From the IMG/VR virus record IMGVR_UViG_3300024261_000095, positions 1 through 34,069 of that record: a stretch of DNA of 34,069 bases. The stretch is one strand, 5' to 3'. The position numbers were made by a program, and so were the translations under genes. The DNA is from a virus. Under the pieces are notes generated by a model, which saw only the letters and a program-made list of their open reading frames with translations, did no database searches and had not been told where the DNA came from. Positions 1 through 34,069 of this stretch are shown one piece after another. Within the stretch, counting starts at the first letter, position 1. The number at the start of each line of letters is the position of its first letter.

Positions 1-79
1 CCATATGAGTTGCTTTTTCTATAGCCATAAGTGTTTTTTTAGTTTCACCGTCTTTTGTCCAACAAATATTGATAAACAT
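1..79 (-). CDS. Unknown protein, N-terminal fragment cut by window edge
   Basis: Twenty-six residues are visible, starting MFINICWTKDGETKK, and the frame stays open to the left edge, so the gene continues outside the window. The start is chosen because a TATA-like box (AGTTTATATT, 101-110) lies about 22 nt upstream of this ATG, the spacing seen before most genes here. An upstream extension of the frame has no ATG, GTG or TTG before a stop. No family can be named from so short a piece. Confidence 0.5.
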   Translation of the reverse strand, partial: MFINICWTKDGETKKTLMAIEKATHM

Positions 80-100
80 ATGGATGTTTGGTTCTTTGTG

Positions 101-110
101 AATATAAACT
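101..110 (-). promoter_or_regulatory. TATA box for the left-edge gene
   Basis: Minus-strand AGTTTATATT ends 22 nt before the ATG at 79. It overlaps no coding sequence and follows the stop of the winged-helix gene. Confidence 0.45.
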
Positions 111-128
111 TGTCTAATTATACAAGAG

Positions 129-425
129 TTATATGTTCAGTTTATATAGTTCAGTGCTGTTACAATGAGAACATTTTTCTTTGTTTACCTCTCCTGCCCT
201 GACCATGAATTTTATTGTATGATGTAAGTTGCCCATACTGCTGATCTTTCCTTCGTACTGTATCTCAGTCAGAGGTAGTCCCTTTTTATACTCCTTTAAA
301 ACATTTATAATTCTATCATGAGTCGACACCCTTCTAGACCTTTCTATATCCACAATACTTGTCAGATTTCTCTTATTTTTTCTGATTGGTTTAGATATGA
401 CCACTGATAGTTCCCTCCTCTGCAT
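129..425 (-). CDS. Winged-helix-like protein with C-terminal zinc knuckle
   Basis: A 98-residue basic protein. Residues about 32-78 read like a winged-helix DNA-binding fold (THDRIINVLKEYKKGLPLTEI, then a second helix and the turn MVRAGEVNKE), and the C-terminus has a CSHC pair that could bind metal. The ATG at 425 lies inside the end of the phosphoesterase gene, overlapping it by 35 nt. A GTG at 404 is preceded by GAGGAGG with good Shine-Dalgarno spacing and may be the true start, giving 91 residues. It is probably co-transcribed with the phosphoesterase. A role as a small viral transcription regulator is inferred from the fold alone. Confidence 0.6.
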   Translation of the reverse strand: MQRRELSVVISKPIRKNKRNLTSIVDIERSRRVSTHDRIINVLKEYKKGLPLTEIQYEGKISSMGNLHHTIKFMVRAGEVNKEKCSHCNSTELYKLNI

Positions 426-1191
426 TAAATGATAACGTCATCGTACCTATCTGTGATCCTATAACCTCGTTCTTTCTGTCCATATATCCATCTGTGTTTT
501 CTATCAAAGTCTTACAAAACGTACCTGTATTGCCTAGGTGTATGTCTCTTTCCCAAGTCTTACCACTCTTCCAGTCAAAGTCGTATACCAGTTCTGGTTG
601 ATACCTCTTTTGATGCAGGTGTCCGCAAAGGAATACGTCATAGTATGCATTATGTTTCATCTGTTCCATCATTCTTTCTGGCTTTCCGCCACCGCTTCCA
701 TGTATGAACAGTATAGACCATTGTGATAATATCTTTTTATTATGTCTAATCTCAAGTCCTATAACTCCACGGCTTCCCATGAACGTCAAGTCATTGGGAG
801 TACACATGGTATTTTCCAAGTATGATCTGGTAATTTGTGGTATCTTGTAATCGTGATTGCCGTGAAAGAAACCCCATATCTTTTCATTTTTGGACTTTGT
901 ATGAATGTCAATCAATGACTGTGTCATGTCCTGCCATCTCTGTCTTTGATTGTCTATGTCGTGTTCCAAACTCATGTCAGGATTAAATCTTTTATCGTAA
1001 GTTGTAATTGCATCCAATGCATCTCCACCAAAGAACGTGTATCTGTTTTTGTCTCTGCATATTGCCTTTACTCTTTTTTTGTACAAGTCTTCATCAAAAC
1101 CAACATGACCGATATGAATATCGCTTATCGGTTCTAAGTGTATTATATCATCTTTCTTTTCAAGATTAATAGTAACTTTCTTTGAAAACAT
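391..1191 (-). CDS. Calcineurin-like metallophosphoesterase
   Basis: A 266-residue protein with the full motif set of the binuclear-metal phosphoesterase superfamily: D24-x-H26 (ISDIHIGH), GGD57-x-x-D60, GNHD (111-114), H164 (FIHGSG) and GHLH (190-193). These residues normally hold two metal ions and cleave phosphoesters. Members act on nucleotides, nucleic acids or proteins, and the substrate cannot be read here. The length is typical of a single-domain enzyme with no signal peptide or membrane segment, so it should be cytoplasmic. A TATA box lies 24 nt before the start (1215-1224). It heads a small minus-strand accessory operon with the winged-helix gene, which overlaps its 3' end. A nucleic-acid-processing role (Mre11/SbcD-like) is possible but no partner ATPase is present in the window. 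Confidence 0.88.
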   Translation of the reverse strand: MFSKKVTINLEKKDDIIHLEPISDIHIGHVGFDEDLYKKRVKAICRDKNRYTFFGGDALDAITTYDKRFNPDMSLEHDIDNQRQRWQDMTQSLIDIHTKSKNEKIWGFFHGNHDYKIPQITRSYLENTMCTPNDLTFMGSRGVIGLEIRHNKKILSQWSILFIHGSGGGKPERMMEQMKHNAYYDVFLCGHLHQKRYQPELVYDFDWKSGKTWERDIHLGNTGTFCKTLIENTDGYMDRKNEVIGSQIGTMTLSFNAEEGTISGHI

Positions 1192-1214
1192 GTTACTTAG
1201 TGATATAATTACCT

Positions 1215-1224
1215 CAATATAAAG
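1215..1224 (-). promoter_or_regulatory. TATA box for the phosphoesterase gene
   Basis: Minus-strand CTTTATATTG ends 24 nt before the ATG at 1191, consistent with a leaderless or very short-leader archaeal transcript. Confidence 0.55.
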
Positions 1225-1231
1225 TTATATA

Positions 1232-1519
1232 TCAACATTGAAAATACTCATTTGTTCTAGTCTCGCCATTTGGATGATATAATCTTTTGTGTTCTTCATA
1301 CTCGGTATTCAAACAGTATCCAAAATCTGACTCGCTGCATAATGGACATATTGTAAAGTCTTTCTTTGTAAGTTTGTTTTCCTTTTGTTTTTTAACATTG
1401 TTGACACACCATTCCCCATCACTGTTTTTATGATTGTTTAACTGCCATCTGCCACTGTATTCAAACCATGGCTTGTTCCATTCAAGGTCTCTTTTGTTAC
1501 ATTTCTTACAAGTCTTCAT
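1232..1519 (-). CDS. Small double zinc-finger protein
   Basis: A 95-residue protein with two candidate metal sites. The N-terminus has CKKC (4-7) and a later Cys in GEWC. The C-terminal half has CPLC, a further Cys in FGYC, and the pair EEHKRLYH, giving a C-x2-C-x15-H-x4-H pattern like a C2H2 finger. The protein is rich in Trp, Lys and Glu and has no membrane segment. Nucleic-acid binding or a protein-adaptor role is plausible, but no specific family is recognised. A weak TATA-like AGTTAAATAA (1541-1550) lies 22 nt upstream and overlaps the end of the preceding 45-residue gene. Confidence 0.65.
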   Translation of the reverse strand: MKTCKKCNKRDLEWNKPWFEYSGRWQLNNHKNSDGEWCVNNVKKQKENKLTKKDFTICPLCSESDFGYCLNTEYEEHKRLYHPNGETRTNEYFQC

Positions 1520-1540
1520 ATGAAATTACAATGTAGAAGT

Positions 1541-1678
1541 TTATTTAACTGTTGCGAGCAGTCTATCACACGCAGCAATTCTTACTTCATATTTATGTTC
1601 GCCTGTTACGTTAAGCATGTCCTCGTTGTATTTCTTTACATTAGACCAATCTTCGGCATGTTGCTTGTCTATATCCAT
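1541..1678 (-). CDS. Short unknown protein (45 aa)
   Basis: An open frame of 45 codons starts MDIDKQHAEDWSNVKK and ends LLATVK. It fills the gap between two better supported genes on the same strand. A TATA-like TAATAAATAA (1701-1710) ends 23 nt before the ATG, the usual spacing here. The product is acidic at its start and helical in appearance, with no recognisable motif. It is supported by its promoter spacing and by lack of any other use of the gap, not by homology. Confidence 0.5.
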   Translation of the reverse strand: MDIDKQHAEDWSNVKKYNEDMLNVTGEHKYEVRIAACDRLLATVK

Positions 1679-1707
1679 AATAAAAATAAAAAGGTAGGAG
1701 TTATTTA

Positions 1708-2040
1708 TTAGTTTTTTGGTGGAAACATGCTAAGACATAGCATCATTCTGCCTGTCTTCTCAGCTTCCCTTTCAACTACATAGGCATCCAAGCCGTCTGC
1801 TGCATCCTTGTCAACACATTTTTCTACAACATCTTTCCAGTAATCGCTTTTGGCTTGACCAATAACAGTTTTACCGAATGAATGTCGCAGTCCTTCTGTG
1901 GTTGAAATTTCAACAACTTCAGCACCTACTTCATCAACGTTCTTAATCTTAAAACCTTGGATGGTAATTTTATCACCAGCAACAAGTTTTTTAGAATTCT
2001 CATGAGAACCTTTGATGTCGAGAACTTCGCTTACGTTCAT
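1708..2040 (-). CDS. Unknown small soluble protein, possible OB-like fold
   Basis: A 110-residue protein with a beta-rich N-terminal half (KLVAGDKITIQGFKIKNVDE, then AEVVEIST and RHSFGKTVIG) and a mostly helical C-terminal half. The alternation of short strands resembles small viral single-strand-DNA-binding or OB-like proteins, but no diagnostic residues are visible and the assignment is only a suggestion. A clear TATA box (TTTATATAAT, 2061-2070) ends 21 nt before the ATG, so it probably has its own leaderless transcript. Confidence 0.55.
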   Translation of the reverse strand: MNVSEVLDIKGSHENSKKLVAGDKITIQGFKIKNVDEVGAEVVEISTTEGLRHSFGKTVIGQAKSDYWKDVVEKCVDKDAADGLDAYVVEREAEKTGRMMLCLSMFPPKN

Positions 2041-2060
2041 AGTTTAGTAAAAAAGGAAGG

Positions 2061-2070
2061 ATTATATAAA
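2061..2070 (-). promoter_or_regulatory. TATA box for the 110-residue protein gene
   Basis: Minus-strand TTTATATAAT, 21 nt before the ATG at 2040. The preceding bases are A-rich, as in a BRE element, although this cannot be tested by eye. Confidence 0.6.
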
Positions 2071-2071
2071 T

Positions 2072-2479
2072 CTATTTATTTAACATGTTTGTTAATCCCA
2101 TAAATTGATCCATCATTTTTGATCTGATTTGACCGAACCTATCACCATTAACATCTTCTTGTGGATAAATAGACTTTGTCTTGTGATGTGCTACTACAAA
2201 AAATTGATCCCAATACTCTGTTATCTTCTTAACATCATCACTGACTTCTACATCAGGTAGTTTTGTTATTATTGGAGTTTTTCCCCACCCACCAGTACCA
2301 CCTGTTAGCGTACCTTGTTGTTTATAAGGTGTGAATGTTCCACCTTGTTCCTCAAAACATTCCTTGTCAGAACAAATTGCTTTAGGTTCTTTTTGGTAAT
2401 ATATGTTGTCGCCTACTCTCCAGTCACTTCCACATATTTTACACTGACCTGCAAATTTGCCTTTTATTTGTGTACCCAT
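2072..2479 (-). CDS. Zinc-ribbon protein of unknown function
   Basis: A 135-residue protein, starting MGTQIKGKFAGQCKICGSDW. The N-terminal 40 residues hold a CKIC pair followed by W-R-V-G-D and a second pair of Cys (AICSDKEC), a pattern of a small treble-clef or zinc-ribbon domain found in viral accessory proteins. A Gly/Thr-rich linker (about residues 55-75) joins it to a helical C-terminus. The frame also has an ATG at 2491, but the ATG at 2479 is preferred because it stands 22 nt from the TATA box at 2501-2510. Its function is unknown; binding of nucleic acid through the zinc domain is an inference. Confidence 0.62.
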   Translation of the reverse strand: MGTQIKGKFAGQCKICGSDWRVGDNIYYQKEPKAICSDKECFEEQGGTFTPYKQQGTLTGGTGGWGKTPIITKLPDVEVSDDVKKITEYWDQFFVVAHHKTKSIYPQEDVNGDRFGQIRSKMMDQFMGLTNMLNK

Positions 2480-2500
2480 ACAATTAATCATATATTGGCA

Positions 2501-2510
2501 ATATTTATAT
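2501..2510. promoter_or_regulatory. Near-palindromic TATA box between divergent genes
   Basis: ATATTTATAT reads ATATAAATAT on the other strand. It is about 22 nt from the preferred start on each side: 2479 on the minus strand and 2533 on the plus strand. One element may therefore serve both genes. Confidence 0.5.
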
Positions 2511-2532
2511 GTTGTTGATAATATGGCTAATC

Positions 2533-3084
2533 ATGATACATTATTTTACCAAGAACATAGATGAGAAAAAATACAATGACATTATACAGCGTATCATTAT
2601 GATAAACGGTCATGACGGAACCAGTAATTCTGGGTACAAGGCATGGAAAAACTTTGAGGACAACTGGGAACTTAACATAATACCTGTAACCGACCAAGAA
2701 GATTTTAAGGTATATTATAAGCATCTAAACATTGAAACCAGTGACGGAATAGCATGGGGAGTCACAGGAGTGAAAGTAATCTACATGTTTGTCAATGACG
2801 TCAAGAATCCGTTTATTATCAGACAGAATGTAATGCCACTCGGACATGAGTTGTTGCACGCTATCTATCAGGATGCCGTTGGCACTTCTCATATTACTAG
2901 GATATATGATTCCCCAGAGGGAAGGGCAAACACTAGGGCTGCCGCTGCAACAGTTATAGTCCATGACAACTGGTATGGAAGCAAAAAGACTATCAAGATC
3001 TGGATAAGATGGGGAATGATTTGGTTGCCAATAACCATACCATTTATTCCTGTAAAGAAGGCTAAAGAAACATATCCTATCTAA
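2533..3084 (+). CDS. HExxH zinc metallopeptidase-like protein with hydrophobic C-terminus
   Basis: A 183-residue protein with a classic zinc-protease helix, MPLGHELLHAIYQ; the HELLH motif is at about residues 105-109. The two His would bind zinc and the Glu would activate water. The third ligand is not certain. Residues about 155-175 (IWIRWGMIWLPITIPFI) are strongly hydrophobic and are followed by Lys residues, suggesting a membrane anchor. The start at 2533 is preferred over an ATG at 2509 because of its spacing from the TATA box. It is one of only two plus-strand genes in the window. The substrate is unknown; cleavage of envelope or virion proteins is an inference from the fold and predicted location. 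Confidence 0.68.
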   Translation: MIHYFTKNIDEKKYNDIIQRIIMINGHDGTSNSGYKAWKNFEDNWELNIIPVTDQEDFKVYYKHLNIETSDGIAWGVTGVKVIYMFVNDVKNPFIIRQNVMPLGHELLHAIYQDAVGTSHITRIYDSPEGRANTRAAAATVIVHDNWYGSKKTIKIWIRWGMIWLPITIPFIPVKKAKETYPI

Positions 3085-3086
3085 AA

Positions 3087-3096
3087 GTTTATATAT
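3087..3096 (+). promoter_or_regulatory. TATA box for the ribbon-helix-helix-like gene
   Basis: GTTTATATAT ends 21 nt before the ATG at 3117. It lies directly after the stop of the metallopeptidase gene, so the small regulator-like gene is probably transcribed separately. Confidence 0.58.
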
Positions 3097-3116
3097 TTAT
3101 GTATATATGATTCAAT

Positions 3117-3332
3117 ATGGCAAGAAGAAAGATTGGTAATTCTCATACTACTATATGTGTTACTTGGGAAGACAAAGAATTGTTTAGAAAATTTGCAAAG
3201 TTTGTTAAAAAAACAAGAACTGGTGATTTGTATGAGAGTGATGCAGTGTTGTTTGCTAAAATGTTAAATCATTTTAATGGAAACAATGAGGCTGGTAATA
3301 AATCAAACACAACTTATCCTACTAGGACTTAG
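3117..3332 (+). CDS. Small basic protein, ribbon-helix-helix-like
   Basis: A 71-residue protein. The segment TTICVTWEDKELFRKFAKFV looks like the N-terminal beta strand and first helix of a ribbon-helix-helix DNA-binding protein; a second helix follows (ESDAVLFAKMLNHF) and the tail is polar and disordered. Such proteins bind operator DNA as dimers. The gene has its own TATA box 21 nt upstream. Its last 11 nt overlap the end of the RNase HI gene on the opposite strand. Function as an autoregulator or regulator of the neighbouring divergent genes is inferred; no operator could be identified. Confidence 0.55.
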   Translation: MARRKIGNSHTTICVTWEDKELFRKFAKFVKKTRTGDLYESDAVLFAKMLNHFNGNNEAGNKSNTTYPTRT

Positions 3333-3815
3333 ATTTTAATAATTTCTCTAATACCCATCCTGCTTTATTTAAATCTCTTTTAGTCCATTTTACAGTCACG
3401 TTTGGTCTGAGTAACTTAATACATTTAGAGTATAATGGTAACAATGTTGGTGTTGTAACCCTCCATTTACCATTGATTTGATTCACAACAAGCATGGAGT
3501 CACTGTATACTGTAATTTGTTTTCTGGGATAATTGTTATTAATGTATTCTAAACCATACTTGAGTGCAAGGTATTCCAGTTCATTGTTTGTATACATAAT
3601 ACTGTCATTACCCCTAGTCTTTACTATAGTCTTATCACCATCAACTAGGCATATGCGACTCTTATGAGTTCCACCGTCTATGTAGATTCTTTCTTTTTTT
3701 TTGTATATTCATTTCTACAGGTGTTACTACAATAAATTCTTTGTCGTCCTTTATATCTCCATGGGAGCACAGCATTACATTCTACACAATAATGATCATT
3801 ATCTCGTCTTACCAC
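3322..3815 (-). CDS. Zinc finger-RNase HI fusion, apparently made by a -1 frameshift
   Basis: Two frames combine to give one sensible protein of 164 residues. The first (GTG at 3815; zero-frame stop at 3678) encodes a Cys4 finger: C10-x2-C13 and C29-x3-C33 (YCSNTC). At A AAA AAG (3693-3699) a shift of -1 leads into an RNase HI domain with catalytic D47 (IYIDGG), E79 (TNNELE) and D106 (YSDS). The fourth metal residue, usually in A-D near the C-terminus, is replaced by G153 (KRDLNKAGW). Without the shift the RNase frame has no ATG, GTG or TTG before D47; an internal ATG at 3597 would lose that Asp. RNase HI removes RNA from RNA-DNA hybrids, for example primers. A weak TATA-like TTAAATAATA lies about 20 nt upstream of GTG. 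A homopolymer sequencing error is the main alternative. Confidence 0.66.
3693..3699 (-). other. Candidate -1 slippery heptamer A AAA AAG
   Basis: The minus strand carries nine A then G. In the frame of the zinc-finger segment the last codons are AAA AAA AAG, which fits X XXY YYZ. Slipping by -1 gives GAA AGA ATC TAC ATA GAC, the RNase HI start. The A9 tract could also support transcriptional slippage. Confidence 0.6.
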
Positions 3816-3849
3816 ATTAAAAACTTATATGGGTATTATTTAAGGGTTG

Positions 3850-5601
3850 TTAGACAGGTGACACATGGTCATCTAACATTCTTTTGGCATTTTTACCTTC
3901 TTTTGTATCAGGAAGTCCCCATTCTTCATTAAATCTATCTGTCATTTGTCGTGTATCTTTTTCACCCATACCTATTTTTACGCCCTCTCTTTTCAATAAT
4001 TCTTTCATACCATCAGTCATGGAATTAATTTCATCAATAGATTTCTTTTTTGCATTTCGTGCTGCAATTCTGGCACGTATTGCTTGAGTTTTCGGATCAG
4101 CATTATCAAACTTTTCAGTTCCTTCTTTTTCCGTTAGTGGTGCATCTCTGTGAATTGATTCTTGATACGCTGGACTGTTTGTAATATAATCCATTCTCTC
4201 TTTAAGTTCTGTTGGTGTTTTATTCTCAATTTCTTTTGACATTTGCATATCTCCTTCTAATGAAGTTTTCTTATTGCCTTTTGGTTTTACTGCTACCGTT
4301 CTTGGCTGTGTAGTTTTTACACCGTCAATTGTAACTTGTTCTGGTGTACCTACACCCTTACCTCTAACAGTATGTTGACCGTCTTGTGTACGTACTCCTT
4401 TATCATTAATATGATTTGGTTTACCTTTTTTTGTACCTGCTGCTACTAGAGTAGAACCTGCATTACTAGCTAATGCTTTTACCAAGTCTAACTTTAGTGA
4501 TATTGCCTTGAATATTGTTTCAGAAGCAGATTTTTTAACTTTTTTACCTGCTTGTAAAATATCTAACCCTGTTTGTGGTGCATCCACAATAGAATTTTCA
4601 AATTTACCTCTTGTTTCTTCAGAACCCGAATCATGACCACTATAGAATTCTCTTGTCATAGGATTTTCTTCATCTTGATGTTCTGTCCAGTCATCCATAC
4701 CACCACTCCATTTACCTCCTTTACCTGATCTTGCTCTTGCTTTTCTCTGAGTTTCAGAAACTACTGCATTTTGAAATTCAGGTGAATCAGCCTGTTCTTT
4801 TTTCCAAGATGCACTTCCCCTTCTTGGTGCTTTTTTCATCAAGTCTAATTTCATAATATTCATTTTTAATATAATTTCATTTGCTTTAACAATAGGTGTA
4901 CCATCTGGTTTTTTATTTGAAATACCTTTATGCTCGATAGGCACATAATCTGGTGTAGATCCACCAACTGGTGTTTTTCTACTATCAGGTTTATTTGGTG
5001 TTAAAATATCTTTTGCTGGTGTTTTACCTTTTGGTGCAGTTGCTATTTTTTTTGGTGTTTCATAATTAGTTGGTTCTGGTGTATGAGAGGTTTTATCTTG
5101 AGGATTGTTTGAATTCAATGTTGGATTTTGTTTACTTTCACGTAATGTTGCTTGTGCATCTTGATGTGCTCTACCATGTAATTTGTTTCTAGGCATTTTT
5201 GGTTCTTTTCCACTATGAGTACTACCACCTTCCTGTGTAATCATATCATCATTACTTTGAGGAATATTGTCAAATACACCATCTTTAGGAGTTATTGATG
5301 ATGGTGTTGTACCTGTTGGTTTTTGTGGATCTTTATTTTCAAATTTTTTACCTGTTGCTACCTCTGCTGCTGTAGCGTTTCTAGTTGTTGGTTGGTTGGA
5401 ATGTGTTAGTTTCTTTTTTGGATCTTTTTTTGCTGCTTCAGCTGCTATGTTTGATATTTTACTTTCTGCTGCATGTTCATTTTCAGTTTGATTATTACTT
5501 AAAACGTTTATACCAGCTTTTTTATTAGTGTAATTTACTTTCTTTTCCTTGTACTGAATTCCAAAACTGTTTAGTTCAAAATCTGGTTTACCGACTACCA
5601 T
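3850..5601 (-). CDS. Large disordered protein with two L-K-L-D-L-x-K motifs
   Basis: A 583-residue protein that is mostly low-complexity Lys/Thr/Pro/Gly/Asn sequence and is likely disordered. Two related hydrophobic helices stand out: LKMNIMKLDLMKKA (245-258) and IFKAISLKLDLVKAL (363-377), each preceded by Lys/Ala-rich sequence. The C-terminal 130 residues are charged and helical (residues about 460-575). No enzymatic motif is visible. The gene overlaps the preceding one by TAATG, so it is translationally coupled, and it is the third of three similar proteins after the terminase. A role in capsid assembly or as packaged cargo is suggested by position only. Confidence 0.72.
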   Translation of the reverse strand: MVVGKPDFELNSFGIQYKEKKVNYTNKKAGINVLSNNQTENEHAAESKISNIAAEAAKKDPKKKLTHSNQPTTRNATAAEVATGKKFENKDPQKPTGTTPSSITPKDGVFDNIPQSNDDMITQEGGSTHSGKEPKMPRNKLHGRAHQDAQATLRESKQNPTLNSNNPQDKTSHTPEPTNYETPKKIATAPKGKTPAKDILTPNKPDSRKTPVGGSTPDYVPIEHKGISNKKPDGTPIVKANEIILKMNIMKLDLMKKAPRRGSASWKKEQADSPEFQNAVVSETQRKARARSGKGGKWSGGMDDWTEHQDEENPMTREFYSGHDSGSEETRGKFENSIVDAPQTGLDILQAGKKVKKSASETIFKAISLKLDLVKALASNAGSTLVAAGTKKGKPNHINDKGVRTQDGQHTVRGKGVGTPEQVTIDGVKTTQPRTVAVKPKGNKKTSLEGDMQMSKEIENKTPTELKERMDYITNSPAYQESIHRDAPLTEKEGTEKFDNADPKTQAIRARIAARNAKKKSIDEINSMTDGMKELLKREGVKIGMGEKDTRQMTDRFNEEWGLPDTKEGKNAKRMLDDHVSPV

Positions 5602-6272
5602 TATCCTTTCCTTTCTTTTTCTTCTTCTTTGTCTTCTTCCTTATCTTTTCCTTGACCTTTGATACGACCATCTTTACCATAGACAGCATTAAATGTATCT
5701 CCAGTTGTTTGCATACCAGTTGCTGCTGGAGGACTTCCACCACTCATACCACCGTCTTTGCTTAACCATTCTTCCCATAATTGTTCTTGCATGGATTTAT
5801 CAATTGTTTTAGGTTTTTTTTCTTCATGTTTAAACTGTTCTTTCTTTTCATCTTCAGTTTGTCCTTCATAGTCTTCTGTAGCATCAATGTCCATGTTTGT
5901 TTCAGGTGCATGACTTGCCCTGCCTGCACTGCCATAATGTCCCTGTTCTACGCTGGATTTTAATATATCTTTGAGTTCTTTTGGAAGTTGTTGCCATGTT
6001 TTTGCGAGGAATCTAGGACTGTAGGCGTGAATTTCGTGTAATGCAACAGTTCTTTCTTCCATAGACATGTCATTCCAAGTCTTGTTTACTAGTATATCTT
6101 TAATGAAGAACGTATCGTTAATGTGAATATCTTGTAATATACCGTCATCTTTTACAACGGTAACAAAACTGGTGTTCATTTTGACTACTGTGCCGCTATC
6201 TTCTGCACCGTTTACAAAGAAATGAATGTTATCTCCGACTCTAGTTGAAGTTATTTTGTTCAAGTCTTCCAT
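5601..6272 (-). CDS. SH3-like protein with charged tail and one W-E-E-W-L-S-K motif
   Basis: A 223-residue protein. Residues about 10-60 (RVGDNIHFFVNGAEDSGTVV and following strands ending in FFIKDI) look like a small SH3/KOW-type barrel known from tailed-virus proteins encoded near terminase. A helical segment follows (TWNDMSMEERTVALHEIH, then KTWQQLPKELKDIL). The C-terminal half is disordered and strongly charged, with LWEEWLSK at 165-172 and a tail rich in Lys and Glu. The motif resembles the repeats in the gene upstream. It is tightly coupled: the ATG follows the previous stop by one base, and its stop overlaps the next start. A structural or assembly role is inferred from position. Confidence 0.7.
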   Translation of the reverse strand: MEDLNKITSTRVGDNIHFFVNGAEDSGTVVKMNTSFVTVVKDDGILQDIHINDTFFIKDILVNKTWNDMSMEERTVALHEIHAYSPRFLAKTWQQLPKELKDILKSSVEQGHYGSAGRASHAPETNMDIDATEDYEGQTEDEKKEQFKHEEKKPKTIDKSMQEQLWEEWLSKDGGMSGGSPPAATGMQTTGDTFNAVYGKDGRIKGQGKDKEEDKEEEKERKG

Positions 6273-6273
6273 G

Positions 6274-7800
6274 TTACTTCTTCTCAGCCTTTAATCCTTT
6301 ATAAGGTTTATCATCAGTTTCTTCATGTTTTTCTCTTTTATCGTCAGTTTTTTCCTCTTTTTCAGGTAAAATATTAGCTTCATCCTCCTCATTGTTTACT
6401 GGTTCTTGGTCTAATCCAGTCAAATGTTGGTTACCAAATCGTGCATCGCCTGCTCCCTGCATCTTTTCTAGCCAAATTGTCCATGATTTGGCTGCATGTG
6501 CTATGTCTATGTTAAGATGTTCTTTAGATTGAGATATATCATCACCTGTTTGTTCCACACCTTTAACATATTTTGGTTTTTTTGAAGTAAAATTTGGAGT
6601 ATCTGTTGGTTTAAACATGCCTGTTCGTCCAGCTTCATCCAATCTTTCGTTTGTTGCTTCTTGTCCAATTTCTGCATTTAACTCGTTGACTTCAACTCTT
6701 GTATCTCTTCCTGATTCTTCTTTTAAATGAGTGTCAGTAGCAGTACTTTTAGGTTCATCCCATCTACCTTTTTCCAACCATGCTTCCCAACTCTTTAGTT
6801 TCTCTATCTCTTCCAACTTACCGTCAGTCAATTCCTCTAGTGATTCTTCCTCACTTTGTGCCTTTTCATCCTTTGCATCATCTCTGATAGTGGAACTGCT
6901 GAACTTACCATCCCATTCATGCTTTTTTTCATCCTCTTTATGAGATGTTTCTATGGCATTGTTCTTTTCTAACCAATCTTCCCATGAAGCAGTTTTATTA
7001 TCATATACCATTGGATCTTCTTTTTCATCAGGAAATTCTCGTATAATTCTAGGAAACATTGTTGGTTTTTTCTTTATTGGAGGGTTTCCTTTTGGGAAAT
7101 CATCATTAATAGTTCTATTTTTTTTCTCTAACCATGATTCCCATGATTTTTTTCTACCTAACATTGGGTGTCTAGTGTCTTTTCCACTAGTTTTTGGTAA
7201 TTCTTTAGAACTTTCAGTTAAATCTTGTTCATATTTTAATCCTTTTAGATCTCTTTTTTTATTATTTTCATCATCAAATCTATTATTAAGTAATTTTGTT
7301 GGTATTTTTTTAAGTCCTTCTTCCATTGCAGCTCTTGACCTATGTCTACCTTCATGACCTACCACTTTATTATTTTTAAGATCTGTATCTAAAGTTGGTT
7401 TTGCTACAGTTCCACCATGTCTCAATCTATATTTATAATGTTCAACTGCACCTAATTCATCACCCCTTCTCATATCATATTGACCTTTTCTTGGTTTAGA
7501 GCCATCAAATTCTGGATTACTGTGTGCATCATTTAATCCTGTTGTTTTACCATCATTAACTTGTCTTCTAGTAAGTTTTTTACTATCTTCTGTTTGAGCT
7601 AAAGGATCTTTTGATCCTTCTGGTCTAGTAGGTGTACTTGCATTTCTTGCAGTTCTTAAAAATTTTTTAGGAGTTATTTTTATATCTTTATAATGTCCTT
7701 CTTCTACTGGTGGATCATCATGCCATTTTGGATCTTTAATCTTATCATTAGCACCTTTACCGTCTAAAGCATCCTTTTCTAAAAATTCACGCCAATCCAT
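6274..7800 (-). CDS. Disordered protein with five W-x-x-W/F-L-E-K motifs and a ParB-like segment
   Basis: A 508-residue, highly charged protein. Near-identical short motifs occur at WREFLEK (3-9), SWESWLEK (219-226), SWEDWLEK (272-279), SWEAWLEK (337-344) and SWTIWLEK (439-446), spaced by disordered acidic and basic sequence. Residues about 135-171 contain NKVVGHEGRHRSRAAMEEG followed by KKIPTKL, close to the G-x-R-R/H-R-x-A-A motif of ParB/sulfiredoxin-like domains. The gene begins a three-gene block after the terminase and has its own TATA box 21 nt upstream. No portal features are present. The repeated motifs suggest a multivalent binding protein, perhaps for capsid assembly; this is inference. 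Confidence 0.75.
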   Translation of the reverse strand: MDWREFLEKDALDGKGANDKIKDPKWHDDPPVEEGHYKDIKITPKKFLRTARNASTPTRPEGSKDPLAQTEDSKKLTRRQVNDGKTTGLNDAHSNPEFDGSKPRKGQYDMRRGDELGAVEHYKYRLRHGGTVAKPTLDTDLKNNKVVGHEGRHRSRAAMEEGLKKIPTKLLNNRFDDENNKKRDLKGLKYEQDLTESSKELPKTSGKDTRHPMLGRKKSWESWLEKKNRTINDDFPKGNPPIKKKPTMFPRIIREFPDEKEDPMVYDNKTASWEDWLEKNNAIETSHKEDEKKHEWDGKFSSSTIRDDAKDEKAQSEEESLEELTDGKLEEIEKLKSWEAWLEKGRWDEPKSTATDTHLKEESGRDTRVEVNELNAEIGQEATNERLDEAGRTGMFKPTDTPNFTSKKPKYVKGVEQTGDDISQSKEHLNIDIAHAAKSWTIWLEKMQGAGDARFGNQHLTGLDQEPVNNEEDEANILPEKEEKTDDKREKHEETDDKPYKGLKAEKK

Positions 7801-7820
7801 ATATAAACCACTATGTATTA

Positions 7821-7830
7821 TTATATAAAT
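7821..7830 (-). promoter_or_regulatory. TATA box for the post-terminase block
   Basis: Minus-strand ATTTATATAA, 21 nt before the ATG at 7800, in the short gap after the terminase stop. It probably drives the three disordered-protein genes to 3850. Confidence 0.6.
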
Positions 7831-9213
7831 TTAACCGAATAGTGACTCTTTTAGAGCCTTACCCATACTCATAACATACCAACCTTCACCTGTATTCACT
7901 GCCCTACAGGCAAGTACAAGACTGTCGGGATAGTCGTCATGCTCATATGATTTAATCTTCATAATACCACTTTCTGTATACTCCCTTCTAAGATATGACA
8001 GTTGATATACCATTTTGTTAATATTCTTTAGTTTAATCTTGTGATTTTCAAACAATAATCTGAGATTCTTGTACATGTCTGCCTTTTCCTGCAATGAGAA
8101 CATTACACCTCTTGTAGGAATATCTCTTTCCCTGCACAAGTCTACCAGTCCACCACCTAGACCTGTCTCGTCTATGAACACGGTTTCCAAATGGAACTGT
8201 TGTACAAAGTCTCCTATTCTGCCTGCCACATCAACAACGTTACTTTGTGACTCTGCATATACTTCTTCAAGGTATACCACATCGTCCTCATCAACTCCTA
8301 CAACCGTGAACACTGTCTCATCACGACCTGTTCTGGCAACGTCCACACCCATATAGTATTTTACCCTGCCTTTAGGATGACCGTCAGTAAGTGCTTCCAT
8401 GATTAGTGAGTTTGGTATGAGTGCATCTCCTATATCTAGGAACTCACCCTCTACCTCTTGCACATACTCCTCCTTTGTAAGTCTCTTAATTTCCTCAATG
8501 AATACAGGATCTTCCGCAATCAGTGGATTCATCATGGACTTGACATGGAACTCTGTCCACATGCCTTCTGGATTGTTAGGTTTGCTGTTCATACACGCCT
8601 CATAGAAGTAACCTGACTTGGAGAACGGAGTTGACGTAAGCCATACCTTTGCCTGCGTAGCCATACCAGATGGAAGGAATGCCCTGAGTATGTCGGTCTT
8701 GATGAAGGAACATTCGTCCGCAATAATAACGTGAGGAGAATAACCTCTCAGTCCAACACCAGTCTCACCTGTTGCTCTTGTGATGATCTTGCTCATTCCA
8801 GTATTGTCTAGGAAGTTAATCCACAGTTCACTCTGTGTGTTTCTTACTATGTAGCCTTTGAGAAATGCATTGTTGATAACCAGACTTCTAATCCTGTCGA
8901 ACATGATGGTAGCCTGATTTTGTGTAGGTGCAGCGATAACTATTGTACACTCATGTTTTACCGTCTTTAACATTAGAGGTGCAAAGAATGCAAAGTGTAC
9001 TGCCTTGGCGGCAGTTGACATGGTTTTACCCACCTGTCTTCCACTTCTATACACTATGAAACGGTCTTTACAGTTAACATATTTTTGATTGTAATCAAAC
9101 AGTTTGTGTCCCAAAAATACTTCACTAAATAGACTGGGGTTCTTTGCACAGTCTGCAATGGTTTGCATGAACTCCTGTCTTTCTTCTACTTCCTCATTTG
9201 TTGGACGAGTCAT
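7831..9213 (-). CDS. terL: Terminase large subunit
   Basis: A 460-residue packaging motor. The N-terminal ATPase has Walker A GRQVGKT (58-64), Walker B VIIADE (162-167) and the coupling motif WLTSTPF (191-197). The C-terminal RNase H-like nuclease has D291 (MGVDVARTG), D348 (FIDET) and D430 (YPDS), the expected three acidic positions. It pumps DNA into the procapsid at the portal and cuts concatemers. Its length is normal. The ATG overlaps the end of the small-subunit gene by 20 nt, with AAGGGG a few bases upstream. The gene lies downstream of the tail and fibre genes rather than beside the capsid genes, and no portal was recognised next to it. Confidence 0.95.
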   Translation of the reverse strand: MTRPTNEEVEERQEFMQTIADCAKNPSLFSEVFLGHKLFDYNQKYVNCKDRFIVYRSGRQVGKTMSTAAKAVHFAFFAPLMLKTVKHECTIVIAAPTQNQATIMFDRIRSLVINNAFLKGYIVRNTQSELWINFLDNTGMSKIITRATGETGVGLRGYSPHVIIADECSFIKTDILRAFLPSGMATQAKVWLTSTPFSKSGYFYEACMNSKPNNPEGMWTEFHVKSMMNPLIAEDPVFIEEIKRLTKEEYVQEVEGEFLDIGDALIPNSLIMEALTDGHPKGRVKYYMGVDVARTGRDETVFTVVGVDEDDVVYLEEVYAESQSNVVDVAGRIGDFVQQFHLETVFIDETGLGGGLVDLCRERDIPTRGVMFSLQEKADMYKNLRLLFENHKIKLKNINKMVYQLSYLRREYTESGIMKIKSYEHDDYPDSLVLACRAVNTGEGWYVMSMGKALKESLFG

Positions 9214-9727
9214 CTATACCCCTTGCCTTTATCTGTCTAAATATTGTATTGATATCACCCTCCTTTGTAAACTCTTTTCTTTCTGTAACTGTAATTTTAT
9301 TGTTAAGGTCACTTAGTGATTTTACTAAATTCATCAGCACATTAATTTCACTTCTTCCATTCTTATCTGGTACACCACCATCAAACTTTGATTGTGTTGC
9401 TGTCATCATTACATTTTCAAATGTGATTTTAGTTACTATATCCATAATCTCTTTTAGGTCTTCTGGGTTTCTAGTATCTAACTCATTGATGAATGATATG
9501 TAATCTTTTCTAATAACACAAACTGCATCCTCTTCATATTTGGGACACTTGCCATTACCCCCTGCATCAATGCTTCTATATTTACATTGGTCACATAGTG
9601 CTGGTATGTCGGCTTCTCTAAAATGTTTTAAACTGTTGTGTGGTGATATTGTTTTTCTCTTATCCTCACTGACTACAAACTTGTTTCCAACACTCTTAAT
9701 TTTAAAAATATCGCCATTTTCTTCCAT
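9194..9727 (-). CDS. Probable terminase small subunit with Cys4 motif
   Basis: A 177-residue protein directly upstream of, and overlapping, the large terminase gene. It has an N-terminal cysteine cluster, C45-x2-C48-x12-C61-x8-C70, likely a metal site, followed by a mainly helical region (residues about 75-165) such as DLKEIMDIVTKITFENVMMT and INVLMNLVKSLSDLNNKIT. Small terminase subunits recognise the packaging site and regulate the large subunit. The call rests on position, size and helical make-up; a zinc-bearing N-terminus is less usual for that family, so another packaging-associated DNA-binding protein is possible. A TATA-like CTATAAATAA lies 24 nt upstream. Confidence 0.62.
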   Translation of the reverse strand: MEENGDIFKIKSVGNKFVVSEDKRKTISPHNSLKHFREADIPALCDQCKYRSIDAGGNGKCPKYEEDAVCVIRKDYISFINELDTRNPEDLKEIMDIVTKITFENVMMTATQSKFDGGVPDKNGRSEINVLMNLVKSLSDLNNKITVTERKEFTKEGDINTIFRQIKARGIDDSSNK

Positions 9728-9750
9728 TATATGACAGTTATTATAAACTA

Positions 9751-9760
9751 TTATTTATAG
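9751..9760 (-). promoter_or_regulatory. TATA box for the terminase genes
   Basis: Minus-strand CTATAAATAA, 24 nt before the ATG at 9727. A second A-T-rich stretch (TAGTTTATAA, 9741-9750) is closer than the usual spacing. Confidence 0.48.
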
Positions 9761-9765
9761 TTTTT

Positions 9766-10530
9766 TTAATCAAAGGTTGACCTTTCATCTGTAAAACAGA
9801 CACTTGCATAATCACACATACCGTCACATAAAAAACATTTTGTTCTCTCAGGTAATATTTTATTGTTTAATGAATCTTTAATTATATTAGACTTGTCTAT
9901 CATATCTACCAATGTTTCTTCAACAGGTCTTAATTTGAATGATAGTATAGATGGTTTATCTCTCTTGTCTTTTTCAATTCTATTGCTAATGTAAATTACA
10001 CATCCAAACTCTGCATCTATGTCGTAACATTTCTTTAAGAGTACCCTGTATCTGTTAATCTGATCCTTATGTGAATCACTAGCTTTTGATGTTGCCTTTG
10101 AAAAATAATCTATACTTCCAGTTGTTTTTTTATCACATATAACCCATTTACCACCAATCTTTAACACATCATCTGCACTGCCATAAATAATATCAAGATG
10201 TCTCTCATCTTCAAGTGGTATCTCTAATGCTTCTTCTCGTGTCAATGATACATCTCTAACATAATCATAAGCAAAAAACATTTCGTGATATTTCTCATCC
10301 TTTGCAACCTGTGAATTACTATGAACCACCTGTCCAAAATATAAAGACTTTGTACTCTCCGTATTCATTCCAGTGTTTGGCATTGTTTTTTTGTAAATCA
10401 CATTTCTCATACAAGGTTTGATAATATCACTGACATGTATGACTCCTAACCTTTCGGTATGCATAGCCTCCATTTGGCTTCTTCGGAACTGAAAATAGAC
10501 CTCCTCATTAATATCATCGATCTTTAGCAT
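9766..10530 (-). CDS. Cas4/RecB-type PD-(D/E)XK nuclease with Fe-S cysteines
   Basis: A 254-residue protein with the nuclease core H70 (GQVVHSN), D120 (YGSADDV), D133-K134-K135 (VICDKKTT) and Q157 (DQINRY). Four cysteines near the C-terminus (C232, C235, C239, C245) plus C40 near the N-terminus match the layout in Cas4/AddB-like enzymes where one N-terminal and three C-terminal Cys bind a 4Fe-4S cluster. Such enzymes degrade or trim DNA ends. No CRISPR array or other cas gene is present, and the gene precedes the terminase genes, so a role in recombination, replication or DNA-end processing before packaging is more likely than CRISPR adaptation. It has its own TATA box 21 nt upstream. Confidence 0.85.
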   Translation of the reverse strand: MLKIDDINEEVYFQFRRSQMEAMHTERLGVIHVSDIIKPCMRNVIYKKTMPNTGMNTESTKSLYFGQVVHSNSQVAKDEKYHEMFFAYDYVRDVSLTREEALEIPLEDERHLDIIYGSADDVLKIGGKWVICDKKTTGSIDYFSKATSKASDSHKDQINRYRVLLKKCYDIDAEFGCVIYISNRIEKDKRDKPSILSFKLRPVEETLVDMIDKSNIIKDSLNNKILPERTKCFLCDGMCDYASVCFTDERSTFD

Positions 10531-10550
10531 GATGAATATTATGAAGAGTG

Positions 10551-10560
10551 TTATATAAAT
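10551..10560 (-). promoter_or_regulatory. TATA box for the Cas4-like nuclease gene
   Basis: Minus-strand ATTTATATAA, 21 nt before the ATG at 10530. It starts immediately downstream of the 39-residue gene, whose stop codon abuts it. Confidence 0.62.
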
Positions 10561-10680
10561 CTATTGAAGTCCTCTTGATTGACAGTCACATGCACTACAT
10601 CCATCTGGAGATGAATGTTGATTCTGATGGTGTTCGCAAACATCACATTTGCCACCGACCGTATTTGTTAAATTTGCCAT
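10561..10680 (-). CDS. Tiny Cys-rich protein (39 aa)
   Basis: A 39-codon frame starting MANLTNTVGGKCDVCEHH and ending with DGCSACDCQSRGLQ. The spacing CDVC...CSACDC with several His suggests a compact zinc-binding knuckle. Its ATG overlaps the stop of the preceding gene (TAATG), a sign of translational coupling, and its own stop abuts the promoter of the nuclease gene. Both context and composition argue that it is real. Its function is unknown; as the last gene of the fibre/baseplate transcript it could be a small virion or assembly factor. Confidence 0.62.
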   Translation of the reverse strand: MANLTNTVGGKCDVCEHHQNQHSSPDGCSACDCQSRGLQ

Positions 10681-11033
10681 TAATAACTCTCCTCAATGGT
10701 GAAATTAAAAGTTTTCGTTTGTTCACTCATGTCACCATCACCGTCAAATATCTCTACTTCACCCTCCCAAATACCTGCTTTTTCTATTGTCACGTCAGAT
10801 GCTGCTAGTCTATATGAGACTATTCCGTTTGGTCTGTCCTCAAATACCAGTACACCGTCTATTATAAGGGTTCCATCTGGCTTCCATACCTTCCATTTAC
10901 CTGTAGTATATGTCATATTATCTTGTAGAGACTTTTTGACATTGTTAGAATCCACTATGGTGATGGTCAATACTGCCCTGTTTCCCACTTTTACAAAGAA
11001 CTCTGTGGCTCTTCCTGTTAAATTCATGCTCAT
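10680..11033 (-). CDS. Baseplate Ig-like protein (BppU N-terminal-like)
   Basis: A 117-residue all-beta protein. The order of strands follows the N-terminal domain of phage baseplate upper proteins: a first strand with NRAVLTITIVDSN, then TYTTGKWKVWKPDGTLII, NGIVSYRLAASDVTIEKAG and IWEGEVEIFDGDGD, ending in TKTFNFTIE. In phages this domain joins receptor-binding proteins to the tail tip. Here it lies between the repetitive fibre gene (overlapping by ATGA) and the tiny Cys-rich gene, in keeping with a tail-tip connector. No receptor-binding C-terminal part is present, so it is a stand-alone module. Confidence 0.68.
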   Translation of the reverse strand: MSMNLTGRATEFFVKVGNRAVLTITIVDSNNVKKSLQDNMTYTTGKWKVWKPDGTLIIDGVLVFEDRPNGIVSYRLAASDVTIEKAGIWEGEVEIFDGDGDMSEQTKTFNFTIEESY

Positions 11034-13714
11034 CGGTCTACTCCTTTGGTTGTCTCATCTCGTTTAAATAGTTTTACATCGACTGCTCTTGCGAATGTGC
11101 CTACATCTCTGGTCGTTCTGTTAAGACCATATCTTAGTACTTTTACCAATGAATGTACAGCATTTACTGTTTCACTAATAATTATTACCTTTCCTATTGC
11201 ACTTTCCAATGTCTCTGATGATGACATACTCTCACTGATCATTCTGACCATGACTCTAATTCTTCCTCTGAACTGAGATACGTTTACAGTATCGTTGTTG
11301 GTTACGAATATACGTTTAAAGTAATTCATTGACTCTGATGGTATTATTATATCTGCAATCATTCTGACTATGTTTCTTATCCTGCCTCTAAAGTCTGTTA
11401 CTCCAACACTGTCATTTCTAATCCTGTTAAGTACTCTGACTCTGTCATTGACTTCTAATAATGTGGTAACCTCGCTTATCATTCTGTTGATTAACTTGAC
11501 TCTGACATTGGTTTCGACCAATGATATACTGTCACCAATCATTCTGACCATTACCTTAACTCTGCCTCTGAACTGAGTAACACCTACAGATTCGTCTCTT
11601 ATTCTGTTAAGTACTCTGACTCTGACATTGGTTTCAGATGGGGTGACTAACTCACTGATCATTCTTACAATCTGTCTTATTCTGCCTCTGAACATGTCAA
11701 TGGCAACACTTTCTGTAATCATACGGTTAATCAATCTGGCTCTATTATTGGCTTCACTTATTGACAATATGGCACTGTCTATTCTGTTGATTATTTTTGT
11801 TCTTGTGTTAACTTCTGCCAATGACATGCTCTCACTAATCATTCTAACTATGGTCTTAATCCTGCCTCTAAAGTCACTTACAGATACTGAGTTAGATATT
11901 ATTCTGTTGATGAGTTTAACTCTGTCATTTACCTCTGACATGTTTATAATATCACTAATTACTCTAATAATCTCCTTAATCCTGCCTCTAAAGTCATCTA
12001 CGTTGACACTTTCATCTCTTATTCTGCTAAGTGTTCTAACTCTATCATGTGCTTCTGTTAATGATACACTTTGACTTAACATTCTAATCATGGTCTTGAC
12101 CCTGTCGTTGACCTCACTGATTGACAATGAGTCAGATATCATTCTGTTTATCACTTTGACTCTGTCATTTATTTCACTGATTGACAACGAGTTGGATACA
12201 ATTCTATTGATTACCTTGACCCTGTCGTTGACCTCACTGATGGATAAGTTGTTGCTAATTATTCTAACGATATCTCTAATTCTTCCTCTAAAGTCAGCTA
12301 CATCTACACTGTCCACTATATGTCTTAGTAATACTCTAGATCTGTCATTGACCTCACTCATAGACATGTCGTCAGACAACATTCTGATAAGACTCTTAAA
12401 TATACTAGTAACTTCGCTTACTGCAACACTTTCTCCTATTGCCCTTACAACGTCTCTAATTCTTCCTCTAAAGTCATCTACAGATATGGATTCATTTCTC
12501 ATTCTGTTAAGTTCTCTAACTCTTATAGGTTCAGCAGTAATATTCCATTGGAATACATTATTTTGATATACTGTATATTTTTGTATTGATATTACATCAT
12601 TGTTAATTCTATTCTTAATCATTGATGTTATTGGGAAGTCAATATAGAATACAATCTTACTGAATACATTTCCTTGGAAGTGACTAATACCAGCATATAC
12701 TGTCTCCACAATACTTCTAATGAGTGGTCTAACCCTGTCATTAATCTCTGTCATATTAACAGTTAGTTGCACAGCCTTGTTCAATCCTCTGGTAATATTA
12801 TTAGTTACAGTCATTCCTATTGAATCTGAAATCATACGGTTGATTATCTTAGCCCTATCGTTAGTTTCTACCGTGTTTATTGTGTCAGATGTCGTGTTGA
12901 AACGGTCTCTATATGTGTTGAAACTGTCACTCATATTGGAAATCTCACTAATAATTCTGCTGATTAATCTACCTGTTCCTCTAAAGTCAGTTGAGTTTAT
13001 AATATCACTAATGGCACGACCAAGTACTCTACTTCTATCAACACTAAGTGTGATACCAACAGTGGCAGAAGTCATTCTACTCATCACTTTACTTCTATAG
13101 TTTGTAACAGTCATACCTACTGTTTCACCAATCACGCGTGCCAAGAGGGCTCTTGCTCTATCTATAGACTCCGTTATTCCTACAGTGTCACCAACAACTG
13201 CACCCCTGCCTCTAAGTTTAAGACTTGTTAAAGTAATGTTTATGATATCACTTACTGTTCTTGCAAGTACCCTGCCAGTTCCTCTATAGTCAGCCGAGTT
13301 TATAGTTTCTGATATCATTCTTGCTAACATTCTTGAGGATGATATTATGTGAGACGAACTTATAGTCTCTATTATTACCCTAACAATGCTTTTTCCTGAC
13401 GTCGACTGGAACACATTGACATCAGCCATGTTGTCTTGGAATACTGTGAGTGAAATTTCATATCCTTGGAATGTACCCCTGCCATTGCCTGTGAATACAC
13501 CACTGACATCAAACACATCATCTTGAAAGTTTGCAACAAGTCTTTGAAACACGCCTATTTGGAATACAGCACCAATGATTTTACGAAATATTGTTTGGTA
13601 GGCATTGCCTGCAAATGTATTGGCTTGAAATACCTTTTTAGTACCTAATAATGTCTGAGCCTGATAAGTGTCTTTTTGACATACAGTCTCTTGGAATACT
13701 GCTCTAAGAGCCAT
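11030..13714 (-). CDS. Giant repetitive fibre protein with 20-residue repeats
   Basis: An 894-residue protein with two kinds of repeat. The first 110 residues and a stretch around 345-400 repeat V-F-Q (AVFQETVCQ, KVFQANTF, NVFQSTSG). The remainder is tandem 20-residue units such as RVKVINRMISDSLSISEVND, alternating with variants ending in D-F-R-G-R; more than 30 units can be followed. The units are matched by a 60-nt period in the DNA. No signal peptide or membrane segment is seen. Position among fibre genes and regular beta-rich repeats point to an elongated tail fibre or adhesin. Similar S-D-S-hydrophobic-S repeats are known in archaeal surface proteins, which hints at host-like sequence. 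Its 3' end overlaps the next gene by ATGA. Confidence 0.78.
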   Translation of the reverse strand: MALRAVFQETVCQKDTYQAQTLLGTKKVFQANTFAGNAYQTIFRKIIGAVFQIGVFQRLVANFQDDVFDVSGVFTGNGRGTFQGYEISLTVFQDNMADVNVFQSTSGKSIVRVIIETISSSHIISSSRMLARMISETINSADYRGTGRVLARTVSDIINITLTSLKLRGRGAVVGDTVGITESIDRARALLARVIGETVGMTVTNYRSKVMSRMTSATVGITLSVDRSRVLGRAISDIINSTDFRGTGRLISRIISEISNMSDSFNTYRDRFNTTSDTINTVETNDRAKIINRMISDSIGMTVTNNITRGLNKAVQLTVNMTEINDRVRPLIRSIVETVYAGISHFQGNVFSKIVFYIDFPITSMIKNRINNDVISIQKYTVYQNNVFQWNITAEPIRVRELNRMRNESISVDDFRGRIRDVVRAIGESVAVSEVTSIFKSLIRMLSDDMSMSEVNDRSRVLLRHIVDSVDVADFRGRIRDIVRIISNNLSISEVNDRVKVINRIVSNSLSISEINDRVKVINRMISDSLSISEVNDRVKTMIRMLSQSVSLTEAHDRVRTLSRIRDESVNVDDFRGRIKEIIRVISDIINMSEVNDRVKLINRIISNSVSVSDFRGRIKTIVRMISESMSLAEVNTRTKIINRIDSAILSISEANNRARLINRMITESVAIDMFRGRIRQIVRMISELVTPSETNVRVRVLNRIRDESVGVTQFRGRVKVMVRMIGDSISLVETNVRVKLINRMISEVTTLLEVNDRVRVLNRIRNDSVGVTDFRGRIRNIVRMIADIIIPSESMNYFKRIFVTNNDTVNVSQFRGRIRVMVRMISESMSSSETLESAIGKVIIISETVNAVHSLVKVLRYGLNRTTRDVGTFARAVDVKLFKRDETTKGVDR
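11150..12530 (-). repeat. Tandem 60-nt repeats, first block
   Basis: Diverged direct repeats with an exact 60-nt period, in frame and coding 20-residue units. Phrases such as ATTCTGTTGATTA..TTGAC and GACTCTGTCATTG (plus strand) recur in the same register from unit to unit. Divergence is mainly by substitution, with very few length changes. Confidence 0.85.
12700..13390 (-). repeat. Tandem 60-nt repeats, second more diverged block
   Basis: The same 20-residue register continues upstream of a V-F-Q-containing spacer. Units are more diverged (for example GETVGMTVTNYRSKVMSRM) but keep the R-x-h-x-R-x-I-S/G pattern. Confidence 0.7.
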
Positions 13715-13717
13715 TGG

Positions 13718-14386
13718 TTATACCTCAGTCCAAGTGCCTGAATTTAATACATAGGATTTGTTAGTGTCAGTTTCATAGAATATAGAGCCATCTTGAATAT
13801 TTAATGCGACAACTGCTGATGCAGGACTACTATCAAACTTTTGTTTAATATTTCTATCAGGTCTATAAGCGAATGGGTTTTTCCAAACAGGTGTTGTATT
13901 TGTAATTAAACTATTTGAAGAAGAATAACCTAAAAGATGATTTGAAGAATCACCACCAGCATAAGTAAAAGCTATTACATCACCTGATGCAATTTGGTGA
14001 AACGTTGTTAAGGTATGTTCATTATTAGCTCTAGTTCCATTAGTTCCACCACCATTAAGTAAAGATATATCTTGCCCTGAACTTGTAGCTACTTCAACAT
14101 TAGAACTATTGAAAATTTTACAATAATAAGTTCCTGTTGGACTACCTTCTTTATTTCCATAAAAAATAACTTTATTGATATATTTACCAATTCCACTATG
14201 TCCAGCATCTATTCGAACACCTGTTCTTCCATCACTTGCTCCTGATCCATAAATTGCAGATGTTGATACATCGGATTCAGATAGTGCATCATAAATTGCC
14301 TCTGTAGCTGGTGATACATTAATTGTTAAACTTGTTTTTTCAGCACTCGTTCCTCTTATCCTATTACCTGCAAGATATTCCACCAT
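13718..14386 (-). CDS. Tail fibre/receptor-binding protein
   Basis: A 222-residue protein starting MVEYLAGNRIRG, an N-terminal signature shared in varied form with two fibre genes upstream (YLDSKRLSG, YHAGRRIQG). The middle is a beta-rich domain (residues about 40-165, including YYCKIFNSSNVEVATSSG) similar to distal-fibre jelly-roll domains. The C-terminus has IQDGSIFYETDTNKSYV, a hinge motif repeated in its paralogues. It lies three bases upstream of the giant repeat gene. A TATA-like CTTTATCTAA lies 23 nt before the ATG. Host recognition is the likely role. Confidence 0.72.
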   Translation of the reverse strand: MVEYLAGNRIRGTSAEKTSLTINVSPATEAIYDALSESDVSTSAIYGSGASDGRTGVRIDAGHSGIGKYINKVIFYGNKEGSPTGTYYCKIFNSSNVEVATSSGQDISLLNGGGTNGTRANNEHTLTTFHQIASGDVIAFTYAGGDSSNHLLGYSSSNSLITNTTPVWKNPFAYRPDRNIKQKFDSSPASAVVALNIQDGSIFYETDTNKSYVLNSGTWTEV

Positions 14387-14408
14387 GTCTATACATTCAC
14401 TCCGATAT

Positions 14409-14418
14409 TAGATAAAGA
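14409..14418 (-). promoter_or_regulatory. Weak TATA-like box before a fibre gene
   Basis: Minus-strand CTTTATCTAA, 23 nt before the ATG at 14386. The spacing fits the window's pattern but the C in the core makes it weak. Confidence 0.35.
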
Positions 14419-14456
14419 TTCTTTCCCCTCGTTTAAGTGGTCATAGTATTCTTGGC

Positions 14457-16217
14457 TCAATTATAATACCCCAAATATACGTTGAAATGACCACCGTTAC
14501 TTGATACATCTCTTGTCCAAGTTGAAGGCATACCATTTGAAACAGTATTACTAGCCTTTATGCTTCTTGCTGTTAAAGTTGAATTTGCAAATAATCTTGC
14601 ACTACCTGAATCATGGGCTATTGCAACTGTAATAACACCATTTGAAATATCTGTTGCTGTTAATACATAAGGTGTTGTCAAATCAATATATTGTATTCCT
14701 GCTACCATTGTAGTAGAAGCTGTTTCTGCTAATTTAGTAGCTCCTGTTGGTAATGGATTTACACCTTGATACAAACCTAATAAAACATTTCCTGCGGCTG
14801 TTCCTGCATTAATACCTATTGATACAATTTCAGCTCCTGCTGTTAATGATGATATATCAATAGCAGTTGAAAGTGTATTAGATTGGTCATACCCACCTGT
14901 TGCTGTTGCACTTTCAGCATAAGCTTGTAATGTTCCATAACCCTCTCTAGTCCAAGTAGCAGGTGTTACTGATGTTACTCCGTTGTAAAATTCAAAGTCA
15001 TCTATTGTTCCAATTAAGTTTCCTGCTGTAGTTTGATTATTAAGATTACGACAATTAAAATATCTAAGACCGACAATAGTAGATGCACAAGTTCCAGTAC
15101 CATTAACTACTGTTGTTCCTGAAAAACTGCCAGTTTGTAAAGTATATGCATAAGCTGTTGCAGAAGTTCTTTTGATTGTTACATAGTAATCTGTTCCAGT
15201 TAAAAGTGTGTAATTTTGTACATTATCTCCACCACCTGTATCATCTGCTCCATCTCTATCATGTCCATAAAAAGAAGTTCCTGTAGTATTAAAACCAATG
15301 AAATCCCTAGTTGTTGAACTTCCACTTCCTGATACACTAGATAAACCCCAATATGTATACATTACAGTAGTATTTACTGTGGTTAAATTCATCTTATATC
15401 GTATTATCCATTCAGTATCGCTTACATTTCCAACACCAAAATCATAATTAATTCCATGTGCAGTAGTTTCAGTTTTAAGGTTAAAATCAATATCATTATC
15501 GGTAATATTTACTGCTACTTTTCCAGTTCCATCTTCAACCCATACTGCATCGGCATCTCCTTGTGTTGCATAACTTGTAAAATCATCTTCAAATGTTGGT
15601 GCTAATTCAGATTCAAACCAATATCTTCTAGCAGTATCAGTTTCTACAAAGATGGAGTTGTCTTGTACGTTAGTTGGTTTGACATCTCCACTAGCAGGTA
15701 CACCCCCTGTTGATATTGTTAATACTGCATCTCTTGATGATACTGTTACCCAACTTCCTGCCTTTGTATGATTTGTCGCTTGACCTGCTCCAGAACTTGC
15801 TCTAGCCATATCAATTCCATGTGTCGAATCACCACCACTCCAAAACACACCTACTCTGTCTCCTGATACTGCTGAACCTACACCTCCACTAAATCTATAA
15901 GTTCCATAAGATGTTGTTAATGTACTAATATCTAACGAACCAAACTCACTTACCAATGTTCCAGATGAATTATAATGTCTAGCTGTCATTGTTCCAGTTA
16001 AGGCACTACTGCTACTACCTTTTTTTAATTTTATATCTATAACATTTACATCACCACTACTTGCAACTTCTTGTCCTGCAAAATCTCTAGCTGCATCTAA
16101 TGGTTCTGTATCTACAATAGATGCTGAAATATTATCAAATAATCCAGTAACAACTGGGGTTGATGCTGTATATTCTAATCCACTTAACCTCTTTGAATCT
16201 AAATATTTAATCGTCAT
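14457..16217 (-). CDS. Modular tail fibre with lectin-like domain
   Basis: About 586 residues. It begins MTIKYLDSKRLSG, aligned with the starts of two other fibre proteins, then has a beta domain like that of the 222-residue protein (about residues 20-170), the motif VQDNSIFVETDTARRYW, a concanavalin/LamG-like segment (about 205-405, ending IDDFEFYNGVTSV), and a second beta domain to the C-terminus. The frame also contains an ATG at 16235, but 16217 matches the paralogues and is 24 nt from a TATA-like CTTTAATAAT. The domain mixture indicates recombination between fibre genes. It probably binds host surface glycans or proteins. Confidence 0.75.
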   Translation of the reverse strand: MTIKYLDSKRLSGLEYTASTPVVTGLFDNISASIVDTEPLDAARDFAGQEVASSGDVNVIDIKLKKGSSSSALTGTMTARHYNSSGTLVSEFGSLDISTLTTSYGTYRFSGGVGSAVSGDRVGVFWSGGDSTHGIDMARASSGAGQATNHTKAGSWVTVSSRDAVLTISTGGVPASGDVKPTNVQDNSIFVETDTARRYWFESELAPTFEDDFTSYATQGDADAVWVEDGTGKVAVNITDNDIDFNLKTETTAHGINYDFGVGNVSDTEWIIRYKMNLTTVNTTVMYTYWGLSSVSGSGSSTTRDFIGFNTTGTSFYGHDRDGADDTGGGDNVQNYTLLTGTDYYVTIKRTSATAYAYTLQTGSFSGTTVVNGTGTCASTIVGLRYFNCRNLNNQTTAGNLIGTIDDFEFYNGVTSVTPATWTREGYGTLQAYAESATATGGYDQSNTLSTAIDISSLTAGAEIVSIGINAGTAAGNVLLGLYQGVNPLPTGATKLAETASTTMVAGIQYIDLTTPYVLTATDISNGVITVAIAHDSGSARLFANSTLTARSIKASNTVSNGMPSTWTRDVSSNGGHFNVYLGYYN

Positions 16218-16240
16218 ACTATACACTTTCCCCATAACTG

Positions 16241-16250
16241 ATTATTAAAG
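16241..16250 (-). promoter_or_regulatory. TATA-like box for the modular fibre gene
   Basis: Minus-strand CTTTAATAAT, 24 nt before the ATG at 16217. This spacing supports 16217 over 16235 as the start. Confidence 0.42.
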
Positions 16251-16268
16251 TTGTCATGTTTGATGTGG

Positions 16269-17945
16269 TCATGTTCCTATCTCCTGCCAACCTTGTACTA
16301 CCATTGATGTTACTCCGTTGTAGATTTTAATGTTGTCAATTTTTAATGTTCCTTGATTTCCACTACTAATCCTTCCACCAAATCCATATACGTAATTCAA
16401 TCCTGTACAGTTTGAAGGAATTGTCACAGTGATTGGTGATAATCCAAATGGTGACGTCATGGCTTCATCATCAAAAAGTTCAAGAGTTGCCTGTGTTGAA
16501 GATATTCGTTTGAGCCTTCCCCACCAAGTCACTGTACTGCCATCTGAAATATGTGTTTCGTTTGCAATTTCACCTGTATTAGCAGTTCCATTTACAGCAT
16601 ATGTGTTAGAACCTGCTTGTACAACAATAGTACAAGGACTACCTGCCGCATCTCGGTCAACACTAAAGTACATTCCAATAAAATTCTTTGAACCTGAACT
16701 TGATAATACAACACCATCTGATAAACCAAATCCTCCAAACACATTATTACTATCATTAACTGATTCTCTAAAGAAAGTAGTTTTAAACGTCACCAACCAT
16801 TTTTCATCATCAACTTCTGTTATTGTTCTACCACCACCTGCTACATCTGCATTTCCAGAATCATCAAGATACCACCAACCATTTGCAGTATCTACATTTA
16901 CATTTGGAGCATCATCTGTAAAACTATCTTGTGTTGTAAAATCAGTTTCATATGCTATTGGTGTTGCAGGTACAAGTGAATACATCTTTCGTGTATCGGT
17001 TTCTTCAAATCTGCTTCCTACTTGGGCATTAGTTGGTTTGACACCTGTTGTGGTTGTTGATGGTGTGGTTATTGTTCCACCTGTTGCAGTAATACTTCCA
17101 TCATTTAAATAACTAATAATTACAACACCTTGACCACCAGCAAGTCCAATATTTGTAGATGTTGCTCCACCTGAACCTCCACCACCGCCACCAGAACCTG
17201 TGTTGGCTAAACCTGCTGTACCTCCACCGATACCGCCAAAACCACCATTACCACCTATTGATGAACCACCAATTCCTCCTACTGCTGACACTCTTCCACC
17301 ACCGCCACCAGCTGCATAAAATGTTAATGTACCATTAATTGAATCACTTTTACCATCTCCACCATTGCCTCCATCTTGTACATTTCCTGCTGTTCCTGTA
17401 CTTCCTGCACCTCCGCCACCTCCACCAGCGGCTGCTGTTGCTTTACTTCCACCTTGACCACCAGTGTTACCAAATCCAACTGCATTTGATGACCCCCCAG
17501 CAGAACCAGTATTATCTCCTGAACCTCCACCACCTGATGCACCTGTTCCACCAGCAGAACTAGTATTACCATTTCTACCACCTCCTCCACCACCAGATGA
17601 ATTTCCATTATATGATGATGAACCACCACCATTACCATTAGTTGCAGAAGCAACTTGAGACCCACCGTTTCCTATAACAACTGAGCCAGAAGATAATGTT
17701 TGATTAGTAAATTTTCTAAAATCTCCAGCTCCACCTCCACCACCTGAACCATAATTTCCTCCAGCTGCTCCACCACCAGAACCACCACCGCCAATTATTA
17801 AAACATCACCACTACCACTACCAGCAGTAATTGTAAAAGTACCAGTTGAATTGAATGTATGAACTTTATATCCTGTAGGTGTTATGGTGGTTTCGTCAGT
17901 TGATAATCCTTGAATCCTTCTACCTGCGTGATATGTAATAGCCAT
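16269..17945 (-). CDS. Gly-rich tail adhesin with lectin-like C-terminus
   Basis: A 558-residue protein starting MAITYHAGRRIQG. Residues about 28-290 form a glycine-rich adhesin: strands such as YKVHTFNSTGTFTIT and GDVLIIGGGGSGGG followed by long G-rich loops. The family is known from phage tail tips, where poly-Gly loops bind the receptor. The hinge AQVGSRFEETDTRKMYS is followed by a concanavalin-like domain (about 330-550) ending in IDNIKIYNGVTSM, homologous to the same domain in the adjacent fibre gene. No clear promoter is seen; it follows the upstream fibre gene by 16 nt. Confidence 0.78.
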   Translation of the reverse strand: MAITYHAGRRIQGLSTDETTITPTGYKVHTFNSTGTFTITAGSGSGDVLIIGGGGSGGGAAGGNYGSGGGGGAGDFRKFTNQTLSSGSVVIGNGGSQVASATNGNGGGSSSYNGNSSGGGGGGRNGNTSSAGGTGASGGGGSGDNTGSAGGSSNAVGFGNTGGQGGSKATAAAGGGGGGAGSTGTAGNVQDGGNGGDGKSDSINGTLTFYAAGGGGGRVSAVGGIGGSSIGGNGGFGGIGGGTAGLANTGSGGGGGGSGGATSTNIGLAGGQGVVIISYLNDGSITATGGTITTPSTTTTGVKPTNAQVGSRFEETDTRKMYSLVPATPIAYETDFTTQDSFTDDAPNVNVDTANGWWYLDDSGNADVAGGGRTITEVDDEKWLVTFKTTFFRESVNDSNNVFGGFGLSDGVVLSSSGSKNFIGMYFSVDRDAAGSPCTIVVQAGSNTYAVNGTANTGEIANETHISDGSTVTWWGRLKRISSTQATLELFDDEAMTSPFGLSPITVTIPSNCTGLNYVYGFGGRISSGNQGTLKIDNIKIYNGVTSMVVQGWQEIGT

Positions 17946-17961
17946 CAGTCAATCATTCCAC

Positions 17962-18792
17962 CTATGCAATTTGCACAACCTGTGAAGATCCGTTTTTCCA
18001 CAAAGTTATAAATAATCCATCATTATTGGTATCAATCTTTCTTACAAACATGTATGCAGTTGCGTTTTGTGTTGCGGCTGATGGCGTATAATTAACTGCT
18101 TGAACAGTACCGTCAATTTCTGGAGCCATTCCACCACCACTTGCTGCTACCCATGATGGTGCTGATGCAGAAGTTGCGAATGTTAGTACTTCTCCTGCTG
18201 GAGTTGTAGGTTTGGCTAATTTAACCCAGTTAGTTCCATTATAATAAAGAGTGTCACCTGTTGCTTGTCCACTTACACTTACGTCAGTTAAATCGTCAAA
18301 TGCTGCCACTGTGCTTGCTGCCTTCCATATGGCGTTGCCAGTTGATGTATCTTTAGTTAAAACATGTTCGTTAGTTGCAGCTGAAACTGCTGATAAGGAA
18401 TTGATTGCATTTTGTGCTGTTGTTGCTCCACTTCCACCTTGTGCGATTGCCACTGTTGACAGTTTGGCTGAAGCGATAGAACCTGCTAACTGTCCACTTG
18501 TAATTCCTGCCGTTGCTGATAATTCTGCTGTTGTAATTGTTCCAGTTAATCTTGCTAATGGCAATGTGCCAGATGTTATGTTAGATGCACTTGTCGTGTC
18601 AGTTGTTGCACTTGTAGCCAAACCTGTTATATTTGTATGTGGTACAGTGATTTTGGTAGTCGTATGAGTACCAATCATTGTATCCGTAATTGTATTAGTT
18701 CCTATAGTATGATCATCATTCCACTCATCTGAGCCTACTGGGGAAGTACCATCATCAGGTACGGTTACGACTTTAGTGTGGGTAATTGCCAT
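17962..18792 (-). CDS. Tail fibre protein with trimeric-repeat character
   Basis: A 276-residue Thr/Ala/Ser-rich protein. It begins MAITHTKVVTVPDDGTSPVG and continues with repeats such as NITSGTLPLARLTGTITT and AGITSGQLAGSIASAKL, then QGGSGATTAQNAINSLSAV, a motif common in phage tail fibres just before the distal domain. The C-terminal 60 residues look like a small globular tip. A TATA box lies 23 nt before the ATG, so it heads a fibre transcript that includes the Gly-rich adhesin downstream. Confidence 0.74.
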   Translation of the reverse strand: MAITHTKVVTVPDDGTSPVGSDEWNDDHTIGTNTITDTMIGTHTTTKITVPHTNITGLATSATTDTTSASNITSGTLPLARLTGTITTAELSATAGITSGQLAGSIASAKLSTVAIAQGGSGATTAQNAINSLSAVSAATNEHVLTKDTSTGNAIWKAASTVAAFDDLTDVSVSGQATGDTLYYNGTNWVKLAKPTTPAGEVLTFATSASAPSWVAASGGGMAPEIDGTVQAVNYTPSAATQNATAYMFVRKIDTNNDGLFITLWKNGSSQVVQIA

Positions 18793-18814
18793 TATCTAAC
18801 ATTTACTCCTATTA

Positions 18815-18824
18815 GATATAAAGT
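18815..18824 (-). promoter_or_regulatory. TATA box for the fibre transcript
   Basis: Minus-strand ACTTTATATC, 23 nt before the ATG at 18792, in the gap after the 34-residue zinc-ribbon gene. Confidence 0.58.
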
Positions 18825-18835
18825 TTACTCATTAG

Positions 18836-18940
18836 TCATTCAAATATGCTTCCACATTTTACGCATACGGCATGTTTGTCGTATGTTTCTGCCACGAAAA
18901 ACTTCCAGTGACAGCATGGACATTCCTTGTTATAGTTCAT
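18836..18940 (-). CDS. Mini zinc ribbon (34 aa)
   Basis: A 34-codon frame starting MNYNKECPCCHWKFFVAE with CPCC and a second pair CVKC near the end, the minimal four-Cys layout of a zinc ribbon. Its ATG lies within the last codons of the halogenase gene (11-nt overlap), with a GGAGG sequence just upstream (spacing 5-6 nt), so it is probably translated with it. Its function is unknown; it may be a small partner or an independent DNA/RNA-binding peptide. Confidence 0.62.
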   Translation of the reverse strand: MNYNKECPCCHWKFFVAETYDKHAVCVKCGSIFE

Positions 18941-20480
18941 TATACACCTCCTTTTTTAGATATTCATGTAATGTAGGTGAGTCTTTTACCACATCATTCC
19001 AATACTTTTTACGGTCATCAAGTGCCTTTATTGATACCATGTATGGAGTATAATCAACTTCTTCTGATTTATTTCCATACCGTAATGTATTTTCACTTAG
19101 AGGGAAATATCCATATCCTGCACTAATACAATTAATTCCACTTTGTTCATCAAATCTAAAATTATACATCTTATCTATAATATGGTCTCTGAATCCATGA
19201 TGTTGTGTAGGAGATAAATCCCTTATTCCTTTCTCATATTCTCTATCGAGGTTATCCTTCCAATATGGAGTGTCATCTCTTTCTCCTAATGCGTAGTGCA
19301 TGGAAACAAATTCAGCCCAGTTATGGAAAGTGTTTCTACAAGTGTAATTATACACATCTCTATCCCATTGTGAGATATTATCTCTTTCAAACATTCTAGT
19401 AAGATATGACAAAAATTCATGTACTGTGTATAATCCATTACTTTCTAATGGCTCAATGAATCCTGCTGATAATCCTATTGCTACAACGTTCTTTACAAAT
19501 AACTTTTCGTGAATACCTATTTTCATTTTAATGTTGGTAAACTCACAATCATCTATGTCATGTTTATTTTTCTTTAGATGTTTCTTAAACTCTGCCAGTG
19601 CCTTTTCATCTGTTGTGTATTTATCAGAGTAAACATAACCTGTTCCTATCTTAGACCAAAGTGGTATATTCCATACCCACCCGTTTTTCAGGGCAGTTGC
19701 ATTGGTCACTCCTTCAAGTTGTTTCTCTTTATCTGTATATTCCACATGAGTTGCCCATGCCTTGTTGTTAGGTATAATATCACTATATGGTATGAACGGT
19801 TCACCCATTGTTTCTCCAAGTAATAGAGATTTGAATCCTGTACAATCTACGAATAAGTCTCCTGTGATAACATCACCATTATCCAATGTTAATGACTCTA
19901 TACCATCATCATTTGTTTTAATTTCCTTAACATTTGATTTGATATGATTTACTTTTGGTAGACAAATATTATCTCTTAACCATAGAGCAAACTTTGTTGC
20001 ATCAAAGTGAAATGCTGTACCCTTTTTAAAATCAAAAATACCTAATTCTTTACCTTTGTAGACTTTATTATTATTTACCATAGCCATTATTGGATAGTAT
20101 GAATCTGCATAATCTGTATTTGGTGTTTTTGGATTTATTAATTTCTTGAAATACCATAGATTGAATCTATTATCATCTATTGGTTCTGGCTGACTAAATG
20201 GGTATTCAACTCTACCTGAATTAATTTTATTGAAATTTGTAAATCGTATGGTAAATTTGTAACTTGCATCCGTATACTTCATGAAATCTTCATCTTTTAT
20301 TTTAACTAGAGACAACCATTGTCTAAATTGTACTATAGTTGATTCTCCTACTCCTACTGTTTTGATATTAGGTGATTCAATTAGGGTGATTTTCTTTTTA
20401 GGAAATAGTCTAACAAACGTTGTTGCTGTCATCCATCCTGCCGTACCTCCACCTACAATTACAATATTATTTACTCTCAA
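18930..20480 (-). CDS. Flavin-dependent tryptophan halogenase family protein
   Basis: A 516-residue protein with the complete family signature: FAD-binding GGGTAGW (10-16), the catalytic Lys in DASYKF (K75), the W-x-W-x-I-P motif (WVWNIP, 268-273), and the Glu and chloride-site sequence EPLESNG (343-349). These enzymes use FADH2, oxygen and halide to halogenate tryptophan or related aromatic substrates. Relatives occur in marine phages. The substrate cannot be told, and no flavin reductase is in the window, so the host would have to supply FADH2. The only available start is TTG at 20480; an upstream in-frame stop excludes an earlier one. It lies among tail-fibre genes, where it might modify a virion or host protein; that is inference. 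Confidence 0.92.
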   Translation of the reverse strand: MRVNNIVIVGGGTAGWMTATTFVRLFPKKKITLIESPNIKTVGVGESTIVQFRQWLSLVKIKDEDFMKYTDASYKFTIRFTNFNKINSGRVEYPFSQPEPIDDNRFNLWYFKKLINPKTPNTDYADSYYPIMAMVNNNKVYKGKELGIFDFKKGTAFHFDATKFALWLRDNICLPKVNHIKSNVKEIKTNDDGIESLTLDNGDVITGDLFVDCTGFKSLLLGETMGEPFIPYSDIIPNNKAWATHVEYTDKEKQLEGVTNATALKNGWVWNIPLWSKIGTGYVYSDKYTTDEKALAEFKKHLKKNKHDIDDCEFTNIKMKIGIHEKLFVKNVVAIGLSAGFIEPLESNGLYTVHEFLSYLTRMFERDNISQWDRDVYNYTCRNTFHNWAEFVSMHYALGERDDTPYWKDNLDREYEKGIRDLSPTQHHGFRDHIIDKMYNFRFDEQSGINCISAGYGYFPLSENTLRYGNKSEEVDYTPYMVSIKALDDRKKYWNDVVKDSPTLHEYLKKEVYNEL

Positions 20481-20494
20481 ACTTCCTCGACAAT

Positions 20495-20520
20495 ATTATA
20501 TAATTAATAAGTTATATATT
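20495..20520 (-). promoter_or_regulatory. A-T-rich promoter region for the halogenase gene
   Basis: Two TATA-like boxes, ATTATATAAT (20495-20504) and AATATATAAC (20511-20520), precede the TTG start by 15 and 31 nt. Neither has the usual spacing, so the transcription start is uncertain. Confidence 0.42.
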
Positions 20521-20524
20521 ACTC

Positions 20525-20875
20525 TTATGGCATTTCTGATTCTATCCAAGATAGATTTTCTTCATTCCATGAATATTGTTTACCATCATCTGGATAAGGT
20601 GTTGGTGGTTCATATAAACATGATTCTTCATTTAATATCCACGATGGGAACGGTGAATCATCAATAAATGCATCTCTAATTTTATCATAACCCATTCCTA
20701 TCCCTGCAAAATTCTTTCTAAGTGGGATGCCACCTTCTCTTTTATTAACTCCTCCGTATGTATTATAGCTTGTTTGAATCCATTGTGTTGAATTATCCAA
20801 AGTATCTATAAATTCCTGTTCAGCAACTATTACTCTAGTTACTATTCCATTAATTACTTCTGCGAAATGACTCAT
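20525..20875 (-). CDS. Marine-phage-type tail-region protein
   Basis: A 116-residue protein starting MSHFAEVINGIVTRVIVAEQ, with TSYNTYGGVN, GGIPLRKNFAGIGMGYD, FPSWILNEESCLYEPP and YSWNEENLSW. This series of motifs is recognisable from a small protein encoded beside tail-fibre genes in many marine phages; its molecular role is not established. The start at 20875 overlaps the stop of the Gly-rich adhesin gene by ATGA; an upstream extension to 20935 is unlikely. Its neighbours, an adhesin and the halogenase, suggest an exchanged tail cassette. Confidence 0.78.
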   Translation of the reverse strand: MSHFAEVINGIVTRVIVAEQEFIDTLDNSTQWIQTSYNTYGGVNKREGGIPLRKNFAGIGMGYDKIRDAFIDDSPFPSWILNEESCLYEPPTPYPDDGKQYSWNEENLSWIESEMP

Positions 20876-21954
20876 ACTGCGTGTCTCACTATCATTACAC
20901 CGCTTCCACCAGAACCTCCTGTTGTGGTATACCAAGCTCCACTTCCTCCTCCTCCTCCAGTATTTGCTCCTCCAGCTCCTCCATTTTGGTTATATTGGGC
21001 GGTACCATGAGCAGCAGTATTAGATGTATTTCCTCCACTATTTCTTCCATTTCCACCTGTTTTTAAAGTTGTACTATTATGTGCTCCTCCAGCTCCTCCG
21101 CCTCCGTTTCCACCGTTTGAACCATGAGATCCAACATCATGACCACTTCCTCCACCGCCTCCTCCATAATGGTATGTTGATGGGAATGATGATATTTCTA
21201 CTCCTACTGCGGCTGTTTGAATTACACCTTTTGCTGTATTAACACCTATACCTCCAGCTCCTCCTCCACTTCCTCCACTCCAATGCATAGTTCCATATGA
21301 TGAAGATCCTCCATTATGTCCACCATGAGCCGTACCTGTAACACCTGCTGGGAATGTTGGAGATGTTCCTGTACCTCCAACATAAGTTCCAGTTATCCAT
21401 CCCATAAATCCACCTCCACCGTTTGCACCATTCCCACCTATATGAGAACCATAACTGGGTGCGGCTGAAGAATGATTTCCACCACCGCCTCCTCCGCCTC
21501 CAGTTGCGTTTATCTTTGTAGGTGTATGATTTATTTCAAATGTTGAAGGATTTCCAGTTTGACTATTACCAGCTGTGGTTGCATATGCACCTCCACCACC
21601 TACTATAACCTGATACCCAGTAGAATTACTTTCAGCCAATGTAAATGAATTTGATTTTAATATTCCACCTGCTCCGCCACCTCCTCCGCCACCTCCTAAT
21701 TTCTGTGTTCCTCCTCCTCCACCTACTGCTAACACCTCAACATCTACATCCCCTCCTGTAACTATAACATATCCACTAGATAGAAATTCTAAATATCTAT
21801 ATCCACCTGAATTTGCAGTATCTATAACTGAACTTCCTGTGTATGTTACTACTCCAGCTCCTCCACCAGCAGCTCCAACAAATCCAACATTGAACAAATC
21901 CATTGGTTTTTTTAGAATATGATTCTTTTTAATTAAACTGTCTCTATGGGACAT
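20872..21954 (-). CDS. Second Gly-rich tail adhesin
   Basis: A 360-residue protein, strongly Gly/Ser/Thr/His-rich. After a short polar N-terminus it repeats strands such as YRYLEFLSSGYVIVTGGDVD and VEVLAVGGGGGTQ, separated by loops of G-G-G-G. The C-terminus is GSGVMIVRHAV. The arrangement matches phage glycine-rich adhesins that determine receptor choice. It differs from the other Gly-rich protein in lacking a lectin-like domain. The ATG at 21954 follows the previous stop by a few bases; an internal Met (PMDLFNVGF) is another possible start. Confidence 0.78.
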   Translation of the reverse strand: MSHRDSLIKKNHILKKPMDLFNVGFVGAAGGGAGVVTYTGSSVIDTANSGGYRYLEFLSSGYVIVTGGDVDVEVLAVGGGGGTQKLGGGGGGGGAGGILKSNSFTLAESNSTGYQVIVGGGGAYATTAGNSQTGNPSTFEINHTPTKINATGGGGGGGGNHSSAAPSYGSHIGGNGANGGGGFMGWITGTYVGGTGTSPTFPAGVTGTAHGGHNGGSSSYGTMHWSGGSGGGAGGIGVNTAKGVIQTAAVGVEISSFPSTYHYGGGGGGSGHDVGSHGSNGGNGGGGAGGAHNSTTLKTGGNGRNSGGNTSNTAAHGTAQYNQNGGAGGANTGGGGGSGAWYTTTGGSGGSGVMIVRHAV

Positions 21955-21958
21955 AAGG

Positions 21959-23062
21959 TCATGCCTCTACTGCGTATGCGGCTACTATGTCTGTCTCGGC
22001 TGTTCCGAAACAGGTTAAGGTTAGGATTGCTGTCTTACTTGCGGCAATATCTGTAGGTGCTGTTCCAACTATTTTCCAACTTGCGTTTAATGTTAGGTTT
22101 TGTAATGTTGCATCATTTACCAATCTGATTGTTTTTGAACGACCAACTGCTTTGTTACTAGAAGTGTTAAATGTTATTGCGGTACTTCCTGATAAAGCCC
22201 AACTTTCTAACTGGTCTGTGTTAAAGTCCAATGTTCTAGCACCTGATACACTTGCGGTTGATGTTAAATCATGTACTAAGTTTTGAATGTTATCTATATT
22301 ATTTCCTGCTACATCTACTGCTGCTGTGGTGACTGTTCCTGTAAATGTAGGACTAGCTAGTGGAGATTTTAATGCTAAATCTGATACAAGTGAAACTACT
22401 CCAGCTTGTGGTAATCCAGTACATGATGTTAATGTTCCTGCTGAAGGTGTTCCAATATCAGGTGTTGTTAAAGTTAATCCTGCTATAGTTGCATTGGTTG
22501 ATCCTGATGCTATTGATGTACTACCTATTGTTGGAGCTGCATAAGGTGTTGCTGTTGCTCCATCTGCTCCAAATTCATACCAGTAATTACCTCTTCTAAT
22601 GAGCATAATTGGTACTCCGTCATGGACTAGTGTAGCCCCACCACTTAGTTGTGTTTTAATATGTCCATTTGCTGATGGTGTTATATCTGATATTGTTATT
22701 GTATCCCCTGCCGTTCCTTTGTACAGATATACTATGTCATTTTCATTGGTATCAGTAATGTCAATTTTTACTATTGCATCTGTTGTAGTGACACCTTCAC
22801 ATTCTACTTCAATGAGTGTTGATTGTTTGGAATAAGTGTTACCGTCATCTTCTACAAATGTTGTAGTGTCATCTTTTGTGTATATTACTCCACTTGAATC
22901 TAACGTGGCTGTGATTTTAGTAAAACCTAATATTGCTTGGTCATGAGGATCTTGGTTCCAATGACTTGTTCTTACTGGTACACTGGTGTCATCTGGATAT
23001 GTTGTTTCATTGACACGGTTTTGATTACGACCATATGCTATTCTTTTACCATTAGAAACCAT
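21959..23062 (-). CDS. Tail fibre protein
   Basis: A 367-residue protein starting MVSNGKRIAYGRNQNRVNET. The N-terminal part includes PDDTSVPVRTSHWNQDPHDQ, related in sense to the N-terminus of the 276-residue fibre (PDDGTSPVGSDEWNDDH), suggesting a shared attachment domain. The middle is beta-rich and the distal part carries SPLASPTFTGTVTTAAVDV, a common tail-fibre motif before the tip, followed by a globular domain (about 265-367). It follows a 41-residue gene by one base. A receptor-binding or fibre-shaft role is inferred. Confidence 0.74.
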   Translation of the reverse strand: MVSNGKRIAYGRNQNRVNETTYPDDTSVPVRTSHWNQDPHDQAILGFTKITATLDSSGVIYTKDDTTTFVEDDGNTYSKQSTLIEVECEGVTTTDAIVKIDITDTNENDIVYLYKGTAGDTITISDITPSANGHIKTQLSGGATLVHDGVPIMLIRRGNYWYEFGADGATATPYAAPTIGSTSIASGSTNATIAGLTLTTPDIGTPSAGTLTSCTGLPQAGVVSLVSDLALKSPLASPTFTGTVTTAAVDVAGNNIDNIQNLVHDLTSTASVSGARTLDFNTDQLESWALSGSTAITFNTSSNKAVGRSKTIRLVNDATLQNLTLNASWKIVGTAPTDIAASKTAILTLTCFGTAETDIVAAYAVEA

Positions 23063-23063
23063 G

Positions 23064-23189
23064 TTACTTTCCTAGCACCACGCTTACTTGTTCACTGGTA
23101 TGAATTTTGGAATTAGCACTGTCTTGTGGTCTGTGACCAATCTTTTCTAAGAGTTTGAATAAACCACCAATACTTAGCCTTCTAGGCAT
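23064..23189 (-). CDS. Small basic protein (41 aa)
   Basis: A 41-codon frame starting MPRRLSIGGLFKLLEKIGHR and ending VSVVLGK, placed between two tail genes with a four-base gap to one and one base to the other. AAGGAG lies 9 nt before the ATG, one of few good ribosome-binding sites in the window. The N-terminal half may form an amphipathic basic helix. Its function is unknown. Confidence 0.58.
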   Translation of the reverse strand: MPRRLSIGGLFKLLEKIGHRPQDSANSKIHTSEQVSVVLGK

Positions 23190-23193
23190 AAGG

Positions 23194-23967
23194 TTATGCT
23201 CCTTCGAATGTGTGATTTACGAAGACTTTTAATGTGTCGTTTGCAGTTTTCTCGAAAGGACTTGCAAAGTTAAAGTGACATAGTAATTTTGCTGCGTTTG
23301 CTGGTGTTGCACTTGTTGCTCTATCGACAATAACTCCACCTGTTAGGTCAGCTACTGTGGTAAAGTCTCCTTTAGTCCATGAGTAAGCCCATGTTACTTG
23401 GTCTGTTGCTCCACCTGTATTATCTGCATCATTATCATTGAATCTTGGATAAAGATCTGTTAGTGTTTTAGTTGTATTGACTGATGCATGACTTGCATCA
23501 TAAGCACCAGATTGGAATGTTGTTCCAGAAGATCCTGATACACCATAAGTGTCACCTTCATCTGGGGTTGTGGTTGCAGTTCCTAAAATCATAGCACCGT
23601 AAACTGCACTTGCAGTTGAACCGTTACTTACAGTTGATGGTGAAACTGTTGCTGTTGGATAATGGAATAAGTGACCGTCTCCAGCAAATCCTGCACCTGC
23701 TGCTCCTGCATCAGCATAAGTTGCTCCGTCTGCTTTCTTACCTGCAATTTTATTAGCATAGTAAATATCTCCAGTTGATGTAACTAGATTATGTGTAAAT
23801 TGCCATTCTTTATGTAATGTACCATCGGTTTCTTGTCTGGTACGTAGAGCAGTAACGTTATCTGCTACGTTGATTTGAACTCCTCTTTTATGATATTTTG
23901 GGAGATTATCTTTAAATGAATTGAATTTTTCTATTCTTTCTTCGACTGAATCGCCTGTAACTTTCAT
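23194..23967 (-). CDS. Tail/virion structural protein of unknown role
   Basis: A 257-residue protein beginning MKVTGDSVEERIEKFNSF. After a helical N-terminus it is beta-rich and Ala/Thr/Gly-rich, with QFTHNLVTSTGDIYYANKIA and WAYSWTKGDFTTVADLTGGV; the end LKVFVNHTFEGA resembles the last strand of a phage structural domain. An upstream ATG at 23976 is only 12 nt from the TATA box (23988-23997), so the ATG at 23967 (21 nt) is preferred. It lies just after the hub gene and is likely a baseplate or fibre-base protein. Confidence 0.62.
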   Translation of the reverse strand: MKVTGDSVEERIEKFNSFKDNLPKYHKRGVQINVADNVTALRTRQETDGTLHKEWQFTHNLVTSTGDIYYANKIAGKKADGATYADAGAAGAGFAGDGHLFHYPTATVSPSTVSNGSTASAVYGAMILGTATTTPDEGDTYGVSGSSGTTFQSGAYDASHASVNTTKTLTDLYPRFNDNDADNTGGATDQVTWAYSWTKGDFTTVADLTGGVIVDRATSATPANAAKLLCHFNFASPFEKTANDTLKVFVNHTFEGA

Positions 23968-23987
23968 ATTAATCATATTGCGTTGGT

Positions 23988-23997
23988 GTATATAAAG
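23988..23997 (-). promoter_or_regulatory. TATA box for the tail structural gene
   Basis: Minus-strand CTTTATATAC, 21 nt before the ATG at 23967, placed between the hub gene and this gene. It separates the tail-core and fibre transcripts. Confidence 0.6.
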
Positions 23998-24006
23998 ATT
24001 ATTATC

Positions 24007-26175
24007 CTAGTAGGTGGTTCTGGATACAGACGTATTAATGTCAATACCGCTAATAGAGTCTATGGTTTGCTTCTCAACATCATATCCTGAGAATGCATAT
24101 TCACCTAGACTTACTTTTGTTGTACCTTCAGGGTATGCATATTCTATTGATTTTACAGTCATTGAGAGTGGGGTAATAACACCGCTTGATATTGTTCCTA
24201 TTCCTTTAGTTAGATAATGAACATATACCTTTTGACCTACAACCAAGCTATTGACCAATGATTGTCTGAATGCATCAACTCTAGTATTTATATTTTTGTT
24301 ATCAGCAATATAATTAGTTTTAAATGTAATTAGATCATGACCATGTCCAAGTTGTGGAACAGATATGTTTCTATGATATAGACCATTCTGACTAATGGAA
24401 TATGGATCACTTTTATACTGAATTAATGATGCTGATGGATTTGAGGAGGTATTATACACATATGAGAAAATATATGTGTGACTATTGGCATCAGTACTAA
24501 ACACGGACACTTTGTTATTTGTTGTATCAACCCTGTATCTGTTTCCCGTTAGACCATAGTAATTTTCAGAACCTACTAATTCAGAAATTTCAACCCCATC
24601 TCTAGTAACTTTTGTTACTCTTTCAATATTGGCAATAAAATAATCTGCTGATTGTAAAGTAAAAGGTGTAGCCCAATCATTTGCTGCTGTGGTTACTGTG
24701 TAACTTTTTACACGTGGAATATGTTTTAATGCACCAGTAACATATATTGAGTTAGCAGTGTTTGTATCATCTTTACCACTTCCTATTAAATTAAATGTGT
24801 GATCACTGACCACGTTATTCAAATGACTTGTTACATTTATAACCAATATTTTTCTTGGGGTTATTCCAAACGTATGTACATCAGGATCCATCATGAATAA
24901 TGCTTTAAGTATATTTAAAAAACTACCAGTCGCAATAAAAATTTCCTGTATGTTTCTTGACGGATTGTCTTCATAATATACATATATGTCATCAGTTAAT
25001 TCCTTCAATATACTTTTAATAATTGCATATATTTTTGGATCTTCTAATGCGGTAGGATGTGCAAAAAATATATTTCCTTCCCTTTTACCAAATTGTAATG
25101 TTGTTGACTGAGCCTTGTAAAGTAATTCGGTATCAGCAGCAAATGTGGTTGATGATATTTCAGTATCAAATATTTCCTTTGAGAAACTAATACATGATAT
25201 TTTTTTATTACTTCCTTTATCATTAACCTTCCATACTTTACCACCAAACTTCATTGTCATGGTCTGTGGCTTACTTATGTATATCAACTTAGCCTCACTT
25301 TCCTCAAGTACAGTATTGTAAAATCTAAACTGTAAAGGATATATAAAACAACCAGTACTGCCAACATATCCTGTACTTTGGTTATACTGTTTAAAGAAAT
25401 GCATGTTGGTGGTTGTGTTTAAGTCTCCACTGTAACTTGAACTTGTTATTGTTTTTTCATCATTGTTTATTTGTAGTCTAAATACCCCCCCTTGTCTGGT
25501 GATTCTTAATAGCGTTGGTGATCCAATGGTTGTTGAATTAGTATATGTTATTACATTGTCAGCACCTGAACCAGTGTTAGCCGTTATCCTTACTACGTTT
25601 GTGGACATGTTAACTTCGACTCTAAATCCTTTACTGTTGGCAGTGTCATAATTGTCAACTAAAGTTTGATATATGTTTGACGAAGACTTGTTAAAAAATT
25701 GTAAAAACACCTCAAAATTACCTGATAAATCAATTATTGGTGGATTTAAATTACTGTCACCTATGTATTTTTTTGTAATCTCTATACCATCATCACCGAT
25801 TGAATCAATTTTATGTTTGTAATGACCAACGAATTTGAATCCAACATTTGCTTCATCAGAACTCATGTCACCTACACAGTCTTTAACAACATATGGTGAT
25901 GAGTTGACATCATCCTGTTCAAACCCACTTTCGTCCCTGAACCCACCGTAAAAATTCCATATTCCACGAAGATTTTTAGTATCAACAACATCTTGGATAT
26001 AATATATTTCATCACCTTGCTGTACATCATGTTCTCCTGATACGGTTACAGACATGCTGTCAGAAGCACGAAGACCAGCCATTACAACATTAGCCCTTTT
26101 TGGGGTAAACATTAATCGTTTTGTAATGTTATTAGTAGTACCTTTTCTTATGCTAACTACCTTTACTTTGCTCAT
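24007..26175 (-). CDS. Tail hub/tip protein with inserted lectin-like domain
   Basis: A 722-residue protein in the position of the tail hub, after the distal tail protein. The N-terminal part (1-65) and residues about 300-720 fit hub-type beta barrels of the gp27 kind. Residues about 68-300 look like an inserted concanavalin/LamG domain: GIWNFYGG, GNFEVFLQFFNKSS, RVEVNMSTNVVRITANTG, LLRITRQGGVFRLQINN and LQFRFYNTVLEESEAKLIY. Such domains bind carbohydrates or proteins. Its start overlaps the distal tail gene by ATGA. The hub would cap the tail tube and hold the baseplate; the inserted domain could touch the host surface. The hub call rests on order and size. Confidence 0.72.
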   Translation of the reverse strand: MSKVKVVSIRKGTTNNITKRLMFTPKRANVVMAGLRASDSMSVTVSGEHDVQQGDEIYYIQDVVDTKNLRGIWNFYGGFRDESGFEQDDVNSSPYVVKDCVGDMSSDEANVGFKFVGHYKHKIDSIGDDGIEITKKYIGDSNLNPPIIDLSGNFEVFLQFFNKSSSNIYQTLVDNYDTANSKGFRVEVNMSTNVVRITANTGSGADNVITYTNSTTIGSPTLLRITRQGGVFRLQINNDEKTITSSSYSGDLNTTTNMHFFKQYNQSTGYVGSTGCFIYPLQFRFYNTVLEESEAKLIYISKPQTMTMKFGGKVWKVNDKGSNKKISCISFSKEIFDTEISSTTFAADTELLYKAQSTTLQFGKREGNIFFAHPTALEDPKIYAIIKSILKELTDDIYVYYEDNPSRNIQEIFIATGSFLNILKALFMMDPDVHTFGITPRKILVINVTSHLNNVVSDHTFNLIGSGKDDTNTANSIYVTGALKHIPRVKSYTVTTAANDWATPFTLQSADYFIANIERVTKVTRDGVEISELVGSENYYGLTGNRYRVDTTNNKVSVFSTDANSHTYIFSYVYNTSSNPSASLIQYKSDPYSISQNGLYHRNISVPQLGHGHDLITFKTNYIADNKNINTRVDAFRQSLVNSLVVGQKVYVHYLTKGIGTISSGVITPLSMTVKSIEYAYPEGTTKVSLGEYAFSGYDVEKQTIDSISGIDINTSVSRTTY

Positions 26176-26993
26176 GTTATCACTAACGTTTTACTTCTGG
26201 TTGCAGGTGCAACAGGATCAGTCCATGCACTTCCAAGGTACACTACACTAGCCTCATCACTGTTAGCATTTTTTAAACCAAAGGTAATTCTGTAACTACC
26301 AGCAGTCAAACCAGTCAATGTCTCAGTACCAGTTAAGCCACTTGTTGTTCCTTCAACAATCTCCCAAGGAGAATTATTAAGTTTGTATTTTATTTTATAA
26401 CCAGTGATTGGTTCTGGAGTACCTGCATATCCACTAAATGCCTTCCAATCAATATCAATGTTTCCACTACCAGCACTGGTTTCACTCATAATAATTTCAT
26501 CTGGTCTTTCTGGTATGTCTGCCTCTAACAATGCTATCACATTACCTACCATGAACTCAAGTGATACTTCCCATACGATAGGAGAATCACCACTAACGTT
26601 AAATCTCATTGAAGCTATAGTTCCAAAATCTGCCAATAACTCATTGCCTGCATCATCAAGTATTAGTAATCTATATCCATCTCCTATTGATTTGGGTACG
26701 AATTCCTCTCTAAACTTGCTTATCTGTTGATACACACTTAGTGCAGTTCCAGCCGAAAATACATTGTTTGTTATAGTTCCAAAATCATCACTGTCAACAA
26801 GTGTCCATGATATGCTCATAGTCGCACTGTTACCCTCCATTTTAATCAGCATGTTCTCTTCATGTGATTCTTCTGGAAGTGGCATCGGACTTACTGGTGT
26901 ATTTACAGTCCACGTTAATTGGTTAAGATTGCTTATTCTAAATGCAACATCAGTGGTATTGTCCATTTGTTTTTGTAATATTATTTGTGTCAT
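26172..26993 (-). CDS. Distal tail protein with C-terminal fibronectin III domain
   Basis: A 273-residue protein. Residues 1-155 fit a distal tail protein: a beta-rich ring-forming domain with NQLTWTVNTPV, SATMSISWTLVDSDDFG and VWEVSLEFMVG. Residues about 160-265 form a fibronectin type III module, with IDIDWKAFSGYAG, ITGYKIKYKLNN, ETLTGLTAGSYRITFGL and a last strand. Such Ig-like modules decorate tails and may bind cells. ATGA overlaps link it to the tape measure gene upstream and the hub gene downstream, a typical order of tail genes. Confidence 0.72.
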   Translation of the reverse strand: MTQIILQKQMDNTTDVAFRISNLNQLTWTVNTPVSPMPLPEESHEENMLIKMEGNSATMSISWTLVDSDDFGTITNNVFSAGTALSVYQQISKFREEFVPKSIGDGYRLLILDDAGNELLADFGTIASMRFNVSGDSPIVWEVSLEFMVGNVIALLEADIPERPDEIIMSETSAGSGNIDIDWKAFSGYAGTPEPITGYKIKYKLNNSPWEIVEGTTSGLTGTETLTGLTAGSYRITFGLKNANSDEASVVYLGSAWTDPVAPATRSKTLVIT

Positions 26994-28822
26994 ATTCTAC
27001 CTCTGCTAGCTGATGATTCCTGTAATACATCTAATATAGTTTTCTTTAATTTTCTCATATCGTCATCACTTCCATTCATGTTCTGTATGTTAATTGTGAT
27101 GTTACTACCTCCACCACTTTTACCTAGTGGGGTAACCATCTCTGCTCCTGATTCACCCATAAGATATGACTGACCACTGCTCATTCCTATACCACTGATT
27201 GGTTCATTAATTATACCACCACTACCAAACACTTTATCATAACTTCCTGTTTCAACTGCTTTCATTTTACCATCACCCCAATACCAATTATGAGCCTCTT
27301 GATCTGTTATATATCCACTTTTGTTTGTATCTGCTTTATGAAATCCTTGATCATCATAATCATTTCCACCACCTAAAATTGCATTTGTGATTGTATCAAT
27401 AATACCACCAAATCCTGCTGATACACCGTTTATACCTTTTTGGAACCATGAAATTATAGTATCCCATATACCAGTGAATGTTGTTGCAGCATTAGTAATT
27501 CCTGTTGAAAACCATGATGTTATAATACCAAATATTGATGCAGCTCCATATGCTATTTCTCCAAGAGTTCCAGAGAACCAAGTAGTTATAGAAGTCCATA
27601 TGTCAGTAAATGTACTAGTTATTCCAGCAATACCTCCACTAAACCATGCACTTGTTTTTGTCCAAAAGTCATCCCAGTCTGTTGTGGCTTCTTCTAAACC
27701 TTTTGAAAACCATGCATTTACCTCATAACCAAGACCATTAGCATCTGTACCATCTCCCCATTTGAATAAACCAGCGATGAAATCTACTGCTTTAAACACT
27801 GGTATTGTTTTTGCCAATGCATCCCATATGAGTGCTCCAACATCAACATCCTTAAACAGTACACCCATTGCGGCACCTATACCTTCATTTTCCAATACTT
27901 CAAAGAATTTGATAATGCCTTCACCTATGCTAGTACCTATTGTCATCATTTTTGGCATCCATGTTGAATAGTATGGTATAATGAATTTTCTTAAAAGTGT
28001 GATTAATATAGGTCTAAGTATTGCACCAAAGAATGTTCCTATAGGCATAAGTATGAGATTGACCGAAAATTTTATCATCTTCATAATTTGTTGGAAAAGT
28101 GGGGAAGCACTGAGAGCCTTTACAATGACACTCATGAGTATGCCAGCAACACCCATTCCAATGCCTATAGGCAACGCACCCTTTTTAGCAAGTCCACCAA
28201 GTTTGTTTAATCCTGAAAACATTTGCTTGAATCCTTTTTTCTCAACAATTCCACCACCTGTTTTTTGTTGATTACCTTCATGTTCTTCTTGTGCAGATTT
28301 AAATTCTCTTTCTGCTAATCCTTGCTCACCTTCCATTAATTTTATATCAGCTTTTGATCCACTTTTATAGGCTTGTTTTAGATTGTCTTTTGCTTGTGAT
28401 AAACCAACTTCTGCTTTTTCAAGTCTAGCTGTTGATTCTCCTAACGCATTAAATGTTGAAGTTGATTTGACTATTGTTTTTGTAACATGTTCGAATGCAG
28501 CTTGAAAACCAAATCCACCTGTCATAGTTTTTGTCATAAACGCAAAAGAACTATCAAGTCCTTTATGCTGATCTCTTATTTGCAGGTTTCTTCTGACCTG
28601 TCTATGGTGATTATCTTCTAAATCTCGATTTAATTTATGTCGTAATCTAATTAATTGGTCGTCTACTTTTTTTAATGCTTTCTTACCTCTAATTTCCTTA
28701 TCTATATTTTGTCCCATTATTGTTTGTTTTTCAACTGTAGAAATTGCATTAAGCATTGCACCGTTGAAATGATCAGTTGTAAGTGTAACTTTTTCTAATA
28801 ACTTTATATAGGCATCAGCCAT
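26990..28822 (-). CDS. Tape measure protein with EF-hand
   Basis: A 610-residue protein that sets tail length. It starts with a long helical region, then membrane-like segments (KKGALPIGIGMGVAGILMS and LMPIGTFFGAILRPILITL), then W-F-x-G repeats (AWFSGGIAG, TWFSGTLGE, SWFSTGITN, SWFQKGING) typical of tape measures. The segment DTNKSGYITDQE (27296-27331) is a complete EF-hand calcium loop. The end ITINIQNMNGSDDDMRKLKK is typical too. An upstream ATG at 28846 touches the TATA box, so the ATG at 28822 is preferred. The protein is short for a tape measure, which implies a short tail of roughly 90 nm if the usual length-to-residue ratio holds. Confidence 0.85.
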   Translation of the reverse strand: MADAYIKLLEKVTLTTDHFNGAMLNAISTVEKQTIMGQNIDKEIRGKKALKKVDDQLIRLRHKLNRDLEDNHHRQVRRNLQIRDQHKGLDSSFAFMTKTMTGGFGFQAAFEHVTKTIVKSTSTFNALGESTARLEKAEVGLSQAKDNLKQAYKSGSKADIKLMEGEQGLAEREFKSAQEEHEGNQQKTGGGIVEKKGFKQMFSGLNKLGGLAKKGALPIGIGMGVAGILMSVIVKALSASPLFQQIMKMIKFSVNLILMPIGTFFGAILRPILITLLRKFIIPYYSTWMPKMMTIGTSIGEGIIKFFEVLENEGIGAAMGVLFKDVDVGALIWDALAKTIPVFKAVDFIAGLFKWGDGTDANGLGYEVNAWFSKGLEEATTDWDDFWTKTSAWFSGGIAGITSTFTDIWTSITTWFSGTLGEIAYGAASIFGIITSWFSTGITNAATTFTGIWDTIISWFQKGINGVSAGFGGIIDTITNAILGGGNDYDDQGFHKADTNKSGYITDQEAHNWYWGDGKMKAVETGSYDKVFGSGGIINEPISGIGMSSGQSYLMGESGAEMVTPLGKSGGGSNITINIQNMNGSDDDMRKLKKTILDVLQESSASRGRI

Positions 28823-28847
28823 TTGATTGGCTTTCTTTTGGTTCATG

Positions 28848-28857
28848 TTATATAAAT
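28848..28857 (-). promoter_or_regulatory. TATA box for the tape measure gene
   Basis: Minus-strand ATTTATATAA, 26 nt before the ATG at 28822 and only 2 nt before the alternative ATG at 28846, which decides the start. Confidence 0.58.
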
Positions 28858-28867
28858 AATGATAAAA

Positions 28868-29385
28868 CTATTTAAAGTTTTTAGCCATTGCACGATTTGT
28901 TGGCATACTGCCTGCACGCTGAGACTCTTCCATATAGTCTCTATGATAGGAAAGTAGTTTTTTTAGATAGTCTAAGGGTAGTTTGTCTACTTGCTCTTTG
29001 TCCCAACCAAATTGGCTGGCACAGTGGTAGTAGATGCTGTATCTAACTTGTTCAATTCCTCTGAGCTTATGAAGGTCTCCATCCAATCCTCTATATATGT
29101 CGTTAAAGGGTGTACCTTCACTATCTCCTTTAGTATCGATTTGATTATCTTGGAATCAGTGAATTTTATAGCATTCATGTCTCCCACTTTAAATGGGGCT
29201 TTTTTAATTGTTAGTAATAATAAATTCATTCTGTATTTTTGTATGTCAATTTTTGGTTTACTGACATCACTAAGGTCTACAGAATTTCCTATAAGTGTTT
29301 CAGTGTCACCGAATGTCAAAGAGTCTTCAAATTCAACTACAGCCTTCTCCCCTTTCCATAATATCTCTATAGGTATAAGAGCCAT
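28868..29385 (-). CDS. Tail assembly chaperone long form (GT-type), by -1 frameshift
   Basis: A predicted fusion of 172 residues: 94 codons from the first chaperone frame, then 78 from the overlapping frame that ends at 28868. The switch is at CCCTTTA (29104-29110), read C CCT TTA in frame; after slipping, the protein continues L-N-D-I-Y-R-G-L. The downstream part has QFGWDKEQVDKLPLDYLKKL, the pattern of the C-terminal domain of tail chaperones. In lambda and many other phages the long form binds the tape measure protein and recruits tube subunits. It lies between the tube gene and the tape measure gene, as expected. The second frame has only a TTG (29086) for separate initiation. Confidence 0.74.
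28987..29385 (-). CDS. Tail assembly chaperone short form (G-type)
   Basis: The zero-frame product is 132 residues: MALIPIEILWKGEKAVVEF at the start and NLVGTKSK at the end. It is a soluble alpha/beta protein of the size of phage G-type chaperones. It follows the tail tube gene and overlaps the second chaperone frame by 100 nt. It would coat the tape measure protein and hold tube subunits until assembly; chaperones are normally absent from the finished virion. Confidence 0.75.
   Translation of the reverse strand: MALIPIEILWKGEKAVVEFEDSLTFGDTETLIGNSVDLSDVSKPKIDIQKYRMNLLLLTIKKAPFKVGDMNAIKFTDSKIIKSILKEIVKVHPLTTYIEDWMETFISSEELNKLDTASTTTVPANLVGTKSK
29104..29110 (-). other. Candidate -1 slippery heptamer C CCT TTA
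   Basis: In the frame of the short chaperone the codons are CAC CCT TTA, which fits X XXY YYZ exactly. The -1 frame is open from about 29155 to 28868. No downstream pseudoknot could be assessed by eye. Confidence 0.6.
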
Positions 29386-29429
29386 AAGAAAATATAAAAT
29401 CGGGTTACTAATAAGGCTTGTGGTAATAA

Positions 29430-30467
29430 CTATGTTGTGTCTACTGTTACGAATGAGTATTTTGCTTTGAAGTTAAGTTCTTCATAAATAACTTCTGCTG
29501 GTTCAATGCCACTTGTACTGTGATCATTTAATGATATTCCACCAAATTCAAATTTCATTGATTTAGTACCGTTTGTGAACATTAATTCCAATGCAACATT
29601 GCTTGAATCCTGTGGAAGTACTTCAACTTCGGTTCTTGATTGATCAATTACATGTTGTAACAGAGTTTTATCTTTGAATGTTGTTTTGAATCTTCCACCA
29701 ATGTCAAATATTTTTCTGAATGATGTTTGTGCATAGTGGCTACCTAATCCATATAACAATTCGTTGTTAGTAGTAAATGTGACATCAACATCTTGAATTT
29801 CTGCAACTGCTGTAAGTGCATTACTGACACCTGTTGCTAGTTTTAATGAACCGTGTGCAAATGTATATGGTGTTGATGGTTGGTTGGTTATTGCATCTTG
29901 TTGTACCATTGTAGATGTAGCTGCTGCAATGTCAGCAGTGTCTTCTTTGGCAAATGCCATATCAATAGTACCATTAACTGTTTCACCTATGGTTGTAGAA
30001 ATTCCCACGGAATTAACTACACATCCTTTTAATGTTCTGGTTAAAATATTATCAGTTCCAGCATTAACTTGTATTCTGGTTGCTAATGATGGTGTTGCTA
30101 ATGGTGATACACTTGTTCCACTAGTTCCTGTATAAATTACACCACTTGCTGCTGCTGGATAAGTGTATGTTCCAGATACTTCAGTAGGTGTACCATAAAT
30201 TGATTTAAATAATTTGTAAGACTGAGTGTCATCAAAAACAAATCCTATGCTGCAAGATCCTTGTTGTTGACCATAAGCAAATTTAGAAGGTTCTACTTGA
30301 CCTAATTTGTTAAGTTGTATTTGACTGGTATTAAGTGATAATGAGCTTACTTTTTGTTGTAGACCGAATGTGTCAGCGTATGTTGGGGCATTTGAAGAGT
30401 GGTCTGCAAAATCTGTTTCGTAACCGTATGCTATAGATGCAGATCCTCCAGTATAAGCAGATGCCAT
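29430..30467 (-). CDS. Major tail tube protein
   Basis: A 345-residue beta-rich protein with no membrane segment or signal. It has the N-terminus ASAYTGGSASIAYGYETDF, strands such as QQGSCSIGFVFDDT and QDVDVTFTTNNELLYGLGS, and the C-terminus VIYEELNFKAKYSFVTVD. These features, together with its size and place just before the tail chaperones and after a tail terminator, identify the tube subunit that polymerises around the tape measure. A TATA box (30489-30498) is 22 nt before the ATG. High expression is expected from its structural role. Confidence 0.82.
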   Translation of the reverse strand: MASAYTGGSASIAYGYETDFADHSSNAPTYADTFGLQQKVSSLSLNTSQIQLNKLGQVEPSKFAYGQQQGSCSIGFVFDDTQSYKLFKSIYGTPTEVSGTYTYPAAASGVIYTGTSGTSVSPLATPSLATRIQVNAGTDNILTRTLKGCVVNSVGISTTIGETVNGTIDMAFAKEDTADIAAATSTMVQQDAITNQPSTPYTFAHGSLKLATGVSNALTAVAEIQDVDVTFTTNNELLYGLGSHYAQTSFRKIFDIGGRFKTTFKDKTLLQHVIDQSRTEVEVLPQDSSNVALELMFTNGTKSMKFEFGGISLNDHSTSGIEPAEVIYEELNFKAKYSFVTVDTT

Positions 30468-30488
30468 ATTTTATAACACTTGTATTAC

Positions 30489-30498
30489 TATTTAAAGA
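30489..30498 (-). promoter_or_regulatory. TATA box for the tail tube gene
   Basis: Minus-strand CTTTAAATAG, 22 nt before the ATG at 30467. Confidence 0.55.
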
Positions 30499-30501
30499 TT
30501 T

Positions 30502-30915
30502 TTACTCAGCCATCTTTCTATATGAGATAGTTATGACATAATCGAACATGTTACGGAATTGAAAGTTTCTACTGTATGCAGTCAATATCCTTAAATCAGT
30601 ATAATTAGTGCCTACGATATTATCCTTGATTAATTTTACTATTTGCTTGACAACATCATTGTGTCTGTCTATATTCTGATAGGTACGTATATCTAACTCC
30701 ATTATCTGTTCATGGAAGAATGAACTTCCACCAAGACCAAAATACTCTATATTTTCACCCTTTGGTGATATCACTATCTCATCACTTCTGTCATCTATGA
30801 ATCCAACAGTTCTCTTTTCCCATACTTTGGTTATGTGAGGAGGTCTGACTGTATCCCATTTTGTCTTTATTAGTGCTATAATATCGTCTACAGCATCATA
30901 TGTTATTATAGACAT
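30502..30915 (-). CDS. Tail terminator/completion-like protein
   Basis: A 137-residue protein with an alpha/beta pattern: an N-terminal helix (DAVDDIIALIKTKWD), strands EIVISP and QIMELDIRTYQ, a helix DVVKQIVKLIKDNIVG, and a final strand FDYVITISYRKMAE. This order is that of tail terminator proteins, which cap the tail tube and join it to the head. It lies right before the tube gene. Its ATG overlaps the previous stop by TAATG. The assignment is by fold pattern and place. Confidence 0.7.
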   Translation of the reverse strand: MSIITYDAVDDIIALIKTKWDTVRPPHITKVWEKRTVGFIDDRSDEIVISPKGENIEYFGLGGSSFFHEQIMELDIRTYQNIDRHNDVVKQIVKLIKDNIVGTNYTDLRILTAYSRNFQFRNMFDYVITISYRKMAE

Positions 30916-31682
30916 TACCAGTTAACACTCCCACTTTTTTTCAACATATCTATATCTTTATCCTCCCAAGTACTATAAGAATATTCTTCCGTATATGGGA
31001 AGGAGCCAGCCCAGTGCTCATTTTTACTGAATGAGCCTTGTTGAGGTCTCTTATCTGCTGTTAATTCTGCCCAGTCCTCATCTGGCATACCGCTTGGTTT
31101 TCTACCTACATACCATAATTTTCTGGCAACTAGAAACGCCACAGCATTTATCAAACTTTTTTCCTTCTTTTTGTCCCATGTTGTAGGTGTTTTGGTGTTG
31201 AATTTTATACCATATTCTACCTGTTTATCAAGATCACTCATGGTTGCAAATTTAACATTTTTAACCCATTCCCTTATTTTTGACATGTCTGGCTTACCTC
31301 CAGTTTCTCCACCAGCAGGATAATATGCTACACGATAATCATCAGGTATTTCTGGCATGGTATCATATACTTGATCATCTTCGTCATCTCCAAACACCTT
31401 GTCATCTGGTTCTGATTTTTTCATTTGTTCTTCTGGTCTTTGTACTGAATGAACCACAGACATTGCCAGTTGATTGTCAGTTAAATCATCTTCTATTGAA
31501 ACGTTGTCCTTGTCTAAATCATCAGGTATCTCTATTGCAACGTCGTCATAAAAAATCTCATCATCTTTTGGTTCCTCATCTATTTCAGGATCTAATACTC
31601 TCGCATGACCGCCCTGACTTATTATTTCCTTCACCTTACCCATTGCGTTGGATACTCTTCCAAGCAAGCTACCACCGAACAT
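30915..31682 (-). CDS. Putative neck/tail-completion protein with acidic N-terminus
   Basis: A 255-residue protein. Residues about 30-115 are extremely acidic (DEEPKDDEIFYDD, SEPDDKVFGDDEDDQ) and likely disordered. The C-terminal half has YYPAGGETGGKPDMSKIREW and INAVAFLVARKLWYVGRKP, resembling HK97 gp10-like neck proteins in which a helix ending in a G-x-K-P sequence follows a W-containing helix. It stands between the connector and the tail terminator genes. The acidic arm is not usual for that family, so the call is tentative. Confidence 0.58.
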   Translation of the reverse strand: MFGGSLLGRVSNAMGKVKEIISQGGHARVLDPEIDEEPKDDEIFYDDVAIEIPDDLDKDNVSIEDDLTDNQLAMSVVHSVQRPEEQMKKSEPDDKVFGDDEDDQVYDTMPEIPDDYRVAYYPAGGETGGKPDMSKIREWVKNVKFATMSDLDKQVEYGIKFNTKTPTTWDKKKEKSLINAVAFLVARKLWYVGRKPSGMPDEDWAELTADKRPQQGSFSKNEHWAGSFPYTEEYSYSTWEDKDIDMLKKSGSVNW

Positions 31683-31686
31683 TTTC

Positions 31687-32328
31687 CTACGGTATCACGA
31701 ATACTTCTCGTCTATTTGACACACATAAATCTATGTCCTCTTGCCAAAATCTTTTACTTTCACTAGGAGATACACTTCCACCACTTGGAATCTCATCCAT
31801 GCGGAATGATGTATTCATGACTTCTATTGCTGTCATTTTAATTACTGCATCTGCAATATCCAATGGTATAACAGTATCACCTGCAAAATTATCACCACCA
31901 TAACGATAAGTAACCCTGACCCTATTTTTTCTTAGAATTGTAAACAGATATCCTCTTAAGTGTAACGTTCCCCTCTCATACTCACAGTTATACCATTGAT
32001 TTTGACCTACTACATTTTCCCATGTATCTGATTCTCCCTTCCAAACTTCTATCTTGTCACCTTCTGCACCGTCAAGAACGTGTATATTTCTATGTTGTAA
32101 GAATATTGGAGTACCCCATCCGAATGTATATAGTAAAGGTAAATCGTGAACTTCTCTTGTAATTGTCTTTGTTTTCCAAGTATGACCTATTCTTCTGTCT
32201 AACTCCTCTTCTTTTCTGGCAATTATCTTACGTACCATTTCCTTGTTTGGAGTGGTTGTTGAAGTAATAGGAACTCTTAGGAAATCACTAATATCTCCAA
32301 CTGAACAATATGTGGTGGTAGTAACCAT
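31687..32328 (-). CDS. Head-tail connector protein
   Basis: A 213-residue protein. The N-terminal helices (SVGDISDFLRVPI, KEMVRKIIARKEEELDRRIG) match the start of gp6/gp15-type connector proteins, which form a ring beneath the portal. A central beta domain (about 60-150, including NQWYNCEYERGTLHLRG and RVRVTYRYGGD) and C-terminal helices (IPLDIADAVIKMTAIEVM) complete it. It follows small virion genes and precedes the neck protein. A TATA box is 23 nt upstream. Confidence 0.78.
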   Translation of the reverse strand: MVTTTTYCSVGDISDFLRVPITSTTTPNKEMVRKIIARKEEELDRRIGHTWKTKTITREVHDLPLLYTFGWGTPIFLQHRNIHVLDGAEGDKIEVWKGESDTWENVVGQNQWYNCEYERGTLHLRGYLFTILRKNRVRVTYRYGGDNFAGDTVIPLDIADAVIKMTAIEVMNTSFRMDEIPSGGSVSPSESKRFWQEDIDLCVSNRREVFVIP

Positions 32329-32350
32329 ATTCTATTATAAGTCACTTGAT

Positions 32351-32360
32351 ATTTAAAGAT
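32351..32360 (-). promoter_or_regulatory. TATA box for the connector gene
   Basis: Minus-strand ATCTTTAAAT, 23 nt before the ATG at 32328. It starts directly before the stop of the 90-residue gene. Confidence 0.55.
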
Positions 32361-32633
32361 TTATTTAAACACTATTATATATTTAGCAGTGGAACCTGTG
32401 ACTTCTGCAAAGATGCCATTTTCAAATCTTCTATAAATGGAATCCATGTTCTGGACACTCTCTCCATATACTGTAAATTCTACTGGATCTGAATTAGAAT
32501 CTCCATTATGGAATACTATTTTGTCTCCACTTGCACCTAGTTTGGTAACGTGAACTGCTGTCATAACACCGTGACCAGCTTTCACAACACCACTAGCGGC
32601 TACATCTTTTATGTTATGATTGGTATAACTCAT
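32361..32633 (-). CDS. Small probable virion protein
   Basis: A 90-residue protein made mostly of beta strands: GVVKAGHGVMTAVHVTKLG, DKIVFHNGDSNSDPVEFTVY and STAKYIIVFK at the C-terminus. This resembles a small virion decoration or fibre-head domain, but no family can be named. It has its own TATA box 21 nt upstream and sits between the capsid and connector genes, so an accessory capsid role is likely. Confidence 0.6.
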   Translation of the reverse strand: MSYTNHNIKDVAASGVVKAGHGVMTAVHVTKLGASGDKIVFHNGDSNSDPVEFTVYGESVQNMDSIYRRFENGIFAEVTGSTAKYIIVFK

Positions 32634-32653
32634 AATAAATGATTATATCGGTC

Positions 32654-32663
32654 ATATATAAAC
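32654..32663 (-). promoter_or_regulatory. TATA box for the 90-residue virion gene
   Basis: Minus-strand GTTTATATAT, 21 nt before the ATG at 32633. Confidence 0.6.
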
Positions 32664-32667
32664 ATTA

Positions 32668-32922
32668 TTAGAAAAAAGAATGTCCTCTATATTTAGGTAT
32701 TTGATACCCATGTTTACATTTAATCGTAATCATTTTTGAAGATAATCCATTATACCCATATCCACTATATAGATTTGGAATACATTTACTACAAATAATT
32801 CTTAAATTATTCTTATTAAATTTGAATTTTTTCTCAGGAGGTTCTTTTTTATGCATATGTTTAAATTCCCCTGACATATCTAATTGTTTAATTTTTTCCC
32901 AAAATTCATCAATATTATCCAT
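32668..32922 (-). CDS. Small Lys-rich protein with C-x-x-C motif
   Basis: An 84-residue basic protein, starting MDNIDEFWEKIKQLDMSGE. Near the middle is CSKC, followed by a third Cys in KCKHGYQIP, with a His that could complete a metal site. It ends YRGHSFF. Nothing identifies a family. A TATA-like TTTTAAATGG lies about 19 nt upstream. It is one of several zinc-binding small proteins of the window and is the one embedded in the head genes. Confidence 0.55.
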   Translation of the reverse strand: MDNIDEFWEKIKQLDMSGEFKHMHKKEPPEKKFKFNKNNLRIICSKCIPNLYSGYGYNGLSSKMITIKCKHGYQIPKYRGHSFF

Positions 32923-32940
32923 ACGTTATATAACACATTA

Positions 32941-32950
32941 CCATTTAAAA
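32941..32950 (-). promoter_or_regulatory. TATA-like box for the 84-residue gene
   Basis: Minus-strand TTTTAAATGG, 19 nt before the ATG at 32922. A second A-T-rich stretch (GTTATATAAC) is nearer the start. Confidence 0.42.
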
Positions 32951-32964
32951 ATGTTATTATTAAG

Positions 32965-32990
32965 AAAAAAAATATGACTAGGTCTTAGTC
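32965..32990 (-). terminator. Hairpin plus T8 terminator after the small capsid gene
   Basis: Right after the stop the minus strand reads GACTA-AGACC-TAGTC, a perfect five-base stem, followed by ATATTTTTTTTC. Such T-tracts end archaeal transcripts. Confidence 0.55.
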
Positions 32991-33382
32991 TAGTAACCGA
33001 TAATTCGGATACGAATAGTCATTGAATTGACTGCTGTATCTGCACTATCCAGTTCCTCAAGGGCTACAACTGTTGCTGTAGAGCTTGTTGGAGTGTGTCC
33101 GAAACACTTTATCTTACCAGTTGCTGCTGCACCTGCTGCTGCTGGTACATATTGTAAGAGTAGACCTTTATCGCAGTGGAGGATTTGTGCTCCAATTACG
33201 GTACTGATTCTACTACCTAAAGAAAGATCAACTACATTACCACCAGTAGCATAATTGTCGGAGCCACCATAGGTGACGTCAACAATGGTTGACTTTAACT
33301 TAGAAGTCAGTTCTGCTTGGATAGATAGTGTCTTTCCTGTAAGACTTTTGTGGTCGGCATTCTGTACAATTGTGATTGCCAT
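32990..33382 (-). CDS. Probable capsid decoration or head structural protein
   Basis: A 130-residue protein with little charge and many short strands: MAITIVQNADHKSLTGKTLS at the start, VDVTYGGSDNYATGGNVVD in the middle, and VNSMTIRIRIIGY at the end. A Gly/Ala loop (PAAAGAAATG) lies between strands. The Y-x-x-G-G-x-x-V-D-L pattern is frequent in small head proteins coded next to phage capsid genes. It follows the major capsid gene directly, has a strong TATA box 22 nt upstream and a terminator after it, so it seems to be an independently and highly expressed virion protein. Confidence 0.68.
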   Translation of the reverse strand: MAITIVQNADHKSLTGKTLSIQAELTSKLKSTIVDVTYGGSDNYATGGNVVDLSLGSRISTVIGAQILHCDKGLLLQYVPAAAGAAATGKIKCFGHTPTSSTATVVALEELDSADTAVNSMTIRIRIIGY

Positions 33383-33403
33383 TAAGAAATGTATGAACCA
33401 CTA

Positions 33404-33413
33404 ATATATAAAG
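33404..33413 (-). promoter_or_regulatory. TATA box for the decoration-like gene
   Basis: Minus-strand CTTTATATAT, 22 nt before the ATG at 33382; one of the closest matches to an archaeal consensus in the window. Confidence 0.63.
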
Positions 33414-33420
33414 TTAATAT

Positions 33421-33442
33421 AAAAAAGGTGTAAAAAGGGGGG
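33421..33442 (-). terminator. T-rich terminator after the capsid gene
   Basis: The minus strand reads CCCCCC-TTTTT-ACACC-TTTTTT from ten bases after the capsid stop. Oligo-T tracts are archaeal termination signals; no stem is needed. Confidence 0.5.
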
Positions 33443-33451
33443 TTGGTATGA

Positions 33452-34069
33452 CTAGAGTTTAATGTCTCTAATTTTACCTTGTGATTTGAAATGGCGACAA
33501 ACTGTCTCACCCATTGTTCTGAACACACCTTTCTCAACGAAAGCATTGTTCACGAATGGATAGCCAGCAGATCTTCTAGTTGCTTCATAATACTCGGTTG
33601 GTATAGCCACTTGAATTCCGATTCTTGGATATCCATAGCCTTCTGCATCAGATGTATCTAATGCAAATAGTCTTCCAACTTCAGTTGAACCATTAGATGG
33701 GGCATCTTTTGTTGGAATGAATGGAATTCCATAGATAGAGTCGACATGAATACCAGTACCAGTTCCTTTGAAGGTCTGGATACCGTTTACGTCTACTTGA
33801 ACTAATTGCTCACCGTATGGGTTTGCAATACGGACACTTGGCATGTATAAGCCTTGTATCTCAGAGTAGACTTCATGGGAGCCTAGGAATACATTTGGAT
33901 CTTTACCTGCTGCGATTCTAATCTTTCGTAAGAAAGTTCTTAGAACATCGTCAGTCAATACACCGTCAGTACCGATAGTACCAGAAGCAGATTCTACTGT
34001 ACAGTCAAATTCTCCACCGTTTCCATCTCTGTCAACGGTAGCATCAGCAGCCCATGGATCGTAAAATCC
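33452..34069 (-). CDS. Major capsid protein, HK97 fold, C-terminal part
   Basis: The frame is open from the right edge, so only the last 205 residues are seen. It runs from GFYDPWAADATVDRDG at the edge to KSQGKIRDIKL. The segment LTDDVLRTFLRKIRIAAGKD followed by VFLGSHEVYSEIQGLY, then VNGIQTFKG and GIPFIPTKDAP, and the end VFRTMGETVCRHFKSQGKI match the second half of HK97-type capsid proteins (A and P domains). It would form the icosahedral shell. The gene starts outside the window; a TTG at 33958 is only an internal codon. A T-rich terminator follows the stop. Confidence 0.85.
   Translation of the reverse strand, partial: GFYDPWAADATVDRDGNGGEFDCTVESASGTIGTDGVLTDDVLRTFLRKIRIAAGKDPNVFLGSHEVYSEIQGLYMPSVRIANPYGEQLVQVDVNGIQTFKGTGTGIHVDSIYGIPFIPTKDAPSNGSTEVGRLFALDTSDAEGYGYPRIGIQVAIPTEYYEATRRSAGYPFVNNAFVEKGVFRTMGETVCRHFKSQGKIRDIKL

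Follow-up and report, generated by a model that had tools for sequence, protein, structure and literature searches.

Phage genes annotated as tryptophan halogenases have been counted among the auxiliary metabolic genes without a known purpose for about fifteen years. In this enzyme family FADH2 and O2 form a flavin hydroperoxide, which oxidises halide, and the resulting hypohalous acid is relayed to a lysine residue, numbered K75 in the enzyme described here. For VirX1, a halogenase of cyanophage Syn10 that is used in biocatalysis, we know of no published natural substrate. Experimental work established VirX1 as an active, trimeric halogenase with a preference for iodide, and its open active site accepts large substrates and has a broad scope of small molecules in vitro (PMC8407142). 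The published suggestions for viral halogenases are protection of the host (PMC2984593) or antibiotics. The enzyme described here belongs to a known family; what is new is that it occurs in an archaeal virus and is linked to an adhesin. In the open-access literature we found neither a report of a halogenase in an archaeal virus, of which the present enzyme would be the first, nor a paper tying viral halogenases to adhesins.

The stretch of DNA analysed here, referred to as the window, is a linear IMG/VR record of 34,069 bp. Positions 18930 to 20480 of its minus strand encode a VirX1-type flavin-dependent halogenase of 516 amino acids, which scores 341 bits against the Pfam family Trp_halogenase (PF04820, cut-off 21 bits) and 486 bits against phrog_2928. 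The gene starts with TTG just 3' of a ribosome-binding site, and the start position is common to its relatives, with TTG in L002 and L003 and ATG in L004 and L006. In a preliminary description the enzyme had been called catalytically intact on the grounds of Lys75, a W-x-W-x-I-P motif and an E-S-N-G site. All of these were found, namely K75, WVWNIP at residue 268 (W268-V-W270-N-I-P273) and EPLESNG at residue 343. The FAD-binding GxGxxG motif is represented by GGGTAGW at residues 10-16, and its glycines are invariant among 23 viral homologues. The same homologues share K75, W268, W270, P273, E346 and S347 without exception, and the active-site Glu-Ser segment E343PLE346S347NG349 is invariant in them apart from residue 348. 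The dN/dS values against homologues, 0.08-0.16, indicate that the gene is selectively maintained. Family scores, motifs and dN/dS together ruled out a chance ORF at 18930-20480, and the gene almost certainly encodes a working halogenase.

Among the entries of the PDB, VirX1 (6QGM) was the best match by sequence (E 7e-103) and also by fold: the AlphaFold2 model of the window halogenase (pLDDT 90) superimposed on it with a TM score of 0.93 and an rmsd of 2.2 Å, with 37% identity in the structural alignment. For PrnA, RebH, PyrH and Thal the TM scores were 0.81-0.85 and the identities 25-29%. The preliminary description had regarded the gene as one known from cyanophages and had proposed a phylogeny, which agreed with it. 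In the maximum-likelihood tree the window enzyme groups with those of L002, L003 and L004 (support 96/99) and then with that of L006 (100/100), and all of them nest in a viral clade of 46 rows (100/100) which also includes the VirX1 copy of Syn9. Bacterial halogenases lie outside this clade with the sole exception of L117 (JABDFK010000005.1), a contig of a Deltaproteobacteria MAG. A scan of genome contigs with the halogenase returned bacterial records only, with L117 matching at 47%; this is probably a phage contig that was binned with the MAG. In the phage collection, halogenase matches of low rank also came from Campylobacter phages (four records) and human-fecal phages (two records, MT837902 and MT835646).

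The Trp-binding motif of the PrnA type (YYETFDYEFKNFW), in which we take the C-terminal residues Tyr-Tyr, Glu and Phe/Trp to bind the substrate, was absent from the window halogenase and its viral relatives and present in the PrnA-like bacterial enzyme L192. For this reason the name "tryptophan halogenase" should not be read as a statement about the substrate, and in this point the preliminary description was not upheld, since in L003 and L007 the adjacent Gly-rich protein does not contain a single Trp either. The source of reduced FAD had been described as unclear, and as far as can be seen it is not viral: a flavin reductase (PF01613) was found neither in the window nor in 11 other halogenase-bearing viral records (12 in total), so that flavin reduction by the host would serve.

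The virus itself is, by its genes and promoters, a marine archaeal tailed virus, and its host can be assigned to the archaeal domain only. The terminase large subunit (TerL; 7831-9213, minus strand; phrog_2, E 1e-45), which served as a backbone marker, has its best full-length match among isolates in Halogranum tailed virus 1 (HGTV-1) and matches the TerL of the close relative G002 at 59%. A structural protein of 213 amino acids (31687-32328, minus strand) matches archaeal tailed viruses only, namely HCTV-1, HVTV-1, HCTV-5 and a Methanomassiliicoccales virus. Capsid and portal of G002 match only haloarchaeal viruses of the HCTV/HVTV type, and genes for MCM were present in G002 and G019 and one for Rad51/RadA in G019; a search of G002, G019 and G022 for tRNAs found none. 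The archaeal-type promoters noted earlier were recovered as TTTAWA boxes at -32 to -27 from the start codons in 11 of the 32 window genes, with about 0.8 expected from neighbouring positions (p ~3e-9). Sites resembling sigma-70 promoters were no commoner in the window than in shuffles. The TATA peak, together with mostly missing ribosome-binding sites, is typical of leaderless transcripts in archaea and was seen across the minus-strand genes; genes of the structural module without a TATA box look operonic. Adjoining TerL, an ORF at 9194-9727 (minus strand) that is conserved in G002 matches weakly the C-terminal part of a queuine tRNA-ribosyltransferase (phrog_887).

The halogenase gene had been placed in a tail-fibre region next to a marine-phage-type protein and a Gly-rich adhesin, and the annotation of the flanking genes, all on the minus strand, bears this out, with fibre-like genes on both sides. 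Upstream follows a 116-aa protein ("MSHFAE...", 20525-20875) of family phrog_7759 (E 1.5e-29), and then a Gly-rich tail-tip or adhesin-like protein of 360 aa with 31% Gly (20872-21954; phrog_2295, 1.8e-20). The latter consists of a conserved N-terminal anchor (MSHRDS..KPMD..N.GFVGAAGG) and a variable Gly-rich C-terminal module, which ends in IVRHAV. It scores 23.6 bits against PF21722, just under the cut-off of 24.3, and its low-confidence model gave weak Foldseek matches to the Bxb1 tail tip and the Pam3 fibre. Further upstream a fibre-like protein of 367 aa is encoded (21959-23062), whose C-terminal domain also precedes the Gly-rich gene in L002, L003, L004 and L007, at 58-61% identity. Downstream of the halogenase gene, a 34-aa zinc-ribbon-like mini-protein with a CxxC...CxxC pattern (18836-18940) overlaps the halogenase stop codon, has a ribosome-binding site (AAGGAGGTGTATAATG) and is translationally coupled to the halogenase. 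L002 and L006 have the same mini-protein after their halogenase, whereas none was found there in L003 or L004. A fibre-like protein of 276 aa (17962-18792), with a homolog at the same place in L002, and a second Gly-rich protein of 558 aa (16269-17945; PF21722, E 6e-11; phrog_2295) complete the region.

Members of phrog_7759 lie upstream of halogenases in marine phages. Of the 77 viral halogenase loci, 25 contain one within five genes, and at this distance it invariably lies upstream. In the closest relatives of the window, the Gly-rich gene and the halogenase have no such gene between them, and the 116-residue gene is consequently no obligatory part of the cassette.

The halogenase is also linked to the Gly-rich gene. 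Five records of the group (the window, L002, L003, L004 and L007) have the halogenase downstream of a Gly-rich tail-tip gene; the two are adjacent in the latter four and separated by the phrog_7759 gene in the window. The Gly-rich genes of the relatives begin with the same anchor (truncated in L003 and L007) and end in IRH[TV]. The window and L002 have this unit among their fibre genes, whereas L003 and L004 carry it between the head genes and the tail genes. In L006, which has another TerL type, a Gly-rich gene was found with a halogenase of 78% identity and the same zinc-ribbon mini-protein. Two genome positions and the L006 backbone indicate that the cassette moves between positions and backbones. 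Of what had been put forward, transfer as a cassette is supported, and the co-occurrence of halogenase and adhesin was found in five group records; the halogenase very probably belongs to an exchangeable, adhesin-linked cassette. In L263, L269, L270, L272 and L274 the same anchor carries other C-termini, and where the contig continues no halogenase follows. Likewise, no halogenase was found in at least 30 related records, many of them fragments, among which are records of 64.6 and 62.8 kb. A transfer across domains through L006 was considered and is unproven; its TerL type and fibre pool are common to viruses with the archaeal anchor. Since L006-type viruses share fibre modules with the window group, L006 alone does not prove a transfer between domains.

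A corresponding linkage exists in phages. Homologs of the Gly-rich tail-tip gene gp38 of Syn9 were detected in 20 of 50,697 phage records, and all 20 carry a halogenase 0.5-3.3 kb downstream on the same strand. The comparison set comprised at least 438 records of T4-like cyanophages, and 37 records had a near full-length halogenase. Counted by record, this co-occurrence has a hypergeometric probability of 9e-25; counted by phage (about 10, with totals taken to be 14 and 100), the value is 6e-11. The true significance is weaker than either value because the records are not independent. The VirX1 gene itself lies in an island of gp37-gp38-gp39-gp40-halogenase-VirX1. Two isolates of cyanophage S-RIM44 differ by adhesin and halogenases jointly: Np_42_0711 carries three genes of gp38 size, the middle one of which matches gp38, and two halogenases after a long fibre gene, whereas W2_10_0709 has neither adhesin nor halogenases at that locus. 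One viral record, L010 / G005 (152.8 kb), has four genes for halogenases close to several for Gly-rich tips.

In 77 dereplicated halogenase loci from IMG/VR, 2OG-Fe(II) oxygenases (PF13640, PF13759) were enriched near the halogenase; they made up 155 of 428 genes at a distance of 1-3 genes and 39 of 271 at a distance of 6-9 (p 1.6e-10) and were present within five genes in 64 loci. A Gly-rich gene was present within five genes in only 39 of the 77 loci, and the distance trend of Gly-rich genes around these halogenases was insignificant (p 0.19). Two families, phrog_7084 and phrog_17480 (~240 aa, e.g., L085:3897-4637 and L103:5271-5999), were enriched directly beside halogenases, in 20 and 17 of the 77 loci, and are possible partner proteins. 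The fibre genes of G002 (L035:13491-14866) include a 2OG-Fe(II) oxygenase (PF13640) and a phrog_17480 protein; both families flank phage halogenases.

The preliminary description had proposed halogenated tryptophan in a virion or host surface protein. Of this proposal the virion protein is now better supported on account of the linkage; the tryptophan is not supported, given the missing motif and the Trp-less tips. Trp of the adjacent Gly-rich protein as an obligatory target was ruled out: the proteins of L003 and L007 lack Trp altogether, and Gly-rich proteins linked to a halogenase show no enrichment of it (p 0.19). The linked proteins contain 1.8-3.9% His, and archaeal ones without the linkage 0-0.9% (p 0.0002 on all); this enrichment is a post hoc result out of 12 residue tests, confounded by virus group, and serves as a lead only. 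For an aromatic residue just before a C-terminal GGSG in the linked archaeal tips the cases were too few. The Gly-rich loops of cyanophage tips carry Tyr and His, and so do the archaeal tips. The virion proteome of S-SZBM1, with 30 confirmed proteins, includes SSZBM1_51 to _54 and contains neither the gp38-like tip proteins _48 and _49 nor the halogenase _46 (PMC9146016). A protein that is low in copy number, rich in Gly or modified would be expected to be missing as well; the proteome fits an enzyme located outside the virion and is silent on modification.

The best explanation for these observations, which we hold with slightly less than even confidence, is an exchangeable cassette of adhesin and tailoring enzyme, in which the halogenase would modify the tail-tip protein. 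A marine archaeal tailed virus would have acquired a Gly-rich tip on a conserved virion anchor together with a VirX1-type halogenase and, in some cases, the zinc-ribbon mini-protein. With host-made FADH2, O2 and halide the enzyme would form a hypohalite-lysine intermediate at K75 and most likely halogenate electron-rich side chains exposed on the tip protein (Tyr, His or Trp). This would take place in the infected cell during assembly and may alter receptor binding or stability. We infer side-chain halogenation of the tip because the tip moves with the enzyme and the tips carry Tyr and His. The activity, the residue type and the effect on attachment are likewise inferred, and that the virion adhesin is the substrate seems a little short of an even chance.

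The main rival, which we consider possible and rather unlikely, is hitchhiking with tail fibres: the halogenase would be swapped with adhesins as a linked block in recombination-prone fibre regions, and its real substrate would be found elsewhere in the cell. The exchanged blocks are indeed large and comprise many genes, and some halogenases sit elsewhere in the genome, away from fibres, as in S-B64 beside SbcCD genes and in S-MbCM6 beside psbA. However, the archaeal unit consists of only two to four genes, which are kept together at two positions and in two virus backbones, and every gp38 phage keeps its halogenase within about 3 kb.

Less probable is an auxiliary metabolic gene whose product, a halogenated small molecule, would serve as a signal or shield the host during infection. 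The broad in vitro scope of VirX1 would suit this role (PMC8407142), which was proposed for the cyanophage prnA and termed speculative by its authors (PMC2984593). Nevertheless, biosynthetic partner genes are missing, the neighbors being fibre genes and, in the tail-tip islands, 2OG oxygenases, and neither the PrnA-type motif for binding free Trp nor a flavin reductase (PF01613, 12 records) was detected. Still less probable is an action on the host surface, where the enzyme would alter an envelope protein, glycan or lipid and thereby block, for instance, superinfection or re-adsorption of progeny. That the enzyme is exchanged along with a receptor-binding gene would likewise be consistent with its being adapted to the receptor instead of the adhesin. 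Yet no N-terminal signal peptide or membrane segment was noticed in the halogenase, which starts at the FAD-binding strand, and surface molecules would be accessible to an FADH2-dependent enzyme in the cytoplasm only until they are exported. A flavoprotein that no longer halogenates, i.e., an oxidase or plain monooxygenase, is very improbable: the window's own clade is known from sequence and not from activity, but the halogenase-specific residues are all invariant, WxWxIP is retained, purifying selection is strong, and the closest characterized relative, VirX1, is an active halogenase.

If tip modification by the halogenase is correct, enzymatic halogenation of a virus attachment protein represents a new kind of virion modification. 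The findings suggest that viruses of bacteria and archaea may chemically tune their attachment proteins. In its most general form, which we put forward more tentatively than the reading for the window, tailed viruses of both domains would halogenate and, with the linked 2OG-Fe(II) oxygenases, hydroxylate Gly-rich tips, and tip and enzyme would be exchanged as one host-range cassette. The adhesin linkage makes the open question of the halogenases' purpose testable on cultured cyanophages, and the halogenase could serve as a marker for exchangeable attachment cassettes.

Compared with known systems, the virus is homologous to HCTV-1, HCTV-5, HVTV-1 and HGTV-1 in major capsid, portal, 213-aa structural protein and TerL. 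It differs from these haloarchaeal viruses in that the identities are 22-33% and the window group comprises marine relatives with about 36% GC; at the search sensitivity used, no halogenase match was obtained in the four viruses. With PrnA, RebH, PyrH and Thal the window enzyme shares PF04820, GGGTAGW, K75, WxWxIP and E346-S347, but it has neither the PrnA-type substrate motif nor a biosynthetic cluster. The likeness to VirX1 is closer and includes the same catalytic residues, the same viral clade and a gene position beside Gly-rich tail-tip genes. The differences are the carrier, a cyanophage in one case and an archaeal virus in the other, and the neighborhood, since the window halogenase has no adjoining second halogenase or oxygenase. 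The Gly-rich tip genes gp38/gp39 of Syn9 and Syn10 likewise closely precede a VirX1-type halogenase encoded on the same strand. Their N-terminal virion-docking part is another one, whereas the archaeal tips use the MSHRDS...GFVGAAGG anchor, so the resemblance to the window protein lies in Gly-rich character and gene position and not in a shared docking domain.
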